Assembly (NCBI GenBank): GCA_003635265.1
Contig: PYIZ01000006.1
Coordinates: 20,736 to 84,735, forward strand
Length of the DNA: 64,000 nucleotides
Source of the DNA: Candidatus Poribacteria bacterium
GTDB lineage: Bacteria > Poribacteria > WGA-4E > PCPOR2b
Reading direction: 5' to 3'
Shown here: piece after piece, positions 1-64,000 of the stretch
Position numbering within the stretch: position 1 is the first letter of the stretch
How the letters are laid out: every line of letters begins with the position of its first letter
Position numbers and translations under genes: made by a program
The notes under the pieces: generated by a model
The model's input: only the letters and a program-made list of their open reading frames with translations
What the model was told of the DNA's origin: nothing
The model's database searches: none

Positions 1-404
1 TCTACCCTAAGCAATAAAGATCTTGGCACAACCGGTTCCGGGGAAGCGATACGGAACGTGACCACAGATATCGTTGTTCCACCCCGCTCTGTCACTACTT
101 TGGTTGTAAAGGGAATGGTCTACAAAGAGGACGGTTCAACCTCTGCGGGCAGCGGTCTTAACGTTATGGTCACCGTCGGTTCAACTTCTCAGGCTGTCCA
201 GACCAAGACGGACGGATCTTATGAGGCACTATTCATCAGCGATTTAATCGCACCTGTTGCGATGACCGGCGACGCAATTTCAGTTGTTGTGTCGGACGGT
301 TCGGGTCCACGTGGCGAGAATGATCCAGCTGAATCTACCCTAAGCAATAAGGATCTTGGCACAACCGGTTCCGGAGAAGCGATACGGAACGTGACCACAG
401 ATAT
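1..404 (+). repeat. Near-identical tandem repeat inside the giant gene (333-bp period)
   Basis: Bases 1-71 recur at 334-404 with two mismatches. The offset is exactly 333 bp (111 codons), so the frame is kept. This marks a recent in-frame duplication of one ~111-residue beta domain; more copies may lie upstream of the window. Confidence 0.85.
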
Positions 405-3400
405 AGGATTCACCACAAGTATCCTCGCCGTAGGCGGCACGGTTTACCTCAAAAATGGTGATACCGATCATGTCGCGGCGGCAAAACATCTGAGGGAAAC
501 CGAACTGACCGTTACTGTGACCAATACCACCCTCGGGATCCAAAGGACTGGAGTCGTCGATGACGACGGTGAATATGAGATTCTCATCATCGGCGGCAAC
601 TTCGCCACCGTTGGAGAAACGGACGATATAATCGTCGTCGAGGTGAAGAACGATGCGGGTGTAGCTGTTGGAAATAACTCCCATACCCTTACTATAGATG
701 ATATTAAGGCAACTCGGGCGGACCTTGATGTTGAGACAACTGTTCCCGCCAGAGTTTTGACGCTTCATGTTGAAGGCGATGTCATTGAGCTAAATGGCAG
801 CTCCGCTGGTCTTGGCGTTGAGGTCACCCTCACGATTGTGATGAACGGGATCCCCAACGAAGCGCAGGTCGTCACAGATGCCACAGGTCACTATAGGCAT
901 CTCTTCGCCGCTGTCAGTCCAGGAGCGCCAGCGGCACGCACCGACGATATATTGAGAGTGCAAGTTTTACGGATGGCTAACGGATACTTCGGCTATAGGG
1001 AAATGGAGTTGCGAACCCACGAGCTCGCTTACGAGAACCAGCCGTTGATAGTTATGCCGCCGATTAAACTGATTCCTCCCACCTTGCGGTTGGGTGGTCT
1101 TTCGATAAATACTAGCCACGCAGACGAGTATTACGGCTACCTCAGCTTGGAGGCGATTAAAAAGAATCCTGAGCTGCTTCAACTTATCCCCTCCGGTATC
1201 CTGCATGTGGATCTATCACAGAATCTACTGGCATCGCTGCCATCAGGGTTCAACCCAACCCCCGATCCGACTGCTGATATCACGAAGATGTTCGATATCG
1301 ATTCGGAGAACTTCGGCAACGGGATTACCCCAAGACCGGCATGGCACGTCCTGGCAGGGAGCAGCCCGGCAGATTCAGGGCGATGGTTGAACGGGAATCA
1401 ACTCAGTCTCTATGTCGTCACCGGTCCAGTTCCGAGTGTCCAGAGCGTGACCTTCACCCTCACCGGACCGCAGGGCGGGACGATGAAAGCTGATCCTGTA
1501 GCCGCTGGCGGTCATATGCACAACTTCCAACTGGAAGAGGAGCGAGCAATTCTCTTCCTCCCCTCATGGCCCAGTTTGAACATGAACGCGGAGATCTTCT
1601 CAGGCGTAACCTTGATGATTGACGGGCAAGCCCCGATACCTATGACCTCCAAGCTCGTTGGAGATGAGGTGGTATGGGAAGCACCAGCTACGCTGACTAC
1701 CGGCTCTACAGTCTATTACTACTATCAAGTGACGCTCGCGCAGCCGTATGAACTGGACGACGGAACCGTGGTATCCAGTTGGCCCATGCCTGATCCACGG
1801 AACCTACAGGTCCAAAACCGAGGGATCGTTGAAACGCTTCTCGCACCAGACGTGCCAGAGCTCAAAGAGATTGTCACAACAACGGATCTGAAGTTAAGAT
1901 CTGTGTTTGATGTGCCAGCTCTGGCTGCGAATGAATCCCTCTGGGTTGCCACGTTCGATTTCCCCGCCGGCACCGATGGCGCGTATAGCGTGGATACGGT
2001 TGTCCAATATGAGGGCGGGCTCACACGAAGCATTCCGAATCAGATGTTTACTCTCGATCGGGCAGCACCGACCGCCGGCATCACGGCAGCGATCGGTGCG
2101 AGTGCCGGGATGTATGAGCGTGACGATGGTTCCTATGTCACCGCAGCGCATACAGATGAGGGAACCTTAACCCTCACTACGATGCCAATGGCTGCCCCAT
2201 CGGAGTCAGCAGCCTATCTATACCAGATTATCCGACTGGACGATGAAGGTAATCCGGGGAATCAGGTGTGGAATCCAATAACGGTGACAGGCGAAATGCT
2301 ACCGCTCACCTATATGGACCCTCATCAGATCCAAATCCCGATCGGTGATATGGGGAATTACGGTATTCGTGCTGTCGGTATTGACAGCATCTTAAATATC
2401 AGTTCCAACACAATGCCGAGGATGTTGGATATCGTGTCTCCCGACCCCGATGTCGCTACGCTGACCCTCGTACACGCGGATTACAACGGCGACGGTACAA
2501 CAGACGGTCCCTTTGAAATGGAACAGGCCGCCGATAGCGCGACAATCTTCTCAGACAGAAGCAATGTCCACCTTACCTTTGAGATGATGGCTACAGATCA
2601 TCCGTTGAAGTCAATTGCGATTGACTTCCAGATCAACGGCGAAGGCGATTGGAAACCGATCGCTATGCTGACCGGAGATGCCCTTGAGGGCGCGAAGGCT
2701 GGGTTTGAGGTCGATTGGGATCGGACAGCCGATTTCGCAGACCTACTCGACATGAGAGGGAAGGCAACGGTTCGTGTCACTGTGACCAACGCCTTGGATC
2801 TCGAAGGTGAGTCAAGCACGTCGCTTGCGCTCGTTCCTCCCACTTTACAGTTGGGTGGGCTTTCGATAAATACCGGTTACGAGAGTGGGTTGGAGGCGTT
2901 GAAGACAATAAGCGGGTTGGATATAACCGCGCTCGCCACCAATACGCTGGGCATGGATCCGTTTAGCTTAATTACACCAAGTCCGCTTCCTATCGCTTTA
3001 GCGCTTCTTGGTACGCTAAACCATATTCAAAGTATGCTGCCGGAAGGCTTTGAGACCGGTGACCTGCAGATTCATCGCGAAAACTTCGGTAATGCGCTAA
3101 CGCCGAAACCGATATGGTATTTCATGGCATCGCCAGAAAACCGGGATGCCGGGCGCTGGGTTAATAGCAATCAACTGCATCTGTATACCTTAGCCGGTCC
3201 GACCGCCAAAAGTGTGACGTTCAGTGCGAGTGGAGCGGGGGTTGCTATGGCTGATGCCGAAAAGGTTGAGACGGGTGGCACCTTCAAATACAACTTCCAA
3301 TTGGAAGAGGAGTTGGTAGCCATCTTCGCAGGAAGTATGCCTGCCTTTGCAGCGGTGACCCTGATGATTGACGGACAGGCACCAATCCCTATGGCCGGTA

Positions 3401-6400
3401 ATGCAGGGATATGGTCAGCCGAAGCAGCGTTGGCTCCCGGCTACCCAGTCTCTTACTACTACGGGGTTAAGCTTGCCCAACCGTATCACGACCCAATCAA
3501 CATGATAACCATTGACGCATTTCCGTTCCCCGATCCTCGGAACCTACAGGCGGTTGAAACGGCTAACCTCGCTGAAACACTTGAAGCGCTGTTTACCTCA
3601 GAGTTGAATCCGCTCGGTACAATGGATGCACCCTTTAGATCTGTGTTCACCGTGCCAGCAGTGGACGATGCTTCACAATCCCTATGGGTCGGTAAACTTG
3701 ATATTCCTGCCGATGGTATGTATCAGTTGGATGTCGCTGTTCAATATAGCGGCGGTTCCGCAGATGAACTCACCGGCAAAATGTTTACCGTGGATACAAC
3801 GGCACCGACCGCTAGCACAATGATTCATGATACACCCGATGACAACATCGGTATGTATCACCGTGAAGATGGGGTTTATGTTGCAGCCGCGCTTCCGGAT
3901 CCAGGTAGGGCGATCTTAAACGTCTCTGCAACCCCAATAGATGACTCAGACCTTGAGGCGTATCTGTATCAATTCGCTGCGTTAGATGCTGATGGCAATC
4001 CGGGGACGTGGAATCCAATGGTAACCGTGGATCTACAAACACCAGATATTGCGAAACTGCTTACTAATCCCGCGAGTGCGTTGCCACTGACCTCTCGTCC
4101 GCCACATCATGTGCAGATGCTCGTGCGTAGTGGGGCCGGAAGTGATTTAGATCACGGTATGTACGGTCTCCGTGTCGTCGGTATTGATAACATCTTGAAT
4201 GCCGATTCGACGAGAGAAACCGGCGTCAGGTTGGAGCTCGTTGCACCAGACCCGGATAGCGCGATGGTTTCCCTCGTGCAGGCTGACTACGATGGCGATG
4301 GTACAGTGGACGGTCCGTATGAAACGCAGTCCACCGCCGGAGATGTGACCATCTTCTCAGACTCAATGGTAACGCTCACCGTTGAAATAACCGAACGCAC
4401 CGATCATCCTTTGACGATTGAAGTGGAGTATCAGGTCGCAGGCGGTGATTGGCACTCAATCGGAACGCTCACCGCAGAGGCGACTAGCGCTATGGTAGGC
4501 GATCAACTCCCAGTCAGCTGGCACGTTGGCGATTACGCAGAGCTGCCGAATACGACAGGGCACGTGATGGTCCGTACCGTTGCAACTAACGGATTGACTA
4601 TCGAGCGCACTTCGGAGGTCAGTCTCGCCTATGAGCGTCGTCTAGCACCTGCAATCGCTGCAATTCATGTGGATGCGGCGGATCTCCACCCCACCAGCAA
4701 TGCACCGCGTGGCGGAATCACAATCAGCGCATTCACGCAGGCGATGACCAACCCGACAACGACGGCAATTCAGTTTGAGATTCGCCGTGCTGCAGATGCT
4801 GATGGCGATTGGCAGCCGATCGGGATAGCACAACTGTTAGGAGATACAACGGTTGTTTCTAACGTTCAAACGCCTCTCATTCAAGACCTTATCGGTACAA
4901 TTGTCGCCGGCGCACCTAACGCACCGCTTTCTTCATTCTACCGACACTGGTCGATCTCTGTGGATACCACGACCCTCGAAGATACCATCTTAGATGGTAC
5001 AGCAGCTGAAACCGATGCAAGCCAAGATGACAATCCGTATGTTGTCCAAGCCACCGCTGTCGATGTGGCTGGCATGGGGTATCCATCGGCTGATGGCGTC
5101 GGGGCGGACTTCTCTGTGGATAACTACTCACCGACAGAGATCACCCAAGTTGATAATGAGGTTGGGACGGTCGAGCCTGATGAGAACGGAAACTACTACG
5201 TCAGTGGCTTGATCGCTGAAGATGTGCCCGCGCCGATGCGGAAGTTGACTGCATGGACAGGGGCGTATCCGGGAGTCTTCCCAGGCGGCATTAAACTTGT
5301 CGTCAACGATGCCGATTCCGGCGCGGCAGTCGAAATTCCAGAGACCATCTTCGGCGCCGAGGGCAGCTATACCTACATCGGTGACTTTCAGCTAGCGTCA
5401 GTCGAGAATGGGGTCTATACCTTCAAAGCGGTAGCATATACCGCCGATGGTATGGCAGAAGAGAGAATCGTTGCGAGACCAATCACCGTTGAGGTCCGTA
5501 ATTTCAATCCATTAACTGATATTCTCAGTATCATGGTGATTGACACTGAAGGTGAGGTTCGTAGCCCCAGTGAAATTGACACCATGTATCCTATCGGTTT
5601 CCCAGCAATTGAGGATCAGTTTACCTTTACCCTCACTACAAACCATGTCCGTGCAAACGAAATTGATGTCATGATTGGAGATGATGGAGATTCCGCACGG
5701 ATGCTCGGTGCGCTGACTGACGATGGGATTATGGTCACTGCTAACGCTGATGGAAGCACCAGCTTTGAAATCATGCTTGATACCTCAATGCTGGAGGATG
5801 GACGATTCAACCTCACGGGAACGATTACCAAGCCAAACGGCAGCGCTCCATTCGACTTACCGGGTATCCGGGTAGATAGAGCCGCACCTGTGGTTGAGAT
5901 TGTATCCCCAATTGCACGGAGTCAGTTGACCTCATCGCCAACCATTCAGGTCACTTATAGCGATGCAAGTGGTTTCGATCCAAACGATATGGCTATGGAG
6001 GAGATGCCCGTTGTTATCACCTTAACCCGTTTGCCCAGTGGTGAGGTGATCGATGTTGTTGAAGGGCTGATCCACATTACCGCAGCCGCGGAGGGCGAAA
6101 TCCAAACCCAGATGGGTAACATTGTCTACACCCACGGCGACCCACTGCCTGGCGGTGCATATCGCATCGACGCTACGGTGACCGATATCCTTGGAAATGT
6201 TGGCAGCGCAGAACCGGTTGAGATTACTGTGGAAGGCTTAAAGCCGACCGTCTCAGTGATGTCTCCGCTCTCCGGACAGATTGTTGATCCGAGGCAGCCA
6301 CTGATTGTCAGTGTTGCCCTTACCGGTAGCGGTGAGCTAACCGTAACAGAGTTCCAAATCAATGGAATGGATATGGAGGGAACCTTAGAGGATAACTGGC

Positions 6401-8043
6401 TGACCTACACAATGCAGCCACCCCTTGTAGGTGCTGATGATTCGATTCTCCAACGCGGAAGTGATAACACCGTTTCTGTTAAAATTGTTGATAGCGAGGG
6501 GTACACCGCTGAAAATGGTATTAGTTTCGCCGTTTCCTTAGATAATACCCCGCCGGTGATTTCAGGACCTGCTCCGCAGGGTGAGATCACTCGGAAAATC
6601 GGTCGAATCACCGCACGCGTAAGCGATAACGAATCGAACATCACACGCATTCAGTACGCGCTTGATGATGCACCACTTACGGATATTTCGTTCTCGCCCA
6701 GTATGGTCGTCGAAGTGGGACGCGGGAAAGAGGTAAAGGGTCAGACCTCCTTTAACCTGTTTGACGCTCCACTCGGAACACACAGTGTGACGATCATTGC
6801 TGAAAGTACCGGCGGTACGTCAACCTTAACGTGGGAATTCACTATAGTCAATCCGGATACCAAACCACCGGAGGTGGTCACCTACTCACCGCTCGGAATC
6901 ATTCGGACGGATAGACCGATACTCGCTGCAACAGTGAGCGATGAATCTGGCTTCAAGCGGGACGGCATCACACTTATCCTCGCAGGTGTCCCAGGAAATC
7001 AAGGTTCAGGTAGACGTTCAAGTCCGACCTCTACAACTGTTACATTCACGCCAAGTATTTCGGTTACACCGGGTCCCTACACTGCAAGGCTCACGGTGAT
7101 AGATAAATACAACAACCGAACCGAGGCAGAATGGCAGTTCACGGTTGAATTGGACAGCACGCCGCCAGCAATTACGACGACTTCGCCGCACGGAGTGGTT
7201 CAGGTGGATAGACCGATTATATCGGTCTCCGCCAGCGATGATATGTCCGGTGTAGATACCATTGATATCTCGGTCAAAAATGAGAGCAGTCAGGCGGTCG
7301 CAGGCGTAACTTCAGTCCGGTCTGATAGGACATCAGCCACCTTTACGCCGACCGCAGCGCTAACAAGTGGGACATATACCGTTGACGTTAAATTGGCGGA
7401 TATGAGTGGAAATAAAGCGTCAGGTCAATGGCAATTTACTGTTGAGCTTGATACAGTAGCACCGATCGTTCTCGACACGCGTCCGTCGCAGGAACACACC
7501 GAAAATCGGAGGCCCATGATCTCGGCGACCTACACGGATGCCGTGTCCGGTATTGACGTCGGATCGGTGAAGCTCACGCTTGATGGTTCACCTGTTGAAC
7601 CAGACGCACTGTCAGACACTCAGGTGACGTTCACACCTAAGGCTGACCTACCATTCGGTCCGCACACGGTGAAACTTGAAGTCTCCGACATGGCTCCATC
7701 AGCGAACACCGCAGTTCAAGAGTGGACGTTCTATGTCGAACGGATTGGTATTGCGAATGCACGGAATTATCCGAATCCATTTGAGGATGAGACCACGATT
7801 GCCTTCAGGGTTTCGAGGCAAGCGAGCATAACCGTCCGGATTTACGATTTCACCGGTAGACTCGTCGCACGACCTGTGACAAATTCACGCTATGAGGCGG
7901 GCGAAGTTAAGATTGATTGGCACAATCAAACCGCTGCAGGCGATCACCTCGCACGAGGCGTGTACTTCTGCCATATTCTCATGGAAGACGATAACTTTGA
8001 GTCTCAATCTGCTATTCTCAAGATGGCAATTATTACCGAATAG
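1..8043 (+). CDS. Giant secreted multi-domain Ig-like/adhesin protein (5' end outside window)
   Basis: The reading frame is open from base 1, so the gene starts upstream and the GTG at 58 is an internal Val codon. At least 2,680 residues are visible. In order: short beta-sandwich domains resembling carboxypeptidase-regulatory/Ig modules (bases 1-1070); two copies of a ~587-residue module, each opening with PPTLxLGGLSINT (from 1075 and 2836); linker beta domains; at least three Ig-like repeats with the pattern D-x-x-PP-x-x-x-x-x-SPxG near 6850-7740; and a C-terminal ~95-residue domain beginning NARNYPNPF (about 7750-8040). That last domain resembles the FlgD-Ig/type IX (Por) secretion tail. 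A surface or extracellular adhesin/matrix role is inferred. The next gene encodes a PorV/PorQ-like protein, which fits a type IX-like export route. Confidence 0.85.
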   Translation, partial: STLSNKDLGTTGSGEAIRNVTTDIVVPPRSVTTLVVKGMVYKEDGSTSAGSGLNVMVTVGSTSQAVQTKTDGSYEALFISDLIAPVAMTGDAISVVVSDGSGPRGENDPAESTLSNKDLGTTGSGEAIRNVTTDIGFTTSILAVGGTVYLKNGDTDHVAAAKHLRETELTVTVTNTTLGIQRTGVVDDDGEYEILIIGGNFATVGETDDIIVVEVKNDAGVAVGNNSHTLTIDDIKATRADLDVETTVPARVLTLHVEGDVIELNGSSAGLGVEVTLTIVMNGIPNEAQVVTDATGHYRHLFAAVSPGAPAARTDDILRVQVLRMANGYFGYREMELRTHELAYENQPLIVMPPIKLIPPTLRLGGLSINTSHADEYYGYLSLEAIKKNPELLQLIPSGILHVDLSQNLLASLPSGFNPTPDPTADITKMFDIDSENFGNGITPRPAWHVLAGSSPADSGRWLNGNQLSLYVVTGPVPSVQSVTFTLTGPQGGTMKADPVAAGGHMHNFQLEEERAILFLPSWPSLNMNAEIFSGVTLMIDGQAPIPMTSKLVGDEVVWEAPATLTTGSTVYYYYQVTLAQPYELDDGTVVSSWPMPDPRNLQVQNRGIVETLLAPDVPELKEIVTTTDLKLRSVFDVPALAANESLWVATFDFPAGTDGAYSVDTVVQYEGGLTRSIPNQMFTLDRAAPTAGITAAIGASAGMYERDDGSYVTAAHTDEGTLTLTTMPMAAPSESAAYLYQIIRLDDEGNPGNQVWNPITVTGEMLPLTYMDPHQIQIPIGDMGNYGIRAVGIDSILNISSNTMPRMLDIVSPDPDVATLTLVHADYNGDGTTDGPFEMEQAADSATIFSDRSNVHLTFEMMATDHPLKSIAIDFQINGEGDWKPIAMLTGDALEGAKAGFEVDWDRTADFADLLDMRGKATVRVTVTNALDLEGESSTSLALVPPTLQLGGLSINTGYESGLEALKTISGLDITALATNTLGMDPFSLITPSPLPIALALLGTLNHIQSMLPEGFETGDLQIHRENFGNALTPKPIWYFMASPENRDAGRWVNSNQLHLYTLAGPTAKSVTFSASGAGVAMADAEKVETGGTFKYNFQLEEELVAIFAGSMPAFAAVTLMIDGQAPIPMAGNAGIWSAEAALAPGYPVSYYYGVKLAQPYHDPINMITIDAFPFPDPRNLQAVETANLAETLEALFTSELNPLGTMDAPFRSVFTVPAVDDASQSLWVGKLDIPADGMYQLDVAVQYSGGSADELTGKMFTVDTTAPTASTMIHDTPDDNIGMYHREDGVYVAAALPDPGRAILNVSATPIDDSDLEAYLYQFAALDADGNPGTWNPMVTVDLQTPDIAKLLTNPASALPLTSRPPHHVQMLVRSGAGSDLDHGMYGLRVVGIDNILNADSTRETGVRLELVAPDPDSAMVSLVQADYDGDGTVDGPYETQSTAGDVTIFSDSMVTLTVEITERTDHPLTIEVEYQVAGGDWHSIGTLTAEATSAMVGDQLPVSWHVGDYAELPNTTGHVMVRTVATNGLTIERTSEVSLAYERRLAPAIAAIHVDAADLHPTSNAPRGGITISAFTQAMTNPTTTAIQFEIRRAADADGDWQPIGIAQLLGDTTVVSNVQTPLIQDLIGTIVAGAPNAPLSSFYRHWSISVDTTTLEDTILDGTAAETDASQDDNPYVVQATAVDVAGMGYPSADGVGADFSVDNYSPTEITQVDNEVGTVEPDENGNYYVSGLIAEDVPAPMRKLTAWTGAYPGVFPGGIKLVVNDADSGAAVEIPETIFGAEGSYTYIGDFQLASVENGVYTFKAVAYTADGMAEERIVARPITVEVRNFNPLTDILSIMVIDTEGEVRSPSEIDTMYPIGFPAIEDQFTFTLTTNHVRANEIDVMIGDDGDSARMLGALTDDGIMVTANADGSTSFEIMLDTSMLEDGRFNLTGTITKPNGSAPFDLPGIRVDRAAPVVEIVSPIARSQLTSSPTIQVTYSDASGFDPNDMAMEEMPVVITLTRLPSGEVIDVVEGLIHITAAAEGEIQTQMGNIVYTHGDPLPGGAYRIDATVTDILGNVGSAEPVEITVEGLKPTVSVMSPLSGQIVDPRQPLIVSVALTGSGELTVTEFQINGMDMEGTLEDNWLTYTMQPPLVGADDSILQRGSDNTVSVKIVDSEGYTAENGISFAVSLDNTPPVISGPAPQGEITRKIGRITARVSDNESNITRIQYALDDAPLTDISFSPSMVVEVGRGKEVKGQTSFNLFDAPLGTHSVTIIAESTGGTSTLTWEFTIVNPDTKPPEVVTYSPLGIIRTDRPILAATVSDESGFKRDGITLILAGVPGNQGSGRRSSPTSTTVTFTPSISVTPGPYTARLTVIDKYNNRTEAEWQFTVELDSTPPAITTTSPHGVVQVDRPIISVSASDDMSGVDTIDISVKNESSQAVAGVTSVRSDRTSATFTPTAALTSGTYTVDVKLADMSGNKASGQWQFTVELDTVAPIVLDTRPSQEHTENRRPMISATYTDAVSGIDVGSVKLTLDGSPVEPDALSDTQVTFTPKADLPFGPHTVKLEVSDMAPSANTAVQEWTFYVERIGIANARNYPNPFEDETTIAFRVSRQASITVRIYDFTGRLVARPVTNSRYEAGEVKIDWHNQTAAGDHLARGVYFCHILMEDDNFESQSAILKMAIITE
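1075..4640 (+). repeat. Diverged internal duplication, ~587-residue module x2
   Basis: Two modules start at 1075 and 2836, a period of 1,761 bp. They share landmarks in the same order: PPTLxLGGLSINT, ENFGNxxTPxPxW, GRWxNxNQLxLY, FQLEEE, VTLMIDGQAPIPM, PFPDPRNLQ-like, FRSVFxVPA, DPHQ/PPHHVQM and LVxADYxGDGTxDGP. They are alike at the protein level but diverged at the DNA level. Exact ends are approximate. Confidence 0.8.
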
Positions 8044-8057
8044 CAACATTCACTTCT

Positions 8058-8094
8058 CCTCTGACTCGGAATCCAACCGATTCCGGGTCAGGGG
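8058..8094 (+). terminator. Intercistronic hairpin between the giant gene and the PorV-like gene
   Basis: The arms are 8058-8073 and 8079-8094, 16 bp with two G-U pairs and a 5-nt loop. No T-run follows, so it is more likely an attenuating or RNA-processing hairpin than a full terminator. It would allow different expression of the giant protein and its downstream partner. Confidence 0.55.
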
Positions 8095-8120
8095 ATTTGC
8101 CTTCATAAAGGAGGGAGACA

Positions 8121-9047
8121 ATGTTTCAACTTAAGCATAAAGTACTATTCAGTTCAATCGGGTTTATTGCCCTCGCAGTTTTGCTTGCACCTGTCTGCTT
8201 CGCTGGCGTGAATGCTGCACCTCATCTTGGGATGGGAAGCGGTGCGCGAGCGCTGGGGTTGGGCGGTGCTTTTACCGCTGTCGCTAACGATGCGACTTCA
8301 ACAATATGGAATCCCGCCGGATTGCCAGCTGTCAAGGATTTAACCGTAACACTATCTTCTACACCGATGTCTCTTGATAGGAAACACAGTTTTATCGGCT
8401 TGGTCAAACGGGTCGGTAAGGGTGGTCTGGGGCTATCAGTAATCAATGCTGGCGTCGATGATATACCTTCCTACGATAAAAATGGGGTCAGGACTGGTTC
8501 ATTTAACCAGACATCTAACGCTTTTGCCTTCTCCTATGGTCATCACCTTGGTGTCGTGGCGCTCGGTGCGAGTGCACGCATGTATATGGATAGCTTCGGA
8601 GATCATTCGAGTACAAGCGGCTTCGCCGGTGCTGATGTCGGACTTCTCGGAGGCAACAGAGCCAGAACCTTCAACTTTGGTATCGCGGCGAGGAATCTTG
8701 GCAGCGCAATCGGTGACGACACGGTGCCCGTGATAATAGCGGGCGGTCTTGCATATCGAGTGCTGCACAAACACGTTGCAACCTTCTCCGTCGATGTTCA
8801 ACACGAAATCCTTGAGATAGGGGAATCCACTACCAGTCTTCATCTTGGAACCGAATACCTGATCGCAAAAACCTTTGCAATTCGGGGTGGCAGTAGACTG
8901 ACCGAGGATCGCGCTCAGTTTTTCGGCGGATTTGGTGTCAACGTCGGTGGACTGCAACTCGATTATGCCGTGAAAGCAATTGAGAGTTCTATCTATGATG
9001 ATATTGATGGCGGTACGCACTTTGTATCACTCTCTTATAGCTACTAA
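8121..9047 (+). CDS. PorV/PorQ-family outer-membrane beta-barrel protein
   Basis: 308 residues. A signal peptide (about residues 1-29, ending near FAG) is followed by the family's hallmark N-terminus, GxGxxARALGLGGAFTAVANDATSTIWNPAGL. The rest alternates short hydrophobic strands typical of an outer-membrane barrel and ends in an aromatic strand (SLSYSY). In Bacteroidetes, PorV and PorQ are type IX secretion outer-membrane components; in other phyla related proteins are of unknown role. The start is set by AAGGAGG about 6 bases upstream of the ATG. It lies 77 bp after the giant gene, whose C-terminal NYPNPF domain could be its cargo signal (inference). Confidence 0.85.
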   Translation: MFQLKHKVLFSSIGFIALAVLLAPVCFAGVNAAPHLGMGSGARALGLGGAFTAVANDATSTIWNPAGLPAVKDLTVTLSSTPMSLDRKHSFIGLVKRVGKGGLGLSVINAGVDDIPSYDKNGVRTGSFNQTSNAFAFSYGHHLGVVALGASARMYMDSFGDHSSTSGFAGADVGLLGGNRARTFNFGIAARNLGSAIGDDTVPVIIAGGLAYRVLHKHVATFSVDVQHEILEIGESTTSLHLGTEYLIAKTFAIRGGSRLTEDRAQFFGGFGVNVGGLQLDYAVKAIESSIYDDIDGGTHFVSLSYSY

Positions 9048-9083
9048 TTCTAACGACCCGATTATACCAAAGGAGTATGTTAT

Positions 9084-9938
9084 ATGAAGACGATGAAATC
9101 AATCCTGCGCTTCTCGCTTATCCTTTATCTCTGTCTGCTTTTGACCGGGGCATCCTATATCCTGACTGCCTCTGCCAAAATTACCCCTCATCCGGACATG
9201 GAGGGGACAACACTCATTACCATTGTTAAGGGCGATACCCTGTGGGATCTCGCTGCAAAGCATCTCAAAGATCCGCTTAATTGGCCCGAGTTCAAGAAGT
9301 ATAACACCTTTACCAATCCTGACCAAATCTACCCCGACGAGATGATGCGAATCCCCGCCGAAGAGGTGAAAGAAATGATAGAGGTAGCTGTCGAGAAAGA
9401 CATGGTCACTTTGGAAGAGCTTGAAGCGGTAAAGGCAGAACTCGCTGCCATGGAAGCCAGAGCGATGGCCGCAGAAGAGGCGGTCGGTGTTACCGCTGCT
9501 GATGTCGCCGCAATCAAAAAGATGGTTGATGACCTAATCGCACAGCAGAAAAAGGTCAAGAGCGGTCTCAAAGACCTTAAAAAGGAGGTCGCGGGGATGC
9601 CGGGTGTTGTTGACAAGATTAATGCCTCCCTGATGAAACATGCCGAAGCCAGCCAGCACGAGATCAAAGAGGTTCACGAAGAGGTCCACGACGTAGAGGA
9701 CGATGTTAACTCGCTCTATAAGGACGTGCAGGCGTTTCAAGAAGCCAACGAGGAAGCGCACAAAGCCACCGAAGAGAAGCTTGCGGCAGGGATTAAGGCA
9801 AATGCAGACAGCCTCGATAAACTCCACGCGATGCACAGAGGTGCCACAGAAAAGCCGAACAAATCGAAACGTACGATCGCATTTCTGACTACGTTGGCGG
9901 GTACAGCTGCTTGGTTTGCCATCAGCGCCATGGAGTAA
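9084..9938 (+). CDS. LysM-domain coiled-coil envelope protein with C-terminal membrane anchor
   Basis: 284 residues. A signal peptide or N-terminal membrane segment (about 7-31) is followed by one LysM peptidoglycan-binding domain (about 43-92; ITIVKGDTLWDLAAKHL, with MMRIP at the end). A long charged coiled coil covers about 95-255, and a short hydrophobic C-terminus (IAFLTTLAGTAAWFAI) could anchor it. It probably bridges peptidoglycan and a membrane. The SD is AAAGGAG upstream of the ATG. It is the last gene of the unit with the giant protein and PorV-like barrel and ends at a strong terminator. Confidence 0.8.
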   Translation: MKTMKSILRFSLILYLCLLLTGASYILTASAKITPHPDMEGTTLITIVKGDTLWDLAAKHLKDPLNWPEFKKYNTFTNPDQIYPDEMMRIPAEEVKEMIEVAVEKDMVTLEELEAVKAELAAMEARAMAAEEAVGVTAADVAAIKKMVDDLIAQQKKVKSGLKDLKKEVAGMPGVVDKINASLMKHAEASQHEIKEVHEEVHDVEDDVNSLYKDVQAFQEANEEAHKATEEKLAAGIKANADSLDKLHAMHRGATEKPNKSKRTIAFLTTLAGTAAWFAISAME

Positions 9939-9968
9939 CCCTTCTAAAGCGACTAACTTTCACACCTG

Positions 9969-10010
9969 AGCAGGGGTAGTGTACGCACTATCCCTGCTTT
10001 TTTTGTTTTT
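9969..10010 (+). terminator. Rho-independent terminator
   Basis: A 13-bp stem (9969-9981 with 9986-9998, one G-U pair) with a TACG tetraloop is followed by TTTTTTTGTTTTT. It closes the giant protein/PorV/LysM unit. Confidence 0.9.
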
Positions 10011-10024
10011 GTACTACAATTAAT

Positions 10025-10606
10025 ATGATCAACTCCAAACAATTCCAGACCACAGTCCATCGCTTCATCGAACTCTATGGGGATCGAACCGAAGGAATCG
10101 GAGAGGAAATCCACGCCGGGCTAGCATGGATTGATGAAACCAAATTTGTCCTGATCGGAGGTGCCGACACAACCACGCCCCAGCCACCTAGCTGGCGGCG
10201 TATCTCACGGCTGCTCGACCTTGCCCAGCAACTCAACAGGCCCCTACTTTTGTGGGATCCTCCATTCCAAACGGACATAACCGGTCCAACCACCCTGTTA
10301 CATAGAAGCGCAGTACAAAATAGTCAGCTACAACTACTGAAGTTACCTGTTCCTATCATCGGTGTTTTTGAGGCGTTAGCCCTAGAACCCAACTTTGCAC
10401 CGATTGATGCGGCAGTCCTCGTACAACCGGGCGAAGCAGGTCCACAACTGGAAACTTCCCCGGTTTTGGTTAAGGTAGCAGCCGATTCTGCCGGTCTTAA
10501 ATCGGAGATTCTGGAACTCATAGGTCACCTGTCAACCCTTCCGGTTGAGAGACTGGTAGATCAGCGATTGAATAGCCTGCGCCAAGCCGCTGGAAGCGGT
10601 CACTGA
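10025..10606 (+). CDS. Degenerate AccA-like (carboxyltransferase alpha/crotonase-fold) protein
   Basis: 193 residues. The start (FIELYGDRTEGIGEEIHAGLA), the RxxRLLDLAQQLNRPLLLWDPP segment and the C-terminus (LPVERLVDQRLNSLRQ) follow the order of acetyl-CoA carboxylase carboxyltransferase alpha. In AccA these are [31 protein letters not shown] and the terminal LSPEELLxxRYxKFR. The protein is about 120 residues shorter than typical AccA. It lacks the GEGGSGGA oxyanion-hole region and the middle acyl-CoA segment, so catalysis is doubtful. A TACAAT box ends 4 bases before the ATG and no Shine-Dalgarno sequence is seen, so the mRNA may be leaderless. The family match is from motif memory. Confidence 0.55.
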   Translation: MINSKQFQTTVHRFIELYGDRTEGIGEEIHAGLAWIDETKFVLIGGADTTTPQPPSWRRISRLLDLAQQLNRPLLLWDPPFQTDITGPTTLLHRSAVQNSQLQLLKLPVPIIGVFEALALEPNFAPIDAAVLVQPGEAGPQLETSPVLVKVAADSAGLKSEILELIGHLSTLPVERLVDQRLNSLRQAAGSGH

Positions 10607-10722
10607 TTTCCAAGTGAGCGTAATCTCTAGGAAACCGAGATCTCCGTTCCGTTTCTTTTCATTTATTGCTCCCCATTGGTCCCACCGGGGCAATATGTCC
10701 AAGAATACTCGCAAAAAATAAC

Positions 10723-10751
10723 TTGACATATATAGCACGATAGCGTAAAAT
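10723..10751 (+). promoter_or_regulatory. Sigma-70 promoter for the LamG-like gene
   Basis: TTGACA (10723-10728), 17-bp spacer, TAAAAT (10746-10751). It lies about 70 bp upstream of the downstream start codon and fits a housekeeping promoter. Confidence 0.85.
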
Positions 10752-10819
10752 TCATCCTAAGATGTGACAAGTGTTAAGAGTGTTGAATAGCCCCAACTTC
10801 AAAAAAGGAGAGACACATC

Positions 10820-11572
10820 ATGAAACTTCAATCACTTTTCGCCCTGCTCTTGGTGTGTGCGTTCGCGTTTCTAACCGTGTATCCTGCCGATGCTATCATC
10901 TACGGCAAGCGAGGCGACGACGAAGCCACCATCCCTTGGGCAGAAGGTATTAAGCATTGGGAGCCGGGTCCCGGTGCACAGTTTGAGATTAAGGGAGATT
11001 TACTTGAGCTCCATTCTCAAGGTAACACAGGCCTCTTTTTCAATCACCCGGATACCAACCCTGCTGAACTGACGGACTATGAGTTAGAGGTATCTGCACG
11101 AAAAATCGGCGACGATAGCAAATACTTCCATCTCTTCACCCGGACCGTTGTTCCGACCAAAGACTTCTATTTTGTCGAGGTCAGTTACAACTCCAACACC
11201 ATCTCAATGTATGAATTTAGAGACGGTGGAGCACATGAGATTACCCCCGGCGGTAACGCTGGACGCCCCAAACGCCCCGATTCAAAGGATACGAAGGGCG
11301 GCGAGCATTACGTCCTCACATTCTCAGCTGAGGGAAATATCCTCAAGTACTCGGTTGATGGCAGATTGTCAATTGTAGTGCAGAACAACAAATGGACAAA
11401 AGGTCCTCCGGGTATCGGTGGACGTGGTGGTCAAGTGAACTACTATTGGGTCCGTGTTGACTCCTTGCCGGAACAGGGACTACAAAACATCCCTTCAACG
11501 GACAAACAGCTGTCAGTCGATAGCAAAGGCAAGCTGACAACAACATGGGGCAAGCTGAAACGCGGTTTCTAA
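10820..11572 (+). CDS. Secreted LamG/concanavalin-like protein with KLTTTWGKLK C-terminal tag
   Basis: 250 residues. A signal peptide (about 1-25, ending ADA) precedes a beta-sandwich of the concanavalin/LamG or DUF1080 kind: FEIKGDLLELHSQGNTGLFF, then YELEVSARKIGDDSKYFHLFTR, then YVLTFSAEGNILKYSVDG. The last ~20 residues (LSVDSKGKLTTTWGKLK plus RGF) match the C-termini of the five Kelch proteins at 15-20.6 kb, although the bodies are unrelated. A carbohydrate-binding or surface role is likely. The SD is AAAGGAGAG. It is a single-gene unit with its own promoter and terminator. Confidence 0.75.
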   Translation: MKLQSLFALLLVCAFAFLTVYPADAIIYGKRGDDEATIPWAEGIKHWEPGPGAQFEIKGDLLELHSQGNTGLFFNHPDTNPAELTDYELEVSARKIGDDSKYFHLFTRTVVPTKDFYFVEVSYNSNTISMYEFRDGGAHEITPGGNAGRPKRPDSKDTKGGEHYVLTFSAEGNILKYSVDGRLSIVVQNNKWTKGPPGIGGRGGQVNYYWVRVDSLPEQGLQNIPSTDKQLSVDSKGKLTTTWGKLKRGF

Positions 11573-11592
11573 GAATAAAAACAACTTAGCAT

Positions 11593-11632
11593 AAAAAGGG
11601 CGAGGCATCAATAGATGTCTCGCCTTTTTTTG
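11593..11632 (+). terminator. Rho-independent terminator
   Basis: An 11-bp stem (11599-11609 with 11614-11624, one G-U pair) with loop AATA is followed by seven T, and flanking A/T pairs extend the stem. It ends the LamG-like gene. Confidence 0.9.
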
Positions 11633-11711
11633 TTTCCATCGTTTCTGCGTTGTGGGTGCCCTTCGTGGAGAACGCAGATCTGCGTCCCGTATATTCTCCA
11701 GCACGCATTAT

Positions 11712-11736
11712 ACACATGTCACCCCTCTGGGGCTAA
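11712..11736 (+). repeat. Palindromic repeat family A, copy 1
   Basis: ACACATGTCACCCCTCTGGGG followed by CTAA; hairpin CCCC-TCT-GGGG. One of eight copies in the window. Confidence 0.75.
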
Positions 11737-11762
11737 GGTTTTTTGGTTTTCCCTTGTTCTAT

Positions 11763-11787
11763 AAACATGTCGCCCCTCTGGGGCTAA
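11763..11787 (+). repeat. Palindromic repeat family A, copy 2
   Basis: AAACATGTCGCCCCTCTGGGG followed by CTAA; hairpin GCCCC-TCT-GGGGC. Confidence 0.8.
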
Positions 11788-11892
11788 ATGTGTCCTCTAA
11801 ATCACTTCTCGTATTCGACAACACATTGCACTCCTCCCCGATAAATCGGGATTCAAAACTGGAGTGCGGGGGTTTAGGACATGCCACCCGGC

Positions 11893-11920
11893 TATAGACA
11901 TATCGCTCCTCTGGAGCGAA
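11893..11920 (+). repeat. Palindromic repeat family A, copy 3 (covarying variant)
   Basis: TATAGACATATCGCTCC then TCTGGAGCGAA; stem CGCTCC/GGAGCG, with compensatory changes relative to the GCCCC/GGGGC copies. Confidence 0.8.
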
Positions 11921-12029
11921 GGCAAAGGCCCAAGTCGTAGGAACAAAGTCTTCTCCCTAATGGGGTTGAGAGACTCAACCCCTACGCAATCTCTCGCTTC
12001 CCCGCTCTCTCTCGTTTTCTGCATCTCCG

Positions 12030-13952
12030 CTAACGGTAGAACGAATAAACCTCAATCCCCCAAAAGACACGGATCAGCACCCAGCCCCCACCGACCAGAT
12101 ACTCTCCGAACAGCAACCCCAAGAAAAAGGGCAGCGTCTTCCGATAGAGCCGAATGCCCCCGACCTTCAATACAGTTGCCTTGACCGCCCAACTGATAAA
12201 GACGGAAAACCATACCCAGCCGAAGGTCCAAGGACTGCTAGCAATTGCGTAACCGGCAGGGTGGAAGGGCCAAAGCGGAAATCGTGTGCGAATCGCCCAG
12301 AGGAATCCAGTAAAGAGAAAACCCACGCCCATAAAAATCACTGCGGGCACATTAGTCTCCGTTGGGTTGTAGAGCCAGTTCCGCATATTGGCATACGCCC
12401 CATTGCCTAACCCCACATTAATGTTGTCACCCCCACTGGTGTAGGCGAGCGTGAGGTATGCCCAGAACGTGGTCAGGATACCCGCAACGACCGCCAAAAG
12501 CATCACGCCAATCAAGCGGCGGGATGCCATTTGCGTCGCATCCGCGACCTTGAACCCTTCAAGTACGTGCGGCATCGGATGAGCGCGATAGCCACGATTA
12601 AACGTATAATAAAACCCCATCATAACCAAACTCGGTGGCGGAATCCGACGGGTGCCGATTGCATCTGTGATGAAAAGACGGGGATTAACAAGAAACATCT
12701 CATTCGTCGGCGGTCCCACCTCTGCACGGATGCGCCCCACAGCGATTGCCAAGAGGTAGTAGGTGAGAAAGTAGAGTCCCGCCATCCAGAGCGTCATCCC
12801 CCCGTAGTATGAAAAGATCAATAAAAAGATCACCCCACCCGTCAACCCCAATACCGCCCACCGATACTTCATCGGTTCGTTCTCTTCGTCCGGCTGGTCA
12901 CGTAAAAGATTCTTGAAAACCGAAATAAAGTACCGGCGTCCACCATAGAGGGCAAAACAGGCAATGGCGAAAAAAGCACCGATGCTTTGAGGGCCCTCAT
13001 ACGGGAAGCCGGGAAAACTGGCAAGCCCCAACGCGCGCCCCAAGATGCGCTCCGCTTTCCAAAAAAGAAAGAAGAACCACAGCGAAAAGGACATCTCCAG
13101 CGGCATCAGAAACCCTAGTCCCAGTCCGAAAGGCAGTATGTAAATCGGGGTCCACCCCATCGCATTCCACGGCTTCTCCGTAAAGAATTGACCTATCTCT
13201 GCTTTACGCACAGGGATTTCCGGGAATGCGGGGAACAGGACATGCAGTCCGTTGATCAGGTCAATCCCGCCTGCGACCGCGAATCCGAGCCACATCATCT
13301 TCGATTTGAAGAGAGAACCATCGGACCGGGTCATCTCCAACGGCAACTGAACGATTGGGTAAGCCAACCGCTCTCGGGTAATCCATTGCCGACGCAAGAT
13401 AGCGTCCATGCAGATCATTACCCAAATCAAGGCAGTCAAGAGCACCGTCCACCACAGAATTGGGCGTAACCACGGTTGAAGGTGTGCTTTGGTATAGGGT
13501 GTGCTCTGACCTTCATAGAAATCGAGCAGGCTTAACGGATCTCTTACCGTCAACCAAGGAGGCAGGTATCTCCAGAAAAGTGCCTTCCACTCATTTTCAG
13601 GGGTGGCAAACCAAAAACCGTGCGAAAGGGTTGGCACAACGGTTTGCCCGACATCGTGACCGGCAATTGCTGAAGAGAACGAGAGCATCATGTAGACGGT
13701 CATGAGCTCTCCTTGCTGCAGCACAAAACGTGGTAGGAAACGCTTTATCAGCGCGTTTACAATGATTAACACGGTGAGGCTGATGACCACGTTATAGATC
13801 AACGACATCGTCGTCGCCAACGTACCGATGTACTTGACCTCGTTCGTGATAATAAAATAGGTGTTCACCGGCATCAGTGCCAACGCAAGTATCACAGCGC
13901 GAAGCGTTAATCCAGAGTTTGGCTTTTGATTGCCAATTGGTTGTTCAGTCAT
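12030..13952 (-). CDS. Polytopic membrane protein, DUF6785/OPT-transporter-like
   Basis: 640 residues with about 12-14 hydrophobic segments spread over the whole length, a cytoplasmic N-terminus (MTEQPIGNQKPNSG), and a conserved-looking loop GRIRAEVGPPTNEMF after the middle helices. Length and layout fit the DUF6784/6785 proteins common in Poribacteria and Planctomycetes, which resemble oligopeptide (OPT) transporters. Substrate is unknown. The upstream region (13953-14127) shows no clear SD. The neighbouring minus-strand dioxygenase ends 175 bp upstream, so co-transcription is possible but not shown. Confidence 0.65.
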   Translation of the reverse strand: MTEQPIGNQKPNSGLTLRAVILALALMPVNTYFIITNEVKYIGTLATTMSLIYNVVISLTVLIIVNALIKRFLPRFVLQQGELMTVYMMLSFSSAIAGHDVGQTVVPTLSHGFWFATPENEWKALFWRYLPPWLTVRDPLSLLDFYEGQSTPYTKAHLQPWLRPILWWTVLLTALIWVMICMDAILRRQWITRERLAYPIVQLPLEMTRSDGSLFKSKMMWLGFAVAGGIDLINGLHVLFPAFPEIPVRKAEIGQFFTEKPWNAMGWTPIYILPFGLGLGFLMPLEMSFSLWFFFLFWKAERILGRALGLASFPGFPYEGPQSIGAFFAIACFALYGGRRYFISVFKNLLRDQPDEENEPMKYRWAVLGLTGGVIFLLIFSYYGGMTLWMAGLYFLTYYLLAIAVGRIRAEVGPPTNEMFLVNPRLFITDAIGTRRIPPPSLVMMGFYYTFNRGYRAHPMPHVLEGFKVADATQMASRRLIGVMLLAVVAGILTTFWAYLTLAYTSGGDNINVGLGNGAYANMRNWLYNPTETNVPAVIFMGVGFLFTGFLWAIRTRFPLWPFHPAGYAIASSPWTFGWVWFSVFISWAVKATVLKVGGIRLYRKTLPFFLGLLFGEYLVGGGWVLIRVFWGIEVYSFYR

Positions 13953-14127
13953 AATGAAAGTTCATTTAGTAAAAGACGTAGATCTGTATTCTCTACAGTT
14001 GACCCCAACAAGACGATAATAGGGGCATCGTCTTTCAACGGTTTCCGAGTTGAAGATTGGAGAGGATAGGGGAGGGTTGCACGGAAAGTGATACGTGAGA
14101 GGAAGTTCGACAGGATTATAGCGATGA

Positions 14128-14913
14128 TTATGCCAATGCCTTCAAGCGGTTGTCGTTAAGCGGTTGTAACGGTGTGAAATCCCGGTTGTTGTGATACCAG
14201 TCACGCTCTGTACCGGTGCAGGCATTGCTAACAGCATTATAGTTCAAATACATGATCGCCCGCCGCCAAGGGGAGACATTATTGGCTGAACCGTGCACGA
14301 CATTGCAATGGCAAAAACAGACGGATCCTGCGGGGCCTATTAACGCTTCGATACCACTATCTTCAGCCAATCGTTCCAGGGTGGGACGATCAATATGGTG
14401 CAAGGCATAGCCCTTCGCGTCCTTGTGGGGTTTAGAATCGAGGAGACCGTGCGTATGTGAACCCGGAACAACCAATAACGGCGACGTAACCGCTGTGCAA
14501 TCGTCGATAAACACGGATGCCATAATACACTTCGCTTCCGTCATCCCATCGATGCGGTGCCACGGTGGAAAATCCTGATGCCAATCCCACGACGCACCAC
14601 CGCCCAAGCCCTGTTTGGGGTTGAGACGACTCTGGTGGAGATACACATCGTCGCCCAACAATTGACGCACTGGATTCAACAAGCGTGGAAGCAGCGGAAG
14701 ATACCCGAACGGTTCTGAGTAGACATGTGCCCCAAAAGCAAGCCTGACGGAGTTCGGGTCATCTTTTTCAGGTATCACCTCTGGACCCCGACGACTGAGG
14801 ATTTGCGGCATCGCCCGCTGCAGGACCTTCACCTCGTCGTCCTCCAGTAGACTTGGGAAAAACAGATAACCCTGCTGGTTAAAGCGTGCAATTTGGGCGT
14901 CGTTGAGTTCCAT
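14128..14913 (-). CDS. Phytanoyl-CoA dioxygenase (PhyH) family Fe(II)/2-oxoglutarate oxygenase
   Basis: 261 residues. The start MELNDAQIARFNQQGYLFF is the usual PhyH N-terminus. The HxD iron ligands are in DWHQDFPPW, the distal His is in VVHGSANNVSPWRRA, and the Arg after it would hold 2-oxoglutarate. All expected ligands are present, so an active hydroxylase is likely; the substrate is unknown. It is one of three PhyH proteins in this window. Confidence 0.88.
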   Translation of the reverse strand: MELNDAQIARFNQQGYLFFPSLLEDDEVKVLQRAMPQILSRRGPEVIPEKDDPNSVRLAFGAHVYSEPFGYLPLLPRLLNPVRQLLGDDVYLHQSRLNPKQGLGGGASWDWHQDFPPWHRIDGMTEAKCIMASVFIDDCTAVTSPLLVVPGSHTHGLLDSKPHKDAKGYALHHIDRPTLERLAEDSGIEALIGPAGSVCFCHCNVVHGSANNVSPWRRAIMYLNYNAVSNACTGTERDWYHNNRDFTPLQPLNDNRLKALA

Positions 14914-14947
14914 GGTATCTATCTCATTTTGCGGTCAAAGCCTCGTT

Positions 14948-14974
14948 GTAGGGAACGCGGAATACGTTCCCTAC
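14948..14974. repeat. Palindrome GTAGGGAAC-N9-GTTCCCTAC (family C, copy 1)
   Basis: Perfect 9-bp arms with a 9-base spacer, between the dioxygenase start and the last Kelch gene. A second example with a longer spacer is at 51131-51185. There is no T-run, so it is not a classical terminator. Confidence 0.8.
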
Positions 14975-15002
14975 CATTGAGATATTTCTATGTCTCCTGC
15001 CA

Positions 15003-16076
15003 CTAGTGGACTTTCAACGCGCCCCATATCGTCGCCAGCTTGTTTTGCGGCTCGACCGAGAACTTCTCAGGGAAGGGCCAACCGGGCGGTTGGTAGGCCT
15101 CATTTTCTCTCTCATTTCCACCAGCACCGCCGTTCCAACCGCCAATGGTATAGATCTTCCCATTTGCCACAGCGATTCCAAAACTTCCCCTTGGGGTAGG
15201 CATAGCGTCCATACGGCGGTATTTATTCTCTTCTGGCGAGTATTCCCAGACATCTTGGTAAAATACAAGATCCGGATCATTTGGTCCGCCCTTAAGTCCG
15301 CCTTTGCCCTTAAATTTCTCACCGCCCATGACATAAATTTTTCCGCTATTGACGAAGGCGGCGCCGAAATTATGAACGGGTCTCTGTATCTTAGCGATGG
15401 GCCTCCATGTCTCTGTTTTGGTGTCGTATTCGTCCGCGTCTGTGGTGGACTCCTTATGGGTGAAATCGGTTGCGCCACCAAAGATATAAATCTTCCCGGG
15501 CGGCACAGCAGCACCGGCTGCCCCCCATCTCGGATTCGGCATGTCCTTTTTCTGCTCCCAAGTGTCCGTTATGGGGTTGTATACCTCGATCGCTGGAGAC
15601 GGAAAAAAGACATCGGTTGCGCCGCCAATAGTATAAATCTTACCAGCCAACACGACGGTAACAGGGGCAATGCGCGGCGTTGGCATGTCCGCTTTTTTCG
15701 ACCACGTGTCAGTCTTCGGGTCATACATCTCCACTGCCGCCAGAGGCGCGATTCCGTCACGGGTTCCGCCGATGACATAGACCTTCCCGTTGACAGAGAC
15801 AGCAGCGTGTCGTACCCGACCTGTTGGTATTGGCTTCTTTTCGACCCAGCTATCCTTCTCTGTGTCGTATTCTTCGTTTTTGTGTATCTGGGGGGTATCA
15901 TCTTGTCCGCCGATGGCATAAACCTTGGTGCCGACGGCGGCGATTTCGAGTCCCCATCTATGCGTTGGCAACGGCTTCAATTTCTTCCAGCCCGCAACGC
16001 TGTCTGGAGCGACGCAAAGGCTAAGCAGCCCACACAGGGTCAACCCTGCTAACAGTTGATAGCTTGTCCGCTTCAT
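15003..16076 (-). CDS. Secreted Kelch-repeat beta-propeller protein 1 (last of five)
   Basis: 357 residues. A signal peptide (about 1-29) is followed by six Kelch blades carrying xYxIGG and YDxxTDTWxxKxxMPTPR motifs, a complete six-bladed propeller. The protein ends FSVEPQNKLATIWGALK plus VH, the shared C-terminal tag. The SD is AAGGAGG. It is most similar to the neighbour at 16182-17255 (both have the TDxDEYDTxTETW blade and a GxKGG(L/V)xGGxNDPD loop), so the two form subgroup A. Binding to a glycan or protein partner outside the cell is inferred. Confidence 0.88.
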   Translation of the reverse strand: MKRTSYQLLAGLTLCGLLSLCVAPDSVAGWKKLKPLPTHRWGLEIAAVGTKVYAIGGQDDTPQIHKNEEYDTEKDSWVEKKPIPTGRVRHAAVSVNGKVYVIGGTRDGIAPLAAVEMYDPKTDTWSKKADMPTPRIAPVTVVLAGKIYTIGGATDVFFPSPAIEVYNPITDTWEQKKDMPNPRWGAAGAAVPPGKIYIFGGATDFTHKESTTDADEYDTKTETWRPIAKIQRPVHNFGAAFVNSGKIYVMGGEKFKGKGGLKGGPNDPDLVFYQDVWEYSPEENKYRRMDAMPTPRGSFGIAVANGKIYTIGGWNGGAGGNERENEAYQPPGWPFPEKFSVEPQNKLATIWGALKVH

Positions 16077-16181
16077 CGTGTATGCCTCCTTTATCAGTTT
16101 TAGTTAGGTTGCTTGTCAGAGAACCTTTCACCTTCTTCAGAAGAGATTTTTCTATTCAATTACCAATTCAAAACAGAGTTG

Positions 16182-17255
16182 CTATTGGCGTTGCTTGATT
16201 TCTCCCCATATCGTCGCAAGCTTGTTTTGTGGCTCGACCGAAAACTTATCAGGGAAGGGCCAACCGGGTGGCTGATAGACATGCGTACCATTTTCGTCAC
16301 CCGCACCGCCCGCCCAACCGGCGGCGACATAAATCTTGCCGTTCGCAACCGCATGTCCATAACTGGACTTCGCCTTCGGCATACGCGCCCCCATACGATT
16401 CCATTCGTCTTTCTCTGGCCAGTATTCCCAGACATCGTCATAGAAGGTCCAATCCGGGTCGTTAACACCCCCATCAACGCCCCCTTTGCCCTTCCATTTC
16501 TGACCGCCCATGACATACATTTTACCGCTATTGACAAAGCTAGCGGAGAAATTATGCAACGGTCGCTGTAGTTTTTTCTTGGGCGTCCATGTCTCCGTTC
16601 TGGTGTCGTATTCATCCACGTCTGTGGTTGATTCCTCGTGGGTGAAATCGGTTGCGCCACCAAAGATATAAATCTTCCCCTTGGCTGCAATGCCGGCAGC
16701 GGCTGCTCCCCATCTCGGATTAGGCATATCCGCCTTCTTCTCCCAAGTGTCCGTCGTGGGGTTATATACTTCGATCGCCGGAGACGGAAAATAGAGATCG
16801 GTTGCGCCGCCGATGACGTAGATGTTTGAACTCATTGCGACCACCATCGGAGCAATTCTTGGGGTCGGCATATCTGTCTTGTTTGTCCAAGCGTCATTTT
16901 TGGGGTCGTATTCTTGGACGCTTCCCAAGGCGGCAATCCCATCGAAGCTTCCCCCAAAGACATAAATCTTTCCCCTGAAAGTGACCGCAGCGTGCCGAAC
17001 CCGCCCCTGCGGTATCTCCTTGCTCTCTTCCCATTTACCCTTTGCTATGTCGAATGCTTCTACTTTTGAAATCTTGGGGCTATCATCTTGTCCAGCGATG
17101 GCGTAAACTGTGTCACCCACCGCGGCAGCGGCTAAACCCCATCGACCCGTTGGGATAGGTTCCAACTCTCTCCAAGCTCCAAAGCCTGCCGCCGAAAAGC
17201 CGAACAGGCCACATAACAGCAATCCCACTAACATCTGATATCTTGCCCGTTTCAT
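16182..17255 (-). CDS. Secreted Kelch-repeat beta-propeller protein 2
   Basis: 357 residues, subgroup A. A signal peptide (about 1-27), six Kelch blades with IAGQDD/VFGGSFD/VIGGATD/IFGGATD/VMGGQ/VAAGW turn motifs, and the C-terminal tag FSVEPQNKLATIWGEIK plus QRQ. The SD is CAGGAGGT before the ATG. It lies 105 bp upstream of propeller 1 in the same direction. The second half is closer to propeller 1 than to the other three, consistent with stepwise tandem duplication. Confidence 0.88.
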   Translation of the reverse strand: MKRARYQMLVGLLLCGLFGFSAAGFGAWRELEPIPTGRWGLAAAAVGDTVYAIAGQDDSPKISKVEAFDIAKGKWEESKEIPQGRVRHAAVTFRGKIYVFGGSFDGIAALGSVQEYDPKNDAWTNKTDMPTPRIAPMVVAMSSNIYVIGGATDLYFPSPAIEVYNPTTDTWEKKADMPNPRWGAAAAGIAAKGKIYIFGGATDFTHEESTTDVDEYDTRTETWTPKKKLQRPLHNFSASFVNSGKMYVMGGQKWKGKGGVDGGVNDPDWTFYDDVWEYWPEKDEWNRMGARMPKAKSSYGHAVANGKIYVAAGWAGGAGDENGTHVYQPPGWPFPDKFSVEPQNKLATIWGEIKQRQ

Positions 17256-17350
17256 GGTACAGACCTCCTGTATAAGATGTAGTTTGGCTCCCTTCGAGAG
17301 AACCCTCCGCTTTCCCAGTTGAGTGATACTTATCCCCGAAATAGATTTCG

Positions 17351-18439
17351 CTATCGACGCCGTTTAAGATCCCCCCATATCGTCGCTAGCTTGTCCTTGG
17401 GGGTGACCGAAAACGCTTTAGGGAAGGGCCAGCCATCAGGCGTATAGACCTCCGTCTCTTTCCGAGGACCGCCAGCCCCGTGCCCACCGACCGCATAAAT
17501 CTTTCCATCTAGAACAGCTGTTACCAAAGTCGCTCGTGGGGTTGGCATCTGATCTTTTAGCCTTGTCCATTTGTTCTTTTCTAAGTCGTATTCAAAGACT
17601 GTCCAATGCAGGATCCATCCCTCGATCGGTCGACCATCTCTGTCGTTGCCGTTAAAGGTCCTGCCCCCAATGGCATAAGCCTTGCCACTGTTGACAAAAC
17701 TCACCGACATATCGTAATAGTCGAGTGGCATTTTAGCTTTAGGGGTCCAAGTGTCCGTCTTCGGGTCGTATTCCTCCGTTAGGTCGGTATACTTTTGATG
17801 GGTGTTATCCACAGCACCGCCGCAGATGTAAATCTTACTTTTAGCAGCGAAAACGCCAGCCCCCCATCTTGGGTTAGGCATATCCGCCTTCTTTTCCCAT
17901 GAGTCGTTTACAGGGTCGTAGACTTCAACCGCAGCGGAAGGAAAGAAGAAAGAGTCCGCACCGCCGATGACATAAATCTTACCCCCTACCACCGCAGCGA
18001 GCGTCGACATCCTCGGAGTGGGCATATCGGCTTTAGGGGTCCATGTATCGGTCTTGGGATCATATTCATCGGTCAACGCAACCGCTTGAAAGTTATCCTC
18101 CGTTCCCCCAAACGCGTAAATCTTCCCTCTTACGATGGCACTACTTACCCGAAATCTGCCGCGCTGCCATTTCTGCTTTACCTCCCATACATCCTTTACG
18201 GGATCATATTCTCCCACAAATCTGCCCGGTGGTTTCATGTCGTCCTGCCCGCCAAAGCCATAAAGTTTCCCATTAAACGGTTGGACACCTAGCCCCCAGA
18301 TACCTACAGCACGGTCACCGAGTTGTGGCAGATTAACTTTTTTCTCCCATTCTCCCGCGAAACTGACCGCTGAAAAGCCAAACAGCCCGGCTACTATCAA
18401 GCCTGTTAAAATGCCATATATAATACGGTGTTTCATCAT
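17351..18439 (-). CDS. Secreted Kelch-repeat beta-propeller protein 3
   Basis: 362 residues, subgroup B. Signal peptide about 1-28 (SFA before GEW), six Kelch blades, and TDLTEEYDPKTDTW in blade five. The C-terminus is AFSVTPKDKLATIWGDLK plus RRR. Two adjacent ATG codons offer starts at 18439 and 18436; GGAG favours the first. It lies only 17 bp downstream of propeller 4, so the two share a transcript. Confidence 0.88.
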   Translation of the reverse strand: MMKHRIIYGILTGLIVAGLFGFSAVSFAGEWEKKVNLPQLGDRAVGIWGLGVQPFNGKLYGFGGQDDMKPPGRFVGEYDPVKDVWEVKQKWQRGRFRVSSAIVRGKIYAFGGTEDNFQAVALTDEYDPKTDTWTPKADMPTPRMSTLAAVVGGKIYVIGGADSFFFPSAAVEVYDPVNDSWEKKADMPNPRWGAGVFAAKSKIYICGGAVDNTHQKYTDLTEEYDPKTDTWTPKAKMPLDYYDMSVSFVNSGKAYAIGGRTFNGNDRDGRPIEGWILHWTVFEYDLEKNKWTRLKDQMPTPRATLVTAVLDGKIYAVGGHGAGGPRKETEVYTPDGWPFPKAFSVTPKDKLATIWGDLKRRR

Positions 18440-18456
18440 GACCAGCTCCCATTTTT

Positions 18457-19536
18457 TTAGTGATTATGCTTAATTTTTCCCCATATCGTCGCTAGCTTGT
18501 CTTGAGGGGAAACCGAGAACGCTTTAGGAAAGGGCCAACCGTTGGGGGTGTATACCTCTGTTATCGCGGCGATACCAATATGCCCCCCAATGGCATAAAT
18601 CTTCCCATCCAGAACAGCCGTAGCTAAACTCGCCCGCGCAGTTGGCATCTGATCCTTTAACCTTGTCCACTTGCCCTTCTCTACATCGAATTCAAAAACG
18701 GTCCAATGATAGCGCCACGAGTCAGCTAGGCGCCCATCTCTTTCGTTGCCCTTAAAGGTCCTGCCCCCGATGGCATAAGCCTTGCCACTGTTGACGAAAC
18801 GCGTCCCCATATCGTAATAGGCGACTGGCATGTCTCCTTTCTTCGTCCAAGTATCCGTCTTTGTGTCGTATTCTTCCGTTAGGTCGGTATATTTGTGATG
18901 GGTCTGATCCACAGCACCGCCACCGACATAAATCTTCCCCCTAGCAGCAAAAGCAGCTGCCCCCCATCTTGGATTAGGCATATCCGCCTTCTTTTCCCAT
19001 GTGTCGGTTGCTGGGTTGTAGACCTCGACAGCGGCTGATGGAAAGTAGAAGGATTCCGCACCGCCGATGACATAAATCTTTCCAGCCACCACAGCAGTAG
19101 CTGTCATCATTCTGGGGGTCGGCATATCGGCTTTAGGAGTCCATGTGTCGGTTTTGGGATCGTACTCGTCCAAGAACGGTACCGCCTGAAAATTATCCTC
19201 CGTTCCTCCAACGGCATAGATCTTCCCCCTTATCAAGGCGCTGCCCAACCGAAATCTGCCCCTTTGCCATTTCTTGAGCCTGGTCCATACGTCTCGAGTT
19301 GGGTCGTATTCATGCACGAGTTTGCCCGCTGGCTGCAGGTCATCTTGTCCGCCAAAGGCGTAAACCTTCCCATTGACTGCCTCGGCACCCAACCACCAAG
19401 CACCGCCTGAAATGGCGCCCATTTTTGGAATTGCAGCTTTCTCTTCCCATTTGCCTCCAAAAGCCATTGTCGAAAAACCAAACATTCCGCACGCTACCAA
19501 TCCCGTTAGCAGGTAGCCTAGTATCCGATGCTTCAT
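18457..19536 (-). CDS. Secreted Kelch-repeat beta-propeller protein 4
   Basis: 359 residues from the ATG at 19536, preceded by GAGGTGG. The frame is open further upstream, but that part (to 19623) overlaps the previous gene and has no signal-peptide character. It has a signal peptide, six Kelch blades, a DLTEEYDTKTDTW blade and the C-terminal tag AFSVSPQDKLATIWGKIK plus HNH. It is subgroup B with propellers 3 and 5. Confidence 0.88.
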   Translation of the reverse strand: MKHRILGYLLTGLVACGMFGFSTMAFGGKWEEKAAIPKMGAISGGAWWLGAEAVNGKVYAFGGQDDLQPAGKLVHEYDPTRDVWTRLKKWQRGRFRLGSALIRGKIYAVGGTEDNFQAVPFLDEYDPKTDTWTPKADMPTPRMMTATAVVAGKIYVIGGAESFYFPSAAVEVYNPATDTWEKKADMPNPRWGAAAFAARGKIYVGGGAVDQTHHKYTDLTEEYDTKTDTWTKKGDMPVAYYDMGTRFVNSGKAYAIGGRTFKGNERDGRLADSWRYHWTVFEFDVEKGKWTRLKDQMPTARASLATAVLDGKIYAIGGHIGIAAITEVYTPNGWPFPKAFSVSPQDKLATIWGKIKHNH

Positions 19537-19558
19537 AATGTCCACCTCTATCCTTTTA

Positions 19559-20638
19559 TTATTTTTCCTTAATCGCTCCCCACATCGTCGCCAGTTTCTC
19601 TTGAGGAGAGACAGAAAAAGCATCAGGGAAGGGCCAGCCGTCGGGGGTATATACCTCTACTTCTCTGCGCGGTCCGTTATGATGTCCGCCAATGGCGTAA
19701 ATTTTCCCATCCACGACACTTGTCGCTAAAGTGCCCCTGCCAGTTGGCATCTGGTCGTCAAGCCTCTTCCACTTGTTCTTTTCTACGTCATATTCCAATA
19801 CCGTCCAGTGAAGGACCCAGCCTTGAAATTTGGGACCATCTTTTTCTCTTCCATCGCTGGTCTTCCCGCCAATAATATACGTCTTCCCACTGTTGACAAA
19901 ACTGGCTGCCATGTCGAAGAATGCGATTGGCATATCAGCTTTCTTCGTCCAAGTATCCGTCTTTGGGTCGTATTCCTCTGTCAGGTCGGTATACTTTTGA
20001 TGGGTGTTATCCACGGCGCCGCCAAAGATATAGATCTTACTCTTGATTGTCACCGCCGGCATTCCCCATCTCGGATTTGGCATGTCCGCCTTCTTTTCCC
20101 ATGAATCTGATACGGGGTCATAGACTTCAACTACAGCGGAAGGAAAAAAGAAAGATTCCGCACCGCCAATGGTATAAATCTTCCCGCCTACCGCAGCGAT
20201 GGCGAAGCCCATTCTTGGTGTCGGCATCGGCGCTTTAGCGGCCCATGTGTCCGTTTTGGGATCATATTCGTCAACGTTGGGAAGGGTTTCAAAGTTATTT
20301 GCTGTTCCCCCAAAGGCATAAATCTTCCCTCGCACTGTAGCAGTACCAAGCCGAAATCTGCCCTGTGGCAATTTCTTCTTGTCTACCCAGTCGTCCTTTA
20401 CAGGATCGTATTCTTTCACAACTTTGCCCGGAACTTCCAAATCATCTTGGCCGCCAATGGTATAAATTTTCCCATTTATCACTTCGGTGCCTAACCCCCA
20501 TAACCCGCCAGAGAGGGCGCCAATTTTCGGCATATCCGCTTTCTCTTCCCACTCTCCTGCAAAGCTGATTGTCGAGAAACCGAACATCCCACATGCTATC
20601 AAGCCTATCAGGAGGTAACCTAGTACTCGATATTTCAT
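19559..20638 (-). CDS. Secreted Kelch-repeat beta-propeller protein 5 (first of the operon)
   Basis: 359 residues from the ATG at 20638, chosen because GGAGAGG lies 6 bases upstream. An earlier in-frame start at 20653 would swallow that site. It has a signal peptide ending SFAG, six blades, DLTEEYDPKTDTW and the C-terminal tag AFSVSPQEKLATMWGAIK plus EK. As the promoter-proximal gene of the array it lies about 180 nt downstream of the predicted transcription start. Confidence 0.88.
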   Translation of the reverse strand: MKYRVLGYLLIGLIACGMFGFSTISFAGEWEEKADMPKIGALSGGLWGLGTEVINGKIYTIGGQDDLEVPGKVVKEYDPVKDDWVDKKKLPQGRFRLGTATVRGKIYAFGGTANNFETLPNVDEYDPKTDTWAAKAPMPTPRMGFAIAAVGGKIYTIGGAESFFFPSAVVEVYDPVSDSWEKKADMPNPRWGMPAVTIKSKIYIFGGAVDNTHQKYTDLTEEYDPKTDTWTKKADMPIAFFDMAASFVNSGKTYIIGGKTSDGREKDGPKFQGWVLHWTVLEYDVEKNKWKRLDDQMPTGRGTLATSVVDGKIYAIGGHHNGPRREVEVYTPDGWPFPDAFSVSPQEKLATMWGAIKEK

Positions 20639-20825
20639 AATATGCCTCTCCATCCGCTTTTGCTGCTCCCGTTAATCTCTTTTCACCTCAGCGCCTGTCT
20701 TGAGAAGAGATCGCAAACTGCTCAAGGACTCATCACCAGTTACTGCTACTGCGTGAGAGCACAACAACCAACTAGCCGACCTCAACCGCAGTATTCGTCT
20801 GTGTTTTGCCAAAAAGAACAAAATC

Positions 20826-20854
20826 ATTCTATCAGACATTACTGCCTTTGTCAA
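20826..20854 (-). promoter_or_regulatory. Sigma-70 promoter for the five-gene Kelch operon
   Basis: Read on the minus strand: TTGACA (20854-20849), 17-bp spacer, TAGAAT (20831-20826). Strong consensus match; the predicted start of transcription is near 20819. Confidence 0.85.
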
Positions 20855-20923
20855 GTTAAAATCTCCCTTAAGAAGGCTCGCCCAGAGTGCTGAATTTCTT
20901 TGGAGTTCAGCCGTTCAAAGGGA

Positions 20924-20952
20924 TTGATTTATTACTCAATTTGTGCTAAACT
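20924..20952 (+). promoter_or_regulatory. Promoter for the CDP-alcohol phosphatidyltransferase gene
   Basis: TTGATT (20924-20929), 17-bp spacer, TAAACT (20947-20952), preceded by TGC, an extended -10. The same TGCTAAAxT box is used upstream of the genes at 26300 and 34918. Confidence 0.7.
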
Positions 20953-21006
20953 AAGTTTACAATCGAGAAATATTGACATCACAAGATAGAGGATGGATCT
21001 TATCCA

Positions 21007-21636
21007 ATGTTTGAAGCAAAGCTGAGATCAAAGATCGGCGCGATACTTTCTCCCCTTGCACGGATAATCGTATCGCTCGGCATCACTGCGAATATGGTCA
21101 CCATGTTCGGGTTGCTGGTTAATTTGGTGGCTGCTTTCTGTTTGGCAACTGATCGGTTGATAGCAGCGGGGTTGTTGATTTTATTCGGGGCGAGTTTCGA
21201 TATGATAGATGGTGCCGTTGCTCGTGCGAGAACGTCGACCAACTCTTCGGGAGCACTGCTAGATTCTGTAATTGATCGGTATTCAGAAGCGGTGATATTC
21301 CTTGGTGCCCTTATCTATTTTCATCATTTACAGAACTTTTTCGGGGTAGTACTGGTTTTCGCAGCGGTGATTGGGTCGATACTTGTCAGCTATGTGCGCG
21401 CCAAAGCGGAGGGACTTCAAATTGAGTGCAAGGTCGGACTGATGCAACGGCCCGAGCGGATTATATTGTTGGCATTGGGTGTCATAGCGCAAGGGGTTAT
21501 TCCAGATCAGTATACAACAATTTTGCAATCAAAGGGAGTTATCCTCTTGGGCGTGTTCGCAATTCTCGCTGTGACCGCGCATATCACTGCTATCCACCGG
21601 CTCATCTTTTCATTCCACAAGTTAAGCGATCATTGA
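21007..21636 (+). CDS. CDP-alcohol phosphatidyltransferase family membrane enzyme
   Basis: 209 residues. The catalytic signature DG-x2-AR-x8-G-x3-D-x3-D is intact (DGAVARARTSTNSSGALLD then SVIDR, about residues 61-86). Several hydrophobic helices follow. The family transfers a phosphatidyl group from CDP-diacylglycerol to an alcohol such as glycerol phosphate or inositol phosphate at the inner membrane. The acceptor cannot be told from the sequence. The first cytoplasmic stretch (about 1-20) and the total length fit PgsA-like or archaetidylinositol-type members. Confidence 0.85.
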   Translation: MFEAKLRSKIGAILSPLARIIVSLGITANMVTMFGLLVNLVAAFCLATDRLIAAGLLILFGASFDMIDGAVARARTSTNSSGALLDSVIDRYSEAVIFLGALIYFHHLQNFFGVVLVFAAVIGSILVSYVRAKAEGLQIECKVGLMQRPERIILLALGVIAQGVIPDQYTTILQSKGVILLGVFAILAVTAHITAIHRLIFSFHKLSDH

Positions 21637-21684
21637 GTTGACAGGGATATGATACTCCTGTGATTGTTGCTAAACTCACACTGC

Positions 21685-22362
21685 TCACATCTCCTCCGGC
21701 TGTCGTTTCCGAATTAAGTTCGGAATCAACGACACCAGAACGATGAAGATTCCGGCACCGGCGAGGTAGATTAGCGTCTTCTTAATATTCCCTTCGCCAA
21801 CATTCACTGCGGCACCCAACTGGACATAGGCAGCAGTGCCAGGTAGCATACAGATCCATGAGACGAAGAAGTACGTGGTAAACCGTATCTTCGTGAGACC
21901 ATAAGCGTAGTTCTGCAAGTTAAAAGGAAAAAGCGGGACAAGCCGAGTAACCATCAGCATCCGCCAGCCCTGCCTTTGAGCTCCCTCATCGATTCGCCGA
22001 AACTGTGCATTACCTTGGACCCAGCCTTCCACCATGCCGCGAGCGACGTAACGCGCGATCAGAAAGGCGCATGAGACGCCGATTACTGCCCCGATAGAGG
22101 CGTAGACAACCCCCCAGATGGGACCAAAGGCAAGACCAGAGAGCATTGTAACAGGCAAACCGGGCAGAAAAAAAACGGTCGCAACAATGTAAAAGCCGAT
22201 GTACACCAAAGGAGCGATGACGCCGAAACTGTCGATCTTCTCTTTGATTTTGGGAATATTGTCGGGTTTGAGATAGTCTATCACGCCGTAATGACTTAAT
22301 AGACTATACACACCAACGATAATAATGATAGCGATGATAATCTTCACAAGGTTCCGCTTCAT
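21685..22362 (-). CDS. TVP38/TMEM64 (SNARE-associated/DedA-like) membrane protein
   Basis: 225 residues. An N-terminal membrane helix (KIIIAIIIIVGVYSLL) is followed by the VTT-domain core: FFLPGLPVTMLSGLAFGPIWG, a GAxIGxxxAFLIARYxARG segment and RLVPLFPFNLQNYAYGLTKI. Two further helices and a basic tail (IRKRQPEEM) follow. The family includes lipid scramblase or undecaprenyl-phosphate transport proteins; the exact role here is unknown. It converges on the lipid synthase gene with a 48-bp gap. Confidence 0.87.
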   Translation of the reverse strand: MKRNLVKIIIAIIIIVGVYSLLSHYGVIDYLKPDNIPKIKEKIDSFGVIAPLVYIGFYIVATVFFLPGLPVTMLSGLAFGPIWGVVYASIGAVIGVSCAFLIARYVARGMVEGWVQGNAQFRRIDEGAQRQGWRMLMVTRLVPLFPFNLQNYAYGLTKIRFTTYFFVSWICMLPGTAAYVQLGAAVNVGEGNIKKTLIYLAGAGIFIVLVSLIPNLIRKRQPEEM

Positions 22363-22460
22363 AGCGTTTCAATCCCTTCACAGTTTTGGTTCATTAGTTC
22401 ATTACAAGTGCTTGCCGAGTTAGTTCTGCCAAGTCCGAGAGGATCCGTCCGTGCAGCCTG

Positions 22461-22478
22461 TCCCGATTCTATCGGGGA
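22461..22478. repeat. Palindrome family B copy: TCCCGATTCTATCGGGGA
   Basis: Imperfect CCCGAT/ATCGGG palindrome in the 210-bp divergent gap between the TVP38 and oxidoreductase genes. Related copies are at 11837, 24886, 24913, 31988 and 40518. Confidence 0.65.
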
Positions 22479-22572
22479 GACAAGGCGTGACCGGGGATGC
22501 CCGCCCTACGGGTTACATGCAGTCAAATGCCAACGGAGCCTAATAACTTAAGTAATAATACGGAGATACAAC

Positions 22573-23700
22573 ATGCCCAAAACTTATACCGCAGCCGTCA
22601 TTGGATCGACCGGCAAGGGCGGCTATGGACATCGTCTAGATACCGCATTCGATATCGATGATGTCGAACTGGTCGCTATCGCTGACCATGACCTCGAAGG
22701 GCTTGCGGATGCTGGCGAACGGTTGGGGGTTTCCCGACTCTACCGCGACTACCGGCAGATGCTTGAAACGGAAAAACCTGACTTCGTCAGCATCGCACCG
22801 AGCTGGGTCACAGAACGTGTCCCCATGATTGAAGCCGCTGCGGCGGTGGGGTGCCACATCTATTGTGAAAAACCTGTCGCAGGCAGCCTCGCCGAAGTTG
22901 ATGCAATCGTTGCTGCTTGCCAAAATGCAAAGGTGAAGATGGGGGTTGCCCATCAGTGGCGTGCGATGCTCCCGGTCCAGAAGATAATCAAAGATGTGAA
23001 AACCGGTAGGTTTGGAAAATTGCTTCGCGTCCGCACCCGTCCGAAGGACGATAGCCGAGGTGGTGGCGAAGAGTTGCTCCTACACGGGACACATCTGTTC
23101 GACCTAATGATGGCTTTTGCCGGTGAACCACGCTGGGCGAGCGGGCATGTCACCGTTAATGACCGAGATGCTACAACGGACGATACAGGACAGGGCAACG
23201 CCCCCGTCGGTCCCATCATCGGCGATTCCATTTCCGCAGTCTTCGGCTTCGACAACGGTGTTCGAGGGTTCTTCGACTCCACCGCCGGTTTGGCTATTCC
23301 CGGCGAATCAAATTTTGATAACCTATACGGACTGTCCCTTGAATGCGAGCGAGCGTCGCTGGAACTTCGTGAACCGGGCGATGTCTATATCTATGCTGCA
23401 CCGCGGGTATTGCCCGACCTTCAAGATCTCGCTTGGGAACGGGTCTGGATGCCCGAATGGCATGAACGTCCTGAACATGCACCAGATCTGCTCCGGAAGA
23501 ACTGGTTATCCATAGGCAACAGAACCCTTGCTCGTGACCTGATCGATGCCGTTGAGACTGACCGTGAACCGCTTTCGAGTATTCAGATGGTCCGTTTCGT
23601 AAGCGAGATGGTTCAGGGCGTCTATAGTTCGCACCTGCTTGCTGGTCGTCGAATCACCATTCCTCTAACCGAACGCGCCCATCCGCTCGACGGATCGTAA
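22573..23700 (+). CDS. Gfo/Idh/MocA-family NAD(P)-dependent oxidoreductase 1
   Basis: 375 residues. The N-terminal Rossmann fold has a slightly unusual nucleotide loop (AAVIGSTGKGGYGHRL instead of GxGxxG), then LVAIADHD and the family's catalytic EKPVAGS motif (YCEKP, about residue 98-102). A C-terminal alpha/beta substrate domain with HGTHLFDLM follows. Members oxidise sugars, cyclitols or related polyols. The SD is CGGAGA before the ATG. The substrate is unknown; the second family member 2.6 kb away has only generic similarity. Confidence 0.87.
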   Translation: MPKTYTAAVIGSTGKGGYGHRLDTAFDIDDVELVAIADHDLEGLADAGERLGVSRLYRDYRQMLETEKPDFVSIAPSWVTERVPMIEAAAAVGCHIYCEKPVAGSLAEVDAIVAACQNAKVKMGVAHQWRAMLPVQKIIKDVKTGRFGKLLRVRTRPKDDSRGGGEELLLHGTHLFDLMMAFAGEPRWASGHVTVNDRDATTDDTGQGNAPVGPIIGDSISAVFGFDNGVRGFFDSTAGLAIPGESNFDNLYGLSLECERASLELREPGDVYIYAAPRVLPDLQDLAWERVWMPEWHERPEHAPDLLRKNWLSIGNRTLARDLIDAVETDREPLSSIQMVRFVSEMVQGVYSSHLLAGRRITIPLTERAHPLDGS

Positions 23701-23705
23701 AAGAC

Positions 23706-24854
23706 CTACGACTCTCTGTTCTTACCGAATGGGGCTTTAGCCCGTAAAGCCCAATCCTTTAGGTTTGGGAGTATGTCACTGAACCCCTCGGCACAAACAA
23801 GCAATAAAATGAGTACGCCTTGGATAATCAGAAACAGTTCCCTCGGTACGTTCGTCAAAATCTCGATGTCCAGTGCGCCTTTGTTCAGTGCGCCGAATAG
23901 AAGAGCAGCAAAAAGAACACCGTAAGGGTGGTTCCTGCCAAGCAGCGCAACCACGATACCGGTGAATCCGAAACCGGGTGAGAAATTATCGAGGAAACGA
24001 TAGCGATAGCCCATCACCTCCCACACCCCAGCAAAACCCGCAACCGCTCCACTCAACGCCATTGTCCAGACCGTCACGCGACGCACGTTAATACCCGCAT
24101 AGGTGGCGACCTCTGTGGCATTGCCAACGAAGCGAATCTCATATCCCCATTTGGTGCGCTTCAAGAAAAACTGCATTATTCCAATCAATGCAAACGCAAA
24201 AAACAGCGTGATGTTTACGGGATTGCTTGGCAGAAACACCGACGAAAAAGCAGATAGTCGTGGAAGCTGTGCTGCTTCATGAATCAGCGGTGTGTGGGGC
24301 GTCATCTGATTCGGTGCCTTATAGACCTCGGTAACAAGGTAATTCGTCAATGCAATCGCGATAAAGTTTAGCATGATGGTGTTGATGACTTCATGCACGC
24401 CGTAACGCGCTTTGAGTACCCCCGGTATAGCGCCCCACAGTCCTCCAGCGAGGATTGCAGAGACCAAGCAAGCGGGTATGATAACCCAGCCGCCTCCCCA
24501 GTTCAGGTGGAATCCGACCCATGCCGTGGCGAATCCTGCGAGATAAAGTTGCCCTTCGCAGCCGATATTGAAAAGCCCGCCCTTAAATCCGAGCATGACC
24601 GCAAGCCCGGTAAAGATTAAAGGGGTCGCATTAAATAGGACGTAGCCAAAGTCGTCGAGACTACCGAAGACACTCTGCCATAAGAGTCCGTAAACTTCAA
24701 ATGGTCTTTCACCAAAGAACAGAATTAAAATGCCACCGAGCAGAAATGCGGTACAGAGGGCGAAAGCAGTGGGTAGCAAGCGAGGCGACACATCGCCTGT
24801 AAAATGCGAAAGATGAGATGTTATACGTGATGCGTAGTCTGCGAGTCTATTCAT
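23706..24854 (-). CDS. ABC transporter inner-membrane permease, sugar/nucleoside (BPD_transp_2) type
   Basis: About 382 residues from the ATG at 24854 (MNRLADYAS). About 9-10 membrane helices with family landmarks NATPLIFTGLAVMLGFKGGLFNIGCEGQ, GVHEVINTIMLNFIA and GFTGIVVALLGRNHPYG, as in YufP/NupP-type nucleoside permeases. The frame is open upstream to 25037, but that extension crosses repeat DNA (24886-24928) and the start of the aminotransferase intergenic region. The first ~15 residues (ADYASRITSHLSHF) also look repeat-derived. No ATPase or binding-protein gene is nearby, so it is an orphan permease. Confidence 0.82.
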   Translation of the reverse strand: MNRLADYASRITSHLSHFTGDVSPRLLPTAFALCTAFLLGGILILFFGERPFEVYGLLWQSVFGSLDDFGYVLFNATPLIFTGLAVMLGFKGGLFNIGCEGQLYLAGFATAWVGFHLNWGGGWVIIPACLVSAILAGGLWGAIPGVLKARYGVHEVINTIMLNFIAIALTNYLVTEVYKAPNQMTPHTPLIHEAAQLPRLSAFSSVFLPSNPVNITLFFAFALIGIMQFFLKRTKWGYEIRFVGNATEVATYAGINVRRVTVWTMALSGAVAGFAGVWEVMGYRYRFLDNFSPGFGFTGIVVALLGRNHPYGVLFAALLFGALNKGALDIEILTNVPRELFLIIQGVLILLLVCAEGFSDILPNLKDWALRAKAPFGKNRES

Positions 24855-24885
24855 TCTCCGTTTCGTTCCGATGCCGTTCCGAGCA

Positions 24886-24928
24886 TCCCGATACATCGGG
24901 ACTTGTCGAAGATCCCGAGATATCGGGA
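24886..24928. repeat. Two adjacent palindromes (family B): CCCGATACATCGGG and CCCGAGATATCGGG
   Basis: TCCCGATACATCGGGA (24886-24901) and TCCCGAGATATCGGGA (24913-24928), 11 bp apart, in the gap between the aminotransferase stop and the permease start. Confidence 0.75.
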
Positions 24929-24943
24929 AGAGTCTCCGATCTG

Positions 24944-26083
24944 CTACTCTGACAACGCTGCCAACAAGTGCGCCACATTCGCGCTTCCGTTGTAGAGATG
25001 GGTTGAAATCCGCATCCGACCGAATTCGCCCCAACACAGTATACCCATCTTAGCTAACCGCGTCTGCATCGCGTGTGCGTCTTCAACTAGGAAGCAGGTG
25101 TTTCCTGATCGCGCCGATCTGACCTGAGGACTGATAACCGTAAACCCCAGTTCCTCTAGTCCTATGCTCACCAGCTCAGACAGTGTCCGGGCATGGTCGG
25201 AAATTCGCTCAATGCCGATCGAAAGCAGTACCTCCAACGCTCGGTCTAGGTGCATTACCACCAGCATTGATGGGTTACCGGGTTCCAGACGTTCAGGCAT
25301 CGGCTGCTCCTCGACTTCCGGTGCACGTTCTGCCTCTTGGGGTGGCCACACCACTAGGTTATGCCAGCCGAAACTGGTTGAGGCAATCTGTCCTTCCGCC
25401 CGTTTGCTCAGGTACATGGGGGCTACACCGTGGGTCGCAAGCAGCCATTTATAACTGCTACTCACAGTCAAATCGGTTAGTCCCGCGGGAACATCTACAA
25501 CCCCCGCAGCATGGGTCGCATCAACAGCAAAAAGTGTGTTCATCCGATGCAGTCCATTGGAAAGCTGTTCTAAGTTCAAACATTGCCCCGTATAAAAACT
25601 CGCTTGACTGACCGCCAAGACCCGCGTCCGTTCATCGACCGCATCTAAGAGATCTTTCTCGTGCACAAGCCAGTTCCGATGTGGCACCAATCGCACCTCC
25701 ACCCCGTGAGCGCGGAGGGCCCGCCAAGCGTAGGCGACCGATGGGAACTCCAAATTGGTTGTTACTACGTTGTCTCCTTCCTGCCAGTCCAGACCACGGG
25801 CGAGCCAATTCATCCCCTCCGCCGCCGATGGCATGAACGCAATCCGCTCCGATGGCACACGCCACAGTTCACCCATCCGGTTTCTACAGCGTTCTCCACG
25901 TGCATAAATTTCTTCGCGCCCATCGTGTCCAGCACTCTTCAAACGAGCGAATTCCGTGTGCACGGCTTCCTGTGATTTCAGCCAAGGAGCTTCTCCCCCT
26001 GTGCACAGATGCGTCACTCTCTCCAGTCCGACGAATTGATCGGGAGAGATAAGCGGTTCAATGTGCGTGTCGGAACGGTTCAT
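24944..26083 (-). CDS. Aminotransferase class V family PLP enzyme
   Basis: 379 residues from the ATG at 26083 (MNRSDTHIEPLIS); 16 more in-frame codons upstream look non-conserved. PLP-fold landmarks: AFMPSAAEGMNWLA, TTNLEFPSVAYAW, FAVDATHAAGV with the cofactor-contacting Asp, and SSSYKWLLATHGVAP with the Schiff-base Lys. The C-terminal domain contains FLVEDAHAMQTRLAKMGI and MRISTHLYN. Relatives include NifS-like desulfurases, kynureninases and selenocysteine lyases; no catalytic Cys loop of the desulfurase type is evident. The permease follows 90 bp downstream. Confidence 0.85.
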   Translation of the reverse strand: MNRSDTHIEPLISPDQFVGLERVTHLCTGGEAPWLKSQEAVHTEFARLKSAGHDGREEIYARGERCRNRMGELWRVPSERIAFMPSAAEGMNWLARGLDWQEGDNVVTTNLEFPSVAYAWRALRAHGVEVRLVPHRNWLVHEKDLLDAVDERTRVLAVSQASFYTGQCLNLEQLSNGLHRMNTLFAVDATHAAGVVDVPAGLTDLTVSSSYKWLLATHGVAPMYLSKRAEGQIASTSFGWHNLVVWPPQEAERAPEVEEQPMPERLEPGNPSMLVVMHLDRALEVLLSIGIERISDHARTLSELVSIGLEELGFTVISPQVRSARSGNTCFLVEDAHAMQTRLAKMGILCWGEFGRMRISTHLYNGSANVAHLLAALSE

Positions 26084-26220
26084 GTGCAATCCCTTCGTAT
26101 TGCGCAGCCTTCGTGGATATGAATATATCACCGTTGGGATTATAGCAGTAGTTCACTAGGAATACAACGCAAAAGTTCGATGGGGCAGCCGCCTTTCGTT
26201 TGAAGCCCTTCATTTTAGCA

Positions 26221-26249
26221 TTGAGGGAATTTCTGGGTTCTGCTAAAAT
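26221..26249 (+). promoter_or_regulatory. Promoter for oxidoreductase 2
   Basis: TTGAGG (26221-26226), 17-bp spacer, TAAAAT (26244-26249) with an extended TGC. The start codon is 50 bp downstream. Confidence 0.7.
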
Positions 26250-26299
26250 AGCCGAGATAGCGGTAGTCCACCAGCCCAATAAATAGGAGGTGCCTCCTT

Positions 26300-27478
26300 A
26301 TGGCGACCAGTTATCGCGTTGGCATCGTCGGTTGCGGCAGCATCGCCCAACGCCACACGAAGGCGTACCAGAGCGTACCCGGCTTTCATCTCGCTGCTGC
26401 TACTGAGCCTAATACTGAGACTTCGCGCGCATTTCAGGAGACTTTTGCCATTCCTAAGATGTACGCAGATCCGATAGAGATGCTGCAGAAAGAGTCATTG
26501 GATGTTGTCAGCATCTGCACCTGGCATGGGCTGCATGCACCCCAGACGCTCATGGCAGCCGAACACGGTGCTAGGGCAGTCCTGTGCGAGAAGCCGATGG
26601 CGGTGAGTCTAGACGAAGCCGACCAAATGATTGCCGCTTGTCAAGCGAGCGGGACCAAACTAGCGATTGGACATCAACGGCGTTTTTATCCCGGCTGGAC
26701 AGAGGCGCGCCGACTCATCAGCGAAGGTGCGGTTGGAAAACCTACCATGGTTACCGGATATGTGGTTGATGGCTTGCTCAACACCGGCAGCCATGTCATT
26801 GATGGCATGCGCTATGTGTTGGGCGACCCACAGCCGGAATGGGTCATGGGAGCCGTTGAACGCAAAACAAATCGCTGGGAACGGGATGTGCCTATCGAGG
26901 ATTGTTGTCTGGGACTCACAAATTTCGCCGGTGGGGCTCAGGCGTTGCTTCAGGTGGATCTCACCGCATATAGTTCGGCAGATCACTTCACAGTGCAAGG
27001 TTCAGAGGGGCTGCTGATGGTGGCACCCGATTCTCTCCGTCTTATCAGCCCTGATAATAGTAATGGAGAAACACTCCCGACGCTGTGGGATACCCACACT
27101 CAATCCGCAGCCGGATCGGTTGGGTTTGAGAGCTATTTTCATATTGCTTACACCGCCCAAGCGCAGGGACTGAGGGCATGGTTGGACGGGGAAGCTGGCT
27201 ATCGCAGTGAAGGAACACAGACTCGCCACAGTGTCGAGATCATGATGGCACTCTATCAATCGGTTCGTGAGGGTGAAGTGATGCGTTTACCACTGGAGGA
27301 GGGGGCATATCCGCTATCTGCTATGGTAGCGGAGAACAAGCTGCCGCTCCGCTATCCCGAAAAGTATGACATTCGAGACCCGCAGCGGAGGACGTGGATC
27401 CACCGTGAGGCGTATGATCGCATGCGTGCTGATGGACTATCGCACCCGGAGATTATGGCAACACTTTTCAATAAATGA
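26300..27478 (+). CDS. Gfo/Idh/MocA-family oxidoreductase 2
   Basis: 392 residues. Classical Rossmann loop VGIVGCGSIAQRHTKAY, LAAATEPN at the end of strand two, catalytic LCEKPMAVS (about residue 94-102) and GHQRRFYPGW. The C-terminal substrate domain includes GSHVIDGMRYVLGDP. The SD is TAGGAGGTG. The downstream gene (DUF6807) runs in the same direction with a 138-bp gap, suggesting a shared sugar or glycoside catabolic role (inference). Confidence 0.9.
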   Translation: MATSYRVGIVGCGSIAQRHTKAYQSVPGFHLAAATEPNTETSRAFQETFAIPKMYADPIEMLQKESLDVVSICTWHGLHAPQTLMAAEHGARAVLCEKPMAVSLDEADQMIAACQASGTKLAIGHQRRFYPGWTEARRLISEGAVGKPTMVTGYVVDGLLNTGSHVIDGMRYVLGDPQPEWVMGAVERKTNRWERDVPIEDCCLGLTNFAGGAQALLQVDLTAYSSADHFTVQGSEGLLMVAPDSLRLISPDNSNGETLPTLWDTHTQSAAGSVGFESYFHIAYTAQAQGLRAWLDGEAGYRSEGTQTRHSVEIMMALYQSVREGEVMRLPLEEGAYPLSAMVAENKLPLRYPEKYDIRDPQRRTWIHREAYDRMRADGLSHPEIMATLFNK

Positions 27479-27616
27479 GTGTATCGGTCTAGGGAGTTAG
27501 ACCTACAAACTGGAGTAGAGATACGCAAATAAGAAGAGTTAAAAATTCTTAGTATCCCGCCGAAAGTCCGACAGTCTCGGGGGCAAATCTTCTAAAACCT
27601 GAAAGGGACACCTGAC

Positions 27617-28552
27617 ATGCAATACTTCTCGATTGACAGCGATGCGATTTCGCTTCCACGGGGCGCGTGGGCAAAAGCCCATCGGCTAAATGTGGGTTGG
27701 AGTGGGAAACCTATTGCCGCGTTGAGCCAGGGCGAATATCGCGCCTACCTGTTTCCCGTATACACCCCGGCAGGATTCGCTGTGACTTCCGAGAGTCCGA
27801 TAGATCACCCACACCACAACTCGCTTTGGATCGGTGCCGATCATTTCCATTGCCATTTGCCCTTCTCGACGGACGCCTATGAGGAAGCCACCTATAACTT
27901 CTACGTCAACGATACCTTTCAGGGACGGGCACCGGGACATATCATCAGCGTTTCGGTGGAGGAGACGGAGGTATCAGAAAACCGCCTCCGACTCATACAA
28001 ACGCTCAACTGGCAAGGTCCGTCCGAGTGGGGTGCACCTCAAGGCCGTATCCTTGCGGTCGAAACCCGTACTATTGATATCTATCCCGGCGAAACGGCGA
28101 ACCTGATCGACATCCGCTCACAGTTAAGTCCAACCGATTGGGATATCAACATTGGACCGACGCGCCACGCCTATTTCGGCGTTCGTATGGTCGAATCCCT
28201 GCGCGCTACAACCGGCGCAATCCTTATCGATGCTGACGGTCGCTCTGGCGGTACGGCGATAAGCGGTGGAAACGCGGATTGGGTGGACTGTTCGGGACAA
28301 ATTGCCGCGGACAGGTACGCGGGTGTGGCGTTGTTTCGATACCCTTCTACGGCTAGTGCGTCGTGGTATATTGCTGATTGGGGAACGTTGGCGGTGAATC
28401 CGTTTGCGCGAGAGGGGCGAATGATAAAACATGGTGAGATGCTCGATCTGGCGGTGCGGGTCGTCATCCACGATGGAGACGCGGAAGCGGCAGGGATTGA
28501 AGGAGTGTATCAGCGTTTTATCCAAGAAGTTCGGGACTCACGAGAAAGGTAA
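27617..28552 (+). CDS. DUF6807 (PmoA-like) family protein
   Basis: 311 residues, no signal peptide. The family hallmark SPIDHPHHNSLWIGADHFHCH (about residues 55-75) is His-rich and could bind a metal. Later landmarks are FPVYTPAGF, RHAYFGVRMVESLRA and GVALFRYPS. The family is annotated as methane oxygenase PmoA by name only; it is not a membrane monooxygenase subunit, and members usually sit beside Gfo/Idh/MocA genes, as here. Function is not established. Confidence 0.82.
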   Translation: MQYFSIDSDAISLPRGAWAKAHRLNVGWSGKPIAALSQGEYRAYLFPVYTPAGFAVTSESPIDHPHHNSLWIGADHFHCHLPFSTDAYEEATYNFYVNDTFQGRAPGHIISVSVEETEVSENRLRLIQTLNWQGPSEWGAPQGRILAVETRTIDIYPGETANLIDIRSQLSPTDWDINIGPTRHAYFGVRMVESLRATTGAILIDADGRSGGTAISGGNADWVDCSGQIAADRYAGVALFRYPSTASASWYIADWGTLAVNPFAREGRMIKHGEMLDLAVRVVIHDGDAEAAGIEGVYQRFIQEVRDSRER

Positions 28553-28559
28553 GTAAATC

Positions 28560-28865
28560 TTAACGCTGCTGGGCTTCCATATACGCCCGCAAGACTGCGT
28601 TCATACGTGTCTGGTAACCGCTTCCATGAGATTTGAACCACTCTAAAACATCGCTATCCACCCGTAAAGATATGGCGCGCTTCGGTTGCGGCATCACGAC
28701 TTCGGCATTTGCCCAAAACGCCTCATCTGTTGGTTGGGCATCTCCATCCGATGCAGCTGCCGCTTCAATCTCGGCCTCAGTCATATTTTTAACACGTTCC
28801 CAATCTGTCTGTGAATCCTTTGGGAGCTTATTTGGGGAATATCTCAAAGTATTTTTTTCTTTCAC
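28560..28865 (-). CDS. brnA: BrnA-family antitoxin
   Basis: About 101 residues with a GTG start at 28865 preceded by GGAGAG. The C-terminal ribbon-helix-helix-type region KRAISLRVDSDVLEWFKSHG then YQTRMNAVLRAYMEAQ is typical of BrnA. The acidic N-terminus (WERVKNMTEAEIE) would neutralise the toxin. It overlaps the toxin gene by 38 bp in another frame. BrnA dimers repress their own operon in characterised systems. Confidence 0.9.
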   Translation of the reverse strand: MKEKNTLRYSPNKLPKDSQTDWERVKNMTEAEIEAAAASDGDAQPTDEAFWANAEVVMPQPKRAISLRVDSDVLEWFKSHGSGYQTRMNAVLRAYMEAQQR

Positions 28866-29103
28866 GGTGATTTGCTCTCCTTGCTGAGATTATACGCCAA
28901 ATGCCGTCTCGAATGGTGTAGACAACATACAAGATGACATCCTCGACGGTGCCCATCGCGGCGATTCGTTTTTCACCATAGTTATGGCGATTATCAACTA
29001 CTGTGAGCGTTGGACGCTCAAAGATACGCACCGCATCCACAAAATCAATGCCGTGCTTTTCAATATTACGCTGGTTTTTAATCGAATCCCATTCAAATTC
29101 CAT
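28828..29103 (-). CDS. brnT: BrnT-family ribonuclease toxin
   Basis: 91 residues. Family signature: FEWDSIKNQRNIEKHGIDF, VDNRHNYGEKR, VVYTIRDGIWRIISARRA, NHRERKKYF. BrnT is a RelE-fold RNase; the basic and acidic active-site residues of the family (K/H in EKHG, R in ISARRA, ER near the end) are all present. The start codon lies only 10 bases downstream of the -10 box, so the mRNA has almost no leader. Confidence 0.92.
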   Translation of the reverse strand: MEFEWDSIKNQRNIEKHGIDFVDAVRIFERPTLTVVDNRHNYGEKRIAAMGTVEDVILYVVYTIRDGIWRIISARRANHRERKKYFEIFPK

Positions 29104-29113
29104 GACGTGCTAT

Positions 29114-29148
29114 AGTATACATTCTGTATATACAAATGTCAATATACA
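29114..29148 (-). promoter_or_regulatory. brnTA promoter with overlapping inverted-repeat operator
   Basis: Minus strand: TTGACA (29142-29137), 17-bp spacer, TATACT (29119-29114). The arms TGTATAT (29125-29131) and ATATACA (29142-29148) form a perfect 7-bp inverted repeat across the spacer and -35 box. That is a good candidate site for autorepression by BrnA. Confidence 0.8.
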
Positions 29149-29180
29149 AAAACGCACACAGTTAGGCAGGCGCTTTTTTG

Positions 29181-29210
29181 TTGACGCATCGGCATATTTT
29201 TGACTACAAT
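29181..29210 (+). promoter_or_regulatory. Promoter for the transaldolase-like gene
   Basis: TTGACG (29181-29186), 18-bp spacer, TACAAT (29205-29210). It leaves a leader of about 93 nt. It diverges from the brnTA promoter. Confidence 0.7.
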
Positions 29211-29309
29211 CCTTGAGACAATTCTTTTTTATTTCTTCCGTTATCATCTAATTCCTTACGTCGAGCTAACGTTACCTAAGCGTTTATCAATACAAGGAGG
29301 ACATCGATT

Positions 29310-30041
29310 ATGGCAGTAAATGGAGCTGTACCGAAAACCCGTTCTGAAGGTCGGGGACCCACGATTTGGCTCGCTGGTACTCCCGACGAGTTGGAGCCGT
29401 TAATGCCGTTGGGCATTGCTGGAATTGTTACCAATACCGTAGTGCTTAATCAATACGCTAAAGAGTACGGTTCAGTCATCGACCTAATCAAAGCATATCT
29501 CGACATAACCGACAAACCTGTGGTCATGGAAATCGATGGTCACACGGTGAAGGAATTGCTCGCGGTTGGCAAGGTATTCACTGATCTATCGGATCAAATT
29601 ATCCTGAAAATTCCCTGCACAGTAAATGGACTCGAAGCTTTCAGCGTCCTCAAGAAGGAGGGAGTTGAGACCTTCTGTACAACAGTGTTCTCCTTGACCC
29701 AAGCTGCCGCCGTTGCGCAGGCTGGGGTCGATCACATCCTGCCGTTCTGTGATCCGGTTAAGGCGGTGGGCGGGGATCCAACCCAGCTGATACGCGAATG
29801 CGTGCGGATGTTCAGTGGTTGGGAGCAGCGGCCCTTTATCATGGCGGCGCTCATCCGCTCAGTGGAGACGGCCCATGCTGCCTTCCGTGATGGTGCCGAC
29901 GAGCTGGTCACCATGTGGACGGTCTACCGCGACATGATGGATCACCCGCTCACCGAGGAATGGAACAAAACCTTCATGGATGAGTGGGTCGATATGCACG
30001 AGAGCGGTTTGTTGGAAGGTGTGCCCGTCACGCTCCATTGA
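29310..30041 (+). CDS. Transaldolase/fructose-6-phosphate aldolase-family protein
   Basis: 243 residues, one TIM barrel. GIAGIVTNTVVL matches the family's GVTTNPSLL start, QIILKIPCTVNGLEA carries the Schiff-base Lys in the KIP motif, and AGVDHILPFCDP and FIMAALIRS follow the TKC/SWISS-type barrel strands. The second Asn/Pro of the N-terminal motif is changed (TNT), so substrate use may differ from classic TalB/FSA. The SD is AAGGAGG. A perfect palindrome terminator follows. Confidence 0.82.
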   Translation: MAVNGAVPKTRSEGRGPTIWLAGTPDELEPLMPLGIAGIVTNTVVLNQYAKEYGSVIDLIKAYLDITDKPVVMEIDGHTVKELLAVGKVFTDLSDQIILKIPCTVNGLEAFSVLKKEGVETFCTTVFSLTQAAAVAQAGVDHILPFCDPVKAVGGDPTQLIRECVRMFSGWEQRPFIMAALIRSVETAHAAFRDGADELVTMWTVYRDMMDHPLTEEWNKTFMDEWVDMHESGLLEGVPVTLH

Positions 30042-30129
30042 AGTTGAGTCCTGAGTTCTGCGTGCACCTCTTCATTACCATCGGTGATGATAAAAGATGC
30101 CTGAGGGGTTTCCTTGCCCCGATACATGA

Positions 30130-30160
30130 GGCGAATGGGTCGACCCATTCGCCTTTTTTA
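30130..30160 (+). terminator. Rho-independent terminator (AGGCGAATGG family, 1 of 3)
   Basis: A 24-nt perfect palindrome (30130-30153: 10-bp arms GGCGAATGGG/CCCATTCGCC around TCGA) is followed by TTTTTTA. Related terminators are at 32081 and 34731. Confidence 0.92.
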
Positions 30161-30349
30161 TTGATTATCCCGAAAAGGCTACTAAGAGATAACCTAAATT
30201 TTTTACAGACAAATTGCTCTGCAGCCCGATCGCAGCATCCGGGAAACACGGTTTAAGGAAAAATCCAATTAATTTCTCAAAATGATAAAAAAGTGCTATC
30301 AAAAATCACGGAACGGTGTTTTATAAAGTGTAAGGGAGGAATCAGAACA

Positions 30350-31855
30350 GTGGCTAACGACAAGGTACTCGTTTCCCGTGCCCAATCTGGAGATGAAGAA
30401 GCATTTGCTCACCTGATGCGGGCGCATTACGCCTTCGTTTATGCGATTGTCATTGAGATTGTGAACAATCCCCACGATACCGAGGAAGTTGTCCAAGACA
30501 CCTTTCTGAACGCCTATCGTGGTTTAGCACAGTATGAGGAGCAGACCAAATTCAGAAGTTGGCTGGCAACAATTGCGCGAAATCGTGCACTGAATTGGTT
30601 ACGAGAACAGAAAATGGAGACCGTGTCCATCAACGAAGTGGAGGAGCACGCGCTTCAGACTCCGAATACGCTTGATGACCAGTTGATACGCGACGAACAG
30701 CGGGAACTGATTCGCCGTGCAATGGAGACACTTTCGCAGAAAGATAGGGAGATTGCTCGCTCATACTACCTTGATGGCGCAAGCTACGACGAATTGACAA
30801 GGACGCACGGACTGTCATACAAGGCGATTTCGTTTCGATTGTCCCGTGCGAAGCGGAGACTCGCCAAACGATTGCAATACCTGCTTACTGGCTTATCTGT
30901 TCCTCCGGCAACGACACTCAAACAGATCTACTCAGGAGGATTCACCGCTATGAAAATTGGAACGGCTCCCAAAATCACTGAAACAAACCTAACAAACCTT
31001 GATCTTGCTAACAGAGGTAAAGTCCGGGATCTCTACGACCTCGGTGAGGAATTATTAATCATCTCAACGGATCGGATCTCGGCGTTTGATGTTGTGCTGC
31101 CGAATGGGATTCCGTACAAAGGAAAAATCCTAACCGGCCTCTCCGAGTTCTGGTTTAATTACACAAAATCGATCGTTGATAATCACATCATCACCACTGA
31201 TGTTTCACAATATCCTGATGTGCTGCAAGCTGATGCGGAAGTGCTTAAAGGACGATCAATGCTCGTGCGGAAAGCCAATCGAATCGATATCGAATGTGTC
31301 GTGCGGGGATACATCGCGGGTTCTGCGTGGTCAGAGTATAAACAGGATGGAACAGTATGTGGGGAAAAGCTGCCGGCAGGGCTAACGGAATGGGAGCGTT
31401 TGCCAGAACTCATTTTTACGCCCGCCACGAAAGCGGAGCAAGGAGAACATGATGAGAACATCTCAATTGCAGAGATGGAGGCGGAGATTGGCAAAGAATT
31501 GTCAGAAAAGATTATCCAGACCAGCTTCGCGCTGTTTGAAGCCGCGAGCGAACATGCCGAAAAGTCCGGGATTATCCTCTGCGACACGAAGTTTGAATTT
31601 GGGCAGATTGATGGTCAACTGATTCTCATTGATGAGGTCTTCACCCCCGATTCCTCTCGCTTCTGGCCCAAAGACGAATATAAGCCCGGCAGTTCTCCAC
31701 CCAGTTTCGATAAGCAGTATGTTCGGGATTATCTGAGTGATGTTGGCTGGAACAAAGAGCCCCCGGCGCCTGAATTGCCTGCGGAGGTCATCAGTCAAAC
31801 CAGTGAAAAATATCTGGAGACATATCGCTTAATTGTTGGGCAGGAATTATTGTGA
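30350..31855 (+). CDS. Fusion: ECF RNA polymerase sigma factor + SAICAR synthetase (PurC)
   Basis: 501 residues from the GTG at 30350 (GGGAGG upstream; an earlier GTG at 30293 has no SD). Residues ~10-80 are sigma region 2 (DTEEVVQDTFLNAYRGL, FRSWLATIARNRALNWL). Residues ~110-165 are sigma region 4 (SQKDREIARSYYLDGASYDE, AISFRLSRAKRRL). After a Pro-rich linker (LTGLSVPPATT), residues ~201-501 are a complete long-type SAICAR synthetase: GKVRDLYDLGEELLI, STDRISAFDVVLPNGIPYKG, RGYIAGSAWSEY, FTPATKAEQGEHDENIS, and CDTKFEFG near the end. PurC makes SAICAR from CAIR, Asp and ATP in purine synthesis. An internal AGGAGG plus ATG at the domain junction could also yield PurC alone. No stop or frameshift separates the domains. 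Confidence 0.85.
   Translation: MANDKVLVSRAQSGDEEAFAHLMRAHYAFVYAIVIEIVNNPHDTEEVVQDTFLNAYRGLAQYEEQTKFRSWLATIARNRALNWLREQKMETVSINEVEEHALQTPNTLDDQLIRDEQRELIRRAMETLSQKDREIARSYYLDGASYDELTRTHGLSYKAISFRLSRAKRRLAKRLQYLLTGLSVPPATTLKQIYSGGFTAMKIGTAPKITETNLTNLDLANRGKVRDLYDLGEELLIISTDRISAFDVVLPNGIPYKGKILTGLSEFWFNYTKSIVDNHIITTDVSQYPDVLQADAEVLKGRSMLVRKANRIDIECVVRGYIAGSAWSEYKQDGTVCGEKLPAGLTEWERLPELIFTPATKAEQGEHDENISIAEMEAEIGKELSEKIIQTSFALFEAASEHAEKSGIILCDTKFEFGQIDGQLILIDEVFTPDSSRFWPKDEYKPGSSPPSFDKQYVRDYLSDVGWNKEPPAPELPAEVISQTSEKYLETYRLIVGQELL
30934..30952 (+). promoter_or_regulatory. purC: Internal ribosome-binding site and ATG at the start of the PurC domain
   Basis: AGGAGG (30934-30939), then 10 bases, then in-frame ATG (30950-30952; MKIGTAPKITE). 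Translation from here would give a 301-residue PurC, the normal length of the long-type enzyme. Confidence 0.6.
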
Positions 31856-32305
31856 CGGTTGGCTGTGACGCTAGACATCTGTTGACGTACTCCCAAACCT
31901 AAAGGATTGGGAATCTCACCCGTTTCAATAGGAGTGGAATTGTGCTATCATGTTTGTCAGGCAATGCCTAATAAGCTGCGAAGTTAGCTCCGATTTATCG
32001 GAGACTTACGACCTCTCCCACATATGAGAATTAGAATAAGACATTAAACTAGTCCACAACTCTATCCCATAGGTCTTCACAAGGCGAATGGTTCAATCCA
32101 TTCGCCTTTTTTTATTTGTCGAGCGCGAATAATCTGTTATTCTAAGAATCCTTTAATCTAGTATATCCTGATTCAGACAGTTTGGCGACAGGTGCACCCC
32201 GCCAATCATCTTCTCTTTGCATCAAAAAAATTATATACCCGTGTAATATTCTGGTCTTTTGCGTCGTCATACTCAATGAAGCCATTTCTTGGGAGAAGCG
32301 AAAAC
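31856..32305. other. 450-bp non-coding region between the two sigma fusions
   Basis: It holds a possible extended -10 (TGCTATCAT near 31941-31950), a CTCCGATTTATCGGAG palindrome (31988-32003, family B) and the terminator at 32081-32113. A short transcript between 31955 and 32113 could exist, but no RNA family was recognised. Codons upstream of 32306 in the frame of the next gene look non-coding. Confidence 0.5.
32081..32113 (+). terminator. Rho-independent terminator (AGGCGAATGG family, 2 of 3)
   Basis: 11-bp arms (32081-32091 AAGGCGAATGG with 32098-32108 CCATTCGCCTT) with loop TTCAAT and a run of seven T. Confidence 0.92.
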
Positions 32306-34561
32306 ATGTACACAGAAGACGAACATATCATCGGAAGATGCCTCAATGGGGAACCGGCGGCGTTTGGCTTGCTGGTGGATAAGTACAAATCGAGTGTGTA
32401 CGCCCTTGCTTATACAAAACTGAGAAACTTCCACGATGCTGAGGACATCACCCAAGAGGTATTCCTCAAAGCGTATCAGAAACTTTCCACTCTCAAGCGA
32501 CGGGATAATTTCTTGGCGTGGTTGTTCTCGATTACCGTCAATTCGTGTAAAGATCTTTTGAAATCTAGGACACTTCGTCCAGATAGAGACTACCTTGAAG
32601 ATCAAAATGCTACACTCTGGAACGTGCCGTCAATTGATGCCTATCGAACCGAATCGGCAGCCGAATCCATCCGCGAGGCGATTGATGAATTGCCCGAAAT
32701 CTATCGACAGTCGTTGACGCTCTACTATCTTGGCGGTCTGAGTAGCAAGGAGATTGCGCGATTTTTAGGTGCTTCCGTCGACACCGTCAATCAGCGACTG
32801 ATGCGAGCCAGGATTAAACTGAAAGAGGAGATGATTGTGACGATGAACGGAGTAGAGGTATCAACAATACATTGGGTAAGAAACTTTGAAGAAGCGTTAC
32901 AAATTGCGGCGCAGGGCGACAAGCTGATAATGATTAATTTTCATACAGACCTGTGCTATTGGTGCGATCAGTTAGATCAAAAAACCTTTACGGATTCCAG
33001 AATCATCCAACTGGCATCAGAGTTTATATGCTTAAAATTGGATATAGAAAGAAACACTGATGCTGTGATACGAACTAAGCAGTACAACATCAATGCCTAC
33101 CCAACGATAGTCTTCACGGATAAGGTCGGGCATGAAATTTTTCGAGTCAATGGTTATCGTCCTCCGGCAGAATTTCAGCAGATACTTCTTGAACAGGTAT
33201 TGAGGAATGACAATCGTATCAAGGAACTGGAACTTCGTATCGATCAATGTTTCGATGAACAGAGTAACAATTTTGAGCTTGCAATGCTTTATTTGAAACA
33301 GGAACGCATTGATCGCGCAACTCCCTTGATTCAGGAAATATTAGGTGCTGGTCTTCCCGAGGGCGATGAAGCGCTATTGCAGATGGAGTATGGAATCACT
33401 TTGGCACGTGCAAATCAATATGCGGAATCCGTTGACTGCTTTCAACGAGTCATTCAGCTATCAACTGGAAAGGAACTAGTGCAACAAGCCCAGTACTGTC
33501 TTGGAATCACGCACGGTATCATGGAGGACATTGATTCGTGTCGTACCTGCTTCAAGGCATGTATCGACATCAGTACAGATAATTGCACATGGTCTCAACA
33601 GGAGGCAGCGAGAAGACTCAACCAACTTGGGGCACCAATCCCATCAGGATTTTCAGGCGGTTCTAGCGCTGCAATAAATCAACTCTCTGAAGAAAACCGA
33701 GATAAAATCGCTTTTGTTTCTAACAGGGATGGGTGCAACGAAATTTATGTTATGAATGCAGACGGAAGTGAACAAAAGCGCCTGACATATCGTGGGTCAC
33801 AAAACGCTAACTTTCCGGCCTGGTCCCCTGACAGAACACAGATTGCTTTTATCTCAAATGGACAGATCTATGTCATTAACGCGGACGGAACCGACGAAAA
33901 ATGTCTCTTTGATGAACTTCCAAGAGCCGCAGTAGATGGCTCAGTTTCTTGGTCCCCTGATGGTAAGTGGATTGCGTTTGGTCTGATTCTCGATCGAGTG
34001 TATTATAAGGAGGACCAATCTATGTCCAAAATTCGAGAAATCTGCGTCATTAATGTTGCCAAGGAAGGACAATTCTTTAACCTGACCAAGAATATGTTTC
34101 ATCTCGACGCACGGAAATGGAGTTCAGCACCCGTGTGGTCCCCTGATGGTTCACAAATTCTGTACAATACAATCTACGCTGACGGTTCAACGATTGTATA
34201 CACTACAGTCCCCGATGAAGATCGTAATCTTTATCTGATGAATAGCGATGGCAGTAACTTAAGACAATTAACTCACGGTGGTTCTGATGGTGGTGCTAGC
34301 TTTTCGCCGAATGGGAAGGAAATTGCTTTTGAATCATGGCGTAGTGGGGATTCTGAGATTTATCTTATGGACGCAGATGGAGAAAATGTACGACAGTTGA
34401 CACATAGCCAAAAGTACAGGGTGCCGAGATGGTCACCTGACGGCAAGAAAATCGTACTATATGATGCAAAGGCGATGAAGATATATATTATGTATCTTGA
34501 TGATGGTCGAACTGAATTGTTAAGTTCCCATAACGATTGGTATCCGTCGTGGGCTTCATAA
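32306..34561 (+). CDS. Fusion: ECF sigma factor + thioredoxin-like + TPR + PD40/TolB-like propeller
   Basis: 751 residues from the ATG at 32306 (GGGAG 10 bases upstream). Sigma region 2 is at ~8-67 (DAEDITQEVFLKAYQKL, NFLAWLFSITVNSCKDLL) and region 4 at ~122-174 (LPEIYRQSLTLYYLGGLSSK, VDTVNQRLMRARIKLKEEM). A thioredoxin-like domain at ~187-292 has an intact CYWC redox motif (217-220) and a cis-Pro in NAYPTIVF. TPR-like helices (~300-430) contain paired A-x-x-YAESVDCFQRVIQ segments. Six PD40/WD40-like blades (~470-751) carry IAFVSNRDGCNEIYVMNADG and FSPNGKEIAFES motifs. No transmembrane segment is seen, so all domains are predicted cytoplasmic. A stress-sensing regulator is inferred. Confidence 0.85.
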   Translation: MYTEDEHIIGRCLNGEPAAFGLLVDKYKSSVYALAYTKLRNFHDAEDITQEVFLKAYQKLSTLKRRDNFLAWLFSITVNSCKDLLKSRTLRPDRDYLEDQNATLWNVPSIDAYRTESAAESIREAIDELPEIYRQSLTLYYLGGLSSKEIARFLGASVDTVNQRLMRARIKLKEEMIVTMNGVEVSTIHWVRNFEEALQIAAQGDKLIMINFHTDLCYWCDQLDQKTFTDSRIIQLASEFICLKLDIERNTDAVIRTKQYNINAYPTIVFTDKVGHEIFRVNGYRPPAEFQQILLEQVLRNDNRIKELELRIDQCFDEQSNNFELAMLYLKQERIDRATPLIQEILGAGLPEGDEALLQMEYGITLARANQYAESVDCFQRVIQLSTGKELVQQAQYCLGITHGIMEDIDSCRTCFKACIDISTDNCTWSQQEAARRLNQLGAPIPSGFSGGSSAAINQLSEENRDKIAFVSNRDGCNEIYVMNADGSEQKRLTYRGSQNANFPAWSPDRTQIAFISNGQIYVINADGTDEKCLFDELPRAAVDGSVSWSPDGKWIAFGLILDRVYYKEDQSMSKIREICVINVAKEGQFFNLTKNMFHLDARKWSSAPVWSPDGSQILYNTIYADGSTIVYTTVPDEDRNLYLMNSDGSNLRQLTHGGSDGGASFSPNGKEIAFESWRSGDSEIYLMDADGENVRQLTHSQKYRVPRWSPDGKKIVLYDAKAMKIYIMYLDDGRTELLSSHNDWYPSWAS

Positions 34562-34730
34562 GCAATGAAATTCAGCTATCAGTGACCTCAAAAATGTTGC
34601 TCAAAGTTTTCAGTCGCTCTAGACAACACTTCCTTAGAAAAACAGGTCAAATCGGATTCCCTGACAATAGTTTCAAATTTACGGGTTCTGCAATGCCCTA
34701 ACTTGCAATTCCATCTCACAAAACTTCACG

Positions 34731-34762
34731 AGACGAATGGTTCAACCCATTCGTCTTTTTTT
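34731..34762 (+). terminator. Rho-independent terminator (AGGCGAATGG family, 3 of 3)
   Basis: 10-bp arms (34731-34740 AGACGAATGG with 34747-34756 CCATTCGTCT) with loop TTCAAC and seven T. The G-to-A change in the left arm is matched by C-to-T in the right arm. Confidence 0.9.
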
Positions 34763-34882
34763 ATTGCTTGCGTCCGAAAAGATTGGTAAGATAGCCCAAG
34801 TTGACACCTTTGAGGATGTTCCCGCTATTAACAGATGGCTTTGTCTATCTGTAGTGAATACTCTCTTATTCAACTGATTTTT

Positions 34883-34890
34883 GCTAAACT
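34883..34890 (+). promoter_or_regulatory. Extended -10 promoter box for the PIG-L-like gene
   Basis: TGC directly before TAAACT (34885-34890), with T-rich DNA upstream and no good -35. Same TGCTAAAxT form as the promoters near 20945 and 26242. Confidence 0.5.
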
Positions 34891-34917
34891 TTATGGTTAA
34901 TGAAGGAGATATACAAA

Positions 34918-35781
34918 ATGGCTGAACCCTTGAGGATACTCTCAATTGGAGCACACCCGGCAGATATTTTTGATCAATCCGGTGGTACGATGGCGCATCA
35001 CACAAGTCGGGGAGACTATGTTGGCTGTGTCGTGTTGACCCACGGTGCCCGCGTGCATGATGCAGTAATCAGCGACTCAATGTTTCATCGCGAGGAGGTG
35101 CCAGACGAATCTGACCTGCTGGCGTTGATGAAAGAACGTTCAGATGTCAAAGCGGAGGAAATTCGGAAGGGGTGCAAGATTCTGGGCGTCGAAGATATTT
35201 ACTTCTTCGGTGCGGACGACGCCGTTCTGCTCGTTACAGAGGAGACGGTGAAGCGACTCGCACGGTTGCTGCGCGAGGTGCGTCCCGACATTATCCTGAC
35301 CCACTTTCCCAAAGAGGGCGATGGACTAACCAACGCACATGCCGTCGCTGGACAGATTACGCTCCACGCCATTTCACATGCGGGCAGCGTCGATCCGGGC
35401 GATCGAAATACACCCCATAAGGTAGCACAGGTTTTTTTCTTTGGGACAGGTGGAGCGTCTATACCGCGAAACCTATGGCAGTCTGAGGGTGGGTATTACA
35501 ACGATGTGTTTATCGACATCACGGATGTGGCGGATAAAAAGTTGGCGGCGCTGGATTGTTTGGTGAGTCAAGGGTATGGTGGGGCGTATGCTCGCAAACG
35601 GATTGAAACTAGCGATGGGGCATTCGGCAGCGCGGGCGGCTGCGCCTATGCGGAAGGATTTATCTCATCAAGTGCCGAAACGCATTACTACCTACCCGTT
35701 ACGGAACACGCACTCAAAAATGCCCGTTCATCCGACCATGAACGGATCGCGGAGAACTCCTATCGGATTTCGGTTGATTGA
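34918..35781 (+). CDS. PIG-L/LmbE-family deacetylase-like protein (catalytic Asp missing)
   Basis: 287 residues from the ATG at 34918, set by AAGGAGATATACAAA; the in-frame ATG at 34900 lies upstream of that SD. Fold landmarks: LRILSIGAHPADIFDQSGGT, then DIYFFGADDA, ILTHFPKEGDGLTNAHAVAGQ. The usual motif AHPDD reads AHPAD here. The Asp that acts as general base in MshB/LmbE enzymes is Ala, while the metal-binding His and second Asp remain. It may be inactive or use another base. N-deacetylation of an amino sugar is the family role. Confidence 0.82.
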   Translation: MAEPLRILSIGAHPADIFDQSGGTMAHHTSRGDYVGCVVLTHGARVHDAVISDSMFHREEVPDESDLLALMKERSDVKAEEIRKGCKILGVEDIYFFGADDAVLLVTEETVKRLARLLREVRPDIILTHFPKEGDGLTNAHAVAGQITLHAISHAGSVDPGDRNTPHKVAQVFFFGTGGASIPRNLWQSEGGYYNDVFIDITDVADKKLAALDCLVSQGYGGAYARKRIETSDGAFGSAGGCAYAEGFISSSAETHYYLPVTEHALKNARSSDHERIAENSYRISVD

Positions 35782-35788
35782 GAGACGT

Positions 35789-35815
35789 GGGGCGGGTGCA
35801 GAATCAGCCCGCCCC
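35789..35815 (+). repeat. GC-rich inverted repeat GGGGCGGG/CCCGCCCC downstream of the PIG-L gene
   Basis: Perfect 8-bp arms with an 11-base loop lie 8 bp after the stop codon. There is no T-run; it may protect or loosely terminate the convergent transcripts of the two genes it separates. Confidence 0.65.
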
Positions 35816-35844
35816 TATTATGTGATTGAGGATTTAGATAGCTC

Positions 35845-37203
35845 TCAATAACCGCTTTCTCGTGAGGTTGATGCACACCATCGTGATTTCATCAGGAAGT
35901 GCATCAAAGCATCCCTCGCTTCTGTAGTTCCAATCTGATGCAGTGTATGCGCCGCATTGGCGCGGACATACCGATTCTCGTCCTTGAGTGCGGTTTTCAA
36001 CGCTGGAAGCGCCTCCTCCGCTTTTGAGCCGATTCGTGCCAACGCAAGCGAGGCATTTCGACGGACCCACTCGTCCGTATCGTTCAACGCCTGTGCCAGC
36101 GCTGGAACCGCCGTTGAGCACGCCTGTGCGACGATGCCCAACCCCTCTGCGGCGATTTTCCGCACCTCTGCCGATTCGTCTTGCGTTGCTCGGATTAACG
36201 TGGGTACGGCTTCCTGAGCGGCTGACCCCATATCTCCCAACGCGTCAACCGCAATCATACGCACCCCTTCGTTTGGGTCTTTCGCGGTTTCTATCAGTGC
36301 TGGGACAGCGGGAGAGCCGATCACGGTCAAGGCATAGCTGGCATTTCGCCGCACCATTTCAGATTCATCGTGCAAGATTTCCATCAACGCCGGCACAGCA
36401 GACTCGCCCACCGCACCCAACGCATAGGCAGCGTTGAGACATGCCGATTCCGACTCATTTCGCAGGGCATCGATTAGTTCAGGAATAGAGCCGTTTTCTG
36501 AGGTATCTGCCCCGTTTCCCGTTCCCAAATGCCACGTCCAGAGGTGTTTCCACATCAACCTCTGTCCATCGTCGCTAGGTGTCCACTCTATATCCTCGTT
36601 ATTCCAAGATGGACCTTGGGGTTCCTCCATCCGCGTAAAGAGGAACTTCATCATATACCGATTCATCTCGGTGCGGTTCGGCATGGCGCGATGCCAGAGG
36701 TCGTAATGGACGATGCTCATTGATCCTGCCTCTCCAGCAAGCGGTAACTCGTTTTGGCCGTTATCCGGTTCGGTATTATAGCATTGGCTCTGCGGAAGAA
36801 CGCCCGTCGGTCCCCGCATTTCAGGGGTATCTTGCGGGTAATAGAACGCCATCACCCAACGGGTAGGATGCCGCCGACGCGTCCAACTGTCCTTGTGTAA
36901 TCGCTGTCCACTACTACCCGGCGGGTTGTAATGGCAGTGGCGGTGTGGGTGCGTATAATAATCTGGACCTACAAGCCCGGTCAAAGCCCCATCGACAACG
37001 GGATGATCAAAGATTTCCTGAATGTCAGGGATTCTGGGTATCAGATTGTTTCCTGGGTTGCCTTCCTTCTCAAACACCGCTTCAGTTTGCTGGAAGATCG
37101 CCTCGTGAAAATCAGGAGGAAGATCGGTTTTGATGTTGATATACCCGTTGACAATAAAATGCTGCATCTGCTCGTCCGTGAGCAAATATTTTCCATCAGC
37201 CAT
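35845..37203 (-). CDS. Fusion: phytanoyl-CoA dioxygenase domain + HEAT-repeat domain
   Basis: 452 residues. Residues 1-~220 form a PhyH oxygenase: LTDEQMQHFIVNGYI start, HKD iron ligands at 103-105 (RLHKDSW) and distal His171 in DLWHRAMPNRTEM. Residues ~238-445 are six HEAT/PBS-lyase-like repeats of ~31-34 residues, each with an AVPALxxxLxDExxxVRxxAxxALxxIG pattern. HEAT solenoids bind protein partners, so a protein-directed or scaffolded hydroxylase is plausible. The SD is AAAGGAG. It lies 34 bp downstream of the aldo/keto reductase gene. Confidence 0.85.
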   Translation of the reverse strand: MADGKYLLTDEQMQHFIVNGYINIKTDLPPDFHEAIFQQTEAVFEKEGNPGNNLIPRIPDIQEIFDHPVVDGALTGLVGPDYYTHPHRHCHYNPPGSSGQRLHKDSWTRRRHPTRWVMAFYYPQDTPEMRGPTGVLPQSQCYNTEPDNGQNELPLAGEAGSMSIVHYDLWHRAMPNRTEMNRYMMKFLFTRMEEPQGPSWNNEDIEWTPSDDGQRLMWKHLWTWHLGTGNGADTSENGSIPELIDALRNESESACLNAAYALGAVGESAVPALMEILHDESEMVRRNASYALTVIGSPAVPALIETAKDPNEGVRMIAVDALGDMGSAAQEAVPTLIRATQDESAEVRKIAAEGLGIVAQACSTAVPALAQALNDTDEWVRRNASLALARIGSKAEEALPALKTALKDENRYVRANAAHTLHQIGTTEARDALMHFLMKSRWCASTSRESGY

Positions 37204-37237
37204 CTTGAAAACTCCTTTCTAGGTTTATAGGAGAATC

Positions 37238-38239
37238 CTACCACCGAAATAGATGTGGTCCAAAGTCTGCCCTATAGTACCGTGTGATAACCCCGCCGGG
37301 CGGAGCAACTTCGTCGATCCGTTCCCGGTCTTCGTCCGTCACCTCTACGTCGATTGCCCCCAAATTGTCCTCCATTTGCTCCATTGTGCGGACACCGACG
37401 ATTGGGCTGGTAATCCCCGGCTGTTGGGCACACCACGCCAACGAAAACTGGCTCGGTGTGCACCCTTTCTCCGCTGCGATTGCCAAGACAACGTCCAAGA
37501 CATTGAACGCTGCATCTGAGAACAGATCCGTGTTTCGGCTCTCATCTTGATAGCGTGAATCCGCTGGACGTGCCTCATCGCGTCGATATTTCCCGGTGAG
37601 AAATCCACCCGCCATCGGCGACCATGGAATGAGTGCTGTTCCATACGTCTGTGCCATCGGGACCAACTCCCGTTCAATGCTCCGATCGAGTAGGTGATAG
37701 GGTGGTTGTTCGCAGATGAAACGGTTGAGTCCCAACTCTTTTGAAGCCCATAGGGACTCAACCACCTGCCATGCGGCGAAGGTGCTGCTGCCGATGTAGC
37801 GCACTTTGCCCGACCGAATCAGATCGTCCAACGCCCGGAGCGTTTCGTCAATCGGTATATCTGAGCAGGGGCGATGGATCTGGTAGAGATCAATATAGTC
37901 GGTTTGTAAACGTTGCAGCGACGCCTCACACTGCTCGATGATGTGTCGACGGCTGTTGCCTTGCGCGTTTGGGTCTTCGTCGTCCATGCGGAAGTGGACT
38001 TTGGTCGCTAGCACGATTTGTGCACGTTTCCCGTTTCGTTTGAACGCCTTCCCGACCATTTCCTCGCTCTTACCACGGACGTACATATTCGCTGTGTCAA
38101 AGAAGTTGATGCCGCCATCAATCGCTCGGTCGATGATGTTCATGGAGTCGGACTCATCCGTTCGACCGCCAAACATCAAGCAACCCAGACAGAGCGTGCT
38201 TACCTTTGTGCCTGTCCTACCGAGACTGCGATATTCCAT
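37238..38239 (-). CDS. Aldo/keto reductase family oxidoreductase
   Basis: 333 residues, TIM barrel. Catalytic tetrad in order: Asp and Tyr in FFDTANMYVRGKSEEMVG, Lys in VLATKVHF, His in LYQIHRP. C-terminal NADPH-site landmarks are SPIVGVRTMEQMEDNLGA. The SD is AAGGAGG. It is followed closely by the PhyH-HEAT fusion, so the two probably act in one pathway; the substrate is unknown. Confidence 0.9.
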   Translation of the reverse strand: MEYRSLGRTGTKVSTLCLGCLMFGGRTDESDSMNIIDRAIDGGINFFDTANMYVRGKSEEMVGKAFKRNGKRAQIVLATKVHFRMDDEDPNAQGNSRRHIIEQCEASLQRLQTDYIDLYQIHRPCSDIPIDETLRALDDLIRSGKVRYIGSSTFAAWQVVESLWASKELGLNRFICEQPPYHLLDRSIERELVPMAQTYGTALIPWSPMAGGFLTGKYRRDEARPADSRYQDESRNTDLFSDAAFNVLDVVLAIAAEKGCTPSQFSLAWCAQQPGITSPIVGVRTMEQMEDNLGAIDVEVTDEDRERIDEVAPPGGVITRYYRADFGPHLFRW

Positions 38240-38285
38240 CTGTGCCTCCTTCCCTTTTTGCGCTCCTTAGTTACTATTAACCTTT

Positions 38286-38403
38286 GGTGCTAGCTAGTGA
38301 GAAAGTGCTATAAACATGTCGCCCCTCTGGGGCTAAATGAAGCGATGAACCAATGCTTTTCACGTTTCACGCATCACGTTATCAACAGCTGCAAACTAGC
38401 ACC
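38286..38403. mobile_element. MITE-like element, copy 1 (118 bp)
   Basis: Inverted ends GGTGCTAGC (38286) and AAACTAGCACC (to 38403) enclose GTGAGAAAGT, one family A palindrome (38309-38336), and the phrase ACGTTTCACGCATCACGT ahead of the right end. The same order of parts recurs in copy 2 at 40467-40727. No coding capacity. Confidence 0.6.
38309..38336 (+). repeat. Palindromic repeat family A, copy 4
   Basis: CTATAAACATGTCGCCCC then TCTGGGGCTAA, inside the MITE-like element. Confidence 0.8.
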
Positions 38404-38414
38404 ATTGATTATTA

Positions 38415-38435
38415 GGGCAACCACAAGGGTTGCCC
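38415..38435 (-). repeat. Inverted repeat GGGCAACC/GGTTGCCC
   Basis: 8-bp perfect arms and a 5-base loop, 6 bp after the FAH-family stop codon on the minus strand. It could serve as a transcript-end hairpin. Confidence 0.6.
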
Positions 38436-38440
38436 CTACT

Positions 38441-39214
38441 TTATTCCTCCGCGACTACCGGGTTGTGCAGGACACCGACGCCTTCGACCTCGATTTCAAC
38501 GCTATCGCCGGGTGCGATGGGTCCCACGCCGGAGGGTGTGCCAGTCATGATCACGTCGCCGGGCAGAAGGGTCATCACCGCGCTGATGTAGGAAACCAAG
38601 GTAGCGACAGAAAACACCAGATCAGAGGTGTTGGAATCCTGCTTCACTTCGCCGTTCAACCGCGTTTTAATATCAAGGTTGGTCGGATCTAAATCGGTGG
38701 CAATCACCGGACCGAGCGGGCAGAAGGTGTCGAATCCCTTCCCGAGCAGCATACACCCCATCTCCATCTCAGCGAATTGGATAACCCGCTCGCTGACGTC
38801 GTTGCCACAGGTGTAACCAAGCACATGGTCGAGGGCATCCGCTTCTGAGACTCGCCGCGCCTCTTTGCCTATAATGACTGCGAGTTCGCACTCGTAATGT
38901 ACTTCTTCGCCTTGGTGGGGATAGATGATAGGCTCTTCTGGACCGATAGCGGTTAGGGTCGGTTTCATGAAAAGCATCGGATTGGTGGGAAGTGGTTTGC
39001 CCGCCTCGCGGGCGTGTAGGACGTAGTTTAGACCGACGCCGATGATTCTAGGGGATTCGACCGGCGCGAGGACCGTCACCTGATCTATATGGGTGACAGC
39101 ACCGCTCGTATCCAGACTTTCGAAAGGGCAGCCGGCCAGTTGGCGGATGCTCCCATCATCGTCCAGAATACCGTAGCTTGCTTCTCCATCGCTGCGATAA
39201 CGTAGAATCTTCAT
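38441..39214 (-). CDS. Fumarylacetoacetate hydrolase (FAH) family protein
   Basis: 257 residues from the ATG at 39214 (MKILRYRSDGEASYG), preceded by AAGGAG. Family core: IGVGLNYVLHAREAG, EEVHYECELAVIIGKEARRV with the two Glu metal ligands, GYTCGNDVSER with the Asp ligand, GKGFDTFCPLGP and GDVIMTGTPSGVG. Members cleave or decarboxylate acylpyruvates and 2-keto-3-deoxy acids. It lies 31 bp downstream of an enolase-superfamily dehydratase, which would make such a keto acid, so the pair forms a plausible sugar-acid pathway. Confidence 0.9.
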   Translation of the reverse strand: MKILRYRSDGEASYGILDDDGSIRQLAGCPFESLDTSGAVTHIDQVTVLAPVESPRIIGVGLNYVLHAREAGKPLPTNPMLFMKPTLTAIGPEEPIIYPHQGEEVHYECELAVIIGKEARRVSEADALDHVLGYTCGNDVSERVIQFAEMEMGCMLLGKGFDTFCPLGPVIATDLDPTNLDIKTRLNGEVKQDSNTSDLVFSVATLVSYISAVMTLLPGDVIMTGTPSGVGPIAPGDSVEIEVEGVGVLHNPVVAEE

Positions 39215-39245
39215 ATCTCGCATCTCCTTATAGGGTTTAGAATTA

Positions 39246-40370
39246 TTACAACTGTGCACGTGGGGTATTCCCACCCGCTGCATATTTTTCTACGGCATCA
39301 GGGTCCAACTCCAACCCCAATCCCGGCTTATTTGAGTCAGGCGACCACATGCCATCTTTGGGCGCTGCCCACTCTTTGTAGACAACCTTGTCCGACTCTT
39401 CAGATATCCCTAGGTATTCCACTACCTTCAGGTTCGGCGTGGCACAGGCAAGGTGTAGGTGGATGAGCTGGTAGGCGTGAGGCGCGACCGGGAGGTTGAA
39501 CGCGTGCGCGAGATGCGCCACCTTCATCCACTCCGTGATACCGCCCACTCGCCCGACATCCGGCTGAACGATATCCGCTCCGCCGCGAGAGATGAGCTCT
39601 TTGAAGCCGAACTTGGTATATTCGTGCTCACCTGTGGCGACGGGGATGTTGATCGCTTTGGCGATAGCTGCCAATCCGTCGATGTCATCAGCCAACACTG
39701 GCTCTTCAAACCAACCGACGCGATATTCTTCAAAGGCTTTACCCATGTAGATTGCTTGCTTGGCATAATAGCCGTTGTTGGCATCAATGTAGATTTCGAT
39801 ATCGTCCCCGACCGCCTCGCGGACAGCAGCGAGCCGTTGGATATCTTCCCGCTCGCTTTTGCCAAAGTCCTTGCCGACCTTCATCTTGACCGCTTTGAAA
39901 CCGCGTTCGACATAGCCGGTCTGTTCTGCCACCAATTCTTCCGTGTTGAAGTTTGTCCAACCGCCGCTACCGTAGACCGGAACAGAATCGGTGTAAGGAC
40001 CCAACAGCTGATAGAGCGGAACGTTGAAGTGTTTCGCTTTCAAATCCCATAGGGCGACATCAACAGCGGAGAGAGCGCAGAATGCCAACCCTTTGCGACC
40101 CACCCCTCGAACGCACCAGAAGAGATCGTCCCAAATCTTTTCGATGTTTAACGGGTTTTGCCCCACCAACAATTCTTTGAAGGTGCCCTCTATGAGCGTC
40201 TGCCCTGCACGACCTCCACCCGATGGACTCAGCCCTTCGAGCCCGGAATCGGTGATAATGTGCACAAAGCACGTGGCGCGACCGCTTGCCACATGGCGGA
40301 TGGTGGCGTCCTGAATAGCGCTGAGATGTGGCAGCGACAACAACGTCGTTTTGACATCTGTTATTTTCAT
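39246..40370 (-). CDS. Mandelate racemase/muconate lactonizing enzyme-family (sugar acid dehydratase-like)
   Basis: 374 residues from the ATG at 40370, which has GGAGGA 7 bases upstream; the ATG at 40376 is too close to that SD. Enolase-superfamily residues are complete: KMK of the second barrel strand (about 162-164), metal ligands Asp196 (YIDANNGY), Glu222 (WFEEPV) and Glu248 (TGEHEY), and His in PVAPHAYQL. The KxK plus late-His pattern is that of acid-sugar dehydratases and MR-subgroup enzymes. It is the first gene of a two-gene unit with the FAH-family hydrolase. Confidence 0.88.
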   Translation of the reverse strand: MKITDVKTTLLSLPHLSAIQDATIRHVASGRATCFVHIITDSGLEGLSPSGGGRAGQTLIEGTFKELLVGQNPLNIEKIWDDLFWCVRGVGRKGLAFCALSAVDVALWDLKAKHFNVPLYQLLGPYTDSVPVYGSGGWTNFNTEELVAEQTGYVERGFKAVKMKVGKDFGKSEREDIQRLAAVREAVGDDIEIYIDANNGYYAKQAIYMGKAFEEYRVGWFEEPVLADDIDGLAAIAKAINIPVATGEHEYTKFGFKELISRGGADIVQPDVGRVGGITEWMKVAHLAHAFNLPVAPHAYQLIHLHLACATPNLKVVEYLGISEESDKVVYKEWAAPKDGMWSPDSNKPGLGLELDPDAVEKYAAGGNTPRAQL

Positions 40371-40576
40371 AGGCATTCCTCCGTAGTGTAGGGTATCGTC
40401 TAAAATCGACGCCCGTGGGTTAATTTATAGATTTAATCTGCTTCCTCGAATCGTATAATAACCTTCGGTGCTAGTTTAGTGAGAAAGTTTTTTCCACATT
40501 GTTCAAGTCGCTTTGGGTCCCGACTTATCGGGGAGTTCATTGGTTCATTAGTTGGTTGGTTGATTCATTCTTAGGA

Positions 40577-40600
40577 TACACATGTCGCCCCTCTGGGGCT
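40577..40600 (+). repeat. Palindromic repeat family A, copy 5
   Basis: ACACATGTCGCCCC then TCTGGGGCT, within MITE-like copy 2. Confidence 0.75.
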
Positions 40601-40623
40601 TTCGGGTATTTGTTTATCCGTGT

Positions 40624-40653
40624 ACTATAGACATGTCGCCCCTCTGGGGCTAA
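40624..40653 (+). repeat. Palindromic repeat family A, copy 6
   Basis: ACTATAGACATGTCGCCCC then TCTGGGGCTAA. Confidence 0.8.
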
Positions 40654-40773
40654 ACGAACCGCTTAACCAATGACTTTTACGTTTCACGCATCACGTTTCA
40701 CGTTATCAACAGCTGCAAACTAGCACCATTAGTTAATACCTATTCATTATATTATTCTTGTTTTCAAATATCA

Positions 40774-42453
40774 TCAAAAGCCTGCTACCCCTGTCCCATA
40801 CAGGGGATCTGCGCCTGCGTGGAGTTTTCCCTCCTCATCAATGCTCACTCCCGTGGGGCGCCCAAAACCGCCACTCGCTACAGCGTCCATACTCACAACA
40901 CGGTGTCCCATATCCCCCAATGCGCGCTGCACATCTTCAGGGATCCGTGATTCGAGGAATGATTCTTCGTACAGGGCCTCCGCCCACACGCGGGGTGCCT
41001 CCATCGCGCTCTGGATATCCATATCGAAGTCGACGCAGTGGATGAGCGCATGAATCACACCGCTCATACTGCGTCGTGCACCCGGTGCATCAACTGCCAA
41101 GAACGGCTTGCGGTCGCGGAAGAAGATAGGGACATGTGCACCTCGCGGGGGACGCCGACTTGGTCCGAGCGAAAGCGGACGCCCCGGCACTGGATCGAAG
41201 TTGCACATGTGATCATTCATGACAATTCCTGTATCGGGTATGGCAACATACGACCCGAATGCGTTGCCCAAGCTGGTGAGCATGTTGAACACATTCCCTG
41301 CACGATCGGCGACGGCAAGTGTTGTGGTGTCGTGACCGCTGACTGATTTTGCCTCCCCTCGGACCGGGGATTCACCGCCTTGGTAAGGTGCAGGCGAAAC
41401 CGGCTCTACATCATGTTCTGCTTTGTCGAGACGAATACGATTTGCGACTTCGGCGGCGTAGCCCTTACTCAGCAAGCCCGGCTCACGTGGGAATGCGAAA
41501 TAATTCACCCATGCCCGCCGCATGGTTTCGAGAACTAGGTGGCGATAGGTCGGACTATCAGGACCGAAGCGCACAAGGTCGAAATTCTCCAAGATGTTCA
41601 GCGTCTGAGTGAGGAAATTGGAATCCCCTGGGGTATAACGCAGCCCACGATATTCACCAAAATGCTCCTCATGCAGCTCGCGGGTATCAGACTCATAATT
41701 TGCCAAGTCGTCGTAGGTCAGGATGCCATCGCCCCGTTCTATCTCAGCGGCAATTGCTTCAGCGATCTTGCCTTTGTAAAAAGCGTCTGCTCCGCCCCCT
41801 GCAATTGCGCGATAGGTGTCGGCAAGTTCAGGATACGTCAGTTTATCGCCCGGTGCCCAGAAGGTTCCCGGTGCCGGTGGCAATCCATCTACCAAGTAGA
41901 GCTGACCCAAAATCGGGAATCTATGGAAGTGCTTCATGGCTCTTGCAATCGTTACGGTGGTTCGTGTATCTACTTCTACCCCGTTCTCCGCTAGTTCGAT
42001 GACTGGGGCGAGAACATCTTTGATCTCCATTGTTCCGTAACGCACCAATACACTACATAGCCCTGCCACGGTACCCGGTATCGCCACAGACTTATGTCCA
42101 ATGATATTGGCATCGTCCCGTACATTTTCCCAGCCGTAGAAGCCGCCCTGTCCCGGTAGGAGTTCAAACATATCCGGGGTTGCTGCCGCCGGTGGCACGG
42201 TAGTGTCGTCGAAAATGGTCGTTTTGCCTTGATCGGCAGAGTATACACAAATGATACCGTTGCCGCCAACGCCACACATACCCGGCTCCGCTAACTGTGC
42301 AACGAATGCAGCAGCGACGCCTGCGTCCACTGCGTTACCGCCCTGCTGCATAATCTCCACGCCGGTCTGGGCAACGAGGTCATGGCCCCCCGCAACTACG
42401 CCGTTCCCCGCGACGACCTCTTTTCTTCTAGATTCGATGCTGCTCTGTATCAC
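40774..42453 (-). CDS. ggt: Gamma-glutamyltransferase family Ntn-hydrolase
   Basis: 559 residues from the GTG at 42453, one base after the stop of the upstream gene and preceded by GAGGG. A longer start (TTG at 42489) would overlap that gene. Landmarks: VVAGGHDLVAQTGVEIMQQG, GGNAVDAGVAAAF, GVGGNGIICVY near the start; SGHDTTTLAVADRAGNV (about 373-388), which holds the autoprocessing, catalytic Thr; and GIVMNDHMCNFDP. It is predicted to self-cleave into two subunits. No signal peptide is seen, so it is cytoplasmic, unlike periplasmic E. coli Ggt. It is the last gene of a tight four-gene operon. Confidence 0.88.
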   Translation of the reverse strand: MIQSSIESRRKEVVAGNGVVAGGHDLVAQTGVEIMQQGGNAVDAGVAAAFVAQLAEPGMCGVGGNGIICVYSADQGKTTIFDDTTVPPAAATPDMFELLPGQGGFYGWENVRDDANIIGHKSVAIPGTVAGLCSVLVRYGTMEIKDVLAPVIELAENGVEVDTRTTVTIARAMKHFHRFPILGQLYLVDGLPPAPGTFWAPGDKLTYPELADTYRAIAGGGADAFYKGKIAEAIAAEIERGDGILTYDDLANYESDTRELHEEHFGEYRGLRYTPGDSNFLTQTLNILENFDLVRFGPDSPTYRHLVLETMRRAWVNYFAFPREPGLLSKGYAAEVANRIRLDKAEHDVEPVSPAPYQGGESPVRGEAKSVSGHDTTTLAVADRAGNVFNMLTSLGNAFGSYVAIPDTGIVMNDHMCNFDPVPGRPLSLGPSRRPPRGAHVPIFFRDRKPFLAVDAPGARRSMSGVIHALIHCVDFDMDIQSAMEAPRVWAEALYEESFLESRIPEDVQRALGDMGHRVVSMDAVASGGFGRPTGVSIDEEGKLHAGADPLYGTGVAGF

Positions 42454-42454
42454 T

Positions 42455-43693
42455 TTACCCTCTTTCGAGCACAATACCTTCCCGTTCAATCCGCGCGAAC
42501 ATTTCTTGATACTCTGGTGTACCGTCGTTATCCCAATACTCCGTGGAGATGGGCGAGTCGTAACTCATCGGGATGAGGCGGCTCCGATCGGGACGCACCA
42601 TGAAGATGGAGTTTTTCGGGTCCGCGATGTTGTACATCTTCGTTCCGTTTTTGAACTGCGACTTGATAATCCACTTCTCCTGTTCTGGCAGTTTCAAATG
42701 TTCCAACCGCTCCAATTCATCGCGGTCAAGTGTTAGCCCCAGTCCCGGTTTTTCTGGTACGCGCAGAAAGCCGTTGATCGGCTCCAGCCGCTCCTTCACG
42801 ATATCGTCTTTCCAAGTTTCGGTATCGGCGAAAAAGTGGAAGGTTGCGGTCGGGAATGCAGCCATCATGTGCGTCGTCATTGTCCGTGTAATAGTGCCTC
42901 CGACGTTCTGGAGCATGAAGGGACTGTTGTCCGCGGCAAATAATCCAGCGCGACGGATGGCGTCTCCAATCCTAGAGTGTCCTAGCATATAGGCATCCGC
43001 GGGTTTCATCAACACCTCGTAGGTCGCACCCATTGGAAAATGGTGGAGGACGATGGGCAATCGTGAGCGCTTACGCAATTCGATATACCCCTCAATATCC
43101 TCTCCGGGTAACGGGTCTTCAAAACAGCCGGCGATAGGGTACTGTTCCAGGTTAGCAAGTAGCTCCGGCATGTGATCGTCTGTGCCGTGCATAGTGAAGT
43201 CGTAATGGATCTTGAACCCCTCCGGCGCAACCGCTTGCATTGCCTCGGTTTGGTCCATGACGTTCTCGAAGGGTGAGAGGTGATACTTCAGCCATGTGTA
43301 CCCCTGTGCGGCGTACTGCTCCACCGTCTCTGCCATGAGGTGGGGATGTGTGGAGACTGTCCAACTGCCTACCGGCACCCAAGAGCGGTATTTCTGCCCA
43401 AACAACTTGTAGACAGGCACACCCGCATACTGCCCCATCAGGTCGTACATCGCTGTTCCCAATCCGAGGGAGACTTCGTCCCCCATCCAATCAAAGGGAT
43501 TGGTTCCGATGTAACCGTCAATCACCTCCTGCGACTCCGTGCTCCCGCTCTCTCCCAGCCCGACCAGTCCATTGTCCGTATGCACGACGTACACAGTGCG
43601 CGTGATGGGACCGTAGAAGTGGTTGAGTTGATACGCGATCCAGTCCACATATTCGAGAGTGATTGGGTGAACTTCGATTTCAGTGACTTTCAT
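42455..43693 (-). CDS. Enolase-superfamily protein with atypical active site
   Basis: 412 residues. N-terminal capping domain (MKVTEIEVHPITLEY) and barrel with TWLKYHLSPFEN (Lys136, His138 in place of KxK), Asp165 in HYDFTMHG, Glu192 in CFEDPLPGED, then VLHHFPMG where the third metal ligand would be Glu; here it is His217/His218. It is longer than typical MR/MLE enzymes through a ~50-residue C-terminal extension. Metal binding may be altered, so racemase or dehydratase activity is uncertain. It lies 25 bp after the radical SAM gene and 1 bp before the GGT gene. Confidence 0.75.
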   Translation of the reverse strand: MKVTEIEVHPITLEYVDWIAYQLNHFYGPITRTVYVVHTDNGLVGLGESGSTESQEVIDGYIGTNPFDWMGDEVSLGLGTAMYDLMGQYAGVPVYKLFGQKYRSWVPVGSWTVSTHPHLMAETVEQYAAQGYTWLKYHLSPFENVMDQTEAMQAVAPEGFKIHYDFTMHGTDDHMPELLANLEQYPIAGCFEDPLPGEDIEGYIELRKRSRLPIVLHHFPMGATYEVLMKPADAYMLGHSRIGDAIRRAGLFAADNSPFMLQNVGGTITRTMTTHMMAAFPTATFHFFADTETWKDDIVKERLEPINGFLRVPEKPGLGLTLDRDELERLEHLKLPEQEKWIIKSQFKNGTKMYNIADPKNSIFMVRPDRSRLIPMSYDSPISTEYWDNDGTPEYQEMFARIEREGIVLERG

Positions 43694-43718
43694 GCTCTCC
43701 TCCGTTTGCTCCTGTTTT

Positions 43719-45122
43719 TTAGTTTAGAGCAGGGGCTGTTCCATTAAGTTCCGATTGAAGAACTTGCCGGTTTCCCTCCGAGGCCAATCGCTTGACCGCA
43801 TCCCACTCCTTTAATCTGTGGTCTCCTATGATAAGTGGGAATACACAGTTGTTGTGCAGCAGTGGATCCGAATCCGGGTCAAACCCATACACCTCACCCG
43901 CTCGCTCCCATTCGAGGGTGCCGGGGATAGGCGTAAACTCGGCAAGTTTCACCTGAACCCCTTGGGCGTGCACAAACTTGATGCTTTCAATCACCTCTTC
44001 CAACGGTTGCCCGGGCAATCCCATCAGCAGATAAACGCCGATGTCTTTGGCTGTGAATCCAGCAGCTTTCAATCGCTCAACCGCACGGGTGAAGCCGTTG
44101 TTGGTAACTTTGGGACCGGTCAACTTTTGCCGTACCACATCACTGCTCTCCAAGCTGATCCGCACCGTTTTGAATCCGGCAGCATACATCTTGTGTGCGA
44201 GTTCCTTGTCAATTACTTGGGCGTGCATTGAGTTAGGGGTATGAAAATAGAACTTCAACCTGCGTTCAAGGACTTGGTCTAAAATCTTGTGGATGTGTTT
44301 CCGCGCGTTGAGCAGGAGTGCGTCATCGTAGAACGCAAAATTTTGCGTCCCAAATTCATCGTAGCACCATTGGAGTTCATCGACAACTTGCTTGGGGTCG
44401 CGTTGCCGGAAACCGGGACTGACCGAACGCACAGCACAGTAGGAGCAGGTCATCGGACAACCTCGTGCCGTCAGGACCGCCGCGAAATCGAGTTTGCGGA
44501 TGAGATCGTGAGCAGGGAAAGGGTAGTCATTGATATGGATTGGGAGTTGGGAGTAGTCCGATTGGTTTCCCGTCAACTGATCAACTAGTCTTAGGGCAGA
44601 GAGTTCCCCTTCGCCTTTGACCACGAAATCGGCTCCCGATTTTTCCACCGCGTGCTTGTAACAGAGCGTCGCATACGTCCCACCGAGCACCACCGGCACA
44701 TCGGGATAACGCTGCTTGACACGACGGATGACCTCGTGGGGTCCCGGATACCAGTAGGTCATCTTTGATGTCACCAGCACCACATCCGGCTTTGAACACT
44801 TACCCAATTCGGCTTCAAAGATCTCCGGCGTGATGCCATATCGGCAGAAATGGCGCGGTACATCTTTGACAACTTCCGGTCGTTCAACCGGCTCTCGGTG
44901 ATATTTCCCTGTGCCGTAGGCGTTGCCCTTGGGTGTGGTCAGTCCTTGCAGCTCGAGGAGGTCTGGATTGTAGCGATCGAGGCAGTCGATAAAATCGAGT
45001 TGATACCCGTGTTGTCGGAAGATACTACCGATAGAGAGCAAACCGATCGGCTCCACCCAGAGGTTAAAGGCGGCGAAATCGTAGATCCACGGGTTGATGA
45101 GCAGCAGGCGGCGTTTTGACAT
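43719..45122 (-). CDS. B12-binding-domain radical SAM protein
   Basis: 467 residues. An N-terminal cobalamin-binding Rossmann domain (LLLINPW; EPIGLLSIGSIFRQHGYQLDFIDC; VVLVTSKMTYWYPGPHEVI; VVLGGTYATL) is followed by a radical SAM core with the 4Fe-4S motif CPMTCSYC (CxxxCxxC, about residue 225-232). GxP-type SAM contacts follow (YLLMGLPGQPLEEV). No canonical DxHxxG cobalamin His loop is obvious. Related proteins methylate or rearrange unactivated carbon. The substrate is unknown; a small protein gene precedes it by 20 bp. Confidence 0.85.
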   Translation of the reverse strand: MSKRRLLLINPWIYDFAAFNLWVEPIGLLSIGSIFRQHGYQLDFIDCLDRYNPDLLELQGLTTPKGNAYGTGKYHREPVERPEVVKDVPRHFCRYGITPEIFEAELGKCSKPDVVLVTSKMTYWYPGPHEVIRRVKQRYPDVPVVLGGTYATLCYKHAVEKSGADFVVKGEGELSALRLVDQLTGNQSDYSQLPIHINDYPFPAHDLIRKLDFAAVLTARGCPMTCSYCAVRSVSPGFRQRDPKQVVDELQWCYDEFGTQNFAFYDDALLLNARKHIHKILDQVLERRLKFYFHTPNSMHAQVIDKELAHKMYAAGFKTVRISLESSDVVRQKLTGPKVTNNGFTRAVERLKAAGFTAKDIGVYLLMGLPGQPLEEVIESIKFVHAQGVQVKLAEFTPIPGTLEWERAGEVYGFDPDSDPLLHNNCVFPLIIGDHRLKEWDAVKRLASEGNRQVLQSELNGTAPALN

Positions 45123-45142
45123 GACAACGTTTCCTCTAGTCT

Positions 45143-45346
45143 TTAACTCGATATTCCGTCTTGACCGTTGATGAGCTCCATGAGTTTTTCGAGAGTCTCT
45201 GCGTCCAAGTTGAGTCCGCGCAATCGTTCCTCAAGGGCTAATCCGCGCACCCGCACTTCGGGCGGCATCTGCTCAAGTATATCGTCTCCGACAGCTTTCG
45301 CAATACGCTCAAGTTGTTTTTCGTATAGACTTTGCTTTCCAGCCAT
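45143..45346 (-). CDS. Small hypothetical protein with RGL-x-x-E repeat, first gene of radical SAM operon
   Basis: 67 residues from the ATG at 45346, chosen because AGAGGG lies 8 bases upstream. An open frame continues to a TTG at 45403 without SD. The sequence is helical and charged, with a short repeated motif, VRGLALEERLRGLNLDAETL, and a tail LMELINGQDGISS. RLxGLxxEERLxGL segments occur in some bacterial proteins of unknown role. It has no Cys and no leader-peptide-like Gly-Gly site, so a radical SAM substrate peptide is only a weak possibility. Confidence 0.6.
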   Translation of the reverse strand: MAGKQSLYEKQLERIAKAVGDDILEQMPPEVRVRGLALEERLRGLNLDAETLEKLMELINGQDGISS

Positions 45347-45457
45347 TCTTGAAACCCTCTTTGTCAGTTCAGGATTTGTGCGAGTCAATTTTATGTCTTT
45401 CAATAACCTAAGTCGCTAGTGTGGGTCGAATTCCATGTTCGATAACTACTATCTTGC

Positions 45458-45486
45458 TATACACATTGCGCTCCGTTGGAGCGCAG
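45458..45486 (+). repeat. Palindromic repeat family A, copy 7 (variant)
   Basis: CTATACACATTGCGCTCC then GTTGGAGCGCA; 7-bp perfect stem GCGCTCC/GGAGCGC with loop GTT. Confidence 0.75.
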
Positions 45487-45505
45487 AGATTGTCCCCATC
45501 GCTTT

Positions 45506-45533
45506 CTATAGACATATCGCTCCTCTGGAGCGA
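45506..45533 (+). repeat. Palindromic repeat family A, copy 8
   Basis: CTATAGACATATCGCTCC then TCTGGAGCGA; stem CGCTCC/GGAGCG. Confidence 0.8.
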
Positions 45534-45769
45534 CAGTCGGGCAAGATGCCTGACCTACGGGTATAGAAGTCAGTTTTATCGCTCCGCTCATAACTAGAGC
45601 GTGTTGACGTTTTGATGTTGCTAATTCAGCAAACGCTGTAATCATCGGGCAATCTGACATAAGTAGCACAAACTGTTAGTTCGCGCAGGGGGATAACAAT
45701 CTAAATGAAGTTTAAGTATTTAAATCGGTAATTTCGATTTTCCTCGAAACACCTCGAAACATACGGTAG

Positions 45770-45788
45770 GCGCGGTTTGCAACCGCGC
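45770..45788. repeat. Inverted repeat GCGCGGTT-TGC-AACCGCGC
   Basis: Perfect 8-bp arms and a 3-base loop; single copy in this window. Confidence 0.7.
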
Positions 45789-45891
45789 TGGTGTCAATAG
45801 CAAATTACCCAATTATTTTTTTAATCTTCATACAGATCGTGGTACAAAAGACCACTTTTACAAAACTACTTTTTGCAAAGGAGACTTCCTG

Positions 45892-46113
45892 ATGAAAACT
45901 TTGTTGGGTTTCACTGTATCTGGTTATAAGCAGGTGTTGTTGGCTGACCGAGCCTCTATTGCACTTGATAGGGATTGCCGTTTAACCGTTCAACCCAACC
46001 TACGGACTTCTTTGAGAATTGGATCAACTTCATGTCGTTCAATAGTAGATCCGGTGTTGTCATCGGTGGACATTATACTTTCTTGCTTTCACTCCCTGCT
46101 AGTGCGAAAGTAG
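45892..46113 (+). CDS. Doubtful small open frame with good Shine-Dalgarno
   Basis: 73 residues (MKTLLGFTVSGYKQVLLAD...). AAAGGAG lies 8 bases before the ATG, which is the only reason to list it. The sequence has no recognisable domain, mixed composition and runs through repeat-rich DNA, so it may be the 5' remnant of a lost gene or chance. Confidence 0.2.
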   Translation: MKTLLGFTVSGYKQVLLADRASIALDRDCRLTVQPNLRTSLRIGSTSCRSIVDPVLSSVDIILSCFHSLLVRK

Positions 46114-46132
46114 TGTTTTCGTCTCCAAATTT

Positions 46133-48187
46133 CTAAGCGGCACCGACATCTTCTAACGGCACGGTCATCTGCATCGCGCCGAAACGAACCACCGCTTTTT
46201 GGGTCTGTGGGTTCACGTTGCTGAGTATCCCAACGCTGTCTAGACTGTGTACGCGGACTTCATCGCCCGCTTTCAATTCGTGAATGAACTCCTGCCGTTC
46301 CTGTGCTTCTGGAAATTCGTTGAGTTCACCAGCCATATAGGTGCTAATTTCAGAGAGTGACTCAAGCAGTGACCGCCGAGACGCTTCCGACTGACACAAC
46401 CGATCAATCTGTCCTTTGATCTGGTGGAGTAAGGCGTAGGTGTCTACGCTGAGTTGTGCCTGTATCTCCTTTTCGTGTGCGGAGATTTCATCCAATTTCT
46501 GACGATATTCGCTTTCTAGGCGCGCTGCCTCTGCATTCGCTTCCGTCGCAGCGCGCTTGTTTTTCTCCATTACTACCTTGGCAGCCTGCAACTGATTTAT
46601 CAATTCGGCTGCCTCGTCATTTTGTCCTGCTGAATTGTTTTCTGCGTTTGTGATTACTTCGTCCGGTAAACCCAAGCGTTTGGCGATTACTAACGCATTG
46701 CTGCTGCCGGGGGTGCCAATCAACAGTTTGTAGGTTGGTCGCAACGTTACCGTATCAAATTCTACGGACGCATTTTCAATCCCCGGCACGGTATAGCCGA
46801 GATTTTTGAGCGGACTGATGTGTGTAGAGACAACTGTGCGAGCGTTGCGGGTGTGCAGGTATTCGAGGATAGATTTCCCCAATGCTGCGCCTTCCGCCGG
46901 ATCAGTGCCGCCGCCCAACTCATCGAGCAGCACCAAGCTGTTCTCATCAGCGGACGAAAGGATCTCTGCGATGTTGCGAAGATGGCTGGAGAATGTGCTC
47001 AAGCTCTGCTCAATGCTCTGCTCGTCGCCGATGTCTGCTGATATGTGTGAAAATACAGCCAGTTCAGAACCTTCTCCTGCTGGGATGTGCATACCCGATT
47101 GCGCCATCAGGGTTAGTAGACCGACCGTCTTCAGCGTGATGGTCTTGCCGCCGGTGTTGGGACCTGTGATGATCAGAATGTTGAAATCGTCGCCCAGACG
47201 GAAATTAATGGGGACCACCGCTTCGACCTCTGAATCCTCCTCCCGCTGCAAGGTTAAGAGCAACGGATGACGCCCCGCCTTGAGGTTGAGCCTTCCGTTT
47301 ACATTCAAGGTTGACGGATTCATATCATAATCGCGGCTGAAACGCACTTTTGCATAGGTTAGATCCAGATGGGCGAGAATCTTCAATGTCTCTCCCATTG
47401 GTTCAGTTACCGCTGCAATTTTCGCGGTGATTTCACGGAGCAGCCGCACGATCTCAGCCCCTTCGGCGTCGATTGCGGCTTGCAGCTCATTTCCCAGTTC
47501 ACGCACCACTTCTGGCTCGATAAATACGGTATTGCCGCGGTCGGATCTATCCCGCACCGCGCCGGGGACACGCGACGCATCGCGCTCTTTCACAGCGATC
47601 ACAGGACGTCCCTTGCGCTCGCGTATAATCGGATCTTGTAGATATGGACTGACACTTTTTGAGCGGAGGGTTGATTGCAGCCTGCCCTGAATGCGTCCTT
47701 TCACCGTCTGAATCGTTTTGCGGATAGATTTCAATTCGGGGCTGGCACTATTCTTGACCGCGCCGTTTTCATTCAGTGTATTCTCAATCTTCGCCTCAAT
47801 ATCGGGATACAGTCGAATGTCTCCCGCCAGTTGACGGAGATGCGGATAGTCCCCCTTTGCATCTTCCAAGTATCCTTTGACAATCCTGAAGGCGCGGAGG
47901 GTATCCTTGATGCTCATAATCTCCTCGATGATGAGGATATCCGTGCCTTTGTCCAATTTCTCCAGAATTGGAGAGAGATCATGCAGTCCACCCAACGGCA
48001 GATAACGATCCGGCGACAACAGTCTTTTCAACTCGGTCGTTTCCGCAATCAGCTGCTCAATCCGATGTAGGTCGGTCAACGGTTGAATTTCCTGCGCCAG
48101 TCTTGCCCCTAGTCCTGACGCTGCATAGCCGACCAACAATTCTCTGATTTTGTCATATTCCAGAACGTCGAGCGTGTGTTGGTTCAC
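46133..48187 (-). CDS. mutS2: MutS2-family ATPase lacking the C-terminal Smr domain
   Basis: 684 residues. N-terminal MutS-III/lever region (LDVLEYDKIRELLVGYA), Walker A GPNTGGKT (342-349), Walker B LVLLDELGGGTDP (418-430), and the MutS2 coiled coil after the ATPase (about 515-590). It ends after a KOW/SH3-like segment (LKAGDEVRVHSLDSVGILSN) at AAV-RFGAMQ...DVGAA. Typical MutS2 is ~780 residues with an ~85-residue Smr endonuclease at the C-terminus, which is absent. GTG start. MutS2 resolves stalled ribosomes or recombination intermediates; without Smr it would bind but not cut. hisC ends 27 bp upstream. Confidence 0.9.
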   Translation of the reverse strand: MNQHTLDVLEYDKIRELLVGYAASGLGARLAQEIQPLTDLHRIEQLIAETTELKRLLSPDRYLPLGGLHDLSPILEKLDKGTDILIIEEIMSIKDTLRAFRIVKGYLEDAKGDYPHLRQLAGDIRLYPDIEAKIENTLNENGAVKNSASPELKSIRKTIQTVKGRIQGRLQSTLRSKSVSPYLQDPIIRERKGRPVIAVKERDASRVPGAVRDRSDRGNTVFIEPEVVRELGNELQAAIDAEGAEIVRLLREITAKIAAVTEPMGETLKILAHLDLTYAKVRFSRDYDMNPSTLNVNGRLNLKAGRHPLLLTLQREEDSEVEAVVPINFRLGDDFNILIITGPNTGGKTITLKTVGLLTLMAQSGMHIPAGEGSELAVFSHISADIGDEQSIEQSLSTFSSHLRNIAEILSSADENSLVLLDELGGGTDPAEGAALGKSILEYLHTRNARTVVSTHISPLKNLGYTVPGIENASVEFDTVTLRPTYKLLIGTPGSSNALVIAKRLGLPDEVITNAENNSAGQNDEAAELINQLQAAKVVMEKNKRAATEANAEAARLESEYRQKLDEISAHEKEIQAQLSVDTYALLHQIKGQIDRLCQSEASRRSLLESLSEISTYMAGELNEFPEAQERQEFIHELKAGDEVRVHSLDSVGILSNVNPQTQKAVVRFGAMQMTVPLEDVGAA

Positions 48188-48214
48188 GGTGATTCGTTCC
48201 CCTGAATCTCAGTG

Positions 48215-49303
48215 TTATTTGTCTCCTAGAACCGCTTTCAGTCCCTTTACAAACCGTTCATTTTCCTCAGGTGTACCAATTGTCACCCGGATGGAGTTAG
48301 GGAAGCCGTATCCCGCCACAGGACGAACAATCACACCTTTTTGCATCAACGCATCGGAGACTTCGCTTCCGGATTTGTCAAAATGCACCAGAATGAAGTT
48401 TCCCTCGGAGGCAACATACGCCAACCCCATCTGATCCAACGCTTCATAGAGATACGTTTTGCCGATAGCGTTGACCTCTTGGCTGCGACGGACATGTTCC
48501 GCGTCTTTCAACGCAGCCCGTGCTGCCGCCTGTGCAACAAGGTTGCAGTTGAATGGCTGACGTACCCGATTCATTGTTTCAATAATATCGGATTTGGCGA
48601 GCCCGTATCCGATGCGCATCCCCGCAAGTCCGTAAATCTTGGAGAATGTCCGCGTGACGATGACGTTGCGCCCCTCGTGGATATAGGGCAGCGTCTGCGG
48701 ATAGTCGGGTCGATCGACATATTCGTAGTAGGCTTCGTCGAAGACAACGAGGACATCGTCCGGTACACGCTCCATCAATTTCTCGGTCTCCGTTTTCGTG
48801 ACCATTGTCCCGGTCGGGTTGTTCGGGTTGGCGATGAAGATGACGCGGGTCTGATTGGTGATTGCATCTGCCATTGCCGCTAGGTCCTGCGTATAACCGT
48901 CCATCGGTGTGATGATCGATTTCGCACCGAACACCTTGGCGACTAACATATAGACGACAAAGGCACTTTCCGAATAGATTACGTCATCGCCCGGCGATAC
49001 ATAGGTCTCTCCGACCAGTTGCAGCACTTCGTTGGAGCCGTTCCCTAAAATTAGTTGTTCGGGCGCGACACCGACGTGCGCTGCCAGATCCTGTTTCAGG
49101 TAGTAGGCGTTTCCGTCGGGGTAGAGGTTCACTTGCGTTGCTGCTTCTTGGATGGCATCCATCGCCAAGGACGAGGGGCCCAGCGGGTTTTCGTTCGATG
49201 CTAACTTGATAATATCGGAAATTCCCAACTCACGCTGAACCTCTTCTATCGGTTTGCCCCCTTGATAGGGTTGGATGGTTTCAATTCCGGGTTTTGGTCT
49301 CAT
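48215..49303 (-). CDS. hisC: Histidinol-phosphate aminotransferase
   Basis: 362 residues from the ATG at 49303 (MRPKPGIETIQPYQGGKP), preceded by GAGGT; a GTG 6 codons upstream is possible. Class I/II PLP fold: LASNENPLGPS, GNGSNEVL, FIANPNNPTGT with the PLP Asn, VVFDEAYYEY, and TRTFSKIYGLAGMRIGYG with Schiff-base Lys222. It catalyses the imidazole-acetol phosphate/glutamate step of His synthesis. Such enzymes can also act on aromatic amino acids. mutS2 lies directly downstream and is probably co-transcribed. Confidence 0.92.
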   Translation of the reverse strand: MRPKPGIETIQPYQGGKPIEEVQRELGISDIIKLASNENPLGPSSLAMDAIQEAATQVNLYPDGNAYYLKQDLAAHVGVAPEQLILGNGSNEVLQLVGETYVSPGDDVIYSESAFVVYMLVAKVFGAKSIITPMDGYTQDLAAMADAITNQTRVIFIANPNNPTGTMVTKTETEKLMERVPDDVLVVFDEAYYEYVDRPDYPQTLPYIHEGRNVIVTRTFSKIYGLAGMRIGYGLAKSDIIETMNRVRQPFNCNLVAQAAARAALKDAEHVRRSQEVNAIGKTYLYEALDQMGLAYVASEGNFILVHFDKSGSEVSDALMQKGVIVRPVAGYGFPNSIRVTIGTPEENERFVKGLKAVLGDK

Positions 49304-49403
49304 AGTTACCTCATGGTTCACCTGTCGTTTTTGTATTAAACATCAAGCGTAGAATTTTGAACTGGGATTGTTTATTCTTCCTATGATTGTTCTGTTTGAC
49401 TAA

Positions 49404-49432
49404 AAAATATCACGAACTCCAACCTGTGTCAA
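49404..49432 (-). promoter_or_regulatory. Sigma-70 promoter for hisC-mutS2
   Basis: Minus strand: TTGACA (49432-49427), 17-bp spacer, TATTTT (49409-49404). About 95 nt of leader before the ATG. Confidence 0.75.
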
Positions 49433-49457
49433 GGGCAAACAGAGAGGTGTTTTGAGA

Positions 49458-49487
49458 TTGACAGCGTTGTCGTGCTTGGGTTAGAAT
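49458..49487 (+). promoter_or_regulatory. Sigma-70 promoter for the amidohydrolase-dioxygenase unit
   Basis: TTGACA (49458-49463), 18-bp spacer, TAGAAT (49482-49487). It places transcription start near 49494, which rules out a start codon at 49472 and supports the ATG at 49520. Confidence 0.82.
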
Positions 49488-49519
49488 GGAAGGAATTTCT
49501 GCGCGGTAGGAGGAGAGGG

Positions 49520-50323
49520 ATGGTTATCGAATGGAATACACACATTTTTAGTCCGGATCTGCAACGCTATCCGTTTCACGAAAAGGCATCCTACACGCCC
49601 GATGTCTCTGTCCAGCCGGCAGATCCGCTGGGGGCATATCTAGCACAGATGGATCAACACGGGGTTGACCGTGCGGTGTTGGTGCATCCAGAGCCTTATG
49701 GAGACGATCACCGGCTTGTTCTAGATTGCTTGGAACAGGAGCAGGAGCGTGTCAAAGGCACATGCCTGTTCTATCCGAAAGATCCGGACGCCCCACGCAA
49801 GATGGAAGAATTGGTGGCGCAGCAGCCCCGGATTATCGCAACGCGATTTCACGCCCACCGCGGCAAAGAGACCTATCTGGATAGCCTGACCAGTCCTGAA
49901 GTTCGGAGAATCTGGGAGAAGGCGTTAGACCTGAATCTAATCATCGAACTGCACATCGGACCGGATCATGCGCAGGAAGCGGCGGAGATGTTGCGCAACT
50001 ATCCGGAGGCCACAGCGTTAATCGATCATTTGGCGGAGCCGCACATGGGGGATGCGGTGGAATTTGCGCATGTCTTGGATCTGGCGGATTTCGATACGGT
50101 TTATATGAAACTGTCCGGTCTCAATCATTTCGCTACGGATGCGCCGCTCTACTTGAGTGCGCGCCCGTTTACCCGTCGCGTGATCGAAGCCTTTGGACCG
50201 GATCAGATGGTCTGGGGCAGCGGCATACCTGATATAGTGGATGCACATCTCTCGAAATATACAGAGATAGACCGGCAAAAGGTAAAAGGGGACAATCTGG
50301 CGAGGTTGTTGGACTGGGATTAG
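49520..50323 (+). CDS. Amidohydrolase-family (amidohydrolase_2) TIM-barrel hydrolase
   Basis: 267 residues from the ATG at 49520 (AGGAGGAG 5 bases upstream). MVIEWNTHIFSPD keeps only one His of the usual DxHxH metal motif (NTH). Later ligands are His in LIIELHIGP, Asp-His in ALIDHLAEP, and the catalytic-region Asp in VWGSGIPD. Such barrels hydrolyse lactones or decarboxylate aromatic acids. The 25-bp gap to the following dioxygenase and a shared promoter make a two-gene unit. Confidence 0.8.
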   Translation: MVIEWNTHIFSPDLQRYPFHEKASYTPDVSVQPADPLGAYLAQMDQHGVDRAVLVHPEPYGDDHRLVLDCLEQEQERVKGTCLFYPKDPDAPRKMEELVAQQPRIIATRFHAHRGKETYLDSLTSPEVRRIWEKALDLNLIIELHIGPDHAQEAAEMLRNYPEATALIDHLAEPHMGDAVEFAHVLDLADFDTVYMKLSGLNHFATDAPLYLSARPFTRRVIEAFGPDQMVWGSGIPDIVDAHLSKYTEIDRQKVKGDNLARLLDWD

Positions 50324-50348
50324 GCATATTAAGAAGAGAGGATTTCTG

Positions 50349-51107
50349 ATGGAACGTTTTCCTATTTTTCACTCATACGAGTTTGGTGAGGAGCAGAGGG
50401 CAGAGATGCACAAGGTTGGGCATTTCGTTCTCCCGGGTGTCTTGACGCCGAAGGCGTGTGAACGGTTGACCGAATCGCTGTCGTACATTCAATCGCTTGT
50501 TCCAAATGCGACCGAGGGGCATGAGCCGAATCGGTTTGCTGCGGAATACGACGAATTCTTGGAAAGCTTGATTGGGCATCCGCAGATGCTCACGCTCGCC
50601 CGACAGGTGCTTGGAGAGGACATCCGCTACGATCACTGTGTTACGCTTAACCGTCCGGGTGGCAATCAAGGGACTCGTTGGCATAGTCACGAGTACTCGG
50701 ATGACGATTCCAGTCTGGGATTTATACGGATTTTCTTTTACGTCAATGGGTTTGATGTTGATGATGGTGGGTTGAAGGCTGTGCCGGGGAGTCATCTGTA
50801 TCGGGATCCCAAGATCCATTTCCAGACGGATGAGGAGCTACAGTCCGGATGGATGGCGGACAAAAAACACCTGTTGACCGGCGAACCGTTGGTGATAGAA
50901 GACCTGTCTGTTCCCGACGGTACGGTGGCACTGATGTGGACACACGCGGCACACGCCGTCAGTCCGAGACGACCCAATAGCAAGACGCGGTGGACGGTGG
51001 TCTACGCCTACCGTAACCCCGGCAGGTCATCTGCAGCCCGCTGGATCAGTGAGGAGTTCGAGCGTAAACCTATCGACGGGGCGGAAGGATTGATGAGTCT
51101 TTATTAA
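50349..51107 (+). CDS. Phytanoyl-CoA dioxygenase-family protein with HxH instead of HxD
   Basis: 252 residues. PhyH layout: GHFVLPGVLTPKACERL start, RWHSHEYSDD at the first iron site (His112-Ser-His114), FFYVNGFDVDDGGLKAVPGSH, and a distal His in MWTHAAHAVSPRRPNSKTRW with the 2-oxoglutarate Arg. The usual carboxylate ligand (Asp of HxD) is His114; Glu115 is the next residue and could take over. Activity is uncertain. It is translated after the amidohydrolase. Confidence 0.82.
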   Translation: MERFPIFHSYEFGEEQRAEMHKVGHFVLPGVLTPKACERLTESLSYIQSLVPNATEGHEPNRFAAEYDEFLESLIGHPQMLTLARQVLGEDIRYDHCVTLNRPGGNQGTRWHSHEYSDDDSSLGFIRIFFYVNGFDVDDGGLKAVPGSHLYRDPKIHFQTDEELQSGWMADKKHLLTGEPLVIEDLSVPDGTVALMWTHAAHAVSPRRPNSKTRWTVVYAYRNPGRSSAARWISEEFERKPIDGAEGLMSLY

Positions 51108-51130
51108 TCAGGAGTTAGGCACTTCGGATT

Positions 51131-51185
51131 GTAGGGAACAACGATCTTCCGGTCTATGACCGAGAGTCCGAGAATTGTTCCCTAC
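51131..51185. repeat. Inverted repeat GTAGGGAACAA/TTGTTCCCTAC (family C, copy 2)
   Basis: Perfect 11-bp arms separated by 33 bases that include CTTCCGGTCTATGACCG, itself partly inverted. It lies between the convergent dioxygenase and DUF5916 genes. Confidence 0.75.
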
Positions 51186-51243
51186 GAAAATTGCATGGTT
51201 GATCGGGTGTTGAGAGCACGTCGATTTTGGAAAATCGACCTAC

Positions 51244-53307
51244 TTAAAGCAGAAAGCCAGACTCAAAGAGGTAGGACATCTTGGTAAGGACTGCGCGCTC
51301 ACCAGTGGTGCTGTCGGCGAACACGAGGAAGAAGCGGCTTTCTGGGGTGAAGCGGTAGTCAAAGACGGAATTGAAGTTATACTTAACCTCGTGAGACATG
51401 CGCTCGTCTACCCGCTCTGCGAAGATTCGCCAACCCATCCGTCGAGTAAACTGGTAGGTGGTGTTCACCCCGACGATAAGCGTATTGCGATGTTCGCGCC
51501 AGAAGAAGTTGCTTCCGTTCATGCTGAAGCTAAGTTTGCCAAAGAGGTTGACGGTGGTGGAGACCCGTGTGTACCGGCTATACTTGTTTTGCCGCGGTCC
51601 AAATCGGTTATATAGCGATAAACGTCCCCATTTGGGACGATAGCTAATATTCGTGCCGATATATTCTCTGTCGTAAAGTGCTCCGTCCTCGCGTCGTGTT
51701 CCGCTTCCAACAAAGGTATATAAATCAAACCTGCCGATATCAATCCCGCCTGACAACCCAATACGCCGGTCCCATAACAGATGTTGTCCGTTGAGTTTAT
51801 AGAGGTGGTAACCACTTACGTAGTAGCCACGGACGAGGTTGTCTTTGTCGAATCGATGCTTGTATCGCAAGCGACTGAATGTCTTACGGAACGCTTCATC
51901 TTCCAACCCCATCTCATTTGGACGGAAACCTTCTGGCATATCTTCGACACGAGCTTGGGCGCCCCAACCGCTCTCATGATCCCAATCCATTGAGGCGTGG
52001 AACGCTGAGTGCATCTCACCGTGGATCCAATCGGTCACATATTGACCGCGAGCGGTTACGTCACGATGGAGGGCGAACCGACCATCTAACGAAAGCAAGG
52101 TCACATCTCGGTCTTCCTGATGTTTCTGCAAGCCCATAGCGCCAATCACTGTGCGCTCGCCAACGTTTCGACTGACTCGCGTAGCAAGGAGATTCGCCTG
52201 CTTCTTTTGATCATCGTCGTAGCGGTCAACCATCGTTCCATAGGTATCGATGAGGGCGAAATTGTAGTCCCCAACCTTCCCCGTTGATTTAACGCCGTAA
52301 TCAATGTCTTGCACTCGGCGGCTGTAAAACAGATCAAGCGGTAGTTCAAACAACTCCGACCCTTCGCGGAAGAAAGGACGCCGCTCCGGCAGATACATCT
52401 CCCGATCGCTTGAGACGCTGATGCGGGTTGAATCGCTTTCCAGTTGTGAGAAGTCAGGGTTAAAAGTCAGATTTGTGGTAATGTTCGTCGAGAACGGGAC
52501 GGCAATGTCCAAGCCAGCATTCATATCGAGCGATTCGCCTTCCACCGAGCGTTGAGTGACATAAGGCAGAATATCGATCTTGCGATTCGCATTCACTTTG
52601 CTGAGTTCGAGATCTGCCAGCTTACCGAACTCCGAAACCCGACTAAAGTCGTCTCCGGTATCCGCCCACGTATAACGGGTCCCTTCCATCGGATGCGGTC
52701 GCGCAAAGTTAATGCCCCATGTTGTTGTTTCGGGATCGAAGCGGAGTTCGCTGAATGGAATTGCCATTTCTGCTGTCCAATGGTTTCCATTCTTTTCGAC
52801 CTTCGCCTCCCAGTTCGCATCCCAAGCTTGGTCAAAGTTGCTCTCGTTGCTGATTTTTGCGTCCATCTGTGTTCCCAGCGTATTGACCGCCAGAACGTAG
52901 CAGTTGCGCTGATCGTGATAGGTATCCAGCAACACCTGAATCGTATCATCCCGCCAGATAGGAGCATCGCGGCGTGTTTGGGTCTCGCGCAATGCCTCCA
53001 TATTCGGCTCGTCGCAACGCACGCCAACATAAAGCGTACTTTCATCATACAGGACCATCGCCTTGGTGCCCAACTCTGCGGGGACGCCGTGTGCACCTTC
53101 TACGCGGTAAAAATTATCCGCGATCTCAGCTTCCTCCCAGACACCATCACAGAGCGCTCCGTCAATAACAGGCGGCGTATCGAGCCATTTGGCTTTGATA
53201 ACACGACCGGAACTTTGACTATCAGCAAAAACTGACGACCCTAAACATACCGTTATGATTAGGATCGCCAAGTTTATCCATCGTTGTCGTTGAACATTTA
53301 TCCACAT
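51244..53307 (-). CDS. DUF5916-family outer-membrane protein with N-terminal CBM9-like domain
   Basis: 687 residues. Signal peptide ~1-28; residues ~35-220 form a CBM9-like sandwich (PPVIDGALCDGVWEEAEI, LYVGVRCDEPNMEALRE, WTAEMAIPFSELRF). A beta-barrel region follows, with the DUF5916 hallmark YLPERRPFFREGSELFELP and YSRRVQDIDYG. The C-terminus has alternating strands ending LFESGFLL, suited to an outer-membrane barrel. The family is thought to handle carbohydrate or other surface ligands. It is 19 bp downstream of the ABC exporter, so it is probably co-transcribed. Confidence 0.85.
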   Translation of the reverse strand: MWINVQRQRWINLAILIITVCLGSSVFADSQSSGRVIKAKWLDTPPVIDGALCDGVWEEAEIADNFYRVEGAHGVPAELGTKAMVLYDESTLYVGVRCDEPNMEALRETQTRRDAPIWRDDTIQVLLDTYHDQRNCYVLAVNTLGTQMDAKISNESNFDQAWDANWEAKVEKNGNHWTAEMAIPFSELRFDPETTTWGINFARPHPMEGTRYTWADTGDDFSRVSEFGKLADLELSKVNANRKIDILPYVTQRSVEGESLDMNAGLDIAVPFSTNITTNLTFNPDFSQLESDSTRISVSSDREMYLPERRPFFREGSELFELPLDLFYSRRVQDIDYGVKSTGKVGDYNFALIDTYGTMVDRYDDDQKKQANLLATRVSRNVGERTVIGAMGLQKHQEDRDVTLLSLDGRFALHRDVTARGQYVTDWIHGEMHSAFHASMDWDHESGWGAQARVEDMPEGFRPNEMGLEDEAFRKTFSRLRYKHRFDKDNLVRGYYVSGYHLYKLNGQHLLWDRRIGLSGGIDIGRFDLYTFVGSGTRREDGALYDREYIGTNISYRPKWGRLSLYNRFGPRQNKYSRYTRVSTTVNLFGKLSFSMNGSNFFWREHRNTLIVGVNTTYQFTRRMGWRIFAERVDERMSHEVKYNFNSVFDYRFTPESRFFLVFADSTTGERAVLTKMSYLFESGFLL

Positions 53308-53326
53308 TATTACTGTTGTCTCCTAT

Positions 53327-55636
53327 CTATGCTGCCCAAGCAGAATCGTCGTCAATTGAATTTGTATTTTTGAACTGCTTGCTATACATATCTGCGTACA
53401 TCCCATCCGCGTCTAACAGTTGTTCATGGGTGCCAACCTCAACAATCCTGCCCTCTTTCAGCGCAATAATCATATCCGCATTCAGAATGGTTGAAAGTCG
53501 GTGCGCGATGACGAATGAGGTTCTAGACTGCATCAGCCGATCCAATGCCTCTTGAATCTGTGCTTCGGATTCCGTATCCAAGTTGGAGGTCGCTTCGTCC
53601 AGAATCAGGATGCGCGGGTCTCGTAAAATGGTGCGTGCAATGGCGATGCGCTGCTTCTGCCCGCCAGAGAGACGCATCCCGCGTTCCCCAACTTCTGTTT
53701 CGTACCCCTCTGGCAACTGATCGACAATAAACTGATGCGCGTTAGCGGCGAGGGCGGCTTGCACCACTTCCTCGTCTGTGGCACCGAGTTTGCCGAATCG
53801 TATGTTCTCAGCAACCGAACCCGCAAACAGGAAATTATCCTGCAACACAATCCCCATCTGATTTCGCAGTGACTTAATCGAAACGTCACGGAGGTTATAC
53901 TCATCCACAAAGATATTTCCCTCTACCGGATCGTAAAATCGGGAGATCAGGTTCGCGATAGTAGTTTTTCCACACCCTGATGGTCCAACCAACGCGACCA
54001 TCATCCCCGGCTTGGCTTCAAGGTTGATATTGTGCAGTACCGGGTTCTCCGGTTCGTAATGGAAGGAAACATCTTCAAACTTGACATGGCCGCGAATGTT
54101 AGTCAGGTTTATTGCGTCGGGCGGCTCTTCAACGGTCGGCTCCGAATCGAGCAGACCGAACACACGTTCAGCCGAAATCATCGCCTCTTGAATCTGTGTG
54201 TTGACCCGAATCAGGTTCATGATTGGCTCTTGGAGGCGTTCCATAAACTGGTAGAAAGCGAGCATTGCTCCGATGGTAAAGTCGCCCTGAATGACTAAGT
54301 ATCCCCCGTAACAGAGTACCGCAGCCCTGCCGATTGACCGGAAGAAGAGTGCAACACGTCCCATCGCTGTTTGGGTTGCCTCGATTTTAATTCTCGATTC
54401 GAGGGTCTCGCGCATATTATGGAACAACTGTCGCTCATGGTAACGTTCCCGATGAAAAGCCTTGACGACCTTTGCTCCCGCGACCGCCTCGTACATCCCC
54501 GTTCCAATATCCGCCCACTTGTGCCGCCATTGACGCCACATCGGACGCAACCGTTGGATGAAGATGTGATAGTTCCCGATGATTAGGGGGAAGATTATCA
54601 AGGAGAAGAGGGTCAACTTCCAATTCCAATACAGCATGAGGCCAAGCATGAGGATGAAAGTGACCGCATCGGTTACGATCTGAATCGTTGTTTGGGTGGC
54701 GAGATTCCGCAGCGAAGCGACATCCTCCCTGACTCGTGAGATGATCTGTCCAGTACCTTGGGACTCATAGAATTGCATCGACAGCGACTGTAAGTGAGAG
54801 AACACACTATTTCTCAAGTCAAACAGGATACGCTGACTGACCCATGTCATCACGAAAGTGCAGAGATAAGACAGGACACCGAAAATCGCATAGTAAACAA
54901 CGATAACAACAAGAATAATAATCAACCAGTCGACCAACGTATAATGAAACTCACGCCCTAGCAAGGTGTGCGTAACCGTCGCGGCATAAACTTTGATTTC
55001 ACCTTCGGCGGCGTACAGTTTACCGCTTTCTTTCCAGATCGTATGCTGTTTTCCGGTTGCCCTATCAATAACAAGCCAGTGGCTGCCTGCCTCTTCAACC
55101 GAAACAATTGTCTTTGGAGATAGCAGAATGCCTCGATCCTCGAACGCTTTACGTAACTTGTTGGAGGCTTCCTCGGACTCTTTACGCAAAGGTTCTGGCA
55201 TCCTTTGAAATTCCGCTACATCGGTTATCCCCTCAAGTTTTTCTAAATACTGCTTCTTCTGGAAATCTGAGTCAAGCCGAAACACCTGCTGCTTGATGCG
55301 GTATTTCTGCCCTGTCTCCGTGTCGTCAATCCTCCATTTTTCCCCCCGATTTTCAATCGAGATGGCCGTGCTTGAGGAGAGGAAAAGTCCCTGTCTCTCA
55401 AGCTGCTCCCTCAGCACGTTAGAAAGCCCCGCCTGATTGTCTAAATCATCCCGAAAGGTCAAATCAATACTTGCAAGCGGTGCATTAGCGGACCCTAAAA
55501 CTGTATCAATAAGGAACTTCTGGACAAGCGGCATGAATAGGGGCGACTGCCCGACAAGCACGACCAGAAAAAAACCTAGAATCAGCTTGGGTATATAAGG
55601 CTTCGCGTATGCAAATAATCTGAAAAACTGTTTCAT
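53327..55636 (-). CDS. ABC exporter (fused membrane and ATPase domains) with duplicated extracytoplasmic insertion
   Basis: 769 residues. TM1 lies at ~17-40. An extra segment (~45-230) lies between TM1 and TM2 and holds two copies of a ~46-residue unit (75-120 and 161-206) sharing LRxxxExxGxxLSxxTxxSxE and WxxxDxxTGxx. The remaining membrane helices follow, then the ATPase: Walker A VGPSGCGKTT, Q-loop GIVLQDNF, signature RLSGGQKQR, Walker B LILDEATSNLD, and His in VIAHRLST. The family exports lipids, peptides or drugs. The insertion should face the periplasm. Confidence 0.9.
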   Translation of the reverse strand: MKQFFRLFAYAKPYIPKLILGFFLVVLVGQSPLFMPLVQKFLIDTVLGSANAPLASIDLTFRDDLDNQAGLSNVLREQLERQGLFLSSSTAISIENRGEKWRIDDTETGQKYRIKQQVFRLDSDFQKKQYLEKLEGITDVAEFQRMPEPLRKESEEASNKLRKAFEDRGILLSPKTIVSVEEAGSHWLVIDRATGKQHTIWKESGKLYAAEGEIKVYAATVTHTLLGREFHYTLVDWLIIILVVIVVYYAIFGVLSYLCTFVMTWVSQRILFDLRNSVFSHLQSLSMQFYESQGTGQIISRVREDVASLRNLATQTTIQIVTDAVTFILMLGLMLYWNWKLTLFSLIIFPLIIGNYHIFIQRLRPMWRQWRHKWADIGTGMYEAVAGAKVVKAFHRERYHERQLFHNMRETLESRIKIEATQTAMGRVALFFRSIGRAAVLCYGGYLVIQGDFTIGAMLAFYQFMERLQEPIMNLIRVNTQIQEAMISAERVFGLLDSEPTVEEPPDAINLTNIRGHVKFEDVSFHYEPENPVLHNINLEAKPGMMVALVGPSGCGKTTIANLISRFYDPVEGNIFVDEYNLRDVSIKSLRNQMGIVLQDNFLFAGSVAENIRFGKLGATDEEVVQAALAANAHQFIVDQLPEGYETEVGERGMRLSGGQKQRIAIARTILRDPRILILDEATSNLDTESEAQIQEALDRLMQSRTSFVIAHRLSTILNADMIIALKEGRIVEVGTHEQLLDADGMYADMYSKQFKNTNSIDDDSAWAA

Positions 55637-55671
55637 CGTGGACCTCCATGGTCCTACAATTCAAGTGCTGC

Positions 55672-56769
55672 TTACATCTTCGTCTTGTCACTAGTTTGAA
55701 GCACTCCCCAAATCTCTTTGGTTGCCTTTGTCTCCGCTACGACGGCTTTTTGGAGCACTTTAATCGCTGCACGACATTTCGGCTTGAAGTGACTCAGCGC
55801 TTCTTTCGGGGTTTGTACCCCCTGATTCGAGTGTCTCCACAAGCCAATCCGAGATAGGGTCAATCCGAGTCGGACTTTCGCCTTGTCATCCGCCGAAGCA
55901 TCTTCGCGTGCTTCAAGTGAAGGCAGTACCTGTTGAACAGCCTTGAGCAATCCTACAACCTTCTGATACTCGGCAATCGCTTCATCCAGATGCTCTATTT
56001 CCTCATCCTCAAGATGTTCCCTGATCATCTGCAGATAGTCCACAGCTGCAGTTCGCGCTTCAATGAATTGTGTCAGTGGTTGTCCGCTCCACTTCATGAT
56101 TTTAGAAACGTTATGCTCGGTCAGCTTTCTCCGTCGACTCAGCAGGCCGCTCAAGTGAGCAATCAGTTCGTCATAGGCTGCGAGACCGATTGCACAACCT
56201 TGAATCTTTCGGCGACTTTCTGCCATTTTTCTCGCGACACGCAAGGTGCCTAGGGCTGCATCGCGCCCCTTGGGTTCGCGTTCACGCTCACCGATCACAA
56301 ATTGGTAGTAGCCGTGGGGACCCAGTTCAAGAAATCCACCGCTTGGATTCCACTCTTTGTGGAGTTCTGCGGTTTTGATCTGATACCGGGAACCGTTCTG
56401 GCAGATAAAGGTTTCTGGTCCGTCGTCCTTAGTAAGGAACGGACAGGAATCGTCAAACGGTAGTAATGCAGGCTTTCCAGCGCGCGTATTTTCTTGGAGT
56501 CGCTCTGATGCAGCTTCGTAGGTATCATCGTATGAGATTTCAAAGCTATAACCAAGCGTCCGGCAGGTTGCGCGCAATGGGTTGTGGAAAAAGGTATTCA
56601 TCCCCGCTTCAGGGTCGGTGCGGTTGTAGAAGAAACGGAAGGCTTCACCGGACGCACCCATCAGATAGGTGTATGAAACATCGTCCTGGCGGTACTTCAG
56701 GGCTTCTTGTACAGTGTGGATGTAGTCGATAGGTCGTGCCAGTGTCAGTGGTTGATTATCTTGATTCAT
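55672..56769 (-). CDS. Uncharacterised protein, possibly BtrH/C39-like papain fold
   Basis: 365 residues from the ATG at 56769 (CAGGAG 11 bases upstream); upstream in-frame codons to 56916 look non-coding. The N-terminal half has VSYTYLMGASGEAFRFFYN, LRATCRTLGYSFEIS and GKPALLPFDD. It follows the order of BtrH_N/C39-like proteins, but the expected catalytic Cys position is not evident. A coiled or helical region (~190-340) follows, rich in Lys/Arg/Glu. It is 35 bp upstream of the ABC exporter, so it may process or handle the exporter's cargo. The family assignment is tentative. Confidence 0.5.
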   Translation of the reverse strand: MNQDNQPLTLARPIDYIHTVQEALKYRQDDVSYTYLMGASGEAFRFFYNRTDPEAGMNTFFHNPLRATCRTLGYSFEISYDDTYEAASERLQENTRAGKPALLPFDDSCPFLTKDDGPETFICQNGSRYQIKTAELHKEWNPSGGFLELGPHGYYQFVIGEREREPKGRDAALGTLRVARKMAESRRKIQGCAIGLAAYDELIAHLSGLLSRRRKLTEHNVSKIMKWSGQPLTQFIEARTAAVDYLQMIREHLEDEEIEHLDEAIAEYQKVVGLLKAVQQVLPSLEAREDASADDKAKVRLGLTLSRIGLWRHSNQGVQTPKEALSHFKPKCRAAIKVLQKAVVAETKATKEIWGVLQTSDKTKM

Positions 56770-57226
56770 TGTTATGTTACTTCTCCTGGCTGTTTTCAGC
56801 CTTTGTGTTGGATTTTTCCCAACATAAAATGATGGAGTGGAGTAAAATTGTCTCCACCATAGCGATACAGGGTGATTATTATGCATAAACTGTGCCAACT
56901 TCGCAGCGCGCCCCATAAATGGACTGGAACCCTTGCTATGACTGGATCTACAAGGAGAAAGCGTTGGCCGGAATAGAATATTTGAATCGTTTCAAAATGT
57001 GACAGTTAAGAGAGATTATTTGAAGGAAAAGATGGGCTGCAGCGCGTCAGCACTGACTTTGGGCTTGATGTGTTGCATTTTGCAACACGATGCAATTTGT
57101 AACGGTATGATATGAAGTGCGGCGGCGTTTTTCCTATTGTCAAACACTGATAGGAGGTGTTAAAATACCTCTGAACGTAAAAAAAACGCGTAATCTAAGA
57201 TTTGGAAGGGAAATGTACAGGTAGAC
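56770..57226. other. 457-bp divergent intergenic region with palindrome and promoter
   Basis: It contains a perfect hairpin GTGTTGCA-TTT-TGCAACAC (57070-57088), a possible operator or attenuator for the plus-strand gene, and the promoter at 57137-57166. A small hairpin (GGCTG/CAGCC) lies just upstream of the SD for the minus-strand gene. I see no coding sequence. Confidence 0.6.
57137..57166 (+). promoter_or_regulatory. Promoter for the aspartoacylase-like gene
   Basis: TTGTCA (57137-57142), 18-bp spacer, TAAAAT (57161-57166) with an extended TGT. Confidence 0.6.
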
Positions 57227-58204
57227 ATGAACGGAGCCAAACTTGTTGTCGGCTCGCTGATAGCGGAACCGGGGCAAAGTGTCGAAGGGCATCTAAAAGT
57301 AGGGAATATGCAGGATGGGACGCCCTTCCGACTGCCGATTGTTTTGATGAATGGCGCACAGAGTGGGAAAACGCTCTACCTACAAGCAGCGAGCGATGGG
57401 GACGAACTCAACGGGATTGCTGTTATCCATGAGATTTTGCGCCAAGTTCGGCCCGATAATCTGCGAGGTCAGATTATTGCTGTTCCGATTGTGAATTTTC
57501 ATGCTTTTCACGCCAGACAAGCCCACAGTCCCGTCGATAACATGAAGATGAATCGATGCTTTCCGGGACGCCACGACGGCACCTCCAGTGAACGAATTGC
57601 TTACAAGCTCTTTCATACGGCCATCCGCCAAGCGGACTACTGCGTTGACCTGCATCAAGGTGGTGTCCACCCGATGATTGATGAGGTTCGAGTGCGCGTT
57701 GACCCAAAACACCCCCAACATACAGCCTGCCTTGAATTGGCTCGTATCTTTGGAATGGGTTACATCTTTGATCAGAAGGGACCGAAGGGTCAACTCGCTC
57801 AAGCCGCACCTGAGATTGGTATTCCAACGGTCGATCCGGAGTTAGGTGGGTGTCACGGTTGGGACGCTGCCAGCATCGCAAAAGGGGTGCAGGGTGTGCT
57901 GAACATCCTCAAATACTACGACTTTATCGATGGCGAACCGAAACTACCGGATCGGCAAATTATTGTCGACAAGTTTGTGTCACTTTGTAGTGACCAAGGC
58001 GGTTTTGTGTATTACCAAGCGGACTTGTATGATCAGGTTGAAGCGTATCAGCCGATTGCAGAAATCTGTAATGTCTTTGGTCATTTGCGGGAAACTATCC
58101 GAGCTCCTGAAAGTGGTATCTTCTGGTCACGTCCAGTATATCCGATGGTTGCCAGCGGTGAATCAGTTGGGAAGATCGGTATTCCGTCTGGCTATCTCCA
58201 GTAG
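57227..58204 (+). CDS. Succinylglutamate desuccinylase/aspartoacylase-family (M14-like) protein, first Zn ligand changed
   Basis: 325 residues. Metallo-hydrolase motifs: SDGDELNG at 56-63, where the usual HGxE reads DGDE (His to Asp57; Glu60 kept); DNMKMNRCFPG (105-114), with the substrate-binding Asn-Arg; DLHQGG with zinc His143; and PELGG with the catalytic Glu (~202). A C-terminal beta domain (GGFVYYQADLYDQVE) is present. Members deacylate N-acyl amino acids or remove an acyl group from a sugar or cofactor. Asp at the first ligand could still bind zinc. Confidence 0.82.
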   Translation: MNGAKLVVGSLIAEPGQSVEGHLKVGNMQDGTPFRLPIVLMNGAQSGKTLYLQAASDGDELNGIAVIHEILRQVRPDNLRGQIIAVPIVNFHAFHARQAHSPVDNMKMNRCFPGRHDGTSSERIAYKLFHTAIRQADYCVDLHQGGVHPMIDEVRVRVDPKHPQHTACLELARIFGMGYIFDQKGPKGQLAQAAPEIGIPTVDPELGGCHGWDAASIAKGVQGVLNILKYYDFIDGEPKLPDRQIIVDKFVSLCSDQGGFVYYQADLYDQVEAYQPIAEICNVFGHLRETIRAPESGIFWSRPVYPMVASGESVGKIGIPSGYLQ

Positions 58205-58205
58205 A

Positions 58206-58328
58206 GGGAAGAAAACGAGAGAACGAGACGACGAGAAAACGAGCAGAATTTAACGCAAGGTCGCAATGGCGCGAGGACGCAAGGGAAACCTGAAAGCGGG
58301 AAGACGGGAAAACCGGAAAACGGGACAG
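58206..58328. repeat. Purine-rich low-complexity repeat
   Basis: A run of GAxAACGAG- and CGGGAAxACGGGA-type units (for example GACGAGAAAACGAG and GAAAACCGGAAAACGGGA) between the convergent aspartoacylase-like and prmA genes. Confidence 0.7.
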
Positions 58329-58345
58329 TGAATTATCGCGTTTTC

Positions 58346-59260
58346 TTACTTTTTCATTTGTGCTAAAATCCCAATCCAATTCTCTCCGGTTTGCGCCAAT
58401 TCATGACTTTCTTTCAGTTGACGGACCTCAAGCACTCGAAAGCCATTTGCCTCCAACTGTGCTTCGATCTGCGATGCCTCCTGTACCAGAATCCCTGACA
58501 GTATCAACCGCCCCGCCGGCTCAAGGAAGGTCGGACATATAGGAATCATGGGTAGGAGCACTTTCGTAAGGATATTGGCGATAATGAGCGGGTATTTTTG
58601 CCTTTCGAGCGCGTTCAGTCCGTCGCCTTGATGTAAACGGATGATTGATTCTGCCTTATTAATTTGAATGTTACTTTGGGCAATAGGAATCGTTGTCGCA
58701 TCTAAATCAACGGCATCAACCCGCTTGGCACCCAGCTTGGCGGCTGCAATTGCCAAAATTCCAGAGCCAGTGCCGATATCGGCGACGGCATCGGCACCCT
58801 TAATGGAGATCTCCAATAGTTCCAACGCGAGTTGTGTTGTGGGATGTTGTCCTGTTCCGAATGCCATGCCCGGATCTAATCGAATCAAGACCTCAGATGG
58901 TTCGGGCACAATATCGTCCCATGTCGGCGCAATGACTAAGCGTTTTCCGAGCTTTTGGGGTGGGAAGGCTGACCGCCACTGATCTGACCAATTATCTTCC
59001 TCAATGGACTCTAGTGTGACCTTTGCAGGCTGCGTATCAATCCCCACCTGAATTAAGCTAGCGAGAAATTTACGCAGATCATGGACGCGCTCACCAATAA
59101 GGTCGTCCGTTGGGAAGTAGGAGATCAGTGTGACAGAGGGAGAATTTGAGGCGGGATTATCTCTTATCTCAACGCCTGTTGCATCGCTCTCAAAGAGATA
59201 GTTTGCAACAGCATCTGATGCTTCTTGAGAGGTTGTGATTGTTACTTGAGCCCATTTCAT
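58346..59260 (-). CDS. prmA: Ribosomal protein L11 methyltransferase
   Basis: 304 residues. N-terminal L11-binding domain (MKWAQVTITTSQEASDAVANYLFESDATGVEIRD), then the PrmA motif LDPGMAFGTGQHPTTQLALE and the SAM motif VADIGTGSGILAIAAAKLGAK with VDLDATTI. The NILTKVL motif (ANIL) follows. It trimethylates ribosomal protein L11 in the cytoplasm. It follows dnaJ by 67 bp, the usual end of the heat-shock operon. Confidence 0.95.
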   Translation of the reverse strand: MKWAQVTITTSQEASDAVANYLFESDATGVEIRDNPASNSPSVTLISYFPTDDLIGERVHDLRKFLASLIQVGIDTQPAKVTLESIEEDNWSDQWRSAFPPQKLGKRLVIAPTWDDIVPEPSEVLIRLDPGMAFGTGQHPTTQLALELLEISIKGADAVADIGTGSGILAIAAAKLGAKRVDAVDLDATTIPIAQSNIQINKAESIIRLHQGDGLNALERQKYPLIIANILTKVLLPMIPICPTFLEPAGRLILSGILVQEASQIEAQLEANGFRVLEVRQLKESHELAQTGENWIGILAQMKK

Positions 59261-59327
59261 AGCTCTTTGATCAGGAAGTTCGCTGCTGCGACTTCACGTG
59301 CCACACAGAACCGTTGACTTTTATTGT

Positions 59328-60482
59328 TTACTCATCTTTATTCTCGTCATAGTCATCATGGCGATGAAAAAGCTTATCACCGAGCTTATCAAAAAAGCCC
59401 GAATGGTCCTCGCCTTCGACTTCACCGCGAACCTGTAAAAATGTTTCCAAAAGCTCTTTTTCTCGATCTGTTAGGTTCGTTGGGGTTTCGACTTGGATTT
59501 GAACGATGAGATCGCCGGAGCCGTAGTGGTTGTAGTGGGGAACACCCTTGTTGGGAATGCGTAATCTCGCACCGTACTGTGTGCCACTGGGAATCGTGAG
59601 TTTGATAGTGCCATCGATTGTAGGGATTTCAAGCGTGGTACCAAGTGCAGCTTGTGGGAATGAGATCGTTACTTTCGTTACCAAATCATTATTTTCTCGC
59701 ACAAAAAGGTCGTGGGGTGCTACGTGGATGATAACAAAGAGGTCGCCGGGCGGTCCTCCATTCACTCCCGCTTCGCCTTCCCCTCGCATCTGAATCTTAG
59801 CGCCAGTGTCAACCCCCTTGGGGATGCGAACCTGGATTTCACGAACCTGCCGAACAAGTCCCTGACCGCGACATTCGTTACAAGGTTTCGGAATCACTCT
59901 GCCTTCACCCTGACAGCGTGGACAGGTGCGCGACATACTGAAGAAGCCCTGTGTCCGCGTGACTTGCCCACGTCCAAAACACTCTGGACAGGTCTCCGGT
60001 TTGGATCCGACTTCGGCACCGGTGCCGTGGCAGGTTTGACAGGTTTCCAAGCGCGGAACATCAATGGTCAAGGTTTTTCCAAGCATTACATCTTCTAAGG
60101 AGATTTCCAGATCATATTGTAGACTCCGGCCACGTTTGGGTCCGCCCTGCCTGCGGCTAGAGCCGCCAAATCCGAAGAGATCGCCAAAATCACCGAAGAT
60201 GTCCCCGACAATATCCTCAAAATTACCAAAATCAAATCCACCGCCCATCATTCCTTCTAGCCCTGCATGACCAAACCGATCATAGCGGCTGCGCTTCTCG
60301 GAGTCGCGCAATACCTCGTACGCTTCAGTCGCCTCCTTGAATTTTTCTTCGGCTTCTTTATTATCAGGGTTCTTATCAGGGTGGTATTTAATTGCCAGTT
60401 TACGGTAGGCCTTCTTAATCTCATCTTCGCCTGCGTTTTGACTGACATTGAGCACTTCGTAGTAGTCGCGTTTTTGCGCCAT
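59328..60482 (-). CDS. dnaJ: Chaperone DnaJ (type I Hsp40)
   Basis: 384 residues from the ATG at 60482 (GGGAGG). J domain with HPD ([11 protein letters not shown]), a Gly/Phe-rich region ([12 protein letters not shown]), and four CxxCxGxG zinc motifs at ~140-210 ([32 protein letters not shown]). C-terminal substrate domains ([15 protein letters not shown]) follow. It delivers clients to DnaK and stimulates its ATPase. It starts 11 bp after dnaK. Confidence 0.97.
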
Positions 60483-60493
60483 GGATCCTCCCA

Positions 60494-62416
60494 CTATTTT
60501 TTATCTGTCTTGTCGTCCGTGTTTTCGTCAACAACTTCCGCTTCAGCGTCAACAACAGTTTCGTCTGATGTTTCTGTTGCTTCTGCTTCCGTTGTCGCTT
60601 CGGATTCAGCTGCTGCTTGGGCATACATTACTTCTGCTAATTTATGGCTTGCCTGCGTTAACGCCTCGGTTTCCACCTTAATAGCTTCGATGTCATTTCC
60701 GTTCAATGTTTCCCTTAATTTCTCAATCGCACTTTGGACTTCGTTTCGATCTGCCTCAGAGATCTTATCTCCATATTCGTTAAGAGATTTTTCCGTGCTA
60801 TAGATTAGTGAATCAGCACCGTTGCGAGCCTCAGCTTCTTCTTTTCTTTGCGAATCTTCTTCGGCGTGTTCTTCGGCGTCCGCAACCATCTGATCGATCT
60901 CCTCGTCGGACAAGCCGCTTGAGGATTCGATCCGAATTTTCTGTTCTTTGCCTGTCCCAAGATCTTTCGCAGAGACATGCACAATGCCATTCGCATCAAT
61001 ATCAAACGTCACGTCGATCTGTGGCACCCCACGCGGTGCCGGGGGAATACCTATCAAATCAAATCGACCGAGCGTGCGGTTGTAGGCTGCCATATCACGC
61101 TCGCCCTGCAGCACATGTATACTTACAGCTTCTTGGTTATCTGACGCCGTTGAAAAGGTTTGGCTTTTCTTGGTCGGGATGGTGGTGTTTCGTTCAATTA
61201 GGCGCGTGAAGACGCCACCAAGTGTTTCGATGCCAAGTGAAAGGGGTGTGACATCCAGCAACAATACATCCTTAACCCCTTCATCGCCCGATAAGACACC
61301 GCCTTGGATTGCCGCCCCTATGGCGACCACTTCATCGGGATTGACCCCTTTGTGTGGTTCTTTACCGAAAAACTCCTGAACTGCTTCTTGGACCTTTGGC
61401 ATCCGTGTCTGACCACCGACTAATACGACTTCATCAATATCCGATGCGCGTAACTCGGCATCAGCAAGGGCTTGGCGACACGGTTCAATTGCCCGATCAA
61501 TAAGGTCTGTGGTAAGTTGTTCCAGTTTCGCACGCGTGAGCGTTAGATTCAGATGCTTGGGACCGCTTGCGTCTGCGGTAATGAAAGGCAGATTAATCTC
61601 TGACTGTAGTGCCGTTGATAATTCACACTTTGCCTTTTCCGCTGCTTCCCTAAGGCGTTGGAGCGACATTGGATCCTGACGCAAATCTATACCGTTCTCA
61701 CTGAGAAATTCTTTGGCTAACCAATCGACGATTTCCTCATCAAAATCATCGCCGCCCAGATGCGTGTCTCCATTGGTACTTTTGACCTCGAAAATACCTT
61801 CGCCAATCTCAAGAATCGAAATGTCAAAGGTGCCTCCGCCTAAATCGTAAACGGCGATTTTCTGATCGGTTTTCTTGTCTAATCCATAAGCGAGGGAGGC
61901 AGCGGTCGGTTCGTTAATGATTCGGAGTACTTCAAGTCCAGCGATTTGCCCAGCATCTTTGGTGGCTTGGCGTTGTGCATCGTTAAAATATGCGGGGACA
62001 GTGATGACAGCTTGTGTCACTGTTTCACCGAGATACGCTTCGGCGGTCTCCTTCATTTTACGTAAAACGAGTCCTGAAATCTCAGGAGGTGCGTGCTCAC
62101 GATTGTCAATCTGGATTCTTGCTTCGTTACCGCTTCCCTCAATCACCGCGTAAGGCACCCGCTGCATTTCTTCGTTAACTTCATTGTAACGTCTCCCCAT
62201 GAAACGTTTGACCGAAGATACGGTGTTCTGGGGATTTGTTACTGCCTGCCGTTTCGCAACCTGTCCAACAATCCGCTCGCCATCTTTTGTAAAGGCGACA
62301 ACAGAAGGGGTGGTACGATTACCTTCAGCATTTTCAAGGACCTTCGGTTCTCCACTCTCTAAAACTGCCACACACGAATTCGTTGTACCAAGGTCTATGC
62401 CGATTACTTTACTCAT
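60494..62416 (-). CDS. dnaK: Chaperone DnaK (Hsp70)
   Basis: 640 residues from the ATG at 62416 ([18 protein letters not shown]); an upstream in-frame start (62458) would overlap grpE by 50 bp. Nucleotide-binding domain landmarks: [32 protein letters not shown] and [11 protein letters not shown] substrate-binding domain ([14 protein letters not shown]) and an acidic C-terminal tail follow. The gene overlaps grpE by 8 bp, so translation is coupled. The extra-acidic end ([20 protein letters not shown]) is longer than in E. coli. Confidence 0.98.
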
Positions 62417-63098
62417 TCGATTCTTCCTCCTCGAGGTTCGGGACTTCACTTTCCGCAACCTGTTCGCTTTTTCCCTTAGAGACCGAAACCATCGACGGGC
62501 GAATCACACGATTATGTAACACATACCCTTTCTGCCACTCTTCAATGACTATACTTTCGGGAACATCTTCCGATTCGATGTGCATCACCGCTTCATGTTG
62601 CATGGGATCGAACGGCTCGTTAGCGGCTTCAATCGGAGTGACACCACGCTTTTCAAGGGTGCTGAGAAGCCCCTTGTAAATCATCTCAACTCCTTCAACG
62701 AGAGCGTCAACATCTTGAGATTCTTTTGTCGATTGGATTGCTCTTTCGATACTATCTATTGTTGGAATCAACTCTTTTACGAAGCTTTCAAGCGCGTATT
62801 TTAAGGATTCCTCTTTCTCGCGTTCAGCCCGTTTCCTTGAATTATCGAACTCCGCGATTGTACGGAGCATCTGATCGTGTTGTTCCTCAGACTGGGCTTT
62901 ATATGCCTCATATTCGGCTGTGAGATTGGCGAGTGCTTCCGCTTCGGGTGAATCCTCCGATTCAGCATCTCCATTGGACTCTTCTGCCTCAGAAACCTCT
63001 GACGTATCGTTGATCGGTGGGCTCTCGGTTTCCTCCGAATTGGCTGTTTGCGTTTCTATTTCTTGTTCTTCCATATCTGTGTTTTTTTCTTCTGGCAT
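62409..63098 (-). CDS. grpE: Nucleotide exchange factor GrpE
   Basis: 229 residues. A long acidic N-terminus (about 1-75) precedes the coiled coil ([35 protein letters not shown]) and the beta domain ([45 protein letters not shown]). It exchanges ADP on DnaK. It lies 43 bp after hrcA. Confidence 0.97.
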
Positions 63099-63141
63099 AC
63101 CTATAACCTTTCTAAGGAATAACTACTACATTTCGTTGATG

Positions 63142-64000
63142 CTAAAGTGATTCTTCAAACAAGTCGCTAATCATCTGAGAAGTAAATTTGACAATTGATA
63201 CGATGCGGGGATACGCCATCCGGGTCGGACCGATAACACCTATCGTCCCTAACTGATTCCCTCGCACCCGGTAACTCGATCTGACAATACTGCACATTTC
63301 CATGCCTTCACATCCGTTTTCGCTGCCAATAAGCACCTGAATTCCGAGGGGTTCTTGTTGAGAGGACAACAGATCGGCGATCTGTTCCTTTTGCTCCAAG
63401 ACCCGAAATAGCGATTCAATTTTCTGAACTTCTCCAAACTCAGGCTGACTGAAGAAGTTAGAAGTGCCATCGATGTAGACATGGGTTTCCTGCTCTAGCG
63501 CAAAGGTATTCCGCGTAACAGTTGCTATCGGGTCGGACAGGTGTTGATCGAAAACAGCTTTCAGTTTCACGGGGTCTTGTGAAATTTGCCGTATCTGTTT
63601 CAACGGCAGCCCTGCTAACTTCTCATTTAATATCCGGTTTATCCGATAGAGTTCCTCATCGGACAGATCTTTAGGAATGGAAACGACCTGATTTTTGACA
63701 GCTCCAGAAGCCATCAACAAAACCGCAAGCATATGCTCGCTGTCAATCGAGATAAGTTCAAGACGACGTAGGATGCTCTCGTGCAGCTCTGGACTCAAGA
63801 CAACACCGATATGATGCGAAATTGCCGACAGGATTTTGGAGGTCTGCTCCATGATCTCTTCAAAATCGCGTCGAGATGAGGCATATCCATCTCGGATAAA
63901 CTGCTTTTCTCTTCGACTCAACTTTTGGTCGGTCATCAGACTATCAACGTAGACTCGATATCCTTGCTCCGTTGGCACGCGCCCAGCAGAGGTATGCGGA
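63142..64000 (-). CDS. hrcA: Heat-inducible transcription repressor HrcA (5' end outside window)
   Basis: The frame is open to base 64000; the visible start reads PHTSAGRVPTEQGYRVYVD, the middle of HrcA, so the wHTH N-terminus and the start codon lie beyond the window. The GTG at 63978 is internal. The rest (PEFGEVQKIESLFRVLEQKEQ, IGVIGPTRMAYPRIVSIV near the end) is the ligand/dimer domain. HrcA binds CIRCE elements upstream of heat-shock operons; the operator lies outside the window. Confidence 0.93.
   Translation of the reverse strand, partial: PHTSAGRVPTEQGYRVYVDSLMTDQKLSRREKQFIRDGYASSRRDFEEIMEQTSKILSAISHHIGVVLSPELHESILRRLELISIDSEHMLAVLLMASGAVKNQVVSIPKDLSDEELYRINRILNEKLAGLPLKQIRQISQDPVKLKAVFDQHLSDPIATVTRNTFALEQETHVYIDGTSNFFSQPEFGEVQKIESLFRVLEQKEQIADLLSSQQEPLGIQVLIGSENGCEGMEMCSIVRSSYRVRGNQLGTIGVIGPTRMAYPRIVSIVKFTSQMISDLFEESL

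Follow-up and report, generated by a model that had tools for sequence, protein, structure and literature searches.

A putative soluble ECF sigma factor with a thioredoxin-like, TPR and PD40 propeller tail at a variable sigma locus of Candidatus Poribacteria

The window analyzed here is a 64,000-nucleotide stretch of a Candidatus Poribacteria contig, taken from a MAG of 5.3 Mb in 53 contigs (88.49% complete, 4.11% contaminated). Between a transaldolase-like gene and a PIG-L-like gene, the window carries two consecutive sigma fusion genes: an ECF sigma-PurC fusion and, following it, an ECF sigma factor extended by a thioredoxin-like domain, TPR helices and a PD40 propeller. The second gene reads on the + strand as an uninterrupted frame of 751 amino acids that starts with the ATG at 32306; its stop codon ends at 34561. 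An in-frame GTG upstream, at 32192, is an alternative start that would yield a protein of 789 amino acids. Copies of a hairpin terminator lie before the sigma-PurC gene and on either side of the fusion gene (Table 1).

Pfam domain calls on the 751-residue protein were judged by the curated cut-offs. Both sigma regions scored above them, Sigma70_r2 (PF04542) with 58.6 bits at residues 23–89 and Sigma70_r4_2 (PF08281) with 64.4 bits at residues 120–172, and the NCBIfam model TIGR02937 (sigma70-ECF) returned 89.7 bits against a cut-off of 42.9, placing the protein among the ECF (group 4) factors. The best PDB matches were ECF-type factors aligned across both sigma regions, for example 6in7_B at residues 4–172. 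Two thioredoxin models, Thioredoxin_7 (44.4 bits, residues 190–272) and Thioredoxin_2 (44.3 bits, residues 202–294), also exceeded their cut-offs, and this domain retains its CxxC as CYWC at residues 217–220. Only one TPR model, TPR_2, was above its cut-off (33.6 bits, residues 358–386); the remainder of the TPR stretch is supported by weaker Pfam matches together with alignment to six Trx-TPR homologues. PD40 scored 96.7 bits in the three stretches reported by Pfam, and repeat ends of the type WSPD/FSPN/SWAS at residues 506, 549, 611, 666, 709 and 748 mark six repeats. All of these recognizable domains are joined covalently, C-terminal to sigma region 4. No membrane segment was found in the 751-residue protein, where mean hydropathy over 19 residues peaks at 0.79. 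The original prediction had described a second ECF sigma factor extended by a thioredoxin-like domain with an intact CYWC, TPR-like helices and a six-blade PD40 propeller, without a membrane segment, and it is borne out on each of these points; the preceding sigma-PurC fusion that it mentioned is likewise real by Pfam and NCBIfam. Single-sequence structure prediction of the whole fusion protein gave a mean pLDDT of 40. Four cysteines within the TPR part (412, 415, 419 and 427; window 33539–33586) are missing from the six aligned homologues, and the cluster is a possible metal or redox site.

Table 1. Coordinates, in window numbering, of the features at the sigma locus.
Feature	Position	Strand	Basis
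Hairpin terminator before the sigma-PurC gene	30130..30153	+	Motif search
Neighboring ECF sigma-PurC fusion	30293..31855	+	Pfam, NCBIfam, synteny
Stretch unaligned to the syntenic G003 locus; 2,797 bases vs 55 in G003	31930..34726	.	BLAST boundaries
Hairpin terminator 5' of the fusion gene, then T run	32083..32106	+	Motif search
Leader copied along with the sigma part	32190..32305	+	DNA identity to C33 copy
ECF sigma-thioredoxin-like-TPR-PD40 propeller fusion gene, 751 aa	32306..34561	+	Frame, Pfam, NCBIfam
Sigma part, C33 sister copy as far as 32848 (end of DNA similarity)	32306..32848	+	84% identity; dN/dS 0.133
Sigma70 region 2, residues 23–89	32372..32572	+	Pfam
Sigma70 region 4, residues 120–172	32663..32821	+	Pfam
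Thioredoxin-like domain, residues 190–294	32873..33187	+	Pfam
CYWC motif, residues 217–220; first Cys at the Sec position of homologues	32954..32965	+	Alignment
TPR helices, residues ~300–445, homologous to Trx-TPR envelope proteins	33203..33640	+	Pfam, alignment
Cys cluster C412, C415, C419, C427	33539..33586	+	Residue positions, homologue alignment
PD40 propeller, six repeats, residues 465–751	33698..34558	+	Pfam, repeat motifs
Hairpin terminator 3' of the fusion gene, then T run	34732..34755	+	Motif search

The leader and sigma part of the gene (window 32190–32848) share 84% DNA identity with positions 7947–8603 of locus L021 on contig C33. This similarity ends at 32848, beyond which the C33 gene encodes a membrane segment followed by an M16 domain. 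No sigma relative other than the C33 copy exceeds 62% identity. A membrane-type segment following the sigma part (mean hydropathy of at least 1.8) was present in 16 of 17 scored among the 24 other sigma relatives, the other seven rows being left out of the count; in the single exception (L075), the frame stops 131 residues past the sigma motif, too early to reach such a segment. Pfam identified the tail of L021 as M16 and that of L122 as WD40, and further tails of these relatives appeared Kelch- or PD40-like by eye. On-board tails are therefore common among the sister genes, which are already tailed behind a membrane segment, and the window gene differs from them in the type of its tail rather than in the presence of one.

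Relatives of the fusion were also sought more broadly. A whole-protein query found no relative in a contig-wide genome scan. A scan with the sigma alignment confirmed 563 loci, and the best 80 of these were mostly from other phyla, the best match (L135) being 38% identical; among the same best 80 of 563 were eight sigma ORFs longer than 300 amino acids, several of them apparently extended by an out-of-gene upstream frame. The host genome contains 33 Sigma70_r4_2 matches, 13 of which fall within open frames longer than 300 amino acids. Sigma tails supported there by Pfam are ankyrin, LRR, M16, Sortilin/BNR-type and PurC, and the tail of L025 gave a sub-threshold TPR match only.

Comparison of the window and C33 sigma parts gave a dN/dS of 0.133 (dS 0.61, dN 0.081), a value averaged across both copies. 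A non-functional sigma part would have spoken against the original prediction; the regions are complete and the ratio is low, and from these the sigma part would be expected to remain active toward promoters. GC3 is 0.54 in the sigma part vs 0.42 and 0.40 in two tail parts, a drop that is compatible with a recent join. The lower GC3 of the tail would also suit a young, accidental fusion in which the tail protein is driven by the copied sigma leader and the sigma part itself no longer plays a regulatory role, as would the finding of the fusion in the window genome only and the frequent joining suggested by further sigma fusions, both at this locus and with purC in congeners. Such an accident is unlikely, however, given complete sigma regions, a dN/dS of 0.133 and a 2.25-kb frame that has stayed intact.

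The junction at the end of the sigma part could in principle serve two proteins from one frame, with an internal start near 32843 producing a free Trx-TPR-PD40 protein. GAGGAG followed by an in-frame GTG and ATG is found there (32825–32845), and in the neighboring sigma-PurC gene an AGGAGG at 30934 precedes an in-frame ATG by ten bases. The GAGGAG, however, encodes two Glu residues in a stretch common to the sister sigma gene and may be due to chance, and an internal start is considered highly improbable.

The Trx-TPR part of the tail has relatives throughout much of the phylum. At E 1e-20 or better, 61 of 84 phylum genomes gave a match, the window's own included, and 23 were without one. No second sigma-Trx-TPR fusion was detected in the 84 genomes at this threshold, which a strongly diverged fusion would escape. 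One in-frame TGA each was present in 66 of 67 Trx-TPR rows, in frames of at most 442 amino acids; the exception is the window fusion itself. In each of the 30 homologue loci that were read, the TGA falls on the first position of the active-site motif (UxxC), and the UxxC is preceded by a hydrophobic N-terminal stretch that, in most of them, resembles a signal peptide by eye. Because the host genome also contains a tRNA-Sec match (76.6 bits; gathering score 47), selenoprotein is the simplest reading of the TGA-containing homologues, and they are probably envelope-type selenoproteins. Loss of the CxxC in relatives, which would have weighed against the original prediction, was not seen: all 30 loci carry UxxC in the same place, and the window fusion has Cys where these homologues have Sec. 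The fusion tail aligns with the homologues from just past their N-terminal hydrophobic stretch, in an alignment that rests on six usable sequences. The homologues are just 27–37% identical to the tail, too distant to point to a direct donor. For the propeller, the closest match in its own genome beyond the window is 38% identical (C53:176746–177567). The widespread TGA-containing Trx-TPR protein is represented by 30 loci (L033–L061 and L008, for example L034) and lies in the host genome at C49:34813–35304; among the accessible papers searched, none mentions both "Poribacteria" and "selenoprotein".

These observations are best accommodated, with a probability that we put at about one half, by a soluble one-component ECF sigma factor in which a copied leader and sigma part were joined in frame to a cis-regulatory Trx-TPR-PD40 tail. 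A membrane-anchored sigma gene would have supplied a copy of its leader and sigma part to a locus whose complement of sigma genes varies. There the copied sigma would have been joined in frame, in the position of the signal peptide, to Trx-TPR and then the PD40 propeller, which may have joined either earlier or later than the sigma part. Given its complete regions and low dN/dS, the sigma portion has most likely kept the ability to bind RNA polymerase and promoters, and the tail most likely regulates it in cis. In such a protein, which would be cytoplasmic, the TPR and propeller would provide binding sites for a ligand or partner, and through its CYWC thiols the tail may be opened from or closed onto sigma regions 2 and 4; no membrane release would be needed, unlike for the sister sigma factors. 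Judged from sequence, redox control of the sigma factor by its tail is plausible. For sigma factors of the ECF class, control normally lies with separate anti-sigma proteins, and it would be reasonable, as originally proposed, for a covalently attached redox or metabolite sensor to stand in for one.

Alternatively, the tail could be a platform for protein interactions similar to that of ECF42 or ECF57, with a thioredoxin-like fold that is structural or separately enzymatic and senses no redox change. Repeat tails (ankyrin, LRR, propellers) do recur on sigma fusions of the host genome and its relatives, and the Trx-TPR homologues look envelope-type with Sec, so that the chemistry evolved elsewhere. 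Retention of both thiols at the active-site position, with Cys for the Sec of the homologues, speaks against this alternative, which we regard as possible though doubtful.

The reading of the tail as a cis-acting regulator is supported because the C-terminal extensions of ECF42, ECF57 and IutY set a precedent, and the general kind, ECFs with C-terminal extensions (ECF42, ECF57, IutY, ECF52), is already known. According to the accessible portion of an ECF review (PMC8999054), ECF57 has a WD40-like C-terminal extension thought to be regulatory via protein interaction and a Cys pair that could potentially connect sigma 2 with sigma 4, ECF42 depends for its activity on a C-terminal TPR extension, and IutY (ECF243) and ECF52 are membrane-tailed sigma factors. 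Compared with these outlines, the window fusion resembles ECF57 in that a repeat tail of propeller type (PD40, 96.7 bits, six repeats) comes after an ECF sigma part, but its sigma-part cysteines are residues 12 and 81, with none in region 4 (120–172). It lacks the Cys pair in this sense and is therefore not filed as ECF57. With ECF42, so far as outlined there, it shares a C-terminal TPR, which in the window gene is located between the thioredoxin-like domain and the propeller. The sister sigma genes follow the layout given for IutY and ECF52, namely sigma, membrane segment and further domain, whereas the window gene, with its hydropathy maximum of 0.79, has no membrane segment, and release through membrane proteolysis should therefore not apply to it.

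Modular sigma factors are also described in other groups. The accessible portions of two further papers report ECFs bearing WD40 repeats in Planctomycetes (PMC8567305), modular sigma70 factors in cyanobacteria (PMC11119718) and families of sigma paralogues carrying WD40, ankyrin or TPR modules (PMC8567305, PMC11119718); in those portions, no change of tail at one syntenic locus is described. The word "thioredoxin" is absent from PMC8999054 and has 0 occurrences in PMC11119718. Among the titles and abstract openings searched, neither a sigma-thioredoxin fusion nor any sigma fusion in Poribacteria is described.

The gene content of the locus was compared between genomes. In G001 no gene lies between the transaldolase-like and PIG-L-like genes and the two ORFs overlap, and in G002 they are separated by 314 bases without a sigma gene. 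G004 has a sigma-membrane gene and a 286-amino-acid ORF in this position, G003 has a sigma-PurC gene, and the window has both sigma-PurC and the sigma-thioredoxin fusion. When six further genomes were queried, no PIG-L gene of the locus type was found in G005 or G006 at E 1e-60, and in G007 the PIG-L gene was present without a transaldolase neighbor or sigma gene in the 8.5 kb read. Congeners thus have the same locus without sigma genes or with other tails, and sigma genes change tails there. The fusion is known from one MAG only, with no orthologue found at the search threshold, and repeats occur at both the window and C33 loci, as might be expected if assembly had wrongly fused a sigma gene to an unrelated one. 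Both flanks are nevertheless syntenic with G003, the frame is open across both joins, and the longest exact match, in the comparison with the C33 locus only, is 32 bases; a chimera is accordingly very improbable.

Sigma-PurC fusions were found in three species of one genus (window 30293–31855; L100 6148–7653; L101 5959–7404). Two have related sigma parts and occupy the same locus, and the third has a different sigma part and lies elsewhere (in G005, purC is fused to a different sigma). A solo purC is also kept in G003 and G005, and the window's incomplete genome shows the fused copy only. Compared with G003, the sigma part of the window sigma-PurC gene has a dS of 0.25, against 0.50–0.97 for four neighboring genes, and this lower value suggests that exchange or conversion took place more recently there. 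A tree test disfavors one common origin for the fused purC copies: placing G000 and G003 together gave a p-AU of 0.024 and placing all three together 0.023 (9 rows); the groups were chosen after the first tree, branch supports were low, and gene conversion with the solo copy would mimic this result. A free PurC could start at the sigma/PurC junction of the window gene, where the AGGAGG and the in-frame ATG span 30934–30952.

The hairpin GRCGAATGGNNNNANCCATTCGYCTTTTT, allowing at most one mismatch, gave 26 matches in 6 of 13 genomes searched, and a reversed-sequence control gave zero matches in the same 13. All 26 have a sigma ORF no more than 1 kb away, and 16 follow the stop of that ORF by at most 70 bases. 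The farthest is 979 bases from its sigma ORF, with another ORF between, and at G005:C245 the sigma frame near the hairpin is split in two. As a wider and tentative proposal, the genus may have a module-swapping sigma system, in which a cassette of leader and sigma coding part, often bounded by hairpins, would spread between loci and species and acquire new tails through repeated in-frame joins. These tails would include membrane-anchored sensors, metabolic enzymes such as PurC (probably by more than one separate join) and a redox domain with envelope selenoprotein relatives. New one-protein circuits would thereby arise at a recombination hotspot.

Tail swapping around the locus is more novel than the fusion gene itself. 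In sister species, one locus has no sigma gene, a membrane-tailed one, an enzyme-tailed one, or an enzyme-tailed one together with a second sigma that has a soluble, redox-type tail. If the tails regulate, the origin of one-component sigma signaling would be directly testable here, as would the transfer of an envelope redox domain into the cytoplasm, with Cys taking the place of Sec.

Runs of sigma-membrane genes, about 19 kb each, were also observed, with four genes at G003:C89 (L112) and six at G004:C123 (L113, L114). Their tails resemble an NTF2-like sequence pattern, but in the two examples searched they gave no Pfam match. The genes of these runs consist of sigma, membrane segment and an unassigned domain, and in most the hairpin lies just past the stop codon.
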